From: Kordiimonas sp. SCSIO 12603
GTDB taxonomy: Bacteria; Pseudomonadota; Alphaproteobacteria; Sphingomonadales; Kordiimonadaceae
Direction of reading: 5' to 3'
NCBI RefSeq assembly: GCF_024398035.1
Contig: NZ_CP073748.1
Coordinates: forward strand, 1 to 64,000
Length of the DNA stretch: 64,000 bases
Of the stretch, positions 1 to 64,000 are shown in pieces. The notes beneath the pieces were generated by a model that ran no database searches, was not told the origin of the DNA, and was given only the letters and a program-made list of their open reading frames with translations. How positions within the stretch are numbered: position 1 is the first letter of the stretch; the number at the start of each line of letters is the position of its first letter. The translations under genes were made by a program, and so were the position numbers.

Positions 1-1392
1 ATGGGAGCACAGAGCGCTGCAGTACAGCAATTTGATGCTAGTACTGACGATATGTCATGGGGGCGTGTTTGCGAGAAGTTCAAGCATGAATTCGGGCAAC
101 AGGCATATACAACATGGCTCGATCAAATCGGTTATAATGGTGTTGATGCAGGTACCGTTGAACTGACAGCACCAACAAAATTTGTTCGTGACTGGATTCA
201 ACGTCACTATGCACCACGCATTAAAGATTATTTCTCTGCAGAAAACCCATCCATCAAGGGCTTAAACATCCGCCTTTCAGCGCGCTCCGAAGTAAAAAGG
301 CCAACTGGCAATACTTCGTCAGAGACGGAAAGTGTACCTGCCGCTCCATCACAGGCTCCACAGATGGAAGGGGCTGCTCTCGATCCTAAATATACATTTG
401 ATTCTTTTGTTGTTGGTAAATCTAACGAACTCGCTTATGCAGCCGCGAAGCGCATTGCAGAATCGACTGAAGTTGCTTTTAACCCGCTCTTCCTGCACGG
501 CGGCGTTGGTCTCGGTAAAACCCACCTTATGCACGCGATTGCTTGGGAGGTTCAAAAGAGCCAGCCTGAGAAGAAAGTAGCCTACATCTCGGCAGAGAAA
601 TTCATGTTTGAATTTATCGCTGCCCTTCGCTTTAAAGACACACACGCTTTTAAACAGAAATTCCGGAATGTTGATCTGCTGATGGTTGATGATGTTCAGT
701 TCATCGCCAACAAAGACAGTACGCAGGAAGAATTTTTCCACACCTTCAATGCGCTTGTAGACAACCGCTGCCAGGTGATTATCACGGCTGACCGTTCACC
801 AACTGATCTTGAAGGTATCGAAGACCGCATTATCTCCCGTCTCGGCTGGGGCTTAGTGGCTGACATCCATCCAACTGATTATGAACTCCGTCTCGGCATC
901 CTTCAGTCAAAGGCAGAACAGCAAGCCGGCGTTGACGTACCAGCTGATGTACTGGAATTCCTTGCACGCAGGATCACGTCTAACGTCCGTGAGCTTGAAG
1001 GTGCCCTTAACCGGGTGATGGCATACGCAACACTGGTTGGTCGCCCAATCACCATGGATATGACACGGGATGTACTGCAGGACCTGATCCGAGCGAACGA
1101 CCGTAAGCTAACCATTGATGAAATTCAGCGTGCTGTGGCAGATTACTTCAACCTACGGCTTTCAGAGATGCTGTCAGAGCGGCGCGCGCGTAATATTGCT
1201 CGCCCTCGCCAGATCGCTATGTATCTCTCCAAGCAGTTGACGAGTCGAAGCTTGCCTGAAATCGGTCGCCGCTTCGGTGGTCGTGACCACACAACGGTGA
1301 TGCACGCTGTACGCAAAATCGAAGATCTGCGTAAAGATGATAGCCAGCTGGATGAAGATATTACCCGTCTTTCACGCCTTCTAGAGGCTTAA
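1..1392 (+). CDS. dnaA: Chromosomal replication initiator DnaA
   Basis: This 463-residue AAA+ ATPase binds DnaA boxes at the origin, melts the DNA and loads the helicase. An N-terminal domain (about 20-90) is followed by a low-complexity linker (about 95-125). Domain III carries Walker A GGVGLGKTHL near residue 166 and Walker B LLMVDDVQF near 228. The C-terminal helix-turn-helix ends with the DnaA-box signature GGRDHTTVMHAVRKI. The length is normal for Alphaproteobacteria. The ATG is the first base of the window, so the upstream promoter and any origin cannot be seen; the record was probably linearised here. It heads the classical dnaA-dnaN-recF-gyrB order. The identification is certain; only the start choice cannot be checked. 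Confidence 0.98.
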   Translation: MGAQSAAVQQFDASTDDMSWGRVCEKFKHEFGQQAYTTWLDQIGYNGVDAGTVELTAPTKFVRDWIQRHYAPRIKDYFSAENPSIKGLNIRLSARSEVKRPTGNTSSETESVPAAPSQAPQMEGAALDPKYTFDSFVVGKSNELAYAAAKRIAESTEVAFNPLFLHGGVGLGKTHLMHAIAWEVQKSQPEKKVAYISAEKFMFEFIAALRFKDTHAFKQKFRNVDLLMVDDVQFIANKDSTQEEFFHTFNALVDNRCQVIITADRSPTDLEGIEDRIISRLGWGLVADIHPTDYELRLGILQSKAEQQAGVDVPADVLEFLARRITSNVRELEGALNRVMAYATLVGRPITMDMTRDVLQDLIRANDRKLTIDEIQRAVADYFNLRLSEMLSERRARNIARPRQIAMYLSKQLTSRSLPEIGRRFGGRDHTTVMHAVRKIEDLRKDDSQLDEDITRLSRLLEA

Positions 1393-1432
1393 AATAAAGC
1401 GCTTTTCCAAGCCTTATTTTCATAAATTTCGA

Positions 1433-1469
1433 CTCGGTAGGAATCACTCTGTTTCTACCGAGAAAAAAA
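1433..1469. other. Stem-loop between dnaA and dnaN
   Basis: A perfect 8-bp inverted repeat (CTCGGTAG at 1433-1440, CTACCGAG at 1455-1462) with a 14-base loop is followed on the plus strand by seven A residues. The T-run therefore lies on the wrong side for a classical dnaA terminator; it would fit a minus-strand hairpin only in reverse. It may be a protein-binding site or an mRNA structure in the 263-base dnaA-dnaN gap. No DnaA box of the TTATCCACA type was found in this gap. Confidence 0.35.
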
Positions 1470-1655
1470 TGCAGTTTTTTATGCTTTTTCATTTGGTTTA
1501 AGGGCGAAAATCGCTATTGTCTTTATAAATAGATACCCACTTGTGGCGAAGAGAGGTTTTACCCCCTCTTTCATTCTTCCGGGGAGGATGATGATTAGCT
1601 TTCAAACAAGTGTGGTTAGGCCAAAGATAAGCAGTCAGATAAGAAGAAACATTCC

Positions 1656-2771
1656 ATGAAAGTCACTATCGAACGCAATAGCCTTCTGAAAACTCTGGGG
1701 CACGTACAGTCTGTTGTAGAGCGTCGGAATACTATTCCTATCCTTTCAAACGTAATGATCGAAGCGAGCGGCGACACTGTTGCCATGACAGCAACCGATC
1801 TGGATATCGCCATCATTGAAAATACAAATGCGATGGTAATTACTGCAGGGTCGACAACTGTCCCTGCGCATACACTGTTTGATATCGTTCGCAAGCTTCC
1901 TGATGGCTCTGAAGTTGAGCTAACTCTTGAAGAGAATGACCGTTTGGTTGTTAAAGCCGGTCGCTCTCGCTTTACACTAGCATGTCTCGATAAAGAAGAT
2001 TTCCCGGTAATGAACGAAGGCGATATGCCTCATCGTTTCGAAATTGCTTCCGAGGAACTTAAGCGCCTTATTGATAAAGCTCGCTTTGCTATCTCTACTG
2101 AAGAAACACGCTATTACCTGAACGGTATTTACCTTCATGTTGCAACTACGGAAGATGGTCCACGCCTTCGTGCTGTGGCAACAGATGGCCACCGCCTTGC
2201 GCAAGTAGAGCAAGATGTTCCTGAAGGTGCATCTGGTATGCCTGGCATCATTATCCCGCGCAAGACAGTTGCAGAAGTACGCAAACTGATTGACGAAACA
2301 GAAGGCGCAATCAGTGTTGCTCTTTCTGACACAAAAATCCGCTTCGCTTTTGAAGGCGTAACGATCACATCCAAGCTGATCGACGGTACTTTCCCTGATT
2401 ACAGCCGTGTGATTCCTGAAGGTAACGACAAGCAGCTTGAAATGGATTGCCGCATCTTTGCTGAAGCAACAGACCGTGTATCCACAATCAGCTCGGATAA
2501 AACACGTTCTGTGAAACTATCTATCGCACCAGATAACCTGACACTTTCTGTTAACAGCCCAGATAGCGGCACAGCGACAGAAGAACTGGCTGCAGCCTAC
2601 AGTGCAGACCCGCTGGAGATCGGTTTTAACAGCCGCTACCTTCTGGATATCCTTGCGCAGATCGAAGGCGAAACCGTACAGGTTTACCTGAATGATCCTT
2701 CAGCCCCTACAGTGCTGAAAGATATTATGGATGATGCGGTTCTGTACGTTCTTATGCCGATGCGAGTGTAA
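1656..2771 (+). CDS. dnaN: DNA polymerase III beta sliding clamp
   Basis: The 371-residue beta clamp forms the dimeric ring that tethers DNA polymerase III to DNA. The N-terminal clamp fold begins MKVTIERNSLLKTLGHVQSV. The three repeated clamp domains are present at full length, and the C-terminus ends in the conserved Y-V-L-M-P-M-R motif (VLYVLMPMRV). It lies 263 bases after dnaA and 68 bases before recF, all on the plus strand. The ATG at 1656 is preceded by a purine-rich stretch (aagaagaaac). Nothing unusual is seen. Confidence 0.98.
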   Translation: MKVTIERNSLLKTLGHVQSVVERRNTIPILSNVMIEASGDTVAMTATDLDIAIIENTNAMVITAGSTTVPAHTLFDIVRKLPDGSEVELTLEENDRLVVKAGRSRFTLACLDKEDFPVMNEGDMPHRFEIASEELKRLIDKARFAISTEETRYYLNGIYLHVATTEDGPRLRAVATDGHRLAQVEQDVPEGASGMPGIIIPRKTVAEVRKLIDETEGAISVALSDTKIRFAFEGVTITSKLIDGTFPDYSRVIPEGNDKQLEMDCRIFAEATDRVSTISSDKTRSVKLSIAPDNLTLSVNSPDSGTATEELAAAYSADPLEIGFNSRYLLDILAQIEGETVQVYLNDPSAPTVLKDIMDDAVLYVLMPMRV

Positions 2772-2839
2772 GACGAGCGACTGGCGGCGAAACTAGATGA
2801 AAAGGGTGAAAACTGCTCCGCAGCAAAGGAATATCCTCA

Positions 2840-6477
<3,638 letters not shown>

Positions 6478-6489
6478 CCTGACTCAGCC

Positions 6490-6545
6490 TGTCGGATGAC
6501 ACATAAGTTTCGATAAAAGGCCCAGCGTTTCCAGGCGCCTGGGCC
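6490..6545. repeat. Right-end remnant of the interspersed multi-site repeat (copy A) with terminator hairpin
   Basis: This remnant holds one inverted unit, TGACACATAAGTTTCGATA (6497-6515), and the shared hairpin GGCCCAG...CTGGGCC (6519-6545). It matches the right ends of the copies at 31.2, 49.4 and 56.0 kb; the left units are absent. On the minus strand the hairpin is followed by TTTT, so it can terminate the gspE-to-dsbA operon. On the plus strand the T-run has been lost (CCTCAAC), leaving only the stem after gyrB. Confidence 0.75.
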
Positions 6546-6583
6546 TCAACAAGCATAAAAAAACAAAGACTACTTAGGCTTAG

Positions 6584-7375
6584 CTATCTAGAAGACTTAA
6601 CTCGGCTATCGTCAACCATACCTTGCAACCTTTCCAGCGCATTATCACCGGCCCCGATCATAACTTTACCGCCAATAATATAACCAGGCGTACCCGCCTG
6701 TAACATACCAATTTCTTCAGCTAACTTCAGGCCATCACTGATAAACTTTGCTATATCTGCGCTTTCAATATCAATCTGAAAACGTTCCATATTCAAACCC
6801 AGATCAATTGCCATCTGAGATATAACAGGTCTCGAAAGAGGTATTCTGCTCTCAAGTAAAGCTTTGTGAAACTCAGGAAACTTATTTTGTTTTCTTGCTG
6901 CTTCAGCCGCTTTAGCTGCATAAAGAGACATATCGTTTTCACTTCGATCGCCCAAGATGGGCAGATACTTTGGAAGCAGAACAGCATCAGGGTTTGCCGC
7001 GAGTAATTGCTCTAAAACGCCATAGTTCGCTTTACAGTGCGGGCATTGATAATCAAAAAATTCAATAACCTTAACAGGAGCTCCACTATCACCAACTAAC
7101 GGAGCATCCTCTGTTTGTTCCAATATCGCTAAAAATGGATGGGCTTGCTCTTCAATTTGTCTCAGATAACCAAACTGTTGGTAATCATTCACTGACTGTA
7201 AGATAGCTTCAGGGTTTTTCTTAATATACTCGGCAATCATACCTGTTATTTCAGCTTCCGTAATATACTGCTTTGGCACAGGGGTTACATCAGGTTTTGA
7301 TTTACCTAAGTGATAACCACCAATCCCCGCTACTAAAACTAAAGCAACAACAAAAGATACAGTTTTAATATTCAT
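6584..7375 (-). CDS. DsbA/Com1-family thiol-disulfide oxidoreductase, membrane anchored
   Basis: This 263-residue periplasmic thioredoxin-fold protein probably makes or isomerises disulfide bonds. An N-terminal hydrophobic segment (about 6-24) acts as a signal or anchor. A helical region (about 35-90) resembles the oligomerisation stalk of Com1/ScsC-like DsbA relatives. The active site is CPHC in FFDYQCPHCKANYG near residue 108, and the cis-Pro loop is AGTPGYIIGGKVMIGA. It starts 27 bases after gspK on the same strand, so it is probably the last gene of the secretion operon and may fold cysteine-rich exported substrates or secretion components. An alternative is a general DsbA paralog only read through from that operon. 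Confidence 0.88.
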   Translation of the reverse strand: MNIKTVSFVVALVLVAGIGGYHLGKSKPDVTPVPKQYITEAEITGMIAEYIKKNPEAILQSVNDYQQFGYLRQIEEQAHPFLAILEQTEDAPLVGDSGAPVKVIEFFDYQCPHCKANYGVLEQLLAANPDAVLLPKYLPILGDRSENDMSLYAAKAAEAARKQNKFPEFHKALLESRIPLSRPVISQMAIDLGLNMERFQIDIESADIAKFISDGLKLAEEIGMLQAGTPGYIIGGKVMIGAGDNALERLQGMVDDSRVKSSR

Positions 7376-7402
7376 TACAAACCCTTAATTAAACGACTTT
7401 AT

Positions 7403-8308
7403 CTATAATGAGCTTTGGCATTGTGTATCCGCAGGATTTTCCAACACATGCCTAAAGCCACTCAACCTTCTATACGAAAAATCTGCTGTGCTTTTGTACC
7501 GCAGTAAAACTTCATATGTTTTTCTTTTACCAAAACTCGTAAATGTAAACTGCACTCTAAGCCCTTGCCCTCCAAGGGTCTCTTGTAGATCCACAACACT
7601 TTGGCCCTCTGTTTCTGCAAGAACATCAGGCCAAGTCTCACCTTCCCAGTTACTGTTAGAAGCCCACTCAAAAACATCGCGAACAGCATCAGAAGCAAAT
7701 ATTAATTCCACGGCAGAGCTACGACCATAGACAGTGAATAGGGGCAATCCGCAAATAAAATACTCAGGTTCCATACCTATTACCTGCGTTAACTCCCCTA
7801 CAGAAGCAAACGCACCATTTCTCGGCCCATATGTCAGATCAGCAGCATCATATTCGCCACTCTCTGCACCATATTCATGTACATCCGTGTTACTATCACG
7901 CCAATCAATAATAGCCGCTGCCAGTGATCTAGACTTTTGTTCGCCAACCCCCTGACTAGCAAAAGAAGCAGATAGAAGAGGAAATGAAGCACGGTTCAAA
8001 TCAATTCGGCCATCTTCGTATGAAACGGTTACATCAACCTGTTTTTCAAAAAGAATAAAACTACCTTCTCGGTAAAGTTGGCTACCGGGCTGGTAAAAGA
8101 TAGACGAAATAAATAAATCCAGTGCAGACTCTAAAAATAGTTCGTCCTTTATTTTTTCTTCTGCCGCTGTAACAGAACGGCTACTCACCTGCATTACCTG
8201 CATGATCCCGATTGCCAAAATTGACAACAAGAGTATTGCCCATGTGATAGCTATAAGAGCCATACCGCTCTCTGAGCGGAGCGCGTCATTTACCCCATTA
8301 TTCTTCAT
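7403..8308 (-). CDS. gspK: Type II secretion minor pseudopilin GspK
   Basis: This 301-residue minor pseudopilin sits at the tip of the type II secretion pseudopilus. The prepilin region ESGMALIAITWAILLLSILA (about 14-33) has the GspK hallmark of lacking the Glu at +5. The large helical insert typical of GspK (about 100-220) includes SASFASQGVGEQKSRSLAAA and IDWRDSN. The gene overlaps the end of gspD by 11 bases. Its place after gspD, rather than between gspJ and gspL, is an unusual order. No prepilin peptidase gene lies in the window. Confidence 0.9.
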   Translation of the reverse strand: MKNNGVNDALRSESGMALIAITWAILLLSILAIGIMQVMQVSSRSVTAAEEKIKDELFLESALDLFISSIFYQPGSQLYREGSFILFEKQVDVTVSYEDGRIDLNRASFPLLSASFASQGVGEQKSRSLAAAIIDWRDSNTDVHEYGAESGEYDAADLTYGPRNGAFASVGELTQVIGMEPEYFICGLPLFTVYGRSSAVELIFASDAVRDVFEWASNSNWEGETWPDVLAETEGQSVVDLQETLGGQGLRVQFTFTSFGKRKTYEVLLRYKSTADFSYRRLSGFRHVLENPADTQCQSSL

Positions 8309-10391
8309 CTGTAGGCGGTTCGTCAGGCGCTAGTAAAGACCGGAATTCCTTCTGTAGGTAATCCATTACCTCTTCCGTCTGCGCAGAATTTTGAATAATG
8401 CGCGGAGTAAGTAACACGACTAATTCAGAACGACGCTCTACAATATCTCGATCAGAAAATGCAGCGCCTAAAACAGGGATATCTTTTAGGATTGGTACAC
8501 CAGATTTATTATTGGTCAAGGAGGTCCTTATAAGCCCACCCAGAGCAACTGTGGCACCATTTTGAATAGCTACCGAACTTGATAGACGACGCTGCTGAAT
8601 AGTTGGCGCATCGATGCCCGAGGTCTCTGTTTCAACAACACTGCTCACCTCCTGTTCCACATCGACCATAACCAAGCCACCTTCGTTTATACGAGGCGTG
8701 ACAGTTAAAATAACACCGGTACTCCTATACTGAATAGAGTTCACAACCGGCGCGTTTTGGTTGTTTGTACTAACGGCACTGGTAACAGGGACAGGAACTT
8801 CATCACCTACCTGCAAAGTCGCTGACTGATTATTTAAAACCAATAACTTAGGTGAAGAAATCACTTTCACATCTGTAAGCGATTCAATAGCGTTCAGAAC
8901 TGCGCTTGCATTAGATCCACTTGTATAAGTCCAGGAAAAGTCATTTGACGTTGTGCTGGCAGCACCCTGAGCCTGACCAAGGTTAACGGTATTATCCCCA
9001 AACTCAAAATGCCACTGCAATCCATACCTTAATTCATCGGTTAGCGTTACATCTGCTAAAGTTACCTCAATCAAAACCTGCTTTGGCGGTAAATCAATCT
9101 GCCTCAACGCAGCTTCAACCACACCAAATTCGGTCGGTGTCGCCATAATAACGATGGAATTATTCTCATCGTTTGGAACGATCCGGATACCTTCCTGCCC
9201 TAGAGCATTATCACTGACATTGCCGCCGTTCAAAGTATTCCGAGGTGTATTTCGTCCTCGTTGTTGGACATTTCTGGAAAAGTTATTTGCCTGATCAAAC
9301 TGTTGAGAACCACCACCATTTAAACCAAACCCTGTCCCCAAAATCTGATTTAAGGTCCTCGACATATCCACAGCGCGCCCGTTTTTCACCTGATATACAT
9401 AAATGCGACGACCAGGCGCACTACCACCCAGGTCAAGTTTTTCAACCCAAAATTCAACGCCTTCCAGCATTCTTCTCTTGGGAGCAAGCGCCAGTACTTT
9501 ATTAATCCTCGGAATTGGAATGAAACGTACACCACGGGCTTCATTTTGCGTATCAGAAGAAAATATCTCCGCAAGCTCCTTCACCAACTGCTCTGCTTCG
9601 ACATATTGCAGCGGAAAAATAGCAAATGACATGCCTGCCATCCAGTCCACATCGAAAACCTCAATTGTTCTCAACATTGACCTGATCTCTTGTGAAGTCC
9701 CAGCTAGAATAAGAAGGTTTCGCTGGTTATCAGCTCTAAGAATATTACCGGGCGCTGAGAACGGCTCAAGCAACTGCCGCATCTCTAGTGCCGAAGTATA
9801 TTTGAGCGGCACGATATGCACGGAAAAGCCCGGCAAATTGGCAGACGCCGGACGCCCTTGTTGCAATTGTTCAACTCTTTGTGGCGCTTCAGAAATTGGC
9901 AACACATGATATCCGTCGGATACCTGAACAAGCGCATAACCTCTGGTCTTTAAAAGCGCCTCTAGAGCATCTCTAAGAGCAAGTTTACTGATCCCTTCAC
10001 TGGTCTCAAGTGTTGCGTTCCCTTGCACGCGAGGATCAATGGTATACTTCTGATTTAACTCAGTAAGAATAGCCTGAATAATAATCCGGATATCAGTGTT
10101 TTTAAAGGTAAGTGAAACTGAACCACTTTGATCTATTTCAAGCGTTCTGGATAAAGCATCACGATTAGTAAAAATACCCGAGCCATCGTAATAGGCTACT
10201 TCTTCTTTGGTAGATTTGCTCTGGTCATTGCCAGTTTCATTATTTTGTTTTGTATCAACAACTGTACCAGTTTGGATACGTAAACCATGGCGCATCTTTT
10301 CCTTTAAGAGAGCCTCTTTTTGACCAGCACTACAGCCTGCGATAACCATGACGCTTAAGATGACAACAAACGTTTTTCTTAGAATATACAT
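8298..10391 (-). CDS. gspD: Type II secretion outer-membrane secretin GspD
   Basis: This 697-residue secretin forms the outer-membrane exit channel. The signal sequence ends in the lipobox VIAGC, so it is probably a lipoprotein that could pilot itself. An N0/STN-like domain (about 90-160) is followed by repeated N-domains and the secretin core, with VPVPVTSAVSTNN and the C-terminal VALGGLIRTS / SGVPILKDIPVLGAAF signatures. A Gln/Asn/Gly-rich insert (GFGLNGGGSQQFDQANNFSR) lies in the N3 region. It is preceded by gspC with a 3-base gap and overlaps gspK. Confidence 0.95.
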   Translation of the reverse strand: MYILRKTFVVILSVMVIAGCSAGQKEALLKEKMRHGLRIQTGTVVDTKQNNETGNDQSKSTKEEVAYYDGSGIFTNRDALSRTLEIDQSGSVSLTFKNTDIRIIIQAILTELNQKYTIDPRVQGNATLETSEGISKLALRDALEALLKTRGYALVQVSDGYHVLPISEAPQRVEQLQQGRPASANLPGFSVHIVPLKYTSALEMRQLLEPFSAPGNILRADNQRNLLILAGTSQEIRSMLRTIEVFDVDWMAGMSFAIFPLQYVEAEQLVKELAEIFSSDTQNEARGVRFIPIPRINKVLALAPKRRMLEGVEFWVEKLDLGGSAPGRRIYVYQVKNGRAVDMSRTLNQILGTGFGLNGGGSQQFDQANNFSRNVQQRGRNTPRNTLNGGNVSDNALGQEGIRIVPNDENNSIVIMATPTEFGVVEAALRQIDLPPKQVLIEVTLADVTLTDELRYGLQWHFEFGDNTVNLGQAQGAASTTSNDFSWTYTSGSNASAVLNAIESLTDVKVISSPKLLVLNNQSATLQVGDEVPVPVTSAVSTNNQNAPVVNSIQYRSTGVILTVTPRINEGGLVMVDVEQEVSSVVETETSGIDAPTIQQRRLSSSVAIQNGATVALGGLIRTSLTNNKSGVPILKDIPVLGAAFSDRDIVERRSELVVLLTPRIIQNSAQTEEVMDYLQKEFRSLLAPDEPPTDEE

Positions 10392-10394
10392 ATT

Positions 10395-10880
10395 TTATCT
10401 ACCATCCGACAACCGAAGCACACGCCTGTCATCCCCCGAAACCAAGATCACAGAGCCATCCGTTATCTTGTCTATTAACCACGTATTCAATTGGTCACCT
10501 TCCTGCACAACTCGTGTCTGCTGTGTTTGGGTATTCACCAAATAAGCTTTCTTGGAACTTGCCGACCCCAGAATTCCCGCAAGACTAAAATTCAGTTCCC
10601 GACGTTGTGGCACCGTCTCCACCACTTGTGGAACTGCCGCTCTTATTTCTTGTGGAGGCAATCTATTTTCATGGAAGAGAGGCCGTTTTGAAATTAGATT
10701 TATATCCCTAGGGTGCAGCGACAAATCCACCACAGACTGACTTAAAACACCATCACCGCCCCTAATACCTCCAGCTTCCGGCATCGGCCAAAAAGCTGGC
10801 ACAGCAAATAAAAGCAATACAAAAACATTGAAGCATAAAAGTAAGAGCAACAAAGGAGTATGACGAATAAACTGTATCAT
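10395..10880 (-). CDS. gspC: Type II secretion inner-membrane protein GspC (short, no PDZ)
   Basis: This 161-residue bitopic protein should link the inner-membrane platform to the secretin. One transmembrane helix (about 9-31) precedes a periplasmic homology region (about 95-160) with LNFSLAGILGSASSKKAYLV and VVQEGDQLNTWLIDKI, as in the HR domain of GspC. No PDZ or coiled-coil domain follows, so it is the short form. It overlaps gspM by 4 bases and lies just upstream of gspD, the expected partner. Confidence 0.82.
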   Translation of the reverse strand: MIQFIRHTPLLLLLLCFNVFVLLLFAVPAFWPMPEAGGIRGGDGVLSQSVVDLSLHPRDINLISKRPLFHENRLPPQEIRAAVPQVVETVPQRRELNFSLAGILGSASSKKAYLVNTQTQQTRVVQEGDQLNTWLIDKITDGSVILVSGDDRRVLRLSDGR

Positions 10881-11434
10881 TCCGTTTCCCCTTCGCGTTT
10901 GCGATACCCAGAAACCTCCATCACAATTGAAAGCGATGCAGGCGTATAGACATCGGAAGGCTTCACAACTCTTACTGACATTTTGCGCACCTGCAAAAAT
11001 GGCTTCCAGCTTTCCATTCTATGAAGGAATTTGAGCAAATCATCATAACCACTTACCCAACTCATCTGGACGGACGTCCGGGAAATCAGGCCTGCTTGCC
11101 GTGTATTATTGAGTGATCTAACGGTGCCAATCTGTACATCAACATCTTCAGCAATCTGCCTTACATCCCTCTGTATCTGAGATTGCACAATAGAATAACT
11201 GCCTTCATATAAATGCTCTTCAGCAGCTGCTTCACTAAATTCAATTAGTTTTTGCCTAATGGCTTCTTCTTGCTTTGGCAGACTGTTTAAACGCTCTAGA
11301 AGTGCCTTCTTGCGAGCAATTCCTGCTTCCATCTGAGTTACTCTATCCAGATCCGAAGATATAAGCGCATATACAGAAAGCCCTGCAATCATCATAAACG
11401 CTAGGCCGCTAATGATTGTACGAATATTAGCCAT
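10877..11434 (-). CDS. gspM: Type II secretion assembly protein GspM (GspMb/PilO-like)
   Basis: This 185-residue inner-membrane protein probably pairs with GspL in the assembly platform. There is one N-terminal transmembrane helix (about 8-25), a coiled-coil-like region (about 30-75), and a ferredoxin-like C-terminal domain as in GspM/PilO. Position between gspL and gspC, with 8- and 4-base overlaps, supports the call. Sequence conservation in this family is low, so the assignment rests largely on topology and context. Confidence 0.8.
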   Translation of the reverse strand: MANIRTIISGLAFMMIAGLSVYALISSDLDRVTQMEAGIARKKALLERLNSLPKQEEAIRQKLIEFSEAAAEEHLYEGSYSIVQSQIQRDVRQIAEDVDVQIGTVRSLNNTRQAGLISRTSVQMSWVSGYDDLLKFLHRMESWKPFLQVRKMSVRVVKPSDVYTPASLSIVMEVSGYRKREGETE

Positions 11435-12437
11435 TTTGCGCCCCCTGATTCAGGTCTTGCCATATGACTTGAAAACTCAATTCAAACCTACGCCGCTGGC
11501 CCTCATCCAATTCCAAAACATTGGTAAGAGAAACGTTTTCAATGAAATCATTGGTTTCAAGGGCAATCGCCCATTCAGCTGGCTCTTGGGATTTGCCGTT
11601 GAGATATACGCGTGAGCCATCAATACGAAAATTAACTATTGTGACATCATCTGGTGCTAATTCAGTCAGAAGTTTTAGTAATGCTAATGTTTGAGATTTG
11701 GTTTTCTCAATTCTCACAGCAGATGACAGGTTATGCATGGTTTGCATCTGTCGCTGTAGTTCTGTGACCTTAACTGAGTTTTTACGAGCTGTTCGAATAG
11801 CCTTTGAGACCACAAGATCTTCAGCTTCAAGCCGATCAATATATATGGTTGGTATAAAAGAAACGAACATCGCACTCATGACCAATGCGGTAGAGACAAA
11901 AAAGACCTTGAGATAACTACGCCGTACAACCGCCGATAACCTTAATGGAAGAGCCCCCACTTCAGTATTAATATCAATCTCTGCAAGAGTAATTTGCCCA
12001 CGGTCAATTGCGTCAATCACATCATCCAAAAATACATGCCTAATTGCAGCAACTATAACAGCAATTGACTCTTCTTCATTCCGGTCTTTCTCCAACTCTC
12101 TATAAGCAATTTTTAGCCCTGACAACTGTAGCGGCATAACCCGTGCGGCCTCCATACGAACGGCCTTATCCAGTTCCGATCCCGCCTTAGTTGGTAAGTA
12201 GATGGTTTTTGTTAGTACCGCCTTGCCAGCAAGGGTAAGGTGCAAGGGAATAGATTTATCCAGTTTGCTTAAAGATTTCTTCAGATCATGAAGGTTTTCA
12301 ATTATTAGCGCCTCAGCGGGGCCTGATAACTTTAAAAACGGCCGTAATTTTTGAGGAGCCACATGCTCAAGCCACGCACCTAATATTTCAAAAAACTTTT
12401 GGATAAAGTTAAAAACTGGAGTCCAGAAACCAATCAT
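11427..12437 (-). CDS. gspL: Type II secretion platform protein GspL (PilM/PilN-like)
   Basis: This 336-residue protein has a cytoplasmic part (about 1-165) and a transmembrane helix (about 170-195: YLKVFFVSTALVMSAMFVSF), followed by a coiled coil and a PilN-like periplasmic domain. It should recruit the GspE ATPase to the membrane. The cytoplasmic actin-like portion is much shorter than in enterobacterial GspL. It overlaps gspJ by 4 bases and gspM by 8 bases. Confidence 0.82.
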   Translation of the reverse strand: MIGFWTPVFNFIQKFFEILGAWLEHVAPQKLRPFLKLSGPAEALIIENLHDLKKSLSKLDKSIPLHLTLAGKAVLTKTIYLPTKAGSELDKAVRMEAARVMPLQLSGLKIAYRELEKDRNEEESIAVIVAAIRHVFLDDVIDAIDRGQITLAEIDINTEVGALPLRLSAVVRRSYLKVFFVSTALVMSAMFVSFIPTIYIDRLEAEDLVVSKAIRTARKNSVKVTELQRQMQTMHNLSSAVRIEKTKSQTLALLKLLTELAPDDVTIVNFRIDGSRVYLNGKSQEPAEWAIALETNDFIENVSLTNVLELDEGQRRRFELSFQVIWQDLNQGAQNG

Positions 12438-13108
12438 TCTATGAAACTCCCATCCCTACAGCGCTGGTCTGTCTCTCCTGTATCTGGCTGACAAAAAGCA
12501 CGCTCTGTTACCTTAAAGGGAACAACTAATTCACTCCATTTCACATCCGGATCGGTAAATGAAACGACCAGCCGAATAGCAGAGGGTAATTGCCTGTTTT
12601 CAAGCCAGCTATTCTGCCACTGCTCGTTCCTGCGGCTATTCACATCAGTCGCCAAATATGCAAAATTTAAACTTTCAACACCATCAAACAGGACAACTTT
12701 TTCACTTGATACGTCAGAAGAATAGACTGCATGATCTCCTGATACTTCCAAGACCAACTGCCCTTCTTGATTACTTAATGTCACGCGTGAAAGCTGGTCT
12801 CTGCGGCTATCGGGATGAATAGGGGCGGTAAATGATACACTCTCCAGAGTGCCTTCCAGCGGGTAAATTATATCTCCGGGTGCTCTAAGTACATCAAAGG
12901 GATAGGCTCGCTCAAACCAACGGGCGATCATGGCTCTCATCAAATACTGCCGCTCAGTATCTTCCAGCTCCTGATGAGTGAAAGACCAAACACGAATACC
13001 GTAAGAAACACCGCTATATAGCGGGAGAGAAATCAAAGCCAGAAGTGCAATCGCAACCACCAACTCCAATAATGAAAAGCCCTGTTCGTCCTGAAAAACC
13101 AACATCAA
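12434..13108 (-). CDS. gspJ: Type II secretion minor pseudopilin GspJ
   Basis: This 224-residue minor pseudopilin has the prepilin cleavage region EQGFSLLELVVAIALLALIS (about 8-27) with Glu at +5. The C-terminal domain is beta-rich, as expected for GspJ, which forms the tip complex with GspI and GspK. The overlaps of 4 bases on both sides show tight translational coupling with gspI and gspL. Confidence 0.87.
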   Translation of the reverse strand: MMLVFQDEQGFSLLELVVAIALLALISLPLYSGVSYGIRVWSFTHQELEDTERQYLMRAMIARWFERAYPFDVLRAPGDIIYPLEGTLESVSFTAPIHPDSRRDQLSRVTLSNQEGQLVLEVSGDHAVYSSDVSSEKVVLFDGVESLNFAYLATDVNSRRNEQWQNSWLENRQLPSAIRLVVSFTDPDVKWSELVVPFKVTERAFCQPDTGETDQRCRDGSFIE

Positions 13109-13491
13109 TCACTTACCCATATCAGGCGCTGTAAACTGGTTAATTCAGTGTTTGTATCTTCCATGGGTACAACACGAACGTTCAGAACAACAAATCTACC
13201 ACGGTCATTTGTAGCGATATCATCATTAGCAAACTCTTCTACAACAGCTTCCCAATGCAATTGGTTTTCATTTCCTTCACGGCGCACGATATCCCAATTG
13301 CCGTAACTGATTATTTCTTCCAGCTTTGACTTCGCGAGATGAAGGCTTTCCGCACGCCGTTCCAACAGAAAAACACGGCCAGGAACACGAGCCATTGCCG
13401 GATAGAGAGCTGCAAATGACAGCGACAAAATCAAAATTGCCACCACCATCTCAAGCAGAGAAAAACCCTTATCGTCCGTAAGCTGTATCAT
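13105..13491 (-). CDS. gspI: Type II secretion minor pseudopilin GspI
   Basis: This 128-residue minor pseudopilin has the prepilin motif DKGFSLLEMVVAILILSLSF (about 7-26). The short C-terminal globular domain has the usual GspI length. GspI begins the minor-pseudopilin tip with GspJ and GspK. The gene overlaps gspH and gspJ by 4 bases each. Confidence 0.88.
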   Translation of the reverse strand: MIQLTDDKGFSLLEMVVAILILSLSFAALYPAMARVPGRVFLLERRAESLHLAKSKLEEIISYGNWDIVRREGNENQLHWEAVVEEFANDDIATNDRGRFVVLNVRVVPMEDTNTELTSLQRLIWVSD

Positions 13492-13937
13492 AGCTCAACA
13501 TCTACCGCGCCAGACACCCAGTTCACTTTTAAATCAATACTGAGACGTCCATTCCTCAATGTAATCTCTCCACCAGATGAGCCACCACCGGGATAAAACA
13601 CCACCTGATTGTTTGCCTCTTCCGGCCAGAGCGAATTGGGGTTGAAATCAAGCTCTGTGCCTGTTGGCGCGTCAAGAAATTCATCAGTACCAACTATTCT
13701 GATTTGCCGTCCTTCAACAATTTCCAGTCGTGTAATCCTCTGTTCCTCAGCCGCCTGAATGCGCAAACTGCGAGCATTATTTGCAACGGTATAAGCAAAC
13801 TGTTTCATCTGATATTGGGGAATAAAGCGTGTGTAGGCATAAGGAGTTATTGCAACCACAAAAGATATGATCGCAATCACAACAAGGGCTTCAAGCAATG
13901 TGAAGCCGTCCTCAGCTTTCCCCCATCCATACTGCAT
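13488..13937 (-). CDS. gspH: Type II secretion minor pseudopilin GspH
   Basis: This 149-residue pseudopilin has the prepilin motif EDGFTLLEALVVIAIISFVV (about 9-28). The remainder is a short beta-rich domain with VNWVSGAVDVEL at the C-terminus, in line with GspH/FimT-like proteins. It sits between gspG (7-base gap) and gspI (4-base overlap), the standard position. Confidence 0.87.
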   Translation of the reverse strand: MQYGWGKAEDGFTLLEALVVIAIISFVVAITPYAYTRFIPQYQMKQFAYTVANNARSLRIQAAEEQRITRLEIVEGRQIRIVGTDEFLDAPTGTELDFNPNSLWPEEANNQVVFYPGGGSSGGEITLRNGRLSIDLKVNWVSGAVDVEL

Positions 13938-13944
13938 TGGTTAT

Positions 13945-14421
13945 CTAGCTATCACCAGCATCCACAGTTGCACCATCACGGCTTGAGATATCCAGATTTT
14001 CTCCAGCACCGCCATCAGCACCGTCAGCACCAAGTGTTCTGACAACAGGTAATTGGCCATCATCTGAAAGTGTATAGAGGTAATCATTCCCCCACGGATC
14101 AACGAGCTGAACCGCTTTATCGATATATGGGCCTTGCCAGTTAGCTGCACCGTCCGGTGCTGTGAGAAGAGCGTTCAAACCTTCAGCTTGTGTTGGAAAA
14201 CGCCCTACATCTACGCGGAAAAACTCCAGATCCGTTACAATTCGGTTCACTTCGATGCGGGCTGTATCAGTTTTAGCTTTCCCAAGCTGTCTGAGTACCA
14301 CTGGCCCCGCAAGACCAATAAGCAGTGTCAAAATCACCAGAACAACAAGTAGTTCCAACAGTGTAAACCCGTCATCTTCCGAAGCCCGACGGAAAAGGCT
14401 TTTTTTATCCAAGTGCAACAT
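13945..14421 (-). CDS. gspG: Type II secretion major pseudopilin GspG
   Basis: This 158-residue major pseudopilin builds the pseudopilus. The prepilin motif is DDGFTLLELLVVLVILTLLI (about 16-35). The GspG signature follows: FRVDVGRFPTQAEGLNALL, then NWQGPYIDK and DPWGNDYLYTLSDDGQ, including calcium-site acidic residues near the C-terminus. The start overlaps gspF by 17 bases. Confidence 0.94.
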   Translation of the reverse strand: MLHLDKKSLFRRASEDDGFTLLELLVVLVILTLLIGLAGPVVLRQLGKAKTDTARIEVNRIVTDLEFFRVDVGRFPTQAEGLNALLTAPDGAANWQGPYIDKAVQLVDPWGNDYLYTLSDDGQLPVVRTLGADGADGGAGENLDISSRDGATVDAGDS

Positions 14422-15625
14422 CGTTAATACTCATAATCCCTAATAAAACTGACCCAACTAACAAAGCTACAATGCCCCCCATTAAAAGGGTTAACAGCGG
14501 CGTCATAACATCAACAGCTTTTTCAAGCCGTGTTTCATATTCGCCTGCCATCAAGCCTGAAGATTCTTCAAGCATATCGCCAAGTTTGCCGGATTGTTCC
14601 CCAACCTTCGCGAAATGTAATACCAGAATAGGTAGCCATGTGATATTTTTTAATGCTTCAGAAAACAGTACCCCACGCCTTACATCTATATGTATAAGCG
14701 CAAGTTCTTCACGAACATGATCCATCTTCACCGCATCGATGCCCATTGAGATGGCTTTATCGAGCGCAAGCCCGCTATTCGTACACACCCCAACGGTTCT
14801 GATAAACCGAATAGTATCCGGTTCCAAAAGCCAGGAACGGAACCACTTAATGGAACACAACCGTTCATACCACAAAGCACGTTTGCCCGGTCGTTTCATA
14901 ACACTGAGCAACCAAAAGATTGCTGCCAGAAAACCAAGGCCAACCAATATCCAGTAATCTGCAAAAAAATCACCCATATCCATCAGCATTCGTGTGGCAA
15001 ACGGAAGCTTATCCTCATTACCTTTAAACAGCGGTTCAAACTGAGGCAACACGAACGTAATCACCAACACAAAGGTGGCGCATACCATCGCCACAAGAAT
15101 GGAAGGATATATAAGTGCACTTTTAATACGCTCCCGAAACGAGAGAGCTTTATCCATTGAATGCGCAATGGCCTCAAGCGTCGCAGGCAGAGAGCCAGAA
15201 ACCTCACCCGCTTGAACGGCTGCCACGGTTTGAACAGGGAATTCATCAGGGTATTTGGAAAGTGCTGTCGCCAAACTTTCCCCGCTTCTCACTTGCTCAA
15301 GCACATCTTCAAGCTGCTTGATAAACAGTTCGCGCGTTTGCATGTTAATAACAAGCTTAAGCCCATCATCAACGGAAAGTCCTGCTTTAAGAAGTCTACC
15401 TAGATCACGGAGAAACGCGTGAATGTCCCGTGGTTTTGCTTTTGCAAAAAACGTAATGGGCTCATTCAGGCGCATAGCAAACGTTGGCCCACCGTCTGAG
15501 ATATCAAGCGGCGTTAAACCGCGCCTGTATAGCTCTTCTGAAGCTGCAGCCAGATCAAGAGCATCCAGTTTACCAGTTTCAACTTCACCGCTTGCATCAA
15601 GGCAGCGGTATGCAAATTCAGGCAT
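14405..15625 (-). CDS. gspF: Type II secretion inner-membrane platform protein GspF
   Basis: This 406-residue polytopic protein is the membrane core of the assembly platform. It shows the duplicated GspF/PilC domain (about 65-190 and 270-395), with transmembrane segments near 168-190, 220-240 and 375-400. Recognisable motifs include FLRDLGRLLKAGLSVDDGLK and HFAKVGEQSGKLGDMLEESS. It shares one base with the gspE end and overlaps gspG. Confidence 0.94.
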   Translation of the reverse strand: MPEFAYRCLDASGEVETGKLDALDLAAASEELYRRGLTPLDISDGGPTFAMRLNEPITFFAKAKPRDIHAFLRDLGRLLKAGLSVDDGLKLVINMQTRELFIKQLEDVLEQVRSGESLATALSKYPDEFPVQTVAAVQAGEVSGSLPATLEAIAHSMDKALSFRERIKSALIYPSILVAMVCATFVLVITFVLPQFEPLFKGNEDKLPFATRMLMDMGDFFADYWILVGLGFLAAIFWLLSVMKRPGKRALWYERLCSIKWFRSWLLEPDTIRFIRTVGVCTNSGLALDKAISMGIDAVKMDHVREELALIHIDVRRGVLFSEALKNITWLPILVLHFAKVGEQSGKLGDMLEESSGLMAGEYETRLEKAVDVMTPLLTLLMGGIVALLVGSVLLGIMSINDVALG

Positions 15626-17337
15626 TATCCCCGCTCCCTCGTTACCCGCAGCACTTCAGTAAGCGAGGTTTCACCAGCCCGCACTTTTTCAAGCCCATGG
15701 GCGAACAAATCCCGCATACCACCAGCTTTGGCAATTTCTTCAAGTTCAGTACCGCTTTTGCGTTCAAGAATGGCGCGTTCTATGTCTTTCCCGAGCTCAA
15801 AAACTTCTGCGATCATAGTCCGGCCCGCATAGCCAGATTGGTGGCATACCTCACAGCCCTTTGCCGTATGAAACGGGCCATCTGCTTGGGTAAGGCCAAT
15901 ATCCTCAAGCACAGCATCTGGCACATTATCTTCTTCCACACACTCGCGGCATAAAGTTCGGATAAGCCGCTGCGCCATCACAAGCCTTACGGTGGAAGCA
16001 ATCAGATAATCTTCCACCCCCATATCAAGTAGGCGTGTTATAGCTGCTGCCGCGCTGTTGGTATGGAGTGTCGAGAGCACCAAATGACCTGTAAGCGAGG
16101 CCTGAATAGCAATAGAGGCGGTTTCTTCATCCCGGATTTCCCCCACCATAATCACGTCAGGGTCCTGCCGCAGAAACGCTCTGAGCGTGTTCGCAAAGGT
16201 GCGGCCAATGCGGGCATCGACCTGCACTTGCCCGAGCCCATTAAGCACATATTCCACCGGGTCTTCTACGGTAAGGATTTTACGTTCTGGCTCGTTCAGT
16301 TCTGAAAGCCCCGTATAAAGCGTGGTGGTTTTACCGGAACCCGTTGGGCCAGTAACCAGCACAATGCCGTCTGGTTTCTTAACTGCACTGCGGAACGGCT
16401 CTCGCACCTTTTCATCAAAACCGAGTGCATCAAAATCCAGTACCACAGCACCACGATCAAGCAGGCGGAGCACCACAGCTTCCCCTTGCGCGGTTGGAGC
16501 TGTTGAAACACGGAAATCAATTTCCTTACCGTGGGCCCTAACACGCATACGGCCATCTTGCGGCAAGCGGCGCTCCGCAATATCCAGCCCGCTCATAATC
16601 TTGAGGCGTGAAACGACAGCGGCAGAGATATCCCTGCTGGGGCTCTGTACCTCTTTAAGCATGCCGTCCACCCGCAAGCGGATTTGAAGGATACCATCAA
16701 TGGGTTCCACATGAATATCCGACGCCCGCCGGTGGAGTGCATCATCAATCAAACGGTCCACAAACCGGATAACAGGTGCATCTGTCGCCAGTTCCTTCAG
16801 CCTGTCCACATCCTCTGAAATGGCCAGCAAATCAGTTTCATCATCAAAGGAACTGTCACCGCCCATATAAAGCCGGTTAATCGCTGCCTCAAGCTTTCTA
16901 AGTGTAGTGATTTTAATATTGATCGGCTTGCCGGCCGCGAACTCAAGTCCCTTTCGGGCGAAATCATCGGTTGGGTCCGCCATCAGCACAGCCAGCGTAT
17001 CACCGTGATCATAAACCGGCAGGATTTTGGAACTGTTGAGAAAGGTAGTATTCAGCCCCGGGATATCCACAGGCTCATGGGGGAAATCAATATCTTCCGC
17101 GAGCGGCAAGCCAAAATGAACGCTAAACTTTTCAGCGAGTGCCTCCTCGGAAAACAAACCAAGGCCCGCGAGTGTTTCAGCAAAACTTTGTCGCGCTTCT
17201 GAGAGAACATCAAGCACACGTGCCCAAGACGCCGCAGACAATTGCTGCTGCGCGACAAGCGCTTCACCGAAATCCTGATATGCCCCCAAGTCGCCCCCGA
17301 CAGGAAAATTAAACAAAAGTATAAGAGAATTATACAA
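15625..17337 (-). CDS. gspE: Type II secretion ATPase GspE
   Basis: This hexameric ATPase powers pseudopilus assembly. Up to 570 residues: an N-terminal GspL-binding region, then Walker A GPTGSGKTTTLYTGL near residue 335, the Asp box and Walker B (DPDVIMVGEIRDEETA), the His box (SLTGHLVLSTLHTNSA) and a tetra-cysteine zinc site (CREC and CEVC pairs near 460 and 490). The call uses a TTG start at 17337 with a weak ribosome site. A TTG at about 17289, after a G-rich stretch, is a plausible alternative. It is the first gene of the operon. Confidence 0.94.
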   Translation of the reverse strand: MYNSLILLFNFPVGGDLGAYQDFGEALVAQQQLSAASWARVLDVLSEARQSFAETLAGLGLFSEEALAEKFSVHFGLPLAEDIDFPHEPVDIPGLNTTFLNSSKILPVYDHGDTLAVLMADPTDDFARKGLEFAAGKPINIKITTLRKLEAAINRLYMGGDSSFDDETDLLAISEDVDRLKELATDAPVIRFVDRLIDDALHRRASDIHVEPIDGILQIRLRVDGMLKEVQSPSRDISAAVVSRLKIMSGLDIAERRLPQDGRMRVRAHGKEIDFRVSTAPTAQGEAVVLRLLDRGAVVLDFDALGFDEKVREPFRSAVKKPDGIVLVTGPTGSGKTTTLYTGLSELNEPERKILTVEDPVEYVLNGLGQVQVDARIGRTFANTLRAFLRQDPDVIMVGEIRDEETASIAIQASLTGHLVLSTLHTNSAAAAITRLLDMGVEDYLIASTVRLVMAQRLIRTLCRECVEEDNVPDAVLEDIGLTQADGPFHTAKGCEVCHQSGYAGRTMIAEVFELGKDIERAILERKSGTELEEIAKAGGMRDLFAHGLEKVRAGETSLTEVLRVTRERG

Positions 17338-17466
17338 TCACGGAGAAAACAGACAACTTAAAACTGTTATATAATAGGAATTGTGATCAAGACGCCCTTG
17401 TACGCGCTATTGGAGTTTTACCGTCAAAGGCCAGATAGAGTGCAATCACAATTACTGCTTCCCTTT

Positions 17467-17522
17467 AGCAACTAAATCACACCAGCAAACGCATGAACAT
17501 ACCTCTCATGCGAAGGCGGAGC
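17467..17522. repeat. 56-bp direct repeat A bounding toxin/immunity cassette
   Basis: The 56 bases align without gaps to 18191-18246, with about 49 identities. The core contains an inverted repeat (CGCATGA ... TCATGCG, 17490-17512) whose stem is kept by a G-T pair where the two copies differ. It lies just past the 3' end of the immunity gene at 17550. The two copies bracket the orphan toxin tip and its immunity gene exactly, so I read them as the borders of one cassette. Confidence 0.75.
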
Positions 17523-17549
17523 TTATTGCGGTTCCATAGCAAAAAATCT

Positions 17550-17990
17550 TTATAAAAAGTCTGCTTCCCTATTTAGATCCATTCGATCACTCCAAATTGG
17601 CGCATCCTGCAATACTTGTTTAAAGCCTGTCGAAGTCCAACTTAGTAGCCCAGACCTCAATTCCAGCCGATAGTCCATATATATTAATTCCCCATTAGGT
17701 GTTGGCCGAGAATTAAACCTCTCTAGACTTACAACATCCACAACATCTGATAGACCGCAGTCCAATTGAATCTTCAAATTTTTTACATTATCAAAAAACA
17801 GCCGTGCCGGCGCCACTAAGAATTTTTCATTCTTCTTACTCAACGGAGATTCTAAAACATAATCTAGCCATAAAGTGAATATCCCATCAACACCAGGTAA
17901 AGACCACCCATATATGCGACTTAATGACCACCCCATCTGCTCAAAGTCCGCTGTATTCCATATATGTCTACTAGTCGTCGCTCCTGTCAT
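17550..17990 (-). CDS. Probable immunity protein for the orphan toxin tip
   Basis: This 146-residue cytoplasmic-looking protein has no signal or membrane segment. It is rich in Trp, Asp and Leu (for example MGWSLSRIYGWSLPGVDGIF and IWSDRMDLNREADFL), in the style of polymorphic-toxin immunity proteins. I do not recognise a named family. Its ATG (17988-17990) follows the stop codon of a decapitated toxin fragment (17993-17995) by two bases, the usual toxin-immunity spacing. It lies inside the interval bounded by the 56-bp repeats. The function is inferred from context only. Confidence 0.6.
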   Translation of the reverse strand: MTGATTSRHIWNTADFEQMGWSLSRIYGWSLPGVDGIFTLWLDYVLESPLSKKNEKFLVAPARLFFDNVKNLKIQLDCGLSDVVDVVSLERFNSRPTPNGELIYMDYRLELRSGLLSWTSTGFKQVLQDAPIWSDRMDLNREADFL

Positions 17991-17992
17991 TA

Positions 17993-18190
17993 CTATGAGC
18001 CTTCCTTCTTTTTTAAATACTTTTTCACTGTTCGTATATCTTGTTTTGTCATTGTCCTTACATTCTTACGATCTTTATTTAAATGCGTCTCACCTGTACG
18101 TGGGTTAACGTTTTTATGCGATTGTTGCACATGAGGAGTATCCACCCCCCTATGAGATGCACCTTTCAGATCAAAATGCTGCTTATACTT
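17993..18190 (-). pseudogene. Orphan polymorphic-toxin C-terminal tip without a start codon
   Basis: On the minus strand an open frame ending at TAG (17993-17995) reads about 65 residues, starting KYKQHFDLKGASHRGVDTPH and ending in a Lys/Arg-rich tail with NPRTGETHLNKDRKNVR. The mix of H-F-D-L-K-G, T-P-H-V-Q and N-K-D-R-K-N-V-R looks like the C-terminus of an RHS/polymorphic nuclease toxin; a type-24-like toxin is possible. The frame continues into repeat B but hits TGA near 18230, and there is no good start codon or ribosome site. It therefore resembles a displaced or stored toxin tip of the kind known next to rhs and cdi genes. Immunity gene 17550-17990 follows directly. Confidence 0.6.
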
Positions 18191-18246
18191 AGCAGTTAAA
18201 TCACACCATAGAACGCATGAGCATACCTCTCATGCGAAGGCGAAGC
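18191..18246. repeat. 56-bp direct repeat B bounding toxin/immunity cassette
   Basis: Second copy of the repeat at 17467-17522, in the same orientation, with the same hairpin (CGCATGAG and CTCATGCG arms, 18214-18236). It sits immediately 5' (minus-strand sense) of the orphan toxin tip. Repeat-to-repeat distance is 724 bases. Confidence 0.75.
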
Positions 18247-18338
18247 CGTTTTTCAGCTCTAAAAAATGAATGATCAAAAATCTTACTACATTAAATACCT
18301 TACAGATCAAATACTTACAGTAATTTTACATCAAGTTT

Positions 18339-18355
18339 CTTACTACCGTAGTAAG
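18339..18355. promoter_or_regulatory. Perfect palindrome CTTACTAC-C-GTAGTAAG
   Basis: An 8-bp perfect inverted repeat with a one-base centre lies in the otherwise empty 18247-18454 interval. Another CTTACTAC half-site occurs at 18282-18289 and an AGTAAGA follows near 18360. It could be an operator upstream (minus-strand sense) of the orphan toxin/immunity cassette, or a leftover of a mobile element. No regulator is adjacent. Confidence 0.35.
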
Positions 18356-18454
18356 ATTTAGTAAGACGATATCATTCCATAATATCAAACGTTTACCTAA
18401 AAGCACATCCGTGCGTCAGAGGTGTAAACAATTCGCGCCTAATCGCTAAGGAAT

Positions 18455-18643
18455 CTATAAGGCTGAGATGAATGAGAACATTGTTTCAATCGCTTGTACT
18501 TCTGTAACACCTTCTGGCAACTGCAATGTTTCGCTGAACGTATTCGTTCCTTCCGCTGCATTACTGACATCTGCTGGTCGGTTTACACCGCTGGTTAGAG
18601 TTCCCCAAATTGTGCCGTCACGTCTCGGATAATGAAACATCAT
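18455..18643 (-). CDS. Doubtful 62-residue open frame
   Basis: A small frame reads MMFHYPRRDGTIWGTLTSGV and ends at 18455. It starts 10 bases past the terminator that closes the immunity gene at 18749. The open frame extends upstream through that terminator without a stop. I recognise no family. It may be a fragment of an earlier toxin module or chance. Confidence 0.2.
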   Translation of the reverse strand: MMFHYPRRDGTIWGTLTSGVNRPADVSNAAEGTNTFSETLQLPEGVTEVQAIETMFSFISAL

Positions 18644-18652
18644 ATTAGCTGC

Positions 18653-18684
18653 AAAAAAAAGGCTCCCAGCAGACGCAGGGAGTC
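18653..18684 (-). terminator. Rho-independent terminator after the RHS immunity gene
   Basis: On the minus strand a 7-bp stem (GACTCCC / GGGAGCC arms, one wobble position) with a 10-base loop is followed by eight T residues. It lies about 65 bases after the stop of the immunity gene at 18749, so it probably ends the transcript of the 26465-30643 / RHS / immunity operon. Confidence 0.8.
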
Positions 18685-18748
18685 TCGAGATGATTGAACA
18701 AATAAGGATGTGCCATATTGCAAACGCATAACGAGACCACCATTAGAA

Positions 18749-19123
18749 TCACAAAGGATGAATAATCAATTCCAGATCACTACACTGTACCTCTAATTCA
18801 CCCCAATCTCCTGATAAAAAGAAAGCACCTTGGTGACTTTGGAAGCTATCAATATTTCCAAAGTCAATTTCGTTATCTGCATCTATTGACGCCTTCATAT
18901 AGATCTTGTTCCAGACTACACGAGCCAAGCGTTCAAATCTTAAATCTGCCAGGCGATAGCAATATTCTTCACTCGGCTTCGGAGCAGAATACTGGGCATG
19001 ACATTCCAACAGAACAAGGTCCAATTGGAACACAATAGCGTTTCGATCGTATACGATCGAACGGACAAAGGAATCCTCTAGATACACGTCCTGCAAAACT
19101 TCTATTTGGTGATACGGGTTCAT
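18749..19123 (-). CDS. Probable immunity protein of the RHS toxin
   Basis: This 124-residue acidic protein has no signal or transmembrane segment and no family I recognise. Its ATG overlaps the TGA stop of the RHS gene as ATGA, giving translational coupling. The position directly after the toxin tip, the small size and the acidic composition (many Asp/Glu, ending [11 protein letters not shown]) are what is expected for the cognate immunity protein that binds the 105-residue RHS tip. The function is inferred from position. Confidence 0.7.
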
Positions 19124-22100
19124 TTTTTCCTGTCATCAATAATTGGCGTATGATTTTCGGGACTCTTTCTCGTTACAGGCTGACCTGCAGAATTCACCCT
19201 CTGACCACTTGAATCCTTTAATTCTACGTGAGGGCCTGCACTACCCGGAGCCCTAGCGCTTCCACCTTTAATCGTCACACGTGCAACGCCATTCTCATCG
19301 ACCATTTTCAACGGACCGTTTGCTGTTTGTGAAGGTGTGAAACCTACGTCTTGGGACTTCTGAATGATATCCGATGCTTTGGTTGACCCGTTGGAATCTA
19401 TCATAGAACCAACTTGAGCGCCGCGACCTCCGGTTTCACAATTATGCACAAGCACACTGAGATTACCAACGAAATAGGTATGGAAGTCAGCGACAGTCAG
19501 ATTGTAAGTGCCGTCCTTGCGATTTGTATTGTGAACAGAGGTAATAACCAGAACATTCTGCTCTTCGTCCTCAACCCGCATACCGAAAGTCAGCTCATCA
19601 GTACGTTTCCATCCTTGGCCATCAACCCACCAAGGGTGTTCATCGGTGGTTTCAAAAGTCTCGGTTTCCCCGGCTGCATTCTGAACAGTCAGTTCCCAAA
19701 TCACCCGTTCATGACGTGGGATAAAGTCAGTAACTTCTTTAAGTTCCTGCTCACCTGTCTCGGGATTGCGTGACCAAACAAGGTCACCGACCTTAATGTC
19801 TTCGATGTTCTTAAGACCATCTTTGGTCAGGACCTGCGTACCTGCAACGAAACAGCAACCGCCTTTTCTAAACGCCTGAACTGCATTAGCGCCTGCTTTT
19901 ACATCCCGCGCACTCACTGGCGAGAATATCTCTGAAGCCAAGGACGCAGCCGCTAAAAGCCGAGTTCCTGTGGAAGCACTACTATCTGTTACTGTGTTAA
20001 AATCTTCGACAGCCCCGGCAACAGTCGACGCAATATCACCACCCTTAATAGCAACTTTGATAATCTTAGCTACCAAGCCGAAAGCAAAATTACCCGTTGG
20101 ATCGGTATTATTTACCGGATCGTTTGCGGTGTAGCCATAAAGGTTCATGTTGTCTTCATAACCAATTGGGTCGGTTTGAAGGAAGCGGCCTAGCTCGCTG
20201 CTATAATAGCGGGCGCGGTAGTAATAAAGGCCGGTTTCTGCATCGTACCTACGGCCTGTGTAGCGGAACGGTTGGCCATCTTCCGGTTGGCCCGGCACAC
20301 CAAAGGCATCATAGGTATAGCGCTGTTCAAGACGAAGGCTTTCCGCACCGGACATGCCAATGATACTACCCTGATGATCCGCATGGTAATATTGCTGCTC
20401 ACCCACCTGATTACCGTCAGAATCGTAAGCGATATAGATAAGCCGTTCATCAATATTTGCACCGTGTACATATTGACGGGTTACATAACTACGACCGGGA
20501 AACGATGCATAATCCGCGATTGGCTCATCGCCTTCATATAAATACTGAGTACGTACACCATTAACCGTTTTAGCAAACCGGCGGCCTTTGGCATCATAAT
20601 CATACCTGACTGACATACCCGCTTTGGATGCACTTACCAATCGGTTTTCGCCGTCATATGCATAGACCCAATCACCATTGCGAATAAGGTTACCATTTGC
20701 ATCATATTCCATTGCCGGACTAGAGGATGTTTGCGTTACATTTTCTTCATCCAGCTCAGCATTATCTACCTGCACATATTGGTTCAGGCCATTTACTTCA
20801 TAGTCCACCTGCTTGTTTTGACGCGGCAGATATTGATAGATGGAATTTGAAAGGTCACGGCTAATCACCTGATTAGCTTTATTGTAACCAAAGCTGTAGA
20901 CAACATCCTGTGATGGCAGGGCTTTTTGAGCCGCTACATCAAAGGATTCCTTAAAATCATGACTGATGGTTTTAAGCGCACTATCTACTTCGTAGGTATA
21001 GGTAACAGGAACAGAAGCAAGCCCCGGCGATTTAAAGCTTTTACCTGTCATGCGGGACAGCGCATCATAGCTATAGCGCACCCGTTCCTCACCGTCGAGG
21101 TGAACCGCTTGCATGCGGTTCAAAGCGTCATAGGTAAAGGTAAAGTTTTTCAAAACATCCGGATACGTGAGGCCAATACGGTTACCTGCTTGATCTAACG
21201 TTCTTGTAATACGACGTCGATTTTGAGTTTCTGCAACTAAACGGCCTGCTGTATCATACTCATAGGACGTATCAGTTGTATATGCCCCGTCATGATAGCC
21301 ACCAGCACTATCACGAGCGCCCCAATGCCGAGTTTGGGAAACTTCGCGGCTCGCCAAATCATATTTATATCTGCTAGACGATTCTACCACCGCCCTTGTT
21401 GCTGAGCCAAATCGTACAGTACGGGCAACTAGACGGTTCAATGCATCATAGCCAGTACGAATATAGAGTCGATTACGGGTTTGTTTAACTGTCAGATTAC
21501 CGTTAGCATCATACCCATATGCTTCATAATCGGTTGTAGATGCAACACCTGCCCCTTTGGTTTTTGAAGGGAAGTATGTTCGGCTCAACCTGTCATAATT
21601 ATCATAGGTATATTCAGTACGGTTACCGTTCGCATCAGTTACAGATGCTACCTGTGCTGTTTCTGTATAGCTGTAAGTTTGATAATCCTGCTGGATATCA
21701 GTGCCGAACGCACGGATAAGGCGACGCATTTGACCATCAATAAAATACACACTTTTAGTGGTGCGGTTCTCTGGATCTGTCACCAGCGACACACGATCCT
21801 GGCTATCATAGCTGCTTCTGGTGATAGCGCAGGATGATAATCCACGATTAAGGGTATTGCCTGAATAACATTCAGGGCTGAATATTTCATATTCCTGACC
21901 AGTAGCGGTATAATTCATACCGGAAACCTGAAGGAGTGCACCACCGATATCCCTTAGTTCCGACCGCACTACACGGCCGTTCAAATCATAAATTGTGGTC
22001 GTTTTCGTACCGATTGCATTTGTTACAGAAACCGGACGGCGCACACCATCAAAGGTACTTGTAGTAATATCCTGCACGTCTGTACGCGGGCCATCTGCGC

Positions 22101-25100
22101 GAATAAGATCACCCACCGTATTATAGGTGAAGGTGTTGGTCAGGTTTTCACCGGACGGATCAAGAGTTGTGGAAACAAGAAAGCCTGTTGTGCCATCATA
22201 TCCATTCTCCGTTACAACTCCTTCCGGATCTGTCACTGTAAGAGGGAGGCCAAAGGCATCATAAGTATATGTATATATTGGATTGCGCTGCTGGCCCGAC
22301 GCAATTGCAACAAGAGGTAAGGTAGCTGTGCGAACCTGCCCAGCACCATTTGTACCTTTACCATAATAGACAAGTGTTGAGGTATTACCTCGCGCATCAG
22401 TTACACTGGTAGGTGCTTGCGGCCAATTAGGATCAGCATATGTAGCCGTTACTTCCAGTACCTTCCGCCTAAAATCAGCGACAGGGCAAACACCATCAAC
22501 GTATCCACACTTCTCAACAGTTTTGAAGCTGGTGGTATTATGGTTTTGGTCATATTCGAACCAGCTTTCGATACCAGCAGGGAAAATACGGCGGGTAATG
22601 CGATCAAGCCCATCATATCGAGCAGTAATTACTCGGCCTGCTTCATCAATATAGCGGATGCCGCGATTTTCATCGTCATAGAAAACCGTGTAGCTGGACC
22701 GTTGTGCGCTTTCTGTGATGGAGCCATCTTCATTTTGAACAGCGACAGTGGCCACCGGTGAGAGGCGTTCACCGCGATACTGTTCTGCCACAAAGAAATC
22801 CCATGTGCCGCGATTGCCGCGAATTGCTTCACCATCCGCAAGGCTTTCAACCTTCCAGGTATTATCGTAAGTGAAACGCTGGGTCGGAAGGCCATCAGCA
22901 CCGGATTTGGTATATTCCGGGGTGTACACTTCATAAAGGCGTGGTTGCCAATCATTCCGAGCATTTGTCACATCATAAGCAGCGGTGTTAATCCCGTTAC
23001 CCACATAGGAATAATCAGTTTTTTCACCTTCTGGGTTCGTTGCAGATACAAGAAGTGGTTTATTCGCACGAGGAGCTAATGCTGCATGAACATTTGTTAA
23101 ATCAATGTTGCCATCATCATTCCCTGCGTTCGAATATTCAAACAGAACTTTATCGAACCCACGGCCTTCAACACTTACAATTCGCTCATCCTCAGCACCA
23201 CCCCAGTTAAGTTTCACGAATGGACCACTAAAACTTGAGCGACTACCGCCCAGGTTCGAAACCACCCGTTCAAGACGCAAGGTTTCCTGTGAATTATTAT
23301 CTGGTGATGAATACTCAAACTTCAGTTCCAGACCAGAAGCAAACTTCCAACTAGATGCCTGAAACTGTGGAATATTTTGGTTGGGTGTACGATCAGGGCG
23401 GACTACGTCGATTACGATGGAAGACCCATCAGGGTATTCTACCTCAAAATCAATATCGGCATATGAATATTGCACAGAACATCTTTGTTCTGCGGTCAAA
23501 GGACCAAACTGTGATTCATCAACATTATGACAGCCAGTACTGGCAAAAACAGTTTTCAAAGAACCTGTTTGCTGAAGCTCTACCAACGAGCCTTTTGGTG
23601 AATCATATGTACCGTTCACAAGTTTTACAAACTGGGTTCCTGATGCCCCCTGCTGCACAGTTACCACATTATGGTGCAAATGATCCGTCCACCAATCTGC
23701 GATAAACATAGGAACGATAGCACTTTTCATATCCTGTTCTGAATTGGAAATACCAGAACCATCGAAGAGCTCATGAGCTGTATATAAGGCAACAACAGAA
23801 GGGACTGCTCTTACTGCTTTTTCTTCCCCCATTGCTTCCATGCCAGAGCCAGAAATTGAAGCAGTAATCGCAAGATTATGTGTCCAACCAGCACCTAACC
23901 CTCGGGAACGTGTTCCAGCCGCAGAAAAACTCCGCTGAAATGAAAGAGCGTATGGGAATTCACCAACACCTGTTGTAACATCAGCCGGGGCTGAATAGGA
24001 TAATTGTCCGGAATTTAGATCAACCCCATGCAATCTTGAACGATCTTCAAACTGATCGCGCAAAGCATCAGCGAGTGAAGCGGGATCAAAAGTATCACCA
24101 TCATCAGGGCTTTCAGCAGCTCCTGCTCCTTTTGTTGCTGCATTACGGTCACCATTCAGAGCAATATGCGCTATATCCCCTGTAACTGGATGATATGCAA
24201 CAAATGCCTGGCCGCGCTCATAACTTCTATCAGTGCCATTCGGATCCAACGCATTCGGCATGAAAGGCACACCTGGACCATACACTTCAGCGGCAGCCGG
24301 GACATAAACCCCATAACCCGCATCGATATATGGCTCCAATGCCAGAATACTTGGCAGCCCGTAAGCATTATTTGCAAAATAATCTTTTACTGTTTGGTAG
24401 TTGAAGCGATCTACATAAACAAAGGGACGGTTCTGATCGTCATTATCATTAAACCATGAAAATCTGTTAACAGTTGAACCCGTATGTACCTTATCAGAGA
24501 ATTGCTCAAATACGGAGCCCTCCAGCGCACTACCCATTAAAGCAATAGTTTTAGCTGATGCAACCGCGGCTGTTGTAGAGGACTGTTTAGTATTTACAGA
24601 AATGCCAGACAACATATCAATCTGCATAGCACCCGTGGCAACCGTGTGAACTTGCCTACCTGGTATAGTAATCAGTTCGCTACCTTCACTAACCCCCGGA
24701 CCACAGATATTCACAAATTCATTCGTGGTATAAACCATTCCAAAAGAGTGGTGATGTTGGGTTGCGCTATTATTCACCTGACCTTCAAGAGCAATAATCC
24801 TATTAAATTGCTCCAGCCAACCATACCCTATTTGAGTTTTAACAGCCTCAGTGAGGTTTTGTGCATGGAAGGAACTACCTTGAGAAATTAAACTTCCAGG
24901 CTCTCCACCCGTAGTGTTCTGACAAAAGTTGGTATAGCTATATTTTATATCACTTATATGTTGTGAGGTAAGGCGAGAAGATAAGCGGTTTGTATTACTG
25001 GCACCAAAACCAAAAACAAAGGTAGTAGGTTGTGTAAAACCTCCTGAGCGTGGCGCATAATGCCGATCCATATAGGAGCCTTCATTTGCGGCATATGCAT

Positions 25101-26406
25101 GATCAATCTTATAGTTTACGCTATAGTGATCGCCATCTATTACAACTCGAGGGAAAGCAAAAGGCAGCCCTGATGTTGGCTCGATAGATGTTGCTGCAGA
25201 CCCTAATACGCCAGTAAGAACAGCCTCGCCATCCAGCTTCAATGTACCCGAAATTGTTGGCTCGTGCGTTTGGTAAGCAACTTGATCATTGGTCCAATCA
25301 AATTTCAAATTACGCCCGTATAGCTCATCTGCGAATAAGCTAATGCTTTTTTCTACACAACCATTACCAGCACCATTACACTTAAATTCTAAGCCAACAA
25401 TAGTCCGGAATTCATTGGGTATTTCAGTAAATGTTCCGAAATCTCCATCCCAATCCCCATCCAAGGCTTCACCAAAAGCTTGACCCTCAACTTTTGTTGC
25501 TTCCAGAATGGTTCTCTCACCCAATATTTCACCAAGAGAAGAGTTGTAATTTTGTTCAGTTTCCAAGGCAGCAAGCAATTGGTCTGAAACATGCTTTAGC
25601 ATACCATTCAAACCTGAAATACGAAAACCTGACATCCCAAAAAAGCCCGGACCGGTTAACCCAACGCCATAAGCACTGCTTAAAAGATTTCCTTTGCTAC
25701 TGAATGTCCCGAGCGCTGCCCCCAGAGCCGGAATTTTTGGGCTGGTTTCCTGATATTTTTTAAAAGAAGGATCCAGGCTAATCGTTTCGCCGTCTACAAC
25801 CGCTTGAACCCAAACATGCATAATTCGTGCAGACCCGGGGCATGCGTTTCGAGGAATTCCCCCGTCAGATAGCATTTCACATAACTGAGTTAAATTTGAG
25901 AACTGACCAAACCAATCTGTGGCCTCTTCCTCAGTTATCCTTAACTTACCGATAACGTAACTTACGTTCGAAATAGATGCATCTGAATGTAGAGCTGCTT
26001 CCTTCAATAGCTCTACAAGCAAATGAGCCTGATCGAAAGATGTACCAGCCCCATCCAGGTATGTTCCTAAAGCCCCTTTTTGAAGACCAAACTGTGGAAC
26101 AATATCGATCCTGTCGTGAACATAGTTATAGATTAACTCGGGGTCATATTTTAAAGCACGAGCAAGTTCTTTGATTTCTACTGGGCGAGCTGCGTTCCTA
26201 TGAAGGTCTTGAGGAAGTACTTTAGTAGCTCCATAAAAATCAAAAGCGGTCCCAAAACCAACCCGATCAGCTTTCCCTACCTTTATTGCAGCAACTTCGG
26301 GCTCAATAGTTTGAGCAGAAACCCCAGCCGTGCCCATTAAAAGCCCAGCTACAAGGATCTTTTTCAAACCTGTCTTTGTTACGGAATGTTTTCCCCAAGT
26401 AAACAT
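19120..26406 (-). CDS. Giant secreted RHS-repeat protein with Hint domain and C-terminal toxin tip
   Basis: This 2428-residue polymorphic toxin has a Sec-type signal near the N-terminus ([18 protein letters not shown]). It continues with a transglutaminase-like region (about 85-250; the usual Cys position reads [12 protein letters not shown], so the nucleophile seems lost) and a long beta-rich part. Dozens of YD/RHS repeats (about 1150-2060) lead to the RHS core [21 protein letters not shown] 140-residue pretoxin Hint domain runs from [10 protein letters not shown] to SVLVHNC and contains the T-x-x-H block TTDEHPWW. The last 105 residues, with [20 protein letters not shown] and [10 protein letters not shown], look like a small nuclease-type toxin (BECR-like fold is a guess). 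ATG at 26406 has GAGG upstream and is preferred over TTG at 26418. It is 58 bases after the Calx-beta gene. Confidence 0.88.
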
Positions 26407-26464
26407 AATATGCCTCAAATTACTTACTTAAAATATATGACCAAAGCGTGAGTTCAAACGGTAC

Positions 26465-29400
26465 CTAAAAAGGAAACCCGCCGCCGAAACTACACGAGGA
26501 ATTTTGCCTTGATTGATGAGATTCTGGCTTGGCGCCTGAACAGATACCATTAGAGACAGTTGCTCCGGATTCAGACCGACAAACTACTTGGCGCTGCCTA
26601 GTCTCTAAATCACCCAAGCCGCTACAAGTCCATGGGCTCCAACTGCCAGCAGACCAAGAATATGTACATGTATCTGTACGAACAAGATCAGGCGTGCCAC
26701 AGAAGCTATTACTTACAGTTGCACCGTCGCTTCGCTTACAAGTTGCTGTACGTACATTTTGTCGTGTGGCTTGCCCTGTACATGCTGGCCACCCAGCAAA
26801 AGCGCTGTACTGGAAACTATATGTATATGTCACAGGCGGTGTACAAGTATCAGATCTAGTGGGCTGAGGCTTTCCTCCTCCACAAAAACTATCACTAACC
26901 GTACTACCATCACTTCTACGACAATAAACGGCACGTGTTTGTGTACGGACACCACTACTACTACAAGCGCTATAACTGCTCCACCCTCCGGTCTGCCAAC
27001 TATATGTATATGAAGGTACATAGTTACACCCACGGGTGACTGTTATAGTTGAAGAGCCACAACTATTCCCCGATTCAACCCAGCTACATGTACGAACATA
27101 CGTCCCTCTCTGCTCACCTGATGGCGGGCAGGTTGATGGCCAGCTTACTGGACCATCTGAATATCTCGGTGTACAGGTATCAGAGTTGGTGGATTGAGGC
27201 TTTCCTCCTCCGCAAAAACTATCACTAACCGTACTACCATCACTTCTACGACAATAAACGGTACGTGTTTGTGTACGGACACCACCACTACTACAAGCGC
27301 TATAACTGCTCCACCCTCCCTGTCGCCAACTATAGGAATAATCATCATTTCTGATGTTACCTACACCATTGGTACCTTTGGTTGGGTTGTTCTGATTGAT
27401 GTTAGATGTAACTGTGGCCGCATTCACAACTCCCGACACAATCACATTGAAATGCTCGTCATTCTCAAAAACCGTGTCACCGATAATTGTTACCGGGAAC
27501 TGGTGTTCATACTCACCCGGCTGAATAGTTATTGTAGTAGGAGGAACGGCAATATAGTCCTGTCCCTCCAGGGCACTTCCATTGGTTGTTTGATAGGTCA
27601 AAGTAACAGGTTCTGTTGTACCACCCTGAAGGAAGATAGTCATAGTCAGAACGCTATTGGAATTACCTTCCTGCCTGCCATTATTGAACACATTCACAAC
27701 TGGAATACCATTAGTATTCAAAACAGTTCCGACACCTTGGCCATCCGCAATAATTGCTCCACCGGTTGGATTGGTTAGGTTTATGTAGAACAACTGATCT
27801 CGCTCAAAGATATCATCTGTCAACGGCGTTACGGTAACCGACTGCGATGTTATACCCGGCGCAAACGTCAATGTTCCCGTCACTTCAGTCGCATTGTAGT
27901 CCTCGCCACGTATCGCCGTACCATCAACAATCGAGAAGTTAACATTATTAGTTCCACTTCCCGGGTTAGCGCGTGTGATAGTAAAACTCGCTGAACTGCC
28001 ACCTTCAGTGATATTAACATCACTCACGCTGAAAGCCGGTGGATCAACATCATCATTCAAAATAGTACCGGAAGCAGATGCTGTACCAATCGAGGCATTA
28101 GACCTATTGGCATCAAGCCTCACTGTAACGCGCTCATCCGCTTCAGATTGTCCATCGTTCACGGTTGGAATAATAATATTTTTTGTTAAAGCATCGCTCG
28201 GATTAAAGATCAGTACTCCAGATGTTTCAATAACATCAGCCGCACCCTCAGTTACATTCCAAGTAATCTGCACTGGTGCACTATATGCATGGGTAAGAGA
28301 CACAGGGAATTCAAGATTCAATCCTTCATTCCTGCTGTTGGCTGCTGCAATACTAGCCGTTGGGATTTCCTCATCAAGCGGAGCTTCAGCAATTGGACAA
28401 CCATCAGGTTGGGTTGTTCGAATTTCTACAAAACTGGTTGAAACAGCACCATGAGCATCCTCTACCTTATAGCTGAAACGATAACGGCCACATTCTGTGC
28501 CAAGGAACAGCGCCTCACCGTTAACCAAAGAAATACTACCATTACCTTTAAAGCCATCAATGAGATCGAATTCTGGCAACAATGTCATTGCATCATCATC
28601 AGGGTCTTCATCGTTTGATAGCAAATCAAGTGTCGCAGAACCTTGGAAAAGCGTTCCAGCTTCAAGTCCACCCTCAAACCCTTCAGAGCCACCTAATCCA
28701 GGGCCTGCAATCGGGTTAATCTCTATCCCAGTATAATAGTCCGGGAAAAGAATAGGAGATCTATTCCCCCTTACATCATCATCTTCAATAGTTGTAGAAA
28801 TAGAGATTGCTTCACCCAAGTCAGCATTCTCAGCCTGAGTGAGTGTGAGAACTAATGTTTCCTCATCTTCAACCACATCCGCATCTGATAACAAGTCTAC
28901 CTTAATTCTTTGCTTCGTCTTGTTGCCAAAGCTAATTCGCTTTGAAGGGGCATCAACATAATCCGAACCAGCACTCGCCGTTCCTGAAACTTCCCAGTAA
29001 ACAACTACATTTTCAAAGGTATTGCTTAGAACAATATCATATTCCAGTTTATTGTCCTTGCCCTCCTTCACCGTCTCAGCAGATACTCTTTCAAGAGTTA
29101 CGGTAGGGCGTTCTTTTGGTTCAGTAGGAGGAGTCACAGGTACAGATGGCGGCGGACAATTTTCACCTCCCTCACCTGTTACCGTAATGAATAATTGGGC
29201 AGATGACGTTAAACCATCAGGATCAGCTACTGTATAATCAAAACCATAAACAGCACAGCCATTAAAACCAACTCGAATACCAGTTCTACCATTAGTAAGC
29301 GGCTCGATACCCAAGGCAACATCTGGCACATCCAGTTGATGTGGAACAGGATACCCGCTTGCCACAGAAACAGCGGTAACAGTTAACAGATCTCCATCTG

Positions 29401-30643
29401 GATCCGTATCATTACCAAGAACATTGAAAACAGCACTACCGTCAAACAGAGGCGTTTCACCAGGGCGCAACTCTGGTGCGGGGTCATTTGGATTAACGAA
29501 TACCCTCTCTCCATTGCCACCAATAACAGATACTATTTGAAGCTCATATGTGACCGCATCATCATTTGCTGTTGGAGCTCGATTGCCTGGGCCAGAATTG
29601 CCACCATCGGTGTTGTCACCGCCTGTGTTGTCACCACCCGTGTTGTCACCACCCGTGTTGTCACCGCCCGTGCTGTCACCGCCTGTGTTGTCACCTGATG
29701 GGTCTTCAATTGTCACAATCCCCACATATGTGGAAATAAAACCTTCCACTACCCACTTCAGCTCAATTAAGAAAACTTCTTGCCCTTCAACCAAATCATC
29801 TGAGGTAGCAAATATACTATTCTCAACAATAAATGTGGCTGCAGGAAAAGACATGGAAGCATTCACCAATGACCCAAAATCACCAGCTGCCTGTTGTGCG
29901 GTACCATCTATAGTTCTGAGATTAACTGTTAGAGCGCTGTTACTAACGCCACCAGCTGGAATATGCTTACGAACTTCAAATTCAAAGGCTTCACCTTCAC
30001 TTACAATTCCGTCGGCAAAGTCAAAGTAAATCAAATCATTATCGTAAATAAGGCCAGTAGCCTCTTGATCTACATCATCGAGGTTCGCACCTTCAACCTC
30101 TGTGAGTTCAATGGAAAAGGTTTCATCACCTTCTTTAATAGTGTCATCAATTACATTGAAAGAAATCACACCTTCAGTAAAACCACGAGGTATAACTAAC
30201 TCACCAGAATGTGGTGTAGAGATATCTGAAGCATTCGCGCTACCAACAGAATTATCACTAAACACACTTCGCCAGTTTACAACAATATCTTCTTCGGCCG
30301 CATAGGAAAGCGAGACCTTAAAATCTATTGTATCCTCTCCCTCTCGGGCTTTTGCATTGAGAATTCTAACAATGGGAAGTGCAAACCCCGAAACCGTGTG
30401 TACGGTCCTATTCCCCGCAGGGTCATATCGATATGTATGTACAACACCTGTTCTCAGGTTTTCCGTTCGAATTAATCGCCCGAGATCGTCATACTGATAT
30501 CTAACTTGAGCGGGTTCAATTGTAGCTACCGGGTTCGCTCCATCATTACCCGATGCCTGGGTCCATCCCCTAGCAGAAGTCAGCATAACTAACAAAATAG
30601 TGAAAAAAGCGCACACAATAGTGCTACTAAATGCTTTACTCAC
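26465..30643 (-). CDS. Secreted Calx-beta / cadherin-like protein with thrombospondin-type-1-like repeats
   Basis: This 1392-residue exported protein has a signal peptide (FSSTIVCAFFTILLVMLTSA), a single RHS/YD motif (YQYDDLGRLIRTENLRTGVV), and about six Calx-beta modules marked by D-D/E-x-x-x-E-x-x-E-x-F patterns. A (GGDNT)n linker and two cadherin-like Ig domains (AVFNVLGNDTDPDGD) lie between them. The last ~290 residues hold four Cys/Trp-rich units of the form SWxxGxWSxYSAC...RTVYCRRSDG...FCGG, closely resembling eukaryotic TSP1 repeats, plus one extra Cys-rich insert. GTG at 30643 follows GGGGG and is preferred over TTG at 30655. It is upstream of, and probably co-transcribed with, the RHS gene. 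Likely an extracellular adhesin or a partner or carrier of the RHS protein. Confidence 0.8.
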   Translation of the reverse strand: MSKAFSSTIVCAFFTILLVMLTSARGWTQASGNDGANPVATIEPAQVRYQYDDLGRLIRTENLRTGVVHTYRYDPAGNRTVHTVSGFALPIVRILNAKAREGEDTIDFKVSLSYAAEEDIVVNWRSVFSDNSVGSANASDISTPHSGELVIPRGFTEGVISFNVIDDTIKEGDETFSIELTEVEGANLDDVDQEATGLIYDNDLIYFDFADGIVSEGEAFEFEVRKHIPAGGVSNSALTVNLRTIDGTAQQAAGDFGSLVNASMSFPAATFIVENSIFATSDDLVEGQEVFLIELKWVVEGFISTYVGIVTIEDPSGDNTGGDSTGGDNTGGDNTGGDNTGGDNTDGGNSGPGNRAPTANDDAVTYELQIVSVIGGNGERVFVNPNDPAPELRPGETPLFDGSAVFNVLGNDTDPDGDLLTVTAVSVASGYPVPHQLDVPDVALGIEPLTNGRTGIRVGFNGCAVYGFDYTVADPDGLTSSAQLFITVTGEGGENCPPPSVPVTPPTEPKERPTVTLERVSAETVKEGKDNKLEYDIVLSNTFENVVVYWEVSGTASAGSDYVDAPSKRISFGNKTKQRIKVDLLSDADVVEDEETLVLTLTQAENADLGEAISISTTIEDDDVRGNRSPILFPDYYTGIEINPIAGPGLGGSEGFEGGLEAGTLFQGSATLDLLSNDEDPDDDAMTLLPEFDLIDGFKGNGSISLVNGEALFLGTECGRYRFSYKVEDAHGAVSTSFVEIRTTQPDGCPIAEAPLDEEIPTASIAAANSRNEGLNLEFPVSLTHAYSAPVQITWNVTEGAADVIETSGVLIFNPSDALTKNIIIPTVNDGQSEADERVTVRLDANRSNASIGTASASGTILNDDVDPPAFSVSDVNITEGGSSASFTITRANPGSGTNNVNFSIVDGTAIRGEDYNATEVTGTLTFAPGITSQSVTVTPLTDDIFERDQLFYINLTNPTGGAIIADGQGVGTVLNTNGIPVVNVFNNGRQEGNSNSVLTMTIFLQGGTTEPVTLTYQTTNGSALEGQDYIAVPPTTITIQPGEYEHQFPVTIIGDTVFENDEHFNVIVSGVVNAATVTSNINQNNPTKGTNGVGNIRNDDYSYSWRQGGWSSYSACSSGGVRTQTRTVYCRRSDGSTVSDSFCGGGKPQSTNSDTCTPRYSDGPVSWPSTCPPSGEQRGTYVRTCSWVESGNSCGSSTITVTRGCNYVPSYTYSWQTGGWSSYSACSSSGVRTQTRAVYCRRSDGSTVSDSFCGGGKPQPTRSDTCTPPVTYTYSFQYSAFAGWPACTGQATRQNVRTATCKRSDGATVSNSFCGTPDLVRTDTCTYSWSAGSWSPWTCSGLGDLETRQRQVVCRSESGATVSNGICSGAKPESHQSRQNSSCSFGGGFPF
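26864..27319. repeat. Near-identical 126-bp duplication within the TSP1-like region
   Basis: Bases 26864-26989 and 27194-27319 differ at only three positions. Each encodes the core of one TSP1-like unit (YSACSS...RRSDGSTVSDSFCGGGKP). The near-identity at the DNA level, while the other units have diverged, indicates a recent duplication or gene conversion. Confidence 0.85.
29611..29700. repeat. 15-bp tandem repeat coding for (GGDNT)n linker
   Basis: Six tandem units of the form TGTTGTCACCGCCTG (minus-strand reading gives Gly-Gly-Asp-Asn/Ser-Thr) form a flexible acidic linker between the second Calx-beta module and the first cadherin-like domain. The copy number may vary between strains by slippage. 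Confidence 0.85.
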
Positions 30644-31025
30644 AATTGCCCCCAAACCTTATAAAACAAGTTTATTTAAAAACACCACTAACGTTTATCT
30701 TGCACGCTAAACATACTCAACAAAAGGTTGTCAACAGATATATTTCATTGAGCAATTTTATACTTTTGTACGGACATATCACTTAAACGTGAAATAAGTT
30801 ATTGATATAAAACACTTTATTAAGGCTTTTTCTTTAAAACTAAAGTTTAGTTATTTTCTACAGTATAAAATCAAAAGTAGAGAATACGATTTTACAAAAT
30901 ATTCCGTAGACAGTTTTTCATATTAAAAATTATCGCATTTGGTGAAAAAATACTAAAAACACACTCAAAAATTCTATGTAAAAAAATAATATCAAATATC
31001 CTGCAATATAAGAGTATCACCTCCA
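30644..31025. promoter_or_regulatory. AT-rich upstream region of the Calx-beta/RHS operon
   Basis: There is no gene in these 382 bases. The stretch is strikingly AT-rich compared with its surroundings and includes a perfect palindrome AACTAAA-G-TTTAGTT (30838-30852). It must contain the promoter of the minus-strand operon starting at 30643. I could not single out a convincing -35/-10 pair. AT-rich DNA ahead of an rhs operon fits acquired DNA or silencing by a xenogeneic silencer, which is an inference. Confidence 0.45.
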
Positions 31026-31268
31026 GATTATCGTATTTTATGTGTCAAAACTGATGGATTATCGAAAGATATGCGTCGCGCTGTCGAAACTTATGTGTCA
31101 AAGGCCGATAAGACATGAGAAATTCTGTGGAATCCTGTCGCATCTATTGCGTCACCCAACAATTTTGTCGGATGACACATAAGTTTCGACAAATGGCGCA
31201 TAAAGTTCGACAATGCGACACATAAGTTTCGATAAAAGGCCCAGCGTTTCCGAGCGCTTGGGCCTTTT
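31026..31268. repeat. Multi-site interspersed repeat, full copy B (3+3 units) with terminator
   Basis: Three direct units start at 31028, 31059 and 31082 (best form TGTCGAAACTTATGTGTCA). Three inverted units start at 31173, 31194 and 31214 (TGACACATAAGTTTCGACA and variants). About 70 bases of spacer lie between. The hairpin GGCCCAGCG...GGGCC (31238-31264) closes the copy; its TTTT overlaps the TAA stop of the GH16 gene, and on the minus strand it reads as that gene's terminator. The organisation resembles transposon ends with several transposase sites. No open frame lies inside. Confidence 0.8.
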
Positions 31269-32187
31269 AATGTTTAGTCCTTTGATAAATGCGCACCCAA
31301 TCAACAAGCATAGATTTTGGAAAATCTTCTACATCCACACCCTTTTCATTCCGTTCTTCAGCCAGCTTACCGCCAACCGCTAGGTTCAGGATTAAATAAA
31401 AAGGCTGATCAAACGGCGCATATACACTGCCCTTGGCTTTACCCCCTGCTGAAAACCAATCTTCACTTGTAAGGGAGGAATATTTCTGGCCGTCGACAAA
31501 CCAGGAGATTTCACCTTGCTTCCATTCTACAGCAAAAATATGAAAGCCATCCGGGCTGATTGGTAAAGTAATATCGCTGCCCTTATGTGTGTTTTCAGGC
31601 CATTCCGCGCCATAATGCAATGTGCCAAGAATACGGTTTTCCTTACCGCCGGAACACTCATCACAGCGTGCACCTAAATTAACCGCCTCCATAATATCTA
31701 TTTCGCCTGATGCGGCCCAGGAGCCATACCGGTTTTTGCGCGGCAACATCCATATAGCGGGCCATGTACCTTGGCCTTCAGGCAATTTTGCTCGTATTTC
31801 AAACCTGCCATATCGCCAGGCGGCTTTGCCTCTGGTAACCAAACGTGCTGATGAAAAAGGCAATTCTCGCATCTCATCCTCGCCTTTTCTCAGGTGCAGC
31901 GGCAATGCATATCCTGTTGAGGTCTTATGGTGCGCCGTGATTTTAAGAAAACCTCCAGATACCGAGGCATTTTCAGGCAAAGCCGTATAACATTGTTTCT
32001 CGTTATTTCCCCCACCCCAGCAGTCAATATCAAACTGCCATTTTTCTCTATCAATCTGATACCCTGTAAATTCATCGCTCCAAACCAATTGCCACTCAGG
32101 AGCATCCGCCTTTGCATCTGCATGCACCAGTTCGCCAAACAGGGGAGCCAATAAAACACTCATGAATACAGAGAAGAATATGTTCAT
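31267..32187 (-). CDS. Secreted GH16 beta-glucanase (laminarinase-like)
   Basis: This 306-residue family-16 glycoside hydrolase cleaves beta-1,3- or mixed-linked beta-glucans endo-wise. The signal peptide is MNIFFSVFMSVLLAPLFGELVHADA. The catalytic motif GEIDIMEAV (E-x-D-x-x-E, nucleophile and acid/base Glu) is near residue 155, and the motif WPAIWMLPRKNRYG precedes it. ATG at 32187 lies just downstream of the MFS stop (32190-32192) and is preferred over an upstream in-frame start because it begins the signal peptide. It is the last gene of the halogenase-MFS-GH16 operon. Laminarin is the likely substrate; the exact linkage cannot be read from the sequence. Confidence 0.9.
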   Translation of the reverse strand: MNIFFSVFMSVLLAPLFGELVHADAKADAPEWQLVWSDEFTGYQIDREKWQFDIDCWGGGNNEKQCYTALPENASVSGGFLKITAHHKTSTGYALPLHLRKGEDEMRELPFSSARLVTRGKAAWRYGRFEIRAKLPEGQGTWPAIWMLPRKNRYGSWAASGEIDIMEAVNLGARCDECSGGKENRILGTLHYGAEWPENTHKGSDITLPISPDGFHIFAVEWKQGEISWFVDGQKYSSLTSEDWFSAGGKAKGSVYAPFDQPFYLILNLAVGGKLAEERNEKGVDVEDFPKSMLVDWVRIYQRTKH

Positions 32188-32189
32188 GC

Positions 32190-33569
32190 CTAAGCCTTGT
32201 TTTTTATCTGTTCTACACATAGAGAATGCACATCTTGCGTGATGGCGTATTTGAAGAATATGAGAAAGCCAATCAGGGCGAATATTGCCGGTGTAAGCGC
32301 TGAAAACCAGTGCAACCTCTCAAGCACCTCTGCGGTATGATTTGCCCCACCTGAATAGCCTATTACATCTAAGGCAAACCCAATTCCAAGGCCTGCCAAA
32401 GCTATCGCTATTTTCTGAATGGCAGACGCCAAACCAACGAGAGAAGCCTCGGCCCGTACACCAGTTTTAGCATGCCCATAATCAATTGTATCCGGCAGAA
32501 TAGACCAAAATCCAACAGCAAACGCGCTGAAGCTAGCTGCAATCAACCCAAGAACCAGCATACTAAGATAGGCATTATGCTCACCAACAAAACCAAGTAT
32601 TATGCTGGTCACGCTCACGCTGATACACCCAAGAAGGAAAGCAAGCCTCTTATCCAGCTTCAAATTCAGTTTCACCCAGAGCGGAATTGAAATAAGCGGT
32701 ACCGACGTCATAACAATTAAAGCCAGCGTTCCTAAACTCGGGTCCGCGAGAATGTGTTCGAAACGGTAGAGAACAGTTTTAACAACCACCATATTCGCAA
32801 CTGTAATAGCAAAAATAGCATGAGATAGAAGAAGGAACGGCGTATTAGCAAACATGGAACGAAGTACATCCATTGCCTCCGTAGTCTCTACAGGCTTATC
32901 TCCGCTCATACTTCCGTGAGAAGCGATGGATTGTTCTCTGGTTAAAGCCACCGTTATGATCAATAAGCCGGAAGCTATCATGCCACTTATCAACGCCCCT
33001 ACGACAAGAGCAGTACTGTCAGCCATGAACTCACGCAAGAAAGAGAGCATAGATACAACGGCAATTCCCCCTAGCGCTCCAAAGACCATACGAGTACCTG
33101 CCAACCGGGTTCTGTCACCCGCATCAAAAGTCAGGCGAGCACCAAGGGCGCTATAGGGTATGGAAACAACCGTATATAGGAGACGGAACAAAATATGGCC
33201 AACAACAGCTGCTGCAATAATAAAACCTATATCTTCAAAAAGCAGTGGTAAGCCAAAGAGCAAGATAAAACTGAGCGCCAGAGGGAGTGCTCCCCACAGT
33301 AGATAAGGCCGGTATCGCCCTTTCGAACTTTTGGTACGTTCGGCAATCAAACCAATAACAGGGTCTGAAACACCGTCCACCACACCACCAATCGCATAGA
33401 TTATGCCTGCCAGACTGCTAGGTAACTGAAGGATATCCGTATAAAAATAGAGAAGGAAAAAAGCTGCGCCCTGCCAGTAAAAATTCAGCCCGAAATCACC
33501 TGCGGCATATCCATAACGAACAGATGTCTTTAGGCCTTCAGCATGCTGCATATCGGGTTTGTCTAACAC
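32190..33569 (-). CDS. MFS sugar transporter, GPH (MelB-like) cation symporter family
   Basis: This 459-residue, 12-helix inner-membrane transporter has the GPH-family N-terminus (YGYAAGDFGLNFYWQGAAFF, then GGVVDGVSDPVIGLIAERT, with the Asp residues that bind the coupling cation in MelB). It probably imports the oligosaccharides or glucose released by the GH16 and GH3 enzymes. Start GTG at 33569 has GGAG nine bases upstream. The gene lies 36 bases after the halogenase-like gene and two bases before GH16. Confidence 0.88.
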   Translation of the reverse strand: MLDKPDMQHAEGLKTSVRYGYAAGDFGLNFYWQGAAFFLLYFYTDILQLPSSLAGIIYAIGGVVDGVSDPVIGLIAERTKSSKGRYRPYLLWGALPLALSFILLFGLPLLFEDIGFIIAAAVVGHILFRLLYTVVSIPYSALGARLTFDAGDRTRLAGTRMVFGALGGIAVVSMLSFLREFMADSTALVVGALISGMIASGLLIITVALTREQSIASHGSMSGDKPVETTEAMDVLRSMFANTPFLLLSHAIFAITVANMVVVKTVLYRFEHILADPSLGTLALIVMTSVPLISIPLWVKLNLKLDKRLAFLLGCISVSVTSIILGFVGEHNAYLSMLVLGLIAASFSAFAVGFWSILPDTIDYGHAKTGVRAEASLVGLASAIQKIAIALAGLGIGFALDVIGYSGGANHTAEVLERLHWFSALTPAIFALIGFLIFFKYAITQDVHSLCVEQIKNKA

Positions 33570-33605
33570 GCCTACTCCATCCCTTGTGAAGCCTCACCAC
33601 ATTTC

Positions 33606-35108
33606 TCAAGTGGTTGAAACCGGGCAATACTTCCGTAAGTAATCACCATGAGACGGCATATGGTACACAAGGTATTTAATAGATTTCTCAATCTCGGATA
33701 CCTCTTTCTTCAGGCTCTCCTGATCAAGAACATCGGCAAGCGGATTATACCCATCTGGAGCAATACCCTGACCAAGCATTACTGCTGACCAACTGGTGGA
33801 TGTGAATAATTCATCCTCCTCCCGGAAAATCTGCCCGTTCCATTTGGACAGGTCAATTTTTTCCTGAAGCGTGTCAGGAATACTCATTGTACGGCAATGG
33901 TTCCAAAACTCACTGTCGTCGCGCGTGGTCGCGTGATAGTGCAGCACCAGAAAATCGCGGATACGGCAATATTCTTTATGGGTTAACCTGTTGTAGGTAT
34001 TACGCTGTACATCAGAAACACCCCGCAAAGAGAAAGTTGCCAGAAGTTTAGCAACACCTGTGCTGATCAAATGAATAGAGGTTGATTCAAGGGGTTCCAT
34101 GAAACCAGACGCCAACCCAATAGCTACCACATTTTTATTCCAGAATTTCTTACGGTGCCCCGTTACAAAGCGTAGCTGCTTAGGGTCAGCTAGCGGTTTA
34201 CCGTCCAGATTATTCATCAGAATATCTTGTGCTTCCTGCTCATCCATAAAGCTTGAGCAGAAAACATGACCATTCCCAAGCCTGTGTTGAAGAGGAACAC
34301 GCCACTGCCAGCCAGCGCTGTGTGCGGTCGCACGTGTGTAAGGAAGTGGGTCCTCTTCCTGTTCACATGGTACCGCCCATGCACGATCACAGGGCAACCA
34401 GTGGGTCCAGTCTTCGTATCCGGTTTTCAGGGCCTGCTCTATCAGCAGTCCTCTGAAGCCTGTACAATCAATGAAAAAGTCACCTTCTATGGTTTGACCA
34501 TCTTTTAAAAGAAGGCTGTCCACATCACCAGTTTCATTATTGAGAGATACAGTATCAACCATACCTTCAATACGTTCGACACCACGTTTTTCAGAAAAAT
34601 ACCGAAGGAATTCAGCATATTTCACCGCATCTAAATGGTAGGCATAGTTGATAGGCGGCAAATCATCCCGGCCACTGTCTTCCGTCCGTCCAAACTTTCG
34701 ATATTGGGCTGCAATTGTTTCTGCATTGAAAAGAAACAAAGGTCGTGGGTCACCGCTTTTCCGGTATTTCATCCAGATATGGTGAAAACCAACACCATCT
34801 ATCTGGTACCCATAGTCACCAAAGGGGTGAAAGTAGCTGTCTTCCTGCTTACCCCAGTTTACAAATTGAATACCAAGTTTGAAGGTACCGCCCACAAAAG
34901 AAAGCATTTCGGCTTCATTGATACCAAGCATCTGATTGAATTGCACAAAAGGCGGGATCGTTGCCTCACCCACCCCAACGGTGCCAATAGCTTCTGATTC
35001 AACAAGAATAACCCGAGCTTCTTTTGTCTGCGCAAACTTTGAGAAGGCGGCAGCGGACATCCAACCAGCAGTGCCGCCCCCAACGATAACAATTGTCTTA
35101 ATTGCCAT
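33606..35108 (-). CDS. Tryptophan-halogenase-like FAD-dependent enzyme
   Basis: This 500-residue flavoenzyme of the tryptophan 7-halogenase family has the FAD motif GGGTAGW at residues 10-16 and the catalytic Lys in TFKLG (Lys77). The flavin-halogenase motif W-x-W-x-I-P appears as WQWRVP, and the Glu of PLESTSIHL is kept. Enzymes of this family are common next to TonB receptors in glycan loci of Alphaproteobacteria, where their substrate is unknown. ATG at 35108 has a strong GGAGGG ribosome site. It sits after the receptor terminator and starts the halogenase-MFS-GH16 run. Halogenase chemistry is plausible from the motifs but unproven. Confidence 0.88.
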   Translation of the reverse strand: MAIKTIVIVGGGTAGWMSAAAFSKFAQTKEARVILVESEAIGTVGVGEATIPPFVQFNQMLGINEAEMLSFVGGTFKLGIQFVNWGKQEDSYFHPFGDYGYQIDGVGFHHIWMKYRKSGDPRPLFLFNAETIAAQYRKFGRTEDSGRDDLPPINYAYHLDAVKYAEFLRYFSEKRGVERIEGMVDTVSLNNETGDVDSLLLKDGQTIEGDFFIDCTGFRGLLIEQALKTGYEDWTHWLPCDRAWAVPCEQEEDPLPYTRATAHSAGWQWRVPLQHRLGNGHVFCSSFMDEQEAQDILMNNLDGKPLADPKQLRFVTGHRKKFWNKNVVAIGLASGFMEPLESTSIHLISTGVAKLLATFSLRGVSDVQRNTYNRLTHKEYCRIRDFLVLHYHATTRDDSEFWNHCRTMSIPDTLQEKIDLSKWNGQIFREEDELFTSTSWSAVMLGQGIAPDGYNPLADVLDQESLKKEVSEIEKSIKYLVYHMPSHGDYLRKYCPVSTT

Positions 35109-35186
35109 ATGTTCCCTCCATACTTGTTTACGCTACAGGTTTAACCTCGGATCATCAAGTTGATGCACCCTTAACGAGTACGACAC

Positions 35187-35226
35187 AAAAAAATGGAGAA
35201 CTCTGATCAACAGATCAAAGTTCTCC
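35187..35226 (-). terminator. Rho-independent terminator of the TonB receptor gene
   Basis: On the minus strand a 14-bp, nearly perfect stem (GGAGAACTTTGATC with GATCAGAGTTCTCC) has a four-base loop and is followed by seven T residues, just past the receptor stop at 35235. It separates the receptor transcript from the halogenase operon, at least in part. Confidence 0.9.
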
Positions 35227-35234
35227 AGTCGCCC

Positions 35235-38200
35235 CTAAAAATTGAACCGTACCAGGAATGTAAATCGTCGATCATTCCTGAAAGCAGTTCTAGGTAGTCT
35301 CGTGCCATTAAAGTCTATCAATTGGCTGGTGCGTGTAACTTCATCCAGAAGGTTTACAGCCTGAATTCCGACTTTAATGTTTTCCGTAACATTATAGAAA
35401 ATTGACCCATCCAGCTGTCCGGTTGACTCGCCAAAAATTGGAGAGAATGGGAAGATATCGTCCCGCGGGGTCAGCAAGAAATCTGATCGCCAATTATAAG
35501 CCAATCTTACAGATAATTTAGCGTCTTCATAAAAGCCTGTGAGGTTATAGGTATGCTTGGAAATACCCGGGAAACCAAGGCTATCAGCAAACGCGGACCG
35601 CCTCACATCATTTTCTGGAGCACCAAGATTACCCGCATCAACATATGTATAAGTTCCCTGGAAACCCAGATACTTGAGAGGCCCTGGCAAGAAATCAAAT
35701 GTCTGCTGGTACCCCAGTTCAATACCCTTAACCGTTGCACTTTCTAAATTTGTCGGACCATCAATCCGTACTTGTGCAGTTGCCCCTGTATCACTGACAA
35801 ATTCTCTGATCGTAGAATTATCCGTGATAAGCCCACTTATATCTTTCAGGAAGAAAGACGCAGTTAAGGAACCAACCCGATTGAAATACCATTCGACAGA
35901 AAGATCATAATTCCAAGCCGTCACGGGTCTTAACAATCTATTTCCGGTTCGCAGTGCAAACAGAGGCCCTGTCTCCAGGGTTCCGTCCTGCTGCAGCGTA
36001 CCTAGATTACTACCAATCACACCGCCAGTTCGGAAATCAGCCAGATCAGGGCGGGAGATACCCTTTGATACGGCTGCCCGAACCAGCAGATCTTCAGTGA
36101 TTCCGAACTTAACATTCAGGCTTGGCAGCCAATGTTCAAATTCAATATCGCTGCTGTCATCAAGTAATTCGCCTGTGAAACCTTCGATAAACTCTGCCTG
36201 CCGACCCGGCGACAAGAAACAGAATGGTGGCAACACGGCATTCGGGTCGCCGGGGGGAAGCGAACAACTTGTATCAGCATCTGGTGCAAATTCTGCCAGT
36301 GGGAACTGGATTTCACCAGCCGATTCAATAGTAGTTTTCACATACCGCAGGCCAATATTACCTTCGATAGCGATACCGTCACCTGGAACATTATTTGTAC
36401 CAAAATCAACGCGTGCGTAGAAAGCCTGTGTTTTCTCAGTTACGTCAGAGATTTCACCTGGAAGATACACGGAATCGCCGACAAGACCTGCACGGTCCCC
36501 AACAGGCCCCCATGTTTCAGCAATACGAGCACCGAAGGCATCAATAATACCATTTGCCTGATTTTGCAGTGTACCAGAGAAATAATCTTCAATCAGATTA
36601 TCACCGCCCCAGAAAATACCTGCTCCTCCCGGAACCGGAACCTGGGATGATCCACGCTGGAATTCAGCAAACGGTGTTCTAATGTTGGTAACGCCTTGAG
36701 ACGCAGGGTTGCTCGCATAAACAGGGTTTTTAGGTGTATCTGTCCATGTCCATGCATTCGACAGATTACCCCAATTACCAAAATTATTATCGCGAGTGAC
36801 ACGGTTACGATCAGACCAGCGCGCTCCAAATTTAACCCGTTTAAAGAACGATTCTTCATTCAGGTCATAATCTATATCGCCTCGGAAAGTTGTAAGGTCA
36901 CCTTCATTATCGATAAAACTGTCAATCAAGAACCAGCTGTAGAAACGGTCAGGGTTACTGAAATGCCCTTCGCTATTTGCGCCAAGCGGTGCACGGAATT
37001 CGATATTTGGTGTTGCACCACTTCCGAGATCAAGGAAGATATCTGAACGCCCAACAGTAGCTGAAATAACACCATCTTCCGTACGAGTTGAATCTACATG
37101 TTGTGCTTCAAGATTAATATGCAGGCGATCAGTTGGTGACCACTGAATATCCAGAGAAATATCTTCAGTTACAGCGTGATCATCCCGCTGGAACCTAAGG
37201 AACTCTGTCGGAATACCATCCTGAATATCACACGGCTGCCCAGGACCGCTGAATACAGGAAACTCACCTGTTGGCACATCAAATGTTCCAGGAACACAGT
37301 TATTAAAACCATGCCACGCCGTTTGCGATAGAACGCCAGATTGGAAAACACCATTCTGATCAAAATTCCACGGACTGCCTTCTGGCTGAACCGGGAAAAG
37401 TGCATCATCATTCACAAGTGCTAAAATAGCATGCTCATCCACGAATAAATCAGCTTCGGCGCGCAGATATTCCGCTGTTACAAGTAAGTTCTTTTCACTA
37501 TTTTCCCACTGAGCTACAGCAGAGAAAGCATTTCTATCACGGTCATAACCCGTTGTTCTAACGCCCGCCCCTTTTGGAACAACAACCGAGTCAGCGGGTG
37601 GGAAATTAGCAGCATTAAATTCGGTATCGTCTCCAACACCTGCTGAACTAACCGAACGAGCACGAATACATGGACCGTCCAAGGTTGCTGCGCGGTAACA
37701 TGGATCCGTAACCTGCGATGCATCTGATCGTGTAATCAATTCAGACTGAGAATAACCAAGCTGGAGGCCAAACCTACCAGATGAAGTTTCCCATGTATTT
37801 GCTGCTACCACAGAGAAACCAGGCGACCATTCTTCTGCCAGGTCACCATAGTTGCCCTCAATCGCACCAGCTATTCTAAAGCCTTCACCATCAAGTGGTT
37901 TGCGTGTTCCAAGGTCTACCACCCCGGAGATTGCGCCTTCAATCATATCTGCTGATGTTGCCTTGAACACCTTTACGGCACCGAGTAGTTCAGGGGAGAT
38001 ATCATTAAAACTTAAAACCCGGCCACCTGTGGCTGAAAACACATCACGTCCATTAAACTCTGACCGCACAAACGGCAAACCGCGGATAACCACATCCGCG
38101 CCCTCTACGGAAAAACGGTCTGGATCAGACGTTTTCTGGAACCTACCGATATTAATACCAGGGACACGCTGCAACGCTTCTGCGACAGAACGGTCCGCAA

Positions 38201-38447
38201 GAGCACCGATATCTTCAGCGGTAATCGCATCAATGAAAGTATCCGCGTTTTCTTTAAGCGATTGCGCGCTTCTTAGAGAGGCCTTGAAGCCCGTAACAAC
38301 GATTTCTTCCAATTCCTCATCTTCGGCTTTGGCTTTATCATCATCGTTGGTTGTTTGTGCTAATGCAGCTGGGTTAGCTGTCGCCAATGCGAACGCTGAT
38401 GCGCCCAGCAATAGATACTGACGAATTTTTGCTTCCCGTTTATCCAT
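35235..38447 (-). CDS. TonB-dependent outer-membrane receptor (oligosaccharide uptake)
   Basis: This 1070-residue receptor has a signal peptide (QYLLLGASAFALATANPAAL), a TonB-box-like EELEEIVVTGF, a plug domain (GALADRSVAEALQRVPGIN) and a long 22-strand beta barrel ending in FLVRFNF with a terminal Phe. The size and the context fit the glycan-type TonB receptors of Caulobacterales and Sphingomonadales. It probably imports beta-glucan oligosaccharides across the outer membrane using TonB energy. ATG at 38447 follows GGGAAGGG; an upstream in-frame start at 38552 would lie inside the operator and is rejected. A promoter and two operators lie upstream. Confidence 0.93.
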   Translation of the reverse strand: MDKREAKIRQYLLLGASAFALATANPAALAQTTNDDDKAKAEDEELEEIVVTGFKASLRSAQSLKENADTFIDAITAEDIGALADRSVAEALQRVPGINIGRFQKTSDPDRFSVEGADVVIRGLPFVRSEFNGRDVFSATGGRVLSFNDISPELLGAVKVFKATSADMIEGAISGVVDLGTRKPLDGEGFRIAGAIEGNYGDLAEEWSPGFSVVAANTWETSSGRFGLQLGYSQSELITRSDASQVTDPCYRAATLDGPCIRARSVSSAGVGDDTEFNAANFPPADSVVVPKGAGVRTTGYDRDRNAFSAVAQWENSEKNLLVTAEYLRAEADLFVDEHAILALVNDDALFPVQPEGSPWNFDQNGVFQSGVLSQTAWHGFNNCVPGTFDVPTGEFPVFSGPGQPCDIQDGIPTEFLRFQRDDHAVTEDISLDIQWSPTDRLHINLEAQHVDSTRTEDGVISATVGRSDIFLDLGSGATPNIEFRAPLGANSEGHFSNPDRFYSWFLIDSFIDNEGDLTTFRGDIDYDLNEESFFKRVKFGARWSDRNRVTRDNNFGNWGNLSNAWTWTDTPKNPVYASNPASQGVTNIRTPFAEFQRGSSQVPVPGGAGIFWGGDNLIEDYFSGTLQNQANGIIDAFGARIAETWGPVGDRAGLVGDSVYLPGEISDVTEKTQAFYARVDFGTNNVPGDGIAIEGNIGLRYVKTTIESAGEIQFPLAEFAPDADTSCSLPPGDPNAVLPPFCFLSPGRQAEFIEGFTGELLDDSSDIEFEHWLPSLNVKFGITEDLLVRAAVSKGISRPDLADFRTGGVIGSNLGTLQQDGTLETGPLFALRTGNRLLRPVTAWNYDLSVEWYFNRVGSLTASFFLKDISGLITDNSTIREFVSDTGATAQVRIDGPTNLESATVKGIELGYQQTFDFLPGPLKYLGFQGTYTYVDAGNLGAPENDVRRSAFADSLGFPGISKHTYNLTGFYEDAKLSVRLAYNWRSDFLLTPRDDIFPFSPIFGESTGQLDGSIFYNVTENIKVGIQAVNLLDEVTRTSQLIDFNGTRLPRTAFRNDRRFTFLVRFNF

Positions 38448-38503
38448 TGTTTTCCCTTCCCTGGAACAATAACAGACACCAATGACCCTGTCCTCCACAG
38501 ACC

Positions 38504-38563
38504 AAAATACAAATTGTCTTATTTTTGTCAACAAAAAGTCCATAAAGGACAATATTTTTGTCC
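38504..38563 (-). promoter_or_regulatory. Receptor promoter with two LacI-type operators
   Basis: On the minus strand TTGACA (38526-38531) and TATTTT (38504-38509) are 16 bases apart, a good sigma-70 promoter. An inverted repeat TTGTCTTATTTTTGTCAA (38514-38531) overlaps the -35 region. A second, GGACAATATTTTTGTCC (38547-38563), lies just upstream. The same GGACAA/TTGTCC half-sites occur ahead of the GH3 gene, flanking the lacI-type gene. Repression by that LacI protein is inferred. Confidence 0.7.
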
Positions 38564-38581
38564 AAGGAAACTTATAAAGAT

Positions 38582-38617
38582 AAAAAAAAGGCTGCTTTTC
38601 CTACGAAAAAGCAAGCC
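38582..38617 (-). terminator. Terminator of the LacI-family regulator gene
   Basis: On the minus strand GGCT and GCTTTTT pair with GGAAAAGC and AGCC around a short loop (one bulged T). Eight T residues follow. It lies about 30 bases after the stop at 38647. Confidence 0.8.
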
Positions 38618-38646
38618 AACTGGTTCAAAGAAAACTTGTAACGGAA

Positions 38647-39660
38647 TCAGTCTACTGGTGCATGAGCAACAGAATCACGATCAATGATCTGATGTTCCAG
38701 AATAAGCGTTTGAGACTTTGTTTCCACATTCCCTATGGGAGAGCGCAGCAAATCAAGTGCCGCTTTCGCCATTGCCTCAAAAGGTTGAGCAACTGTTGTC
38801 AACGCTGGCCAAGTAGTTTGAGCGAAAAGCGAATCGTCAAAGCCCACAACCGATAAATCTTCAGGAACCCTCAACCCTTTTTGGTTCGCCACCATAATAG
38901 TCGCGGCAGCCATTTCATCATTAGCTGCAAATATGGCTGTAGGCCTTTCTGGTAGAGACAATAATTTATTCGCGGCAATCGCTGCGTTGGCAAACCTGAA
39001 ACGCCCTTCCTCAATATATGTCTGAGGCACAACTAACCCCGCTCTCAACATTGCCTCTTCAAAGCCCTGACGGCGAAGAAGTGTAGCCACGTGATCAGGC
39101 CGCCCACTTATATGAGCAATCCTTTGATGTCCAAATCCTATAAGATTTTCAGTAAGTTGCCGTGATGCAAGCCGATCATCAATTGTGATAGCACTTGCCC
39201 CTGCAATCGAACTGGAAGGGGATAACAGGACAAAATTAACCTGCCTGCTGCGGAATAAATCATGAAGTTCAGACGAATCGCACATCGGCGGTACAAGTAT
39301 GAGATCATCCACCTTAGTCCGATCAAGAAAGGCTTCTGCCTGCCCAATCCAATCTGGATTCTTTTCATCAAAATATTCCACGGAAAGAAACCGTTCGGCA
39401 CCCACACATTGCTTTAAAAGCGCATGGTTTAAACGTGCCTGATACCCACTACTTGGGTCGCCATACAAAATGCCGATACCAGCAGACGAAGACATATTCA
39501 AAGCACGCGCCATAGACTTGGGCGCATACCCAAGTTCCCGCATCGCTGCTTCAACCTTTTGTCTGGTCTTTACACTGATGTGTTCATAATTATTCATGAC
39601 ACGAGACACAGTTTTTACTGAAACTCCAGCCTGTCCCGCCACATCCGTTATTGTCACCAT
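38647..39660 (-). CDS. LacI-family transcriptional regulator of the glucan locus
   Basis: This 337-residue regulator has an N-terminal LacI helix-turn-helix (MVTITDVAGQAGVSVKTVSR, then a hinge with YAPKSMARALN) and a periplasmic-binding-protein-like sugar domain. ATG at 39660 begins exactly at the DNA-binding domain; the frame is open further upstream but those residues are outside the family. It is divergent from GH3 and tandem with the receptor. It should release the GGACAA...TTGTCC sites on binding a glucan-derived sugar (inferred). Confidence 0.92.
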   Translation of the reverse strand: MVTITDVAGQAGVSVKTVSRVMNNYEHISVKTRQKVEAAMRELGYAPKSMARALNMSSSAGIGILYGDPSSGYQARLNHALLKQCVGAERFLSVEYFDEKNPDWIGQAEAFLDRTKVDDLILVPPMCDSSELHDLFRSRQVNFVLLSPSSSIAGASAITIDDRLASRQLTENLIGFGHQRIAHISGRPDHVATLLRRQGFEEAMLRAGLVVPQTYIEEGRFRFANAAIAANKLLSLPERPTAIFAANDEMAAATIMVANQKGLRVPEDLSVVGFDDSLFAQTTWPALTTVAQPFEAMAKAALDLLRSPIGNVETKSQTLILEHQIIDRDSVAHAPVD

Positions 39661-39732
39661 ACTCGCCTCCGATAGTGTGCAGGAGGTTTCCCTCAAGCGC
39701 GACCATAGACCATATTTCTTAAACGATAAAGA

Positions 39733-39777
39733 TTGACTTTGTCTTGAAAAAGGACAATATGTAGACAAATTTTGTCC
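39733..39777 (+). promoter_or_regulatory. GH3 promoter region with LacI-type operator
   Basis: A possible -35 TTGACT (39733-39738) and -10 CAATAT (39755-39760) precede the perfect palindrome GACAAA-T-TTTGTC (39764-39776), which would sit near the transcription start. GGACAA at 39752-39757 and TTGTCC at 39772-39777 repeat the half-sites seen upstream of the TonB receptor. The region is shared with the divergent lacI-type gene. Confidence 0.65.
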
Positions 39778-39810
39778 TTATTAGCATTAAGACTGACCAG
39801 GGAGACAATC

Positions 39811-42327
39811 ATGCGGAATATCAAAGCCTATAATAAAATACTGAGCTTCGCCCTGCTAACAGCCTTACTTTTGATAATCTATCCAACAGCCTTTCAAAAG
39901 AGCACAGCAAGCATTCCTCTGAACACTCAGAATATCTCAGACAGAGCGGAAAACATCCTCAAAAAGATGACGCTGGAAGAAAAAATAGGGCAGATCATTC
40001 AAGCCGATATTTCCGCCGTCACCCCGGAAGAGGCCAAAGAATATAATCTTGGTTCAGTATTAAACGGTGGTAACTCCGCGCCCGGCGGAAAGGTGACCGC
40101 ACCAGCAAGAAACTGGATAGCCCTTGCCGATGAATTCTGGCACGCTTCTACAGATAAAAGCGATGGAGGCGTTGGCATTCCTTTACTTTGGGGTACCGAT
40201 GCTGTCCACGGCCATAACAATCTGCAAAATGCGACTATTTTCCCCCATAACTCAGGACTTGGAGCCACAAAAAATCCAGCTCTTATTCGTGAGATTGGTG
40301 AAATAACAGCAAAAGAAATTCGCGCTACCGGCATTGACTGGACATTTGCACCAACCCTCGCAGTCGCTAGAGATGATCGTTGGGGCCGCGCATATGAAAG
40401 TTACTCTGAAAACCCTGCGTTGGTATCAATATACGCGGAGGCAATGGTGGAGGGTCTACAAGGCCAGTATCAAGAGCAAAACTTCCTCAAAGATGAGCAT
40501 GTAATTGCGACCGCGAAACATTTTTTCGCCGATGGCGGCACTCACCAAGGCATTGATCGCGGAGACGCACAAGGAGACCTCAAGGAGATTTTTAATATTC
40601 ATGCAGCTGGTTATGGCCCCGCTATTAGCTCACAAGCGCAGACGGTGATGGCTTCTTTTTCCAGTATAAATGGCGAGAAAATGCATGGCTCAAAAGGCTT
40701 TTTAACGGACCTTCTCCGATCTGAAATGGGGTTTGAAGGTTTTGTAGTTGGTGACTGGAATGGTCATGGTGAGGTGCCTGGCTGTAGCCCAACAGATTGT
40801 CTGCAAGCCCTTCATGCAGGGCTCGATATGTTTATGGCACCAGATAGTTGGAAGGGACTTTATAAATCGCTACTCGCTCACGCAAAGTCTGGCGCAATGG
40901 ATATGAAACGGCTTGATGAAGCAGTGAACCGCATTCTTGAGGTTAAAATCAGAGCTGGTCTGCTTGATAGCGTACCACCTAGCGAGCGCACTGCAACCAA
41001 TCCAGCCCTACTTGGCCACAAAGAGCACAGAGCCACAGCGCGGCAAGCAGTTCGAGAGTCCCTTGTGCTGCTGAAAAACAATAACGCCATGCTACCAATC
41101 GCCGGGAATGCAAACATTCTGGTGACTGGCAGCGGTGCTCATTCAATGCAGCAGCAAACAGGTGGCTGGACGCTTTCCTGGCAGGGCGATTCAAATAACA
41201 ACGATGCCTTCGAAACAGGAGAAACCATTTTTGAAGGTATTCAATCGGCTGCCAAGAAATTCGGCGGCAACGCTTTTTTATCCAACGATGGCAGCTATAC
41301 AGAAAAACCAGATGCAGCCATCGTCATATTCGGAGAACAACCTTATGCAGAATACCGTGGTGACCGAAGCGATTTAGTGTTCGAATTTAAAGATGGTGAA
41401 AACCTGAAGCTCCTGAAAACACTAAAAGCTAATGGCATACCAACAGTTTCAGTGTTTCTAACCGGCCGCCCGCTATGGGTAAACAGCCATATTAACGCCT
41501 CAGATGCATTTGTTGTTGCCTGGCTGCCCGGTACCGAAGCTGGCGGTATAGCCGATGTACTGATTGGCAACGAAAAAGCGGTGCCTCGATATAATTTTAC
41601 AGGCACCCTTTCTTTCACATGGCCAAATGTAGGGAGTGGCGAACCTTTAAATGATGCAGACCATCCCGATACACTTTTCCCATACGGATTTGGACTCACT
41701 TACGAATCCTCCACGCGAACAGCACACCTTCAGGAAGACTCCGGTGTAGTGGAATTAGGCGATAATTTTGACGGCAAACTCATTACAAGAGGAGACGCCG
41801 TTGCGCCTTTCGCCTTGTTTTTAGGAGACAATTCAAATCCCAACACTCCTGTCACGTCGCAGCTCGCTAGCTCTATCAGTGGTTCAGTAAACGTGAAGGG
41901 TACAGACTATGCGGCTCAGGAAGATGCCAGAACAATCACATGGAATGGTAAAGGTGAAGGAAGCTTCAGCGTGCGTGTGGATAGAGCTGTAAATTTAAAC
42001 ATGCTGGGTAATCCTGAGACACTCGCGATCAATCTTTTAGCTCGTATCAACCAACAACCAATAGGCTCTGTATATCTCTCCGTCGGATGCGGCGAAGGTT
42101 GCAGCTCAGAGATTGATATTAGCCCGATGATTAAAAATATTGAAAGCAACACATGGCAAACATGGCACTTCCCCATTTCATGTTTTGATTTGGGCAAGCT
42201 GAAAACGGATAATATCGAAACCGCATTTTCTATTCGCTCTACAGGGCCTTTGAGCATCTCAGTTCATGCAGGTGAATTTATCAGCAGTAACGATACGCTT
42301 ACGTGCCCGTCGACTTCAGCTTCATAG
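39811..42327 (+). CDS. Secreted GH3 beta-glucosidase / exo-glucanase (ExoP-like)
   Basis: This 838-residue family-3 glycoside hydrolase has an N-terminal signal or anchor (ILSFALLTALLLIIYPTAFQ). The (beta/alpha)8 domain contains WGTDAVHGHNN and the nucleophile Asp in GFVVGDWNGHG. The alpha/beta sandwich follows (VLLKNNNAMLPI, then AEYRGDRSD) and an ExoP-type C-terminal galactose-binding-like domain closes the protein. It should release glucose from the ends of beta-glucan oligosaccharides in the periplasm. ATG at 39811 has GGGAG upstream and starts the signal. It is divergent from lacI. The last ~36 codons are duplicated as a relic at 59969-60076. Confidence 0.92.
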   Translation: MRNIKAYNKILSFALLTALLLIIYPTAFQKSTASIPLNTQNISDRAENILKKMTLEEKIGQIIQADISAVTPEEAKEYNLGSVLNGGNSAPGGKVTAPARNWIALADEFWHASTDKSDGGVGIPLLWGTDAVHGHNNLQNATIFPHNSGLGATKNPALIREIGEITAKEIRATGIDWTFAPTLAVARDDRWGRAYESYSENPALVSIYAEAMVEGLQGQYQEQNFLKDEHVIATAKHFFADGGTHQGIDRGDAQGDLKEIFNIHAAGYGPAISSQAQTVMASFSSINGEKMHGSKGFLTDLLRSEMGFEGFVVGDWNGHGEVPGCSPTDCLQALHAGLDMFMAPDSWKGLYKSLLAHAKSGAMDMKRLDEAVNRILEVKIRAGLLDSVPPSERTATNPALLGHKEHRATARQAVRESLVLLKNNNAMLPIAGNANILVTGSGAHSMQQQTGGWTLSWQGDSNNNDAFETGETIFEGIQSAAKKFGGNAFLSNDGSYTEKPDAAIVIFGEQPYAEYRGDRSDLVFEFKDGENLKLLKTLKANGIPTVSVFLTGRPLWVNSHINASDAFVVAWLPGTEAGGIADVLIGNEKAVPRYNFTGTLSFTWPNVGSGEPLNDADHPDTLFPYGFGLTYESSTRTAHLQEDSGVVELGDNFDGKLITRGDAVAPFALFLGDNSNPNTPVTSQLASSISGSVNVKGTDYAAQEDARTITWNGKGEGSFSVRVDRAVNLNMLGNPETLAINLLARINQQPIGSVYLSVGCGEGCSSEIDISPMIKNIESNTWQTWHFPISCFDLGKLKTDNIETAFSIRSTGPLSISVHAGEFISSNDTLTCPSTSAS

Positions 42328-42530
42328 GATTATCGCGTTTTATGTGTCAAAACTGATGGATTATCGAAAGATATGAGTCGCACTGTCGAAACTTATGTGT
42401 CAAAGGCTGATAAAACATCAGGAATTCTGCGGAATCCTATCGCGACTATTGTGTCACCCAACAGATTTGTCGGTTGACACATAAGTTTCGACAAATGGCC
42501 CAGCGCTTCAGAGCGTCTGGGCCTTTTTTT
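42328..42530. repeat. Multi-site interspersed repeat, copy C (3+1 units) with terminator
   Basis: Three direct units (42330, 42361, 42384) and one inverted unit (42475-42493) end in the hairpin GGCCCAG...CTGGGCC (42497-42523) with seven T residues on the plus strand. The copy begins right after the GH3 stop and probably terminates GH3. Compared with copies B and D, two right-hand units have been lost. The rest of the gap up to the LysR gene holds an AT-rich promoter region. Confidence 0.8.
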
Positions 42531-42614
42531 AAAATTTAGCTCACATAAAATTGCCAATTAAGGCGCTTCTATAATAATGTATTTTTTTGTAAAATAAATA
42601 TATCAGTGCAGATG

Positions 42615-42631
42615 TATCGAAATTTTCAATA
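42615..42631. promoter_or_regulatory. LysR-type binding site upstream of the first LysR gene
   Basis: TATCGAAATTTTCAATA is an imperfect palindrome (one mismatch) of the T-N11-A type. It ends 11 bases before the LysR ATG at 42642, so autoregulation is likely. It resembles, but differs from, the sites of the second LysR gene. Confidence 0.5.
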
Positions 42632-42641
42632 GGTGCGTGAC

Positions 42642-43517
42642 ATGGATATTACCCAAATACGTACTTTTCTGGCAATCGCTCAGACTGGTAGCTTTATCGG
42701 CGCGGCCAACGTGGTAAATGTAACACAATCTACCGTCAGCGTACGCATGCGTACTTTAGAAGATGAACTCCGCGTAGAACTATTTGAACGCGGAAAACGT
42801 GGAGCAATACTTACGCCTGCCGGACAAAAATTTATGCGTACCGCGACGGCTATGGCTCGACTATGGGACCAGGCTAAACTAGACATTGGAGTTGCAGAAG
42901 AACAAATAGCTAGTTTACGAATAGGAGGTCAAGTTAGCCTATGGCAGGGTTATCTCATTCCTTGGCTAGCGTGGATGAGTGAAAACAATCCAAATCTAGC
43001 CCTACGCGCGCATATGGCAGACCCGTTGCAACTTGTGCAACAGTTAGTAGATGGTGCGTTGGATATCGCAGTAATGTATCGCCCTCAATTCCGACCAGGT
43101 TTTATCGCCAAACCAATCTTCACAGAAGAAATTATTTTAGTCAGCTCCATAAAGAACCATGATGAACCTTTTGATGACAATTACATGCTGACGTACTGGG
43201 GGCCAGCTTTCAAAGAAGATCATGCACTGAATTTCCCTGAACAGAAAGCTCCTCGTTTGACTGCTGATCTCGGAACCATGGCAATAGATTACTTGCTAGA
43301 AAGACCTTCTACCGGCTTTTTTCCTCGCCGTATTGCAGAGCCATATATCGAATCTGGTAACTTAATAATTGTGAAAGAAGTGCCATCATTCGAATACCCG
43401 GCATATTTGGTATATCCTGATATCCTTGATCATGATCTTATGAACCGCTTACTGACAGGTTTAAAGTCAGTTGCAAAATCCCTAAATCTTTCATTTTCAA
43501 ATGAAAAGCTCGTATAA
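42642..43517 (+). CDS. LysR-family transcriptional regulator (paralog 1)
   Basis: This 291-residue LysR regulator has an N-terminal winged helix-turn-helix (MDITQIRTFLAIAQTGSFIG) and a substrate-binding co-inducer domain. It is clearly paralogous to the gene at 48379 along its whole length (shared TFLA, TGSF, MWDQAK/LWDQAK, LVDGxLDxxVxYRPxxRPG and GYFP-like/GFFP motifs). ATG at 42642 is preferred over GTG at 42633, because AGGT lies just upstream. The target is unknown; the small secreted protein at 43630 follows in the same direction. Confidence 0.88.
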   Translation: MDITQIRTFLAIAQTGSFIGAANVVNVTQSTVSVRMRTLEDELRVELFERGKRGAILTPAGQKFMRTATAMARLWDQAKLDIGVAEEQIASLRIGGQVSLWQGYLIPWLAWMSENNPNLALRAHMADPLQLVQQLVDGALDIAVMYRPQFRPGFIAKPIFTEEIILVSSIKNHDEPFDDNYMLTYWGPAFKEDHALNFPEQKAPRLTADLGTMAIDYLLERPSTGFFPRRIAEPYIESGNLIIVKEVPSFEYPAYLVYPDILDHDLMNRLLTGLKSVAKSLNLSFSNEKLV

Positions 43518-43629
43518 ATTTTATACTTAGATATCTATTTAATATATCAATAATAACCATGCATTAAATTCGTTTGAAAAATATATAATTCAAATGCATT
43601 TAGTTCTCACTTGCTTAAGGAGAACCAGC

Positions 43630-43932
43630 ATGAATGCAATCAAATACATTTTTCTAATTAGCCTAGGGCTGATTGCTACTGCCGCATTTGCTCAAAACGG
43701 AACCACTGTAATCAATCGTGATGAAATGGATCACGTGCTGGTTATCGAAGATGAAAACGGTAAGACCACGGAAAAAACAATCCATGCTCGTGACTCATTA
43801 AAAAATCTGTGCGCTAAAGAATGTTACTTATCTTTGAAGGGCACGGATGAATTTGAATATGTCGAAGAAGGTGAACAAATAGTCTTCTTGATTGTTGATG
43901 GTCACTTGGTTGTAGACGTTGGTGATGATTAA
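43630..43932 (+). CDS. Small secreted protein of unknown function
   Basis: This 100-residue exported protein has a clear signal peptide (FLISLGLIATAAFAQ). The mature part of about 78 residues is acidic, with one Cys pair in CAKECYLSLKG and a C-terminal VVDVGDD. I recognise no family. ATG at 43630 has an ideal AAGGAG ribosome site. A strong terminator follows at 43963. The gene is between the LysR gene 42642 and the RimK fragment and is probably transcribed alone. Confidence 0.75.
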   Translation: MNAIKYIFLISLGLIATAAFAQNGTTVINRDEMDHVLVIEDENGKTTEKTIHARDSLKNLCAKECYLSLKGTDEFEYVEEGEQIVFLIVDGHLVVDVGDD

Positions 43933-43962
43933 ATCCTCGTAAAACCCTCAACACCAACTTAT

Positions 43963-43990
43963 GCGGCACCTTCGAGTGCCGCTTTTTTTT
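43963..43990 (+). terminator. Rho-independent terminator
   Basis: A perfect 7-bp stem (GCGGCAC / GTGCCGC) with loop CTTCGA is followed by eight T residues. It ends the transcript of the small secreted protein gene. Confidence 0.92.
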
Positions 43991-44028
43991 CATCAAGACA
44001 AAACCTCTTAATCATGTTTGGATAGACA

Positions 44029-44082
44029 ATGAAAATCGCAATGCTTGCTCGCAATTGCACCCTCTATTCCCATGTACGTCTA
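44029..44082 (+). pseudogene. Truncated 5' fragment of a RimK-type ATP-grasp ligase gene
   Basis: The 18 codons MKIAMLARNCTLYSHVRL match the very start of RimK-family alpha-L-glutamate ligases (typical M-K-I-A-M-L-S-R-N-x-x-L-Y-S-x-x-R-L). The similarity stops abruptly after the Leu at 44082, where the frame runs into unrelated hydrophobic residues until 44226. The remainder of rimK is absent from the window. Given that related ATP-grasp and QEGLA genes lie nearby, it is probably a relic of a deletion or insertion. Confidence 0.6.
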
Positions 44083-44121
44083 AAGGGGACGGCTCGCCCT
44101 TATAAGACTGTTATTTTATCC

Positions 44122-44265
44122 TTATTTCTTCCTGTGACGCCTTGCCTGTTTTTTAGACTTTATCCTTACCGGAAATTCATCCCAGTCATAGCGTTCAAGC
44201 TTATTCTTGATGTGCTCTTTATTTAAGCGCTTATCAATATCTTTGTTTGCTTGCATTGTTGCCAT
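44122..44265 (-). CDS. Possible 47-residue basic protein
   Basis: A short frame reads MATMQANKDIDKRLNKEHIK and ends RIKSKKQARRHRKK. It is highly charged, with a strongly basic tail like that of small nucleic-acid- or ribosome-binding proteins. AAAGGTG lies about ten bases upstream of the ATG. The palindrome at 44348-44364 is about 80 bases upstream. I do not recognise the family. A real small gene is likely but unproven. Confidence 0.45.
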   Translation of the reverse strand: MATMQANKDIDKRLNKEHIKNKLERYDWDEFPVRIKSKKQARRHRKK

Positions 44266-44347
44266 CTATTTTGACACCTTTACGACACCTATAAGGGACT
44301 TTCGGTCAAACCGACCAGTAAATAAAGCGGATAAATTGAACATCAAA

Positions 44348-44364
44348 TATCGGGCTTTCCGATA
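44348..44364. promoter_or_regulatory. Palindrome TATCGG-GCTTT-CCGATA, second copy of the LysR operator
   Basis: Identical in its arms to the site at 48350-48366, including a following TATAAT-like stretch (CCGATATAATGG here on the plus strand). It lies between the 3' end of the QEGLA gene and the small basic-protein gene. It may drive the small gene (minus strand) or an antisense transcript, or be a leftover of a rearranged promoter. Confidence 0.55.
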
Positions 44365-44376
44365 TAATGGATTTGC

Positions 44377-46410
44377 TCAGGCAGCAGCACTACGTCCATT
44401 GTTAAACACCAGGCCACTCACCAAGTAATCCAGTACAGGATTCACTTCTTGTGGGCTGACAAAACAATTAGCAATACTTGTAGGCTTTCTAACTATACCA
44501 CGTTCAATTAGTAGTGATACCTCGCTCTCTTTAGAAAAGGGGATTTTCCCTGCAAAAAAAGGAAGCCAATCGCCGCCGGAAAGATGATAATTTCGTGCCT
44601 GCGCCAAACCGCGTAAATAAAGGAAATCCTTGGTAAACCCACCACCTCTGTAAACACGTGCAGTTGTAATAAACGCACTGGAAGGTACCGCATGATACTC
44701 TTCAACAAGCATGCTATAGGTTTGAGAAAAGCTGTGATTGTCGAGCAAACTTTTAACCGCCATAACACGATGTCCAAGTGTTTTTAGCCGGTCCAGCGTA
44801 AGCGCACCTCCCAAATGTTCTGCATAAACAGCCATTCCTTCCTGTGTCATGGTAGTACCAGGGAACCCAAGGCGTAACACTTTGAGAGGCTGCTCCCGTG
44901 CGTTGGACGTAGATAAGAGATGTACCCCCACTTCATGATGAACCAAAGCTTTCACCTTTGTGCTTGATAAACGACCGCCTTTTTTCACCAGCACCCGGAA
45001 GTTACTATTATCCACCATTGCGCCCGCGATAATAGAACCTGATACTTTGACAGGAGCATCAATATTATAATGATCTACGGCAGCTTGGATTTGACGAACT
45101 ATTTCCGATGTATCCAATAAATCGGTTTCAAAGCCCCCCCCCGCATCTACAACTGGCGGTGCGTGCAATAAAAACTGTGCATTTTTTAAGTCATTCAGAT
45201 GGGGCTCACCGTAATATCTCAAGGAATTATATAAAAACTCTCTCGTCCCGATAACAGTAAGCAAATCAATCTTGGTCGCCAATCCGTCTATAGCGTCTTT
45301 ATACAGCTGTTGAAGCATTGGATCTGCTATATTTTCAACTGGCAATCGATACAGAGCCTCCCTGAATAGATATGGGTCGATTGCCAGTTGCCGATAATGA
45401 AAATCAGGTTCGTAGCTTCCTTTACGAGCGATAAACCGCTTCTGTTCCTGTGCCAGATTGATGGGGTTCACATATAATAAAGTCTCTACTTTACGTGCCA
45501 GCTTATAAAGTGCCGTATCAATCTTCCTCACCAGCGCATCATGCCCTCCACCCAACATATGGTGTCCGCGAGCCTGTGAACGTTTCAGGCGTGTACGTGC
45601 AAAAAAAGCTGCGTGGCGTGAAATAACCTGAGCCAATTGAACCTTTAAGCTATCTATAACAACAGGGAATGGAATGCCCTGTTCCTCTTTACAAAAAACC
45701 TTTTTGATCTCTAACGGGATACACAACACATTTTTAAAGTGTTTGCGCAAGTATGCCGCTACATATCCTCGCCCCTCGAAAACTTCATCACGGCCGATAC
45801 GAACGTTCTCGCTTGGGATATCGATTTCACATAAACTACGTTCCAGAAAGTCTATATTTCTGCGATACCGCCTCATATCTATGGAATGAGTTCCTATATT
45901 GAAGGTCGGTGCCTGAGGGCCACCTTTCCGGCTACCATTATAGGAATGTATATCATAAACTACACACCCTCCGTACTTTTGCACGAGATGGTCAACGAGT
46001 ATATGTAGCACCTGATAGAATTCTTCATGCTTTGCTAGGCTTTTAGCCTTTATCTGATCAGACAACGGCTTATGCCAAACCTTTTCGCCCCATGCCTCTT
46101 CATAGATAGCATGTTCCGGCGTTCTGTTCAGATCATACTCATAACGACTGTCATGCACAGTGAGCCGATTTTGCAAGCCTGCAATTAGATCGCCTGTATA
46201 TGGATCTTCCTCGAAAAGTCGCTCATCCGGGCTTAGAGCACAATGAGATGAAACCTCTTCTCGCATATTGTTGCCATGATGCACTGCCAAACAAAGAAAG
46301 GGCTGGTCATCATAAAACTGCAGATTAAACGCTCCACTCTCGTAATAACCCTCAATTACGCTATTTTTGCGGAGAGCCGCCGCCAATTCGTCAACCCTCG
46401 GCAACTGCAT
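44377..46410 (-). CDS. N-formylglutamate amidohydrolase / QEGLA (DUF1704) metallopeptidase fusion
   Basis: This 677-residue protein has two parts. The N-terminal half (about 20-270) is like N-formylglutamate amidohydrolases, with LAVHHGNNMREE, EYDLNRTPEHAIYEE and VVYDIHSYNGSR. The C-terminal half (about 290-660) is a DUF1704 / QEGLA metallopeptidase with zinc motif H-E-x-x-x-H (VHHEVGVHLLSTSN) and the third-ligand motif TQEGMAVYAEHLGG, where family members read QEGLA. Members of this family have been linked to tyrosine carboxypeptidase activity in eukaryotes; the bacterial role is unknown. ATG at 46410 overlaps the ATP-grasp gene by 20 bases. It is the last gene of the operon. Confidence 0.82.
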   Translation of the reverse strand: MQLPRVDELAAALRKNSVIEGYYESGAFNLQFYDDQPFLCLAVHHGNNMREEVSSHCALSPDERLFEEDPYTGDLIAGLQNRLTVHDSRYEYDLNRTPEHAIYEEAWGEKVWHKPLSDQIKAKSLAKHEEFYQVLHILVDHLVQKYGGCVVYDIHSYNGSRKGGPQAPTFNIGTHSIDMRRYRRNIDFLERSLCEIDIPSENVRIGRDEVFEGRGYVAAYLRKHFKNVLCIPLEIKKVFCKEEQGIPFPVVIDSLKVQLAQVISRHAAFFARTRLKRSQARGHHMLGGGHDALVRKIDTALYKLARKVETLLYVNPINLAQEQKRFIARKGSYEPDFHYRQLAIDPYLFREALYRLPVENIADPMLQQLYKDAIDGLATKIDLLTVIGTREFLYNSLRYYGEPHLNDLKNAQFLLHAPPVVDAGGGFETDLLDTSEIVRQIQAAVDHYNIDAPVKVSGSIIAGAMVDNSNFRVLVKKGGRLSSTKVKALVHHEVGVHLLSTSNAREQPLKVLRLGFPGTTMTQEGMAVYAEHLGGALTLDRLKTLGHRVMAVKSLLDNHSFSQTYSMLVEEYHAVPSSAFITTARVYRGGGFTKDFLYLRGLAQARNYHLSGGDWLPFFAGKIPFSKESEVSLLIERGIVRKPTSIANCFVSPQEVNPVLDYLVSGLVFNNGRSAAA

Positions 46411-47425
46411 CTTCAATCGCCTGTCTATATGCAGTTTTACGAGCGGCCTGCATTTCCTTAGCCCGCACAACCGTTTCCGCAAAATCAATGATTTGCCTTT
46501 GCAGTTTCACTCTGTTTAAACGGTTGATACGCGTGATGCCGCCTGGGCTCAGAACATTTACCTCAATCAGCTTTCCGCCGATAACATCAAGGCCAACAAA
46601 ATAGAGACCATCTCTTACCAACTTAGGTCCAATATGTTTGCATAGAGCTTTTTCAGCCTTGCTTAGAGCATGTTTTACTTCTCGGCCCCCACGGCTAATA
46701 TTTGCTCTTAATTCTCCATCTGCAGGTACCCGTTTCATGGCACCAATAGGTTCACCATTAAGCATCAAAATTCGAATATCGCCTTCTTCAGCCCCTTCCA
46801 CAAAATCCTGCATAATCACATAGCGATCTTCTTTTTCCCCAAGATAGAAATCCAGCAATGATCGAATATTTGCGCTTGCTGAACGTTCAATAACAATCAC
46901 GCCACTACCACCATAACCGTCGAGAGGCTTGAGGATCATTCTGTCGCTGGGAGCATCAGCTAATACGCGTTCCAGATACTCTCTATTTTTTGACACATGG
47001 GTCGTAGGAACAAAGCGTTTATCTGGGTCATTCAGTGCGGCGGTATAAACCTTATTATTAGCAATACGCACACCATCTACATCATTCATTATGAAGACAC
47101 TGTCTTTAACCGAATCCAAAAAATTCAGTGCAACGGGATCAACGGGAGGATTTGCTCGCAAGAAAATGACATCAAACCCAGCCAAAGGCAGCATTTTGGT
47201 TTGGAACGACGCATTTTTATGAAGCGAATGAGGTGTTTTTGCTACTATCTTCCTAGAAAGAACCTGACAAAAAGCATAGGCAACCGTGTCCCGAATGGTT
47301 AGCTTGGTTGGTGTTGTTATCGCCACCGTATGTCCACGCAGATGTGCCTCATGGATAAGCCGGAGAGTAGAATCTGACACCGGATCCACCTTATCCCATG
47401 GATACATCAGAAAGCATATTTTCAT
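46391..47425 (-). CDS. Glutathione-synthetase-like ATP-grasp ligase
   Basis: This 344-residue ATP-grasp enzyme resembles GshB: an N-terminal domain (MKICFLMYPWDKVDPVSDST), ATP-binding motifs (RMILKPLDGYGGSGVIVIER, YVIMQDFVEGAEEGDIRILM) and the C-terminal catalytic loop (GLDVIGGKLIEVNVLSPGGI) with metal-binding Glu and Asn. Such enzymes join a carboxylate to an amine. In this setting the substrate may be an amino acid, a small peptide or the 70-residue protein, rather than gamma-glutamylcysteine. ATG at 47425 has GAGGTAAC upstream and lies eight bases after the oxygenase stop. A true glutathione synthase is an alternative. Confidence 0.82.
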   Translation of the reverse strand: MKICFLMYPWDKVDPVSDSTLRLIHEAHLRGHTVAITTPTKLTIRDTVAYAFCQVLSRKIVAKTPHSLHKNASFQTKMLPLAGFDVIFLRANPPVDPVALNFLDSVKDSVFIMNDVDGVRIANNKVYTAALNDPDKRFVPTTHVSKNREYLERVLADAPSDRMILKPLDGYGGSGVIVIERSASANIRSLLDFYLGEKEDRYVIMQDFVEGAEEGDIRILMLNGEPIGAMKRVPADGELRANISRGGREVKHALSKAEKALCKHIGPKLVRDGLYFVGLDVIGGKLIEVNVLSPGGITRINRLNRVKLQRQIIDFAETVVRAKEMQAARKTAYRQAIEDAVAEG

Positions 47426-47433
47426 TGTTACCT

Positions 47434-48051
47434 CTACCGAAAAACTGGACCATGCATCCACACAGCCAAAGACTGTCGAATACCTGATTTCACCGGACAT
47501 ACCCGGTGTAGTGAAAAACTGGGAAAAGCGATTAAAGTACCTTGATCAAGCGGAGCTGAATGAGGGTTGCCATTAATATTTATCTCGAGGGTACCACCCG
47601 AATAATCATCGGGAGAGCTCAGTTGAATAACCATACTCAGTTTGCGGGTAATAGAGTGTCCGCTGGATCCAATATCAATATGCCAATCATAAAAATCACC
47701 TATCTGATCGGCGGACCTCGCATGGTATCGAAGAAATTGAAATCCCTCATCAAAGCCTGTTAAATCAAATGAAAAATAGTCTCGATTAATATCCGCGGCA
47801 GCTCTTGCCAATTTAACCGACAACCAAGACAAACTGCATTCGTCTATCCAACAAACTTCGGCCGACCGGATTGTTGGTACTGTTACGCTGCCAGATAACT
47901 GCCCCTGCTGCATATTGTTTTCACTTGCGGCTCGAACAACTAACTGACATTCCTCAACTGATAAAAACCCTTTCTTGAGATAGGGTAACATCGACATCTT
48001 TTGTTGAGGATGTAATCTCAAAGGGGTGATTTCATCGACATGATCCAGCAT
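47434..48051 (-). CDS. Fe(II)/2-oxoglutarate-dependent oxygenase
   Basis: This 205-residue enzyme has the iron-binding facial triad H-x-D...H and the 2-oxoglutarate Arg: DWHIDIG near residue 115, FPSFSLHRVCPVKSGIRQSL near 175. It is like the prolyl-4-hydroxylase/PKHD class and should hydroxylate an amino-acid side chain or small peptide. ATG at 48051 is preferred to upstream in-frame starts because it follows the TAG of the 70-residue gene by one base (translational coupling) and fits the domain limit. Confidence 0.85.
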   Translation of the reverse strand: MLDHVDEITPLRLHPQQKMSMLPYLKKGFLSVEECQLVVRAASENNMQQGQLSGSVTVPTIRSAEVCWIDECSLSWLSVKLARAAADINRDYFSFDLTGFDEGFQFLRYHARSADQIGDFYDWHIDIGSSGHSITRKLSMVIQLSSPDDYSGGTLEININGNPHSAPLDQGTLIAFPSFSLHRVCPVKSGIRQSLAVWMHGPVFR

Positions 48052-48052
48052 A

Positions 48053-48265
48053 CTACCCAATATCCAGATCATATATTTCGCAAAGGTCGATAACCTCAGA
48101 TACGGATACACCGTAGGTGTCCGCAATCGTTTCCAACGAGCGACCACTATTAAGCGCTGTACTTAAAACAACCTCACTCACTGGCCACCGAACCTCAAAA
48201 AATCGGCTTGGGCTATCATCGAAATCTAGACCGATCTCATCATCATAGTCAGAAGAATGAGGCAC
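48053..48265 (-). CDS. Small acidic protein heading the ATP-grasp operon
   Basis: This 70-residue acidic protein starts MPHSSDYDDEIGLDFDDSPS and ends EVIDLCEIYDLDIG. The second half (SLETIADTYGVSVSEVIDLC) looks like a helix-turn-helix of the DUF433 kind. No signal is present. GTG at 48265 follows AAGGAAAAG. It is the first gene of the operon and is coupled to the oxygenase. It could be the substrate peptide, a carrier or a small regulator; no function can be assigned. Confidence 0.65.
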   Translation of the reverse strand: MPHSSDYDDEIGLDFDDSPSRFFEVRWPVSEVVLSTALNSGRSLETIADTYGVSVSEVIDLCEIYDLDIG

Positions 48266-48349
48266 TGTTCTTTTCCTTTTAAAGGGTACTCAAACAATAG
48301 TTCTGCGCCTCCTTTTACTATTTGAAAAGCGAAGTTTTGTGATAGATTA

Positions 48350-48366
48350 TATCGGGTTTTCCGATA
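48350..48366. promoter_or_regulatory. Palindromic LysR operator TATCGG-GTTTT-CCGATA between divergent genes
   Basis: A perfect 6-bp inverted repeat with a 5-base centre, of the T-N11-A LysR type. On its minus-strand side it overlaps a strong -10 (TATAAT, complement of 48346-48351) with no clear -35, as expected for an activator-dependent promoter of the 48265-44377 operon. On the other side it lies 12 bases before the LysR ATG, so autoregulation is likely. The same arms occur at 44348. Confidence 0.7.
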
Positions 48367-48378
48367 ATGGAGAGAGTA

Positions 48379-49251
48379 ATGGATATCGTTCAAGCACGTA
48401 CGTTTCTGGCAGTTCTTGAGACAGGCTCTTTTCTGCGTGCAGCAGAAAAAATAAATGCTGCTCAATCCACGATAAGCGGTCGCATCAAAACTCTTGAAGT
48501 TATGCTGGGACAAGAATTATTCGAACGAAACAAAACAGGAGCAACCCCAACACAGGCCGGAAAAGAATTTGCCCGCCATGCCATTTCAATTGTGCGCATG
48601 TGGGATCAAGCTAAAATCTCTCTTGCGCTACGAGATGAGCAAAAGAGTATGCTTACAATAGGGGGACAACCAAGCTTATGGGACGGTTTCCTGCTAAAAT
48701 GGCTGCCATGGATGAGGCAACACGCGCCAGAAATAGCCATTCGTGCCCAAATGGTTGCATCATCACCTGCATTAATGCAGCAGCTTGTTGATGGTGTATT
48801 AGATCTTGTAGTTTTGTATCGTCCGGAAGCTAGGCCTGGGTATGTTATTCGACAGATTTTTGAAGAACATTTGGTACTTGTTACCAGTGAACTTTCAACT
48901 GCTACTATAGAGGAAAACCGCTACATCTATTTTGATTGGGGGCCGGAGTTTCAAGCAGACCATGCAATGAATTTTCCCGAGCTATCTACACCTGTCATGA
49001 ACCTAAATGTTGGTACGCTTGGGATTTCCTTTCTACTCGAAAACAAAGCGACTGGATACTTTCCTTTGCGCATAGCAGAACCGTTTTTACAATCTGGTGA
49101 ATTAAAGCTTCTAGAGGACACTCCAATTTTTACATACCCAACTTACGCAGCCTACAGTGAAGATCACGACAGCAAATTGATTGAGGTAGCTATAGACGGG
49201 TTGAAACGGGTTGCATCAAAAGAACTACCAGAACCAGAAGATGTTTTTTAA
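48379..49251 (+). CDS. LysR-family transcriptional regulator (paralog 2), divergent from the ATP-grasp operon
   Basis: This 290-residue LysR protein has a helix-turn-helix at the start (MDIVQARTFLAVLETGSFLR, then AAQSTISGRIKTLE) and a co-inducer-binding domain. It is paralogous to the gene at 42642. ATG at 48379 has GGAGAGAG upstream and is preferred over the ATG at 48367, which touches the operator. Divergent arrangement with the four-gene operon and a shared palindrome make it the likely activator. Confidence 0.9.
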   Translation: MDIVQARTFLAVLETGSFLRAAEKINAAQSTISGRIKTLEVMLGQELFERNKTGATPTQAGKEFARHAISIVRMWDQAKISLALRDEQKSMLTIGGQPSLWDGFLLKWLPWMRQHAPEIAIRAQMVASSPALMQQLVDGVLDLVVLYRPEARPGYVIRQIFEEHLVLVTSELSTATIEENRYIYFDWGPEFQADHAMNFPELSTPVMNLNVGTLGISFLLENKATGYFPLRIAEPFLQSGELKLLEDTPIFTYPTYAAYSEDHDSKLIEVAIDGLKRVASKELPEPEDVF

Positions 49252-49267
49252 AAATAACTCGTTTCGA

Positions 49268-49512
49268 GGATTATCGCGTTTTATGTGTCAAAATTGATAG
49301 ATTATCGAACTTTATGCGTCGCGCTGTCGAAACTTATGTGTCAAAGGCTGATAAAACATCAGGAATTCTGCGAAATCTTATCGATCCTATTGCGTCACCC
49401 CACAATTTTGTCGGATGACACATAAGTTTCGACAAATGACGCATAAAGTTCGACAATGCGACACATAAGTTTCGATAAAAGGCCCAGCGTTTCCGAGCGT
49501 TTGGGCCTTTTT
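49268..49512. repeat. Multi-site interspersed repeat, full copy D (3+3 units) with terminator
   Basis: Direct units start at 49271, 49302 and 49325; inverted units start at 49416, 49437 and 49457. The shared hairpin (49481-49507) is followed by TTTTT on the plus strand and probably ends the LysR gene. It is the closest copy to copy B in layout and spacing (31 and 23 bases between left units in both). The remaining 180 bases before 49691 hold the czc promoter region, with CAACAA/TTGTTG arms near 49590-49630. Confidence 0.8.
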
Positions 49513-49690
49513 GTTATTTAACTACACGAAATAAACGCCAACCACTCGGTCTTTCTCTGTTACGTGAGACACCCAATCGCTATAAATTCAAGCCTTACAA
49601 CAATCATAGTTTTTCAAACCTTGTTGTTGGCAGCGGTTTACAATATGGTATGCCGTATCAACAAGTGAGAAAGTTACTTTGCAACAGCAT

Positions 49691-50035
49691 ATGAAAATTA
49701 TGGTCACCGTTATGGCGCTTGGAGCATTGTTCTTCATGCGGCTAATGGATGTTGCAGCCTTTGATCCTGATCACAAAGACCTTTCTCTTGAGCATACTGT
49801 TGCGCATTCAACATCGTCTGTTCATCATCATGATTATGAGAATGATCATGATGAAGATGCACATTCGAACGATCAGGCCCATGCAATTTTTCATGCTGCA
49901 ATGAGTGTGTATTTGGAAGCGTCTGAAATTACACTGCCTTTCAGGCAAATTCCCGCTCGTCGCTTTGAACTACACCTCAGCGAAAGTATCGCACCCTTCT
50001 CAAGCGGCCCACCCGTTCCGCCTCCATTGAGCTAA
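49691..50035 (+). CDS. Small secreted His/Asp-rich metal-responsive protein (CzcI-like)
   Basis: This 114-residue protein has an N-terminal hydrophobic signal (MVTVMALGALFFMRLMDVAA), a His/Asp-rich segment (HHHDYENDHDEDAHSNDQAH, about 50-70) that could bind metal, and a Pro-rich C-terminus (PVPPPLS). Such genes often precede czcCBA operons. ATG at 49691 begins the signal and is preferred over TTG at 49679. It is first in the metal-efflux operon, 79 bases before czcC. The function is inferred. Confidence 0.7.
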   Translation: MKIMVTVMALGALFFMRLMDVAAFDPDHKDLSLEHTVAHSTSSVHHHDYENDHDEDAHSNDQAHAIFHAAMSVYLEASEITLPFRQIPARRFELHLSESIAPFSSGPPVPPPLS

Positions 50036-50114
50036 CTCTTAATAATCAACTGAAAACGTGGCGAGCGCCTTCGCGCTGGTCATCTCTCGTATATTATTAA
50101 GAGAAGATTTTTCT

Positions 50115-51392
50115 ATGAAACTGAAATTCATGGTGGCTTCAACCACCATTGTCGCCCTCATGTGTGCGCAAAGCACATATGCGAGTGATACCATAAACCG
50201 TGAGGAAGCCATTAAACGCACATTGGCTGTTTCCCCGGTGCTGGCTGCCAGTCAGGCGCGTATAGAAGCATTTGGTGCCTCAATTGAGCAAGCAAACGTA
50301 CGGCCAAATCCAACACTTAGCTTAGCGACAGAAGATTTCACAGGTACAGGCCCTTTTACAGGATTGAATCAAAGTGAAATTACCTTCAGCTATGCCCAGA
50401 AATTTGAACGAGGGGGCAAGAGGCAGCTAAGAACATCGCTCGCCAGAATGGAGCAAAACGCTGTTAAACTTGAGTTTGATATCAACAAGCTGGATATCAT
50501 TAAAGCTACTGAAACAGCCTATCTGGATGTTTTATTAGCTCTGGCACAGCTAAAGGCCATTCAAGAGCAAATCAACCTCTTTCAAGAACTTAAATCAGCA
50601 ATATCAGACCGCGTTGAACAAGGCCGAGATTCTCAGCTTGCTCTTCAAAATGCAGAGCTGCGCCTCCTTCAAATCCAGACCCAAAAGAACGCTGCTGAAC
50701 AAAAATTGTCCAATCTTAAATTTGCACTCGCACGTTTATGGCAAAGTAGCGATACCGACTTTGAGATAGATGCCAAACAGCTCCATCAACTGCCAGATGC
50801 TTTATTACCGGCAAAGCTGGAAATACTTCAAACAAGCCCGGACATCCAGATTTGGGTATACCGGGAGCAAGCCAAGAAGGGTGCTCTGGACCTGGAAAAA
50901 GCGCAAGCAAAGCAGGATCCTACTGTAAGTTTCGGCGTTCGCTATCTACAAACCACTGGTGATGTTGCGGCAGTAGCCAATGTTTCTATTCCGTTTGCGC
51001 TCTATGACACCAACAAAGGTAATATTAAGCGTGCAAAAGCTGAAATCAGCCAAAACAGATACCAGCTTATTGAGGTTGAACGCAAAATTGAGAACGCTCT
51101 CTTTAATGAGCAGCGCTCTCTTGAAACTTCATTCGTTCAAATCCAAAGGCTGAAAAAGGGTTTGAAACAGGCACAGGAGGCTAAATCCACAGCCCTTGAA
51201 CAATTATCACTGGGGCTTGTTTCCTACCTTGATATCTTTGCGTCTCAAGCACTGGTATTTGATTTTGAAACACAGATTATCCAGCAGCTTTCTGCCTTCC
51301 ATACAGCACAAATCGAAATTGACCGTCTAACTGCACGGTACAGCACTTTTGAAGTGCCTGCTTCCGCTCTTGCTAAAGACGAGGGAAAATAA
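50115..51392 (+). CDS. czcC: Outer-membrane efflux protein CzcC (TolC family)
   Basis: This 425-residue outer-membrane channel has a signal peptide (LKFMVASTTIVALMCAQSTYA) and two TolC-like coiled-coil repeats (about 60-225 and 260-415) with RPNPTLSLATEDF and KFERGGKRQLR motifs typical of CzcC. It should form the exit duct for divalent cations. ATG at 50115 is chosen because it starts the signal; GAAGA lies upstream. czcB follows one base after the stop. Confidence 0.9.
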   Translation: MKLKFMVASTTIVALMCAQSTYASDTINREEAIKRTLAVSPVLAASQARIEAFGASIEQANVRPNPTLSLATEDFTGTGPFTGLNQSEITFSYAQKFERGGKRQLRTSLARMEQNAVKLEFDINKLDIIKATETAYLDVLLALAQLKAIQEQINLFQELKSAISDRVEQGRDSQLALQNAELRLLQIQTQKNAAEQKLSNLKFALARLWQSSDTDFEIDAKQLHQLPDALLPAKLEILQTSPDIQIWVYREQAKKGALDLEKAQAKQDPTVSFGVRYLQTTGDVAAVANVSIPFALYDTNKGNIKRAKAEISQNRYQLIEVERKIENALFNEQRSLETSFVQIQRLKKGLKQAQEAKSTALEQLSLGLVSYLDIFASQALVFDFETQIIQQLSAFHTAQIEIDRLTARYSTFEVPASALAKDEGK

Positions 51393-51393
51393 A

Positions 51394-55850
<4,457 letters not shown>

Positions 55851-55861
55851 AAACGATCCAT

Positions 55862-55887
55862 ACGGCACGACTAACCGGTCGTGCCGT
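55862..55887. other. Perfect 10-bp hairpin after czcA
   Basis: ACGGCACGAC (55862-55871) and GTCGTGCCGT (55878-55887) flank a six-base loop 11 bases after the czcA stop. There is no T-run, so it is probably an mRNA-stabilising or Rho-assisted end; the true terminator may be the hairpin of repeat copy E. Confidence 0.6.
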
Positions 55888-55934
55888 TCACACACAGACT
55901 ATAGGAGCGTCTGCATCCACATTATCTAAATTCG

Positions 55935-56081
55935 GATTATCGTATTTTATGTGTCAAAGCTAAGTAAAACATCAGGAAAACTAGGAAATCCTATCGCGCC
56001 TATTGTGTCACCCAACACAGACGTCGGATGACACATAAGTTTCGATAAAAGGCCCAGCGTTTCCGAACGTTTGGGCCTTTT
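55935..56081. repeat. Multi-site interspersed repeat, shortened copy E (1+1 units) with terminator
   Basis: One direct unit (from 55937) and one inverted unit (56029-56047) are followed by the shared hairpin (56051-56077) and a TTTTAT tail. The left side looks like unit 1 joined to the sequence after unit 3, as expected for deletion between the similar units. It lies between the convergent czcA and LytTR genes. Confidence 0.75.
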
Positions 56082-56228
56082 ATTTAGCTAATCTCTCTTT
56101 TTATATTAGATACTCAAGAAGACCTCTCCAACGTATCCGAAGAGGATTGGGAACTCGCTTAAAGCGGAAAGATGCCATTGAAGCTCTTCTTGCAGACTGA
56201 AGCTGGTGACATAGCTTGAGTAGAATTT

Positions 56229-56323
56229 TCACCATTTCTTCAGCCGGATGTTCTCCGCCTCCAGCGACTTCAGCTTCTTGGCATCGACACATCCATTCCC
56301 CCATACTTTGACTTCCAACACTC
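56229..56323 (-). pseudogene. Decayed IS3-family OrfA fragment
   Basis: On the minus strand the sequence reads ECWKSKYGGMDVS and then, after an apparent one-base deletion, DAKKLKSLEAENIRLKKW followed by a stop. KYGGMxVSDAKxLKxLExENxxLKK is the classic C-terminal part of IS3-family OrfA (leucine-zipper region). The rest of the element is not recognisable, so it is a short relic between czcA and the LytTR gene. Confidence 0.7.
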
Positions 56324-56442
56324 AATAGCTCATACGTGTTTAACGAGCCTTCTCATTTCATGAAATGTTGGTGCGACATAGTACTTAAACGCAAACAAAT
56401 AGAAGTATGAGCATCTAAATATTGAAAGTGAATCAAGGTGAA

Positions 56443-57258
56443 TCACGCCTTAAGGATAGAACGATATTTCCTACTGCATGGAATACCCTGATTGTCAGTC
56501 ATTGTTAGGTTTAAACCACCTTCACCATCTGATTGTATATCTTGAATCTCATCTAAATTTACAATGTAAGACCTATGAACACGAGCAAAATTCCCACCAG
56601 TTTCATCTAAACAGGTCTCCATATCTTTGAGAGTGCCTCTTACTAGATATTGGTTGGAGCTTGTTTTTATGTCTAGATAGTTCATGCCAGATTTCATCCA
56701 TAGAATATCCCTACCATACACAAAGACTGTGCGGCCGTTGGTTTTCAATGTTATGCGCTGGGTTTCTTTGGCTTCTTGAGTAGCAGCAATTAGCTCTTGC
56801 TGTGCATTATAAAGTTGTAAACCCAACGTATAAAAAACAACGGAACCAACATAGAATAAGAGGATTTTTCTATATTCATAGACCACCTCCTGAAACCAGT
56901 TAGAGCCAAAACTATAAGCATCACCAAAATAGAGGCTTCTGAATGCTATCATCAGAATTATAACAAATGCAGCTACAACTATGCTCGACGTTGTATGAAT
57001 CCATAAAGCAGTTTTAATCCTGACTATATCTAAGGGAAACCGTTGATTGATATAAGAGATGATTGGTAGAGATAGTGCTAACGCTATAATCGCTGTCCCC
57101 TCCATGACAAAGATATGTAGAAAATCCGGGGTAAGGTTTTGTCGAGTTTTTTCCGTCGCAATAGACAAGACATCAACAATCATAAAAGCAAATAAAAAAC
57201 CTAGAATATAAACTGTTACTTTCCTTTGAATTATGAAGTTTTCTCCTTCGGTAACCAT
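56443..57258 (-). CDS. Membrane-bound LytTR-family transcriptional regulator
   Basis: This 271-residue protein has four transmembrane helices (about 15-155) and a C-terminal LytTR DNA-binding domain (about 170-271: VFVYGRDILWMKSGMNYLDI, ARVHRSYIVNLDEIQDIQ). LytTR proteins with a membrane module often act as one-component sensors. ATG at 57258 has GGAAG upstream and is preferred over TTG at 57279. It is divergent from the aspartic protease gene and may regulate it; the ligand is unknown. Confidence 0.88.
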   Translation of the reverse strand: MVTEGENFIIQRKVTVYILGFLFAFMIVDVLSIATEKTRQNLTPDFLHIFVMEGTAIIALALSLPIISYINQRFPLDIVRIKTALWIHTTSSIVVAAFVIILMIAFRSLYFGDAYSFGSNWFQEVVYEYRKILLFYVGSVVFYTLGLQLYNAQQELIAATQEAKETQRITLKTNGRTVFVYGRDILWMKSGMNYLDIKTSSNQYLVRGTLKDMETCLDETGGNFARVHRSYIVNLDEIQDIQSDGEGGLNLTMTDNQGIPCSRKYRSILKA

Positions 57259-57529
57259 CGAGCTTCCATCTTTGAACAATAAGCAATTATCCTATTTGCA
57301 ATACGCAATGAATATATAAAACGCTCCTGAAGTGCGAGAACATCTTTCCGCCAATCAGCCTTCATAAGCCGTTATTCAACACAAACTGGGTACTTATACC
57401 TCAGCCACACTGGCAATCGACACTACGACATTGCAGTCCACAATAGCAGTTGTATCTAACCCTAAACAGCTAGCCTCATCACCAAGCACAACAGTAATGG
57501 GAACTAGCAATACTTTAATAAGCGCCAAC

Positions 57530-58516
57530 ATGAGAACATATATGCTAATTGGAAAAAGGTTTCTCTCACTACTAATAATAACAGTATATTGTATAGGGGA
57601 TCATTTCGCGGCCCAGGCTGACCAAATACCTGCTGAATTCGTGGACAATAGGGTGACTGTTACTCCCATGCTCCCCAACGGGCGAGTTCTGCGTTTCTAT
57701 ACTGATACTGGTGGGGGATGGAATATGGTCGATGTTGTCCTTGCCCACAAATATGATTGGCCATTAGAGAAAGAGTTCAGAGGAACAAGGACTTTCAAAA
57801 TAACTCCAATGCCGGAATGGCATAAAAATCGGCGTATTCCCAATGCAGGGCTGAATAATAATCTTCGCAACCATCTAATCTTAGTTCCTAAAGCTCGGTT
57901 GACATTTTTAGGAGATAATCACGATGGGTTTCTCGGCGGTAAATGGCATGCTGAAAAAATCATTGAATGGAACTATATAAAACACACGATGGCGTTTCAT
58001 TCCTCAATCGATAGAACTAACATCGCAGACCTTAAATCTATACCTGCACCCATCTTAAAAAACGCCTTTGGCAATTATGTAACAGCATTCCCACGGATAG
58101 AGATTACTGTGGATGGAACTGTGCATTCTATGCTGTTCGATACTGGTGCTACGATAAAAGTAAGCTCGTCCACACAAGTAATGTTAGGGGCGAAAGGGTC
58201 ACTTGTGGGTGCGTCATACATGATAGCGTCTATTTTCGACGAATGGCATAACAAGCATCCTGATTGGCGATATATCGAAGAAGGTGACCTCATACTGGGC
58301 AAGCCACTTCCTCTAATTGAAGTTCCAAAAATTGAGATAGCAGGCTTCGAGGTTGGGCCAGTCTGGTTTGCCCGCCGCCCTGATAAGAATTTTATTGAAG
58401 GGATGGGCCCCTTTATGGATCAACCAATCGATGGAGCAGTTGGCGGGTCACTTTTACAATATTTTAGGGTCATTATGGATTACCCCGATGAAAGAGCATA
58501 TTTTTCGAGAAAATAA
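57530..58516 (+). CDS. Secreted pepsin/retropepsin-like aspartic protease
   Basis: This 328-residue protein has an N-terminal signal or anchor (FLSLLIITVYCIGDHFAAQA). Two aspartyl protease motifs are present: YTDTGGGW near residue 60 and LFDTGATIKVSS near 205, so it is probably a two-lobed bacterial aspartic protease. The rest has no family I recognise. ATG at 57530 is chosen because it starts just before the hydrophobic segment; earlier in-frame starts lack a ribosome site. It lies 47 bases before the acyltransferase gene, with which it may be co-transcribed. Confidence 0.75.
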   Translation: MRTYMLIGKRFLSLLIITVYCIGDHFAAQADQIPAEFVDNRVTVTPMLPNGRVLRFYTDTGGGWNMVDVVLAHKYDWPLEKEFRGTRTFKITPMPEWHKNRRIPNAGLNNNLRNHLILVPKARLTFLGDNHDGFLGGKWHAEKIIEWNYIKHTMAFHSSIDRTNIADLKSIPAPILKNAFGNYVTAFPRIEITVDGTVHSMLFDTGATIKVSSSTQVMLGAKGSLVGASYMIASIFDEWHNKHPDWRYIEEGDLILGKPLPLIEVPKIEIAGFEVGPVWFARRPDKNFIEGMGPFMDQPIDGAVGGSLLQYFRVIMDYPDERAYFSRK

Positions 58517-58563
58517 ATCTATCGCTTTCGTTTACAGTACGTCGCATAAAAAGAAGTCAACTA

Positions 58564-59724
58564 ATGCAATTTGAGCCTCAATCCAAAATTAACGACCGTA
58601 GATATGATTTAGATTGGCTTCGTGTGATCGCCTTTGGTCTCCTTATATTTTATCACATCGGTATGCTTTATGTGAGCTGGGATTGGCATGTAAAAAGTCA
58701 GTATGCTAATTCAGACCTCGAACCGTTGATGCAGATTGTTAATCCGTGGCGATTAGCCTTGTTATTCTTTATTTCAGGTATTGCCGTTCGGTTCGCATCA
58801 GACAAGGCGGTTTCCAATTTGAGATTTGCTAAGGTACGTTTGAAGCATTTGGGGTTGCCTATTCTGTTGGGAATGACCGTGGTTGTTGCACCTCAAGCCT
58901 ATTTGGAACTTCGCCAAGCAAATGAAGTTTCATCCGGTTTTACGACATTTTGGCCAGAATATTTGAATCTCTCGCAAGCATTTTCAATCACCACACCAAC
59001 ATGGAACCATCTATGGTATATCGTGTATCTATTGGTTTATATCCTGATGGTGACACCATTATTGCCCATATTGCGATCCGTTTCGAACGGGAGCGCTGGT
59101 AAAATAATATCTTGGGTATCCAACAACACTATCTCACTTATTTTTTTAATGCCTCTTCCGTTTGTTTTCTTCGAATTGACATTGAGTTCTCGTTTTCCAG
59201 TCACTCACGCCCTTATCGATGATTGGGCAAACCATGCACATCGCTTCACTATCTTTTTAATGGGCTATTTTGTTGCCAAGCATGCCGGTTTCTGGGCAGG
59301 GATTGTAAAATCATGGCCTTATGCACTTGCTACAGCTATCTGTATTTGTGCTGTTAGACTTTACTTGATGCTAAGTCACCCAGAAATCTATCCATCTCTC
59401 TTTGAAATGCCATTACGCCCTTTGACTATGTTTCTTCTCACTGTCTATGCATGGTCATCCATAGTTGCACTTTTGGGTATTAGTCGGCGTTGGTTAAATC
59501 AATCCAGCAGGACATTGTCGTACCTCACGAATGCAGTCTTCTTTTATTATATTATGCATCAGACGATCATAATAATCGCTGGCTACATGCTTACTCCTTA
59601 TGGGCTTAACCCATTCATTGAATTTAGCCTTGTGCTTTTATTAACGCTGGCAGGGTGCGGCTTAGGGTATGAAATATTGCGCCGGCTGCCAGTGGGAGCC
59701 TTATTTTTCGGAATTAGGCAGTGA
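58564..59724 (+). CDS. Acyltransferase-3 family membrane protein
   Basis: This 386-residue protein has about ten transmembrane helices and the acyltransferase-3 pattern: RYDLDWLRVIAFGLLIFYHI with the conserved His, then LFFISGIAVRFAS with R and the loop RLKHLGLPILLGM. These enzymes move acyl groups onto sugars or peptides in the envelope. Substrate is unknown. No extra SGNH domain follows. Confidence 0.88.
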   Translation: MQFEPQSKINDRRYDLDWLRVIAFGLLIFYHIGMLYVSWDWHVKSQYANSDLEPLMQIVNPWRLALLFFISGIAVRFASDKAVSNLRFAKVRLKHLGLPILLGMTVVVAPQAYLELRQANEVSSGFTTFWPEYLNLSQAFSITTPTWNHLWYIVYLLVYILMVTPLLPILRSVSNGSAGKIISWVSNNTISLIFLMPLPFVFFELTLSSRFPVTHALIDDWANHAHRFTIFLMGYFVAKHAGFWAGIVKSWPYALATAICICAVRLYLMLSHPEIYPSLFEMPLRPLTMFLLTVYAWSSIVALLGISRRWLNQSSRTLSYLTNAVFFYYIMHQTIIIIAGYMLTPYGLNPFIEFSLVLLLTLAGCGLGYEILRRLPVGALFFGIRQ

Positions 59725-59968
59725 TTTATCCTAATCCCGAACACGAAAGCCAACCTATAACGAGGCTTTTTAGTGTTTTTAGGAGTAGAATTTATCTTTG
59801 CTTTCGCTTCGATGATCTTGGCGTTATTTCGCACCGAAACGCATTGCTGCGCCTGCGGTTGAATGTCCTGAAAGGCTGACCTTCCTTGTAGCAAAGCGGC
59901 GACCAACTGAGCTGATACAGGTCAAGTCACTACATACTTGACCCAACCCCATTGAAGTGGTCCGTATA
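59725..59968. other. Intergenic debris downstream of the acyltransferase gene
   Basis: No convincing gene is seen. The stretch ends in a motif (ACCCCATTGAAGTGGTCC, 59946-59963) that resembles IS3-family terminal repeats (TGGACCACTTCAATGGGG on the other strand), which is a guess. A minus-strand frame with stops covers part of it, but no family is recognised. Confidence 0.3.
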
Positions 59969-60076
59969 TGGCAAACATGGCATTTCCTTATTTCATATTT
60001 TGATCTGAGCAAACTGAAAGCAGATAATATCGAAACCACATTTTCCATTCACTCTACGGTAGCTTCTGCTTCATAG
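59969..60076 (+). pseudogene. Relic of a GH3 C-terminus
   Basis: The frame WQTWHFLISYFDLSKLKADN and on to STVASAS* matches the end of the GH3 protein at 42153-42327 (WQTWHFPISCFDLGKLKTDN). About 70 bases of the GH3 end are missing, and the remaining bases are diverged but clearly homologous. The relic is followed by the same repeat family as GH3, so a GH3-plus-repeat unit was probably duplicated and then lost except for this piece. Confidence 0.8.
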
Positions 60077-60078
60077 AA

Positions 60079-60131
60079 TTGTCGCGTTTTATATGTCAAA
60101 ACTGACGGATTATCGAAAGATACGTGTCATG
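60079..60131. repeat. Multi-site interspersed repeat, left-end remnant (copy F)
   Basis: Two direct units (60079 and 60110) of the family remain; the third unit, spacer, right end and hairpin are gone. It sits directly after the GH3 relic in the same arrangement as copy C after the intact GH3 gene. Confidence 0.75.
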
Positions 60132-60438
60132 CCCTATAGAACCAAAGTGATGGATTGCCCAAGAGAGGATTGGGATTTCATTTGAAGTGACGTAAGGGAC
60201 GAAGAGTGCTTAGATTCAGGCGAATGCAAAGCCTGTAAAAATTCGCCTCAACGTACCATTACTTTAACGGAGAACGTCGCCTAAACAAACGCCAAACCTT
60301 CAAAGTCTATAGATCAAAAGCCTTTGTGGAATGGCGTCAGTTTGCGGAAATAACTGTTTAAAATCTTGGTAATTTAGGCAAAGCGAGGCGAATTCGAGTT
60401 AGACTGACGCCACCTACAGCAGAGACCAACAATCACAA
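60132..60438. other. Decayed sequence with a short unrecognised coding relic
   Basis: A plus-strand frame (60239-60361) reads TYHYFNGERRLNKRQTFKVY and on to WRQFAEITV*, with a stop directly upstream. The basic, aromatic composition fits the C-terminus of a transposase, but I cannot assign a family. No other gene is seen before the M23 gene stop at 60439. Confidence 0.35.
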
Positions 60439-61617
60439 TTATTTGGCATGAACAACCGTACCCGTCAGAAGCACAGCATCATTGAGGTCCGTCCATGGGT
60501 TCGAAATCCGTCTGAACGTAACTGGTAAGCCACGCGCATAAAGAACATCAGGGCCATCTGTTACCTGAAAATGTAAGTGGGGTTCACTTGAATTACCGCT
60601 ATTTCCGACCTCACCAATAATATCACCTTGAACAACTCGTTCACCGATCTTCACACGAAGTGAGCCAGGGCGAAGGTGCGCATATTGCGAATAGCTCCCA
60701 CCTTTGTGTTTTATTATCACATAATTCCCGGCGATGCCGTCAGCGCCCTGAAGCAATAATTCTGTCTGCGCAGTTGAACTGCGCTCTTCATGCGCTTCAA
60801 CGCTTTCACCCGTTTGTCGTAGTAAAGACTCATCTTCCCGCACATCTGATTTCATTCCAACGATTACCCCATCTGCTACCGCGCGAACAGGGGCGCCATA
60901 TGCAAAGTAGTTTGTATTCTTGCCTGTGGACCCGCTGAAGGAAGCACCGTTTTCGCCTAGTTTTACAATATCCAAAGCGAATTCACTCGCTACATTCCAA
61001 CGATGGTGTCCGCGTACATCAGGCCCCACTGCGATATACCAATCACCTTTTAGAGGGAAAATGAAATCTGAGTTGTGAGGTTTGATTGCAACATCGAGAT
61101 GATGACTCGCCGCAACTTTCGAACCATCCTCAGTGAGTGCATGAACCGTAATTTTGACGGTATCAGGCTTACCTTGAACAGTTAGATATTGATGAATCAT
61201 CAGAATAGTTTCACTCGGCACCAGTTTTTCAGAGGTCGCGAGTGACATGCCAGCTGTTTTCTGTTCTCTGGTACGAAATTGAAAGTCGTAAAGATCAAGT
61301 GCTCCAGCTTTCTCCAGTCGAACAATTTGCTTCGCAGAGGCCCGGATCGCTGACGTTTCAATGTATCTTTCAATCAGAACACGCTCTTTTCTCAGAACAC
61401 TGATTGTTACTTTATCAATCTTAAGTGTCTTATCACTGTCATTAGAAATCCAGAGATTCTGCAACAGGATATCGTAAATTGCTCTATCCTGTGTGATCTT
61501 GTTGGCGAAGACTTTTTCACCCGGATCAACCTGAATGCGCAGGCCTGAATGATCTTGAAATGCGTATGCATTAGCACCGCATAAAACGAATATAGCAACT
61601 AGAAAGAAGCGTTTCAT
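60439..61617 (-). CDS. Secreted M23-family (LytM-like) metallopeptidase
   Basis: This 392-residue exported protein has a signal peptide (FFLVAIFVLCGANAYA), an N-terminal beta-rich domain (about 25-190) and a C-terminal M23 peptidase domain with zinc motifs H-x-x-x-D-like (HRWNVASEFALDI) and HLHF (PHLHFQVTDG). The Gly-rich core is GNYVIIKHKGGSYSQYAHLR. An insert of about 35 residues (residues 260-300) lies between the two motifs. It should cleave peptidoglycan cross-links or other glycyl bonds. It is 107 bases downstream of the hydrolase gene on the same strand and may be part of the same run. Confidence 0.85.
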   Translation of the reverse strand: MKRFFLVAIFVLCGANAYAFQDHSGLRIQVDPGEKVFANKITQDRAIYDILLQNLWISNDSDKTLKIDKVTISVLRKERVLIERYIETSAIRASAKQIVRLEKAGALDLYDFQFRTREQKTAGMSLATSEKLVPSETILMIHQYLTVQGKPDTVKITVHALTEDGSKVAASHHLDVAIKPHNSDFIFPLKGDWYIAVGPDVRGHHRWNVASEFALDIVKLGENGASFSGSTGKNTNYFAYGAPVRAVADGVIVGMKSDVREDESLLRQTGESVEAHEERSSTAQTELLLQGADGIAGNYVIIKHKGGSYSQYAHLRPGSLRVKIGERVVQGDIIGEVGNSGNSSEPHLHFQVTDGPDVLYARGLPVTFRRISNPWTDLNDAVLLTGTVVHAK

Positions 61618-61724
61618 AATTTCTTTATCCCCAGAGTGTGAAGTGTTGTGTTTTTACTGCTCAAGAACCCACACCGGAAATCCGTGCGGTTCCAGACTAT
61701 GTTTCTGATAATCTTATGAGATAT

Positions 61725-62657
61725 CTATTTTTCCGCCCGACTTTCCGGATCCCAAAACTCTTCTTGGATTTGAGATTGGAGGGGCCAATGGCGCCTATCG
61801 ATCCTGATATTGCGCGTTGCAATATCATAACGTTGGTCAACCAGTTTGCGAATGCCCTTGCTAAAGGTAACCAAACGCTCCCATGGGACCTCATGGCCAA
61901 GGCCTTTAATGGCGACAGTTTCTCTATGGGAAGCGTTGGTAATATGTTTTTCCATGTAAGCCACATTCCCGTATGGAACCAACACATCAGCTGTACCATG
62001 CATAATAATGGTCGGCACTGTGATGTTGCTGAGCTGGGGCCCCATGGCTTCCAGCTGTTTTGGCAAAGCCAGCAGTTCTCTATTAATAATCTTAAGCTCT
62101 TTCGGCACGAACCATGAAATGACTGGTGCATTTCCTAATTTCTGAACAAACAGAGGGGTAGGTTCCAGTTCCGGATCAAATGAAGACGATGCCAAAAGCA
62201 GCCCGCCTATCTTATTTCCGTGCCGAATAGCCACCATCGCTGCGATCGGGCCACCTGACGAATGGCCAACAATGATAGGCTTTTGACCGTTTTTCTCGAC
62301 TAACAAAGGTATAATCGCATCAGCTTGCGTTTCAAGAGACGCAACAAGTTTATGGGGTTTTGTTTCACCATATCCTGGGCGATCAACGACAATATATTCG
62401 ATATCGTGTGGGCTACTACGAATAAATCGGTAATAGTCATCTGCGGCACCCGGGGTTCCGTGCAAGATAATTACCCGGCGGCCAGTGCTACCGGATGTCA
62501 AATACGATATGTTAAATGCACCCTCACTGGTCTTCGAAGTGACAACACCGCGTTTAACATATTCATTGCCCGCAAAATAAGTTTCATTACTAGAACCACA
62601 TGCGGCAACAGCCAGAAAAACTAGTAGTGTAGAAAATGTTTTCAACAATATTTGCAT
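61725..62657 (-). CDS. Alpha/beta-hydrolase lipoprotein
   Basis: This 310-residue hydrolase has a lipoprotein signal ending VFLAVAACGSS. The oxyanion-hole motif is HGTPG, the nucleophile elbow is GHSSGG (Ser near 132), the acid Asp is in HGTADVLVPYG and the His in IKGLGHEVPWE. The complete triad points to an esterase- or lipase-like enzyme anchored to the envelope. Substrate is unknown. It lies 13 bases after the beta-lactamase-like gene and is probably co-transcribed. Confidence 0.87.
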   Translation of the reverse strand: MQILLKTFSTLLVFLAVAACGSSNETYFAGNEYVKRGVVTSKTSEGAFNISYLTSGSTGRRVIILHGTPGAADDYYRFIRSSPHDIEYIVVDRPGYGETKPHKLVASLETQADAIIPLLVEKNGQKPIIVGHSSGGPIAAMVAIRHGNKIGGLLLASSSFDPELEPTPLFVQKLGNAPVISWFVPKELKIINRELLALPKQLEAMGPQLSNITVPTIIMHGTADVLVPYGNVAYMEKHITNASHRETVAIKGLGHEVPWERLVTFSKGIRKLVDQRYDIATRNIRIDRRHWPLQSQIQEEFWDPESRAEK

Positions 62658-62670
62658 TGCTCAATTCTCC

Positions 62671-63888
62671 TTACTGCTGGTTATCGGCACTAGTAAGAAC
62701 CGGTTCATAATCAGGTTCTAAAAGTACACGAACAAGCGTGTTAATCTTGTCGGTGAATTCACGGTTAACTCCTCTATTGCTGCCATAAATGAGGACTATA
62801 TTTTCATCCGGGAAATAGTGGTATTGGGCTTCAAAAGCGGGGATATTATTATTGCTCCTGCTGCCTGCACCCGGGTTCGATATCCACGGCGTGCCTATCC
62901 AGGTTTCCAATATCTCAATACCGTATCCATAATCGATATCGGACTCATCAGTTGATGTGACACCAATATGACGAGTATGTAAAAGATCGAGCAAGTCCTT
63001 GCGCAGAACCTTCCCGGCATAAAGCGCCTTATGCCAAGCATAAAGGTCATCCACCGAAGACAAGAGCCCAACACTACCTTGTAAATAAAGTGGCAATTTA
63101 TCCTGAATCATAAGGCGGTCAGACAAATTACCCCAATTTTCACCATCCTCGCCAACATAGCTGTTAGCCAATTGTTCAGGCTTCCAATCAGGTATCTGAT
63201 AACCGGTATTTTTTATGCCTGCCGGCTTGAAAAGCTGATCGTTTAGAAAGGCTTCAAAAGGCTGACCAGAGCGCCGCTCAATAATAAGCGCCAACAGATT
63301 ATAGCCCTCGTCAAATCCGATCTGCCTATCCCCGGGCTGAAAGGTAAAAGTTGGTAAAAAAAAGGCCGGATTAAAACTGTTTTCTCTGGCAAAAACATCC
63401 TCCAAAAATTCGTTTTCACCCACCGCTTCCAGAACATCCAAGCCCTCTTCACCAAGTAAACCCGATGTATGTGTCAGCAAGTTATGAACAGTGATATCCT
63501 GTTTGGCTTTGGGAACATTATCAAAGAAATTAGAAAGCGTATCATCCAGCGAAAGCTTGTTTTGCTCTACCAGTTTCAAAACAGCGGTTGCTGTAAAATA
63601 TTGTGTAAGCGAGTTTGTTGCAAAAACTGTGTCCATCTTATTGGGGACACTTTGTTCTCGGTTCGCAAGGCCGTACCCTTGTGCATGAAGTACTTTGCCG
63701 TTTTGGGCAATCAGAAGCGTTCCAGAAAAATCGTTGGTGACATGGTCTGCTATAAAACGCTCCAGTTTTATAGCAGGAACTTCGTATGCCTGATTTTCAT
63801 TGGTAGGTGGAAGCGCATAAACAGGTACTGAACTTAATATAAGCCCTCCGGTCACCATTCGGTGAATAGCAGTTTTTAAGTTAATCAT
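62671..63888 (-). CDS. Serine-beta-lactamase-like protein with a substituted catalytic Lys
   Basis: This 405-residue exported protein (signal about 1-26) is of the beta-lactamase / DD-peptidase (class C-like, PF00144) fold: FSGTLLIAQNGKVLHAQGYG, TVHNLLTHTSGL, then GYNLLALI giving the Y-x-N-like motif. The S-x-x-K motif, usually S-M-T-K, reads SLTQ (ATNSLTQYFTA; codon CAA), and the third box reads GAGSRSNNN instead of H/K-x-G. The catalytic Lys is therefore absent, so the protein is probably a pseudoenzyme, or acts by another route. It leads the hydrolase gene. Confidence 0.8.
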   Translation of the reverse strand: MINLKTAIHRMVTGGLILSSVPVYALPPTNENQAYEVPAIKLERFIADHVTNDFSGTLLIAQNGKVLHAQGYGLANREQSVPNKMDTVFATNSLTQYFTATAVLKLVEQNKLSLDDTLSNFFDNVPKAKQDITVHNLLTHTSGLLGEEGLDVLEAVGENEFLEDVFARENSFNPAFFLPTFTFQPGDRQIGFDEGYNLLALIIERRSGQPFEAFLNDQLFKPAGIKNTGYQIPDWKPEQLANSYVGEDGENWGNLSDRLMIQDKLPLYLQGSVGLLSSVDDLYAWHKALYAGKVLRKDLLDLLHTRHIGVTSTDESDIDYGYGIEILETWIGTPWISNPGAGSRSNNNIPAFEAQYHYFPDENIVLIYGSNRGVNREFTDKINTLVRVLLEPDYEPVLTSADNQQ

Positions 63889-64000
63889 CTCTATTCCTCA
63901 TCACTGTCTTATTTGGCCTTTCATTGATGGCCTTGTTATTTTCTTAGCGATTTCTCACTAGTTCCTTATCGTGCATTTTTCCTTAGGCTTCTAATATTCC

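What the first reader, a model, noticed from the sequence alone, without database searches (positions are those of the whole stretch)
44377..48366. Uncharacterised ATP-grasp / oxygenase / QEGLA-peptidase operon with a small acidic leader protein
Four tightly coupled genes encode a 70-residue acidic protein, an Fe/2-oxoglutarate oxygenase, a GshB-like ATP-grasp ligase and a fused N-formylglutamate amidohydrolase/QEGLA metalloprotease, under a divergent LysR. The set contains a ligase, a hydroxylase and a peptidase, which is the logic of a peptide- or amino-acid-derived metabolite or protein-modification system. I know of no product for it. It is the best candidate for an undescribed system here.
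Basis: inference. Interest (0 to 1): 0.75.

Follow-up and report, generated by a model that had tools for sequence, protein, structure and literature searches.

The report
Bacterial tail-editing ligase and carboxypeptidase operon
This operon pairs a peptide-bond-making enzyme with a bacterial relative of the human enzyme that trims tubulin tails, a pairing found in many marine bacteria, and it may add and remove amino acids at the acidic ends of small proteins.

Summary
The four genes are real and tightly coupled. The conserved unit is not the four-gene set but its last two genes: a PRK12458-type ATP-grasp ligase plus FGase and MATCAP domains. MATCAP is the family of human tubulin tyrosine carboxypeptidases; catalytic residues are kept in 42 of 42 aligned proteins. 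The ligase lies beside FGase-MATCAP in 71 of 80 named loci. Oxygenase and 70-residue protein were found in 0 of 80. A separate canonical GshB exists. The operon looks acquired from marine gammaproteobacteria. In Photobacterium, two unrelated small proteins at the locus end in acidic tails closing with Tyr/Phe/Ile; operon-less relatives mostly lack this. The window's 70-residue protein ends YDLDIG. Published RNA-seq shows the Photobacterium genes induced by low salt (PMC10308900). Best reading: a writer/eraser pair editing acidic protein C-termini, analogous to tubulin tyrosination/detyrosination and RimK. Against it: the tail motif is nearly confined to Photobacterium, many operons have no neighbouring candidate substrate, and flavobacterial neighbours suggest a peptide metabolite. 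No activity was tested; the structure job for the fusion protein failed.

The parts
48053..48265 (-). 70-aa acidic protein; low-confidence N-terminus, three predicted helices, free C-terminal end ...YDLDIG; candidate substrate
   Evidence: ORF and coupling; pI; AlphaFold single sequence, mean pLDDT 71.9, helices 31-39, 44-51, 55-64; found in 1 of 220 class genomes, its own
47434..48051 (-). 2OG-Fe(II) oxygenase, PKHD/PiuC-like; lineage-specific addition
   Evidence: PF13640 1.1e-14; PKHD hydroxylase structures 3dkq, 9qn0; matches in 45 of 230 class genomes including its own; 0 of 10 fetched neighbourhoods hold a ligase, FGase-MATCAP or 70-aa hit
46391..47425 (-). ATP-grasp ligase of the PRK12458 / NF009110 subfamily (GshB-like, second copy)
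   Evidence: 436 bits over cut-off 408; closest structure E. coli GshB 1gsa; alignment
45700..46302 (-). FGase domain (N-formylglutamate amidohydrolase family) with H44, E68, H155 and E234
   Evidence: PF05013 2e-18; H44 41/42, E68 41/42, H155 39/42, E234 37/42; that these are the metal and catalytic residues is recalled
44377..46410 (-). FGase-MATCAP fusion protein, 677 aa
44416..45441 (-). MATCAP (QEGLA) metallo-carboxypeptidase domain, HEVGVH and QEGMA motifs
   Evidence: PF08014 4.2e-87; place; profile hits human KIAA0895L structures 7z5g/7z5h and 7z6s, E 2.4e-18 and 5.6e-17
48379..49251 (+). divergent LysR regulator, HdfR-like
   Evidence: PF00126/PF03466; best NCBIfam HdfR, below its cut-off; 31% identical to the operon-linked LysR of Photobacterium L074
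48350..48366 (.). inverted repeat TATCGGGTTTTCCGATA, probable LysR box
44348..44364 (.). second exact copy, TATCGGGCTTTCCGATA, next to a possible relic of a lysR start
42642..43517 (+). second HdfR-like LysR, paralog of the first; a decayed repeat at 42615-42631
   Evidence: 48% identity; 3 mismatches

Best explanation
The operon is a writer/eraser pair for protein C-termini. The ATP-grasp enzyme activates the C-terminal carboxylate of an acidic tail and adds an amino acid, as GshB does on gamma-Glu-Cys, RimK on ribosomal protein S6 and tubulin tyrosine ligase on alpha-tubulin (these reactions are established knowledge, partly recalled). The MATCAP domain removes C-terminal residues from such tails; the FGase domain, of the broad exopeptidase/deacylase fold class (recalled), removes a second kind of residue or cap. 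In the window the likely substrate is the co-encoded 70-aa protein with its free YDLDIG end, and the oxygenase adds a further modification. In Photobacterium the substrates would be the neighbouring DUF413 and 52-residue proteins. The HdfR-like LysR controls the operon through the 17-bp inverted repeat. Shown: gene content, catalytic residues, linkage, tail motifs. Inferred: every reaction, substrate and regulatory step.
For: MATCAP homology to the human tubulin carboxypeptidase with HExxxH and [QE]EG aligned; H492, E493, H497, E524 in 42 of 42. Human TMCP1 removes C-terminal Y, A, E or G (F too in cells), TMCP2 prefers E and A, and both shorten polyglutamate (PMC10499314, passages). Ligase adjacency: 58 of 80 loci within 100 bases, 13 more within 1.7 kb; of 10 over-cut-off NF009110 places in a 299-genome phylum sample 9 adjoin MATCAP and one, at a contig end, was not examined. 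Photobacterium-type loci: DUF413 tails end [LIM][DEN][YFI] in 40 of 44 operon-linked rows against 1 of 36 unlinked; by distinct tails 37 of 54 against 1 of 40. An unrelated 52-aa protein at the same locus ends in Y/F/W in 24 of 28 distinct sequences, while 12 of 12 g340 homologs without the operon end ...PFD. L086 (Cytophagales) has a third protein, without Pfam or NCBIfam match, directly upstream and ending EEDLDY. The window ligase branches next to the gammaproteobacterial clade, Photobacterium nearest, and its own upstream protein ends YDLDIG; such an end is expected at about 0.0005-0.0016 per protein. PMC10308900 (listing, abstract, passages): 1% versus 3% NaCl raises 'GshB' RS17020 38.4-fold, QEGLA RS17025 27.5-fold and hypothetical RS17005 18.6-fold; by gene order RS17005 should be the 52-aa gene.
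Against: Outside the six named Photobacterium loci a [DE]x[DEN][YFW] end occurs in 1 of 396 ORFs near the operon (L086) and 0 of 766 farther ones. 15 of 15 distinct DUF413 tails from other gammaproteobacterial MATCAP loci lack the motif (three of these loci have no ligase or have DUF413 on the far side of LysR), including Vibrio-type loci L173 and L180. The Photobacterium contrast is largely one clade, so one search's Fisher p (6.7e-12) is not corrected for kinship. G590, without the operon, has a very weak 52-aa homolog (E 0.85) ending RLY. G538 keeps the motif on a DUF413 copy away from the operon. The Shewanella and Moritella loci show no convincing small gene upstream. The window tail ends in Gly, not an aromatic, and was noticed before the motif was fixed. 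Human TMCPs did not accept -GEDY, a penultimate Asp. The window ligase just passes one glutathione-synthase equivalog cut-off (276.9 vs 272), and so does the Photobacterium one (291.7). RS17005 = the 52-aa gene is inferred from tag spacing. 16 of 26 sampled MATCAP loci lack the ligase.
Confidence: 0.42

Rival explanations
1. Small-peptide metabolism. The ligase makes a glutathione-like or acyl-glutamate di/tripeptide (osmolyte or thiol), and FGase and MATCAP hydrolyse it when conditions change; the small proteins are regulators or bystanders.
For: Closest characterised relative is glutathione synthetase and one equivalog cut-off is just passed. In 14 of 80 loci, all Flavobacteriaceae or other Bacteroidota, a dicarboxylate symporter-like gene lies directly upstream of the ligase (Pfam-tested in L137 and L143), and in 13 of 80 a rhodanese-like gene is near (Pfam-tested in L152). 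Induction by low salt. Many operons lack any small partner gene.
Against: The characterised MATCAP members act on protein tails. Does not explain two unrelated acidic tails with an aromatic end at one locus. A second, canonical GshB is present in the window genome.
Confidence: 0.3
2. Polyglutamate editing: the ligase extends C-termini with glutamate as RimK does, and MATCAP/FGase act as deglutamylases; the target may be a housekeeping protein encoded elsewhere.
For: Human TMCPs shorten polyglutamate chains (PMC10499314). RimK is induced 52-fold in the same low-salt experiment. Loci L051 and L066 adjoin a RimB/RloA-type retropepsin gene and an RloB-type gene.
Against: The ligase fails the RimK subfamily cut-off (72.3 vs 143.4).
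Confidence: 0.15
3. Graspetide-like RiPP biosynthesis with the 70-aa protein as precursor, oxygenase and ligase as tailoring enzymes and MATCAP as a processing peptidase.
For: A small gene first in the operon, an ATP-grasp ligase and an oxygenase.
Against: The 70-aa protein has a predicted three-helix part rather than a plain leader plus core; no such precursor was seen in the relatives' operons; no transporter in the operon.
Confidence: 0.08

Closest known systems
Tubulin tyrosination cycle: TTL ligase with MATCAP/TMCP carboxypeptidases
   Same: An ATP-grasp ligase (TTL as ATP-grasp is recalled) and a MATCAP-family carboxypeptidase; acidic tails ending in an aromatic residue in Photobacterium.
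   Different: Bacterial; the ligase is GshB-like; an FGase domain is fused; no tubulin known; human enzymes reject a penultimate Asp, which many of these tails have.
RimK with RimA/RimB on ribosomal protein S6
   Same: ATP-grasp C-terminal amino-acid ligase plus a peptidase; environmental regulation.
   Different: Different ATP-grasp subfamily; the peptidase is MATCAP, not a retropepsin; no S6 link seen.
RloA-RloB-RloC of Pseudomonas aeruginosa
   Same: Peptidase plus ATP-grasp protein; hypo-osmotic stress; RloA- and RloB-type genes adjoin MATCAP operons in L051 and L066.
   Different: The window operon has neither the inactive-transglutaminase membrane protein nor a retropepsin.
HdfR / MaoP (yifE) divergent pair with the maoS site in E. 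coli
   Same: HdfR-like LysR divergent from a DUF413 gene in operon-bearing Vibrionaceae; a 17-nt site in the intergenic region (maoS in E. coli, the inverted repeat here).
   Different: The window genome has no DUF413 match; whether the repeat corresponds to maoS was not tested.
Glutathione synthase GshB
   Same: Family, N- and C-terminal domains.
   Different: Own subfamily with SPGG where the window genome's GshB has SPTG; linked to MATCAP; the window genome has another GshB.

Membership tests
MATCAP/TMCP carboxypeptidase | sequence family | tested here: met
   PF08014 4.2e-87; human KIAA0895L structures by profile, 2.4e-18; a single-sequence search found none
MATCAP/TMCP carboxypeptidase | HExxxH and third ligand in [EQ]EG | tested here: met
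   HEVGVH, QEGMA; 42 of 42
MATCAP/TMCP carboxypeptidase | removes C-terminal residues of acidic tails | not testable with these tools
   needs enzyme assay
Glutathione synthase | GshB domains | tested here: met
   PF02951, PF02955
Glutathione synthase | equivalog cut-offs | tested here: inconclusive
   PRK05246 276.9 vs 272 met; TIGR01380 234.8 vs 299.05 not met; the genome's other GshB meets both, 450.2 and 417.2
Glutathione synthase | sole such enzyme of the cell | tested here: not met
   second GshB at G000:C1:449289
RimK | TIGR00768 cut-off | tested here: not met
   72.3 vs 143.4
N-formylglutamate amidohydrolase family | PF05013 and kept H, E, H, E residues | tested here: met
N-formylglutamate deformylase HutG | TIGR02017 equivalog cut-off | tested here: not met
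   12.1 vs 278.75
HdfR/MaoP pair | DUF413 gene beside the LysR | tested here: not met
   0 matches in the window genome
Tubulin-like tail substrate | acidic C-terminus ending in an aromatic residue | tested here: inconclusive
   Photobacterium mostly met; the window ends YDLDIG
Graspetide RiPP | precursor with leader and core motif | tested here: inconclusive
   no repeat or core motif seen by eye; predicted three-helix part at moderate confidence

The most novel reading that the evidence does not exclude
Bacteria have their own C-terminal tyrosination/detyrosination-type cycle: an ATP-grasp writer and a MATCAP eraser, linked as one transferable operon and acting on dedicated small tail proteins, a prokaryotic counterpart and possible source of the eukaryotic tubulin-tail enzymes.
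Probability: 0.2. Interest if true: 0.9.

Novelty: new variant of a known kind. Interest (0 to 1): 0.62.

Why it matters
MATCAP enzymes are known as tubulin carboxypeptidases, yet relatives are common in bacteria (29 of 299 genomes in one phylum sample), and my searches found no account of what they do there. A conserved bacterial operon that pairs MATCAP with an ATP-grasp ligase and, in one genus, with two tail proteins with an acidic, mostly aromatic end gives a direct, testable substrate prediction. It also suggests a corrected label: the strongly salt-regulated 'GshB' of Photobacterium damselae, next to QEGLA by locus tag, is very probably this ligase (inference).

Tried and rejected
Rejected: the cell's sole glutathione synthase. 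Rejected: four genes conserved as a set. Rejected: the 70-aa protein as a DUF413 homolog (Pfam shows only sub-threshold LysM and Sigma70_r4). Foldseek of the 70-aa model gave no match with E below 1. Oxygenase neighbourhoods in 10 other genomes gave no link. The window's inverted repeat was not among the repeats listed before LysR genes of 20 relatives' loci (lists cut at 12, reached in L047); other inverted repeats are there. AlphaFold of the FGase-MATCAP fusion was interrupted twice, so its fold was not modelled; homology rests on sequence profiles. That genus g345 is Photobacterium is inferred from DUF413 tails identical to those of named loci. The 2009 amidoligase survey that may mention these families is not in the library, so prior mention cannot be excluded.
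Full report
Observation. The four genes exist as described on the - strand, with coupling spacing at every junction. Domain calls: PKHD-type 2OG-Fe(II) oxygenase, GshB-like ATP-grasp, and an FGase-MATCAP fusion. The 70-aa protein has pI 4.05.

Identity of the last gene. TIGR02421 'QEGLA' and Pfam MATCAP (formerly DUF1704; recalled) match the same stretch. A profile of 42 relatives finds the human KIAA0895L/MATCAP structures 7z5g/7z5h (E 2.4e-18) and 7z6s (5.6e-17), aligning the HExxxH motif and the QEG/EEG motif. A single-sequence search found nothing. In 42 of 42 sequences H492, E493, H497, E524, R585, R588, K594, D595, Y598 and K622 are kept. The N-terminal FGase domain keeps H44 (41/42), E68 (41/42), H155 (39/42) and E234 (37/42). 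In other lineages FGase is a separate gene (L051 10080-10910), and the N-terminal part of the MATCAP protein has no FGase match by Pfam (L016; L051); I read that part as a degenerate FGase (inference).

Conservation. PF08014 is in 7 of 240 class genomes and 29 of 299 phylum genomes, the window's genome included. Of 26 fetched loci, 10 have the ligase gene adjacent and 16 do not, so MATCAP genes without it are common. NF009110-type ligases over cut-off occur at 10 places in 8 of 299 genomes; 9 adjoin MATCAP and one, at a contig end, was not examined. Among the 80 best named relatives, the ligase is within 100 bases in 58, within 1.7 kb in 13, and absent in 9, of which two (L096, L147) start near a contig end. 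FGase and MATCAP are separate or broken ORFs in 22 of 80. The oxygenase and the 70-aa protein were seen in 0 of 80 and 0 of 26 loci at phmmer E 1e-3. The 70-aa protein was found in 1 of 220 class genomes, its own.

The ligase. It passes the PRK12458 subfamily cut-off (436 vs 408) and, narrowly, one glutathione-synthase equivalog (276.9 vs 272), but not the other (234.8 vs 299.05). The genome's other GshB passes both (450.2, 417.2) and not PRK12458 (216.7).

Origin. On a tree of 79 ligases the window branches at the base of a gammaproteobacterial clade (support 100/98, on a long branch), with Photobacterium nearest and 70% the highest identity. With the LysR of the same HdfR type, I read the operon as laterally acquired.

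Regulation. The exact repeat TATCGGNNTTTCCGATA occurs twice in the genome, at both ends of the operon. With up to two mismatches the 12 hits are no more than the 16 of the reversed control pattern, so only the exact pair is meaningful. The copy at 44348 is followed by a stretch resembling the lysR start, perhaps a relic of a duplication. In E. coli hdfR and yifE/maoP are divergent and the 17-nt maoS site lies between them (PMC5023128; listing and passages); HdfR regulates maoP (PMC7567609; listing and passages). Similarity of maoS to this repeat was not tested.

Tail proteins. In Photobacterium-type genomes the usual order is 52-aa gene, LysR, DUF413, ligase, FGase-MATCAP; L077 differs, its weak 52-aa homolog lying downstream of FGase-MATCAP. 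DUF413 lies upstream of the ligase in 30 of 30 of the loci L173-L202. DUF413 tails vary in length and sequence but mostly end [LIM][DEN][YFI]: 40 of 44 linked rows (some genomes appear twice) against 1 of 36 unlinked; by distinct tails 37 of 54 against 1 of 40. The 17 linked tails without it are 2 from Photobacterium-type loci and 15 from other gammaproteobacteria. The single unlinked case is a second copy in an operon-bearing genome, G538. In genus g348, without the operon, 3 of 5 tails end DDLD, that is, without a last hydrophobic residue. The 52-aa family has no Pfam or NCBIfam match, is found in 51 of 150 Vibrionaceae genomes, 49 of them in g345, and ends in Y, F or W in 24 of 28 distinct operon-linked sequences. 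Twelve of 12 g340 homologs, from genomes without an over-cut-off ligase, end PFD. Outside the six named Photobacterium loci an acidic [DE]x[DEN][YFW] end appears near the operon only in L086 (1 of 396 near ORFs, 0 of 766 far ORFs). Among 1533 ORFs of at least 100 aa, the pattern [DE][LIM][DEN][YFI] at or one residue before the end occurs in 5, all Photobacterium DUF413. The window's 70-aa protein ends YDLDIG; AlphaFold on the single sequence places these last six residues after the third helix (mean pLDDT 71.9).

Expression. In P. damselae, 1% against 3% NaCl raises 'GshB' RS17020 38.4-fold, QEGLA RS17025 27.5-fold, hypothetical RS17005 18.6-fold and RimK 52-fold; RS17010 and RS17015 are not named in the main text (PMC10308900; abstract and passages). 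By gene order RS17005 should be the 52-aa gene; that genome was not inspected. Loci L051 and L066 adjoin RloA- and RloB-type genes, and Rlo proteases act in hypo-osmotic stress (PMC12239564; abstract start and passages).

Interpretation. Two enzymes with opposite chemistry on peptide ends, and tail proteins with one shared kind of end, point to C-terminal editing. The evidence is strongest in Photobacterium and only suggestive for the window. A small-peptide cycle remains a serious rival, because of the GshB relationship and the symporter (directly upstream of the ligase in 14 of 80 loci) and rhodanese-like neighbours (13 of 80) in flavobacteria and relatives. Searches of the held library found no description of the ligase-FGase-MATCAP unit; one likely survey was not readable.

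Noticed in passing
L074 6015-6179 (-) and other Photobacterium-type loci: A 52-57-aa basic-then-acidic protein family without Pfam or NCBIfam match, mostly ending in Y or F, beyond the LysR gene; 49 of 51 genomes with it are in genus g345.
   Followed up: yes
window 44348-44400: Exact copy of the LysR inverted repeat 12 bases past the operon, followed by a stretch resembling the lysR start: possible relic of a duplicated regulator.
   Followed up: partly
window 42642-43517: Second HdfR-like LysR, 48% identical to the operon's LysR, with a decayed repeat at a similar relative place.
   Followed up: partly
L051 4709-6777, L066 5408-7539: MATCAP operons next to RloA-type (PF05618) and RloB-type (PF14400/PF14402) genes, linking two peptidase/ATP-grasp systems.
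   Followed up: partly
L049 7158-10110: A MATCAP protein with an AstE/AspA-type deacylase (PF24827) as its neighbour; no PRK12458-type ligase hit in that locus.
   Followed up: no
G339: One genome with four MATCAP places; three of them (L052, L053, L054) have their own ligase gene: expansion of the system.
   Followed up: no
L137, L143, L152 and other flavobacterial loci: A dicarboxylate symporter upstream of the ligase and a rhodanese-domain protein between ligase and FGase.
   Followed up: partly
L167 4604-5842, L168 4814-6031: Tandem pairs of relatives of the window oxygenase in two genomes of the window's class.
   Followed up: no
window 43630-43932: 100-aa protein with a signal-like N-terminus and an acidic C-terminus, no Pfam or NCBIfam match.
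   Followed up: no
window 39772-42327 and 50058-51392: Flanks of the region: a glycoside hydrolase family 3 enzyme and an outer-membrane efflux protein.
   Followed up: no
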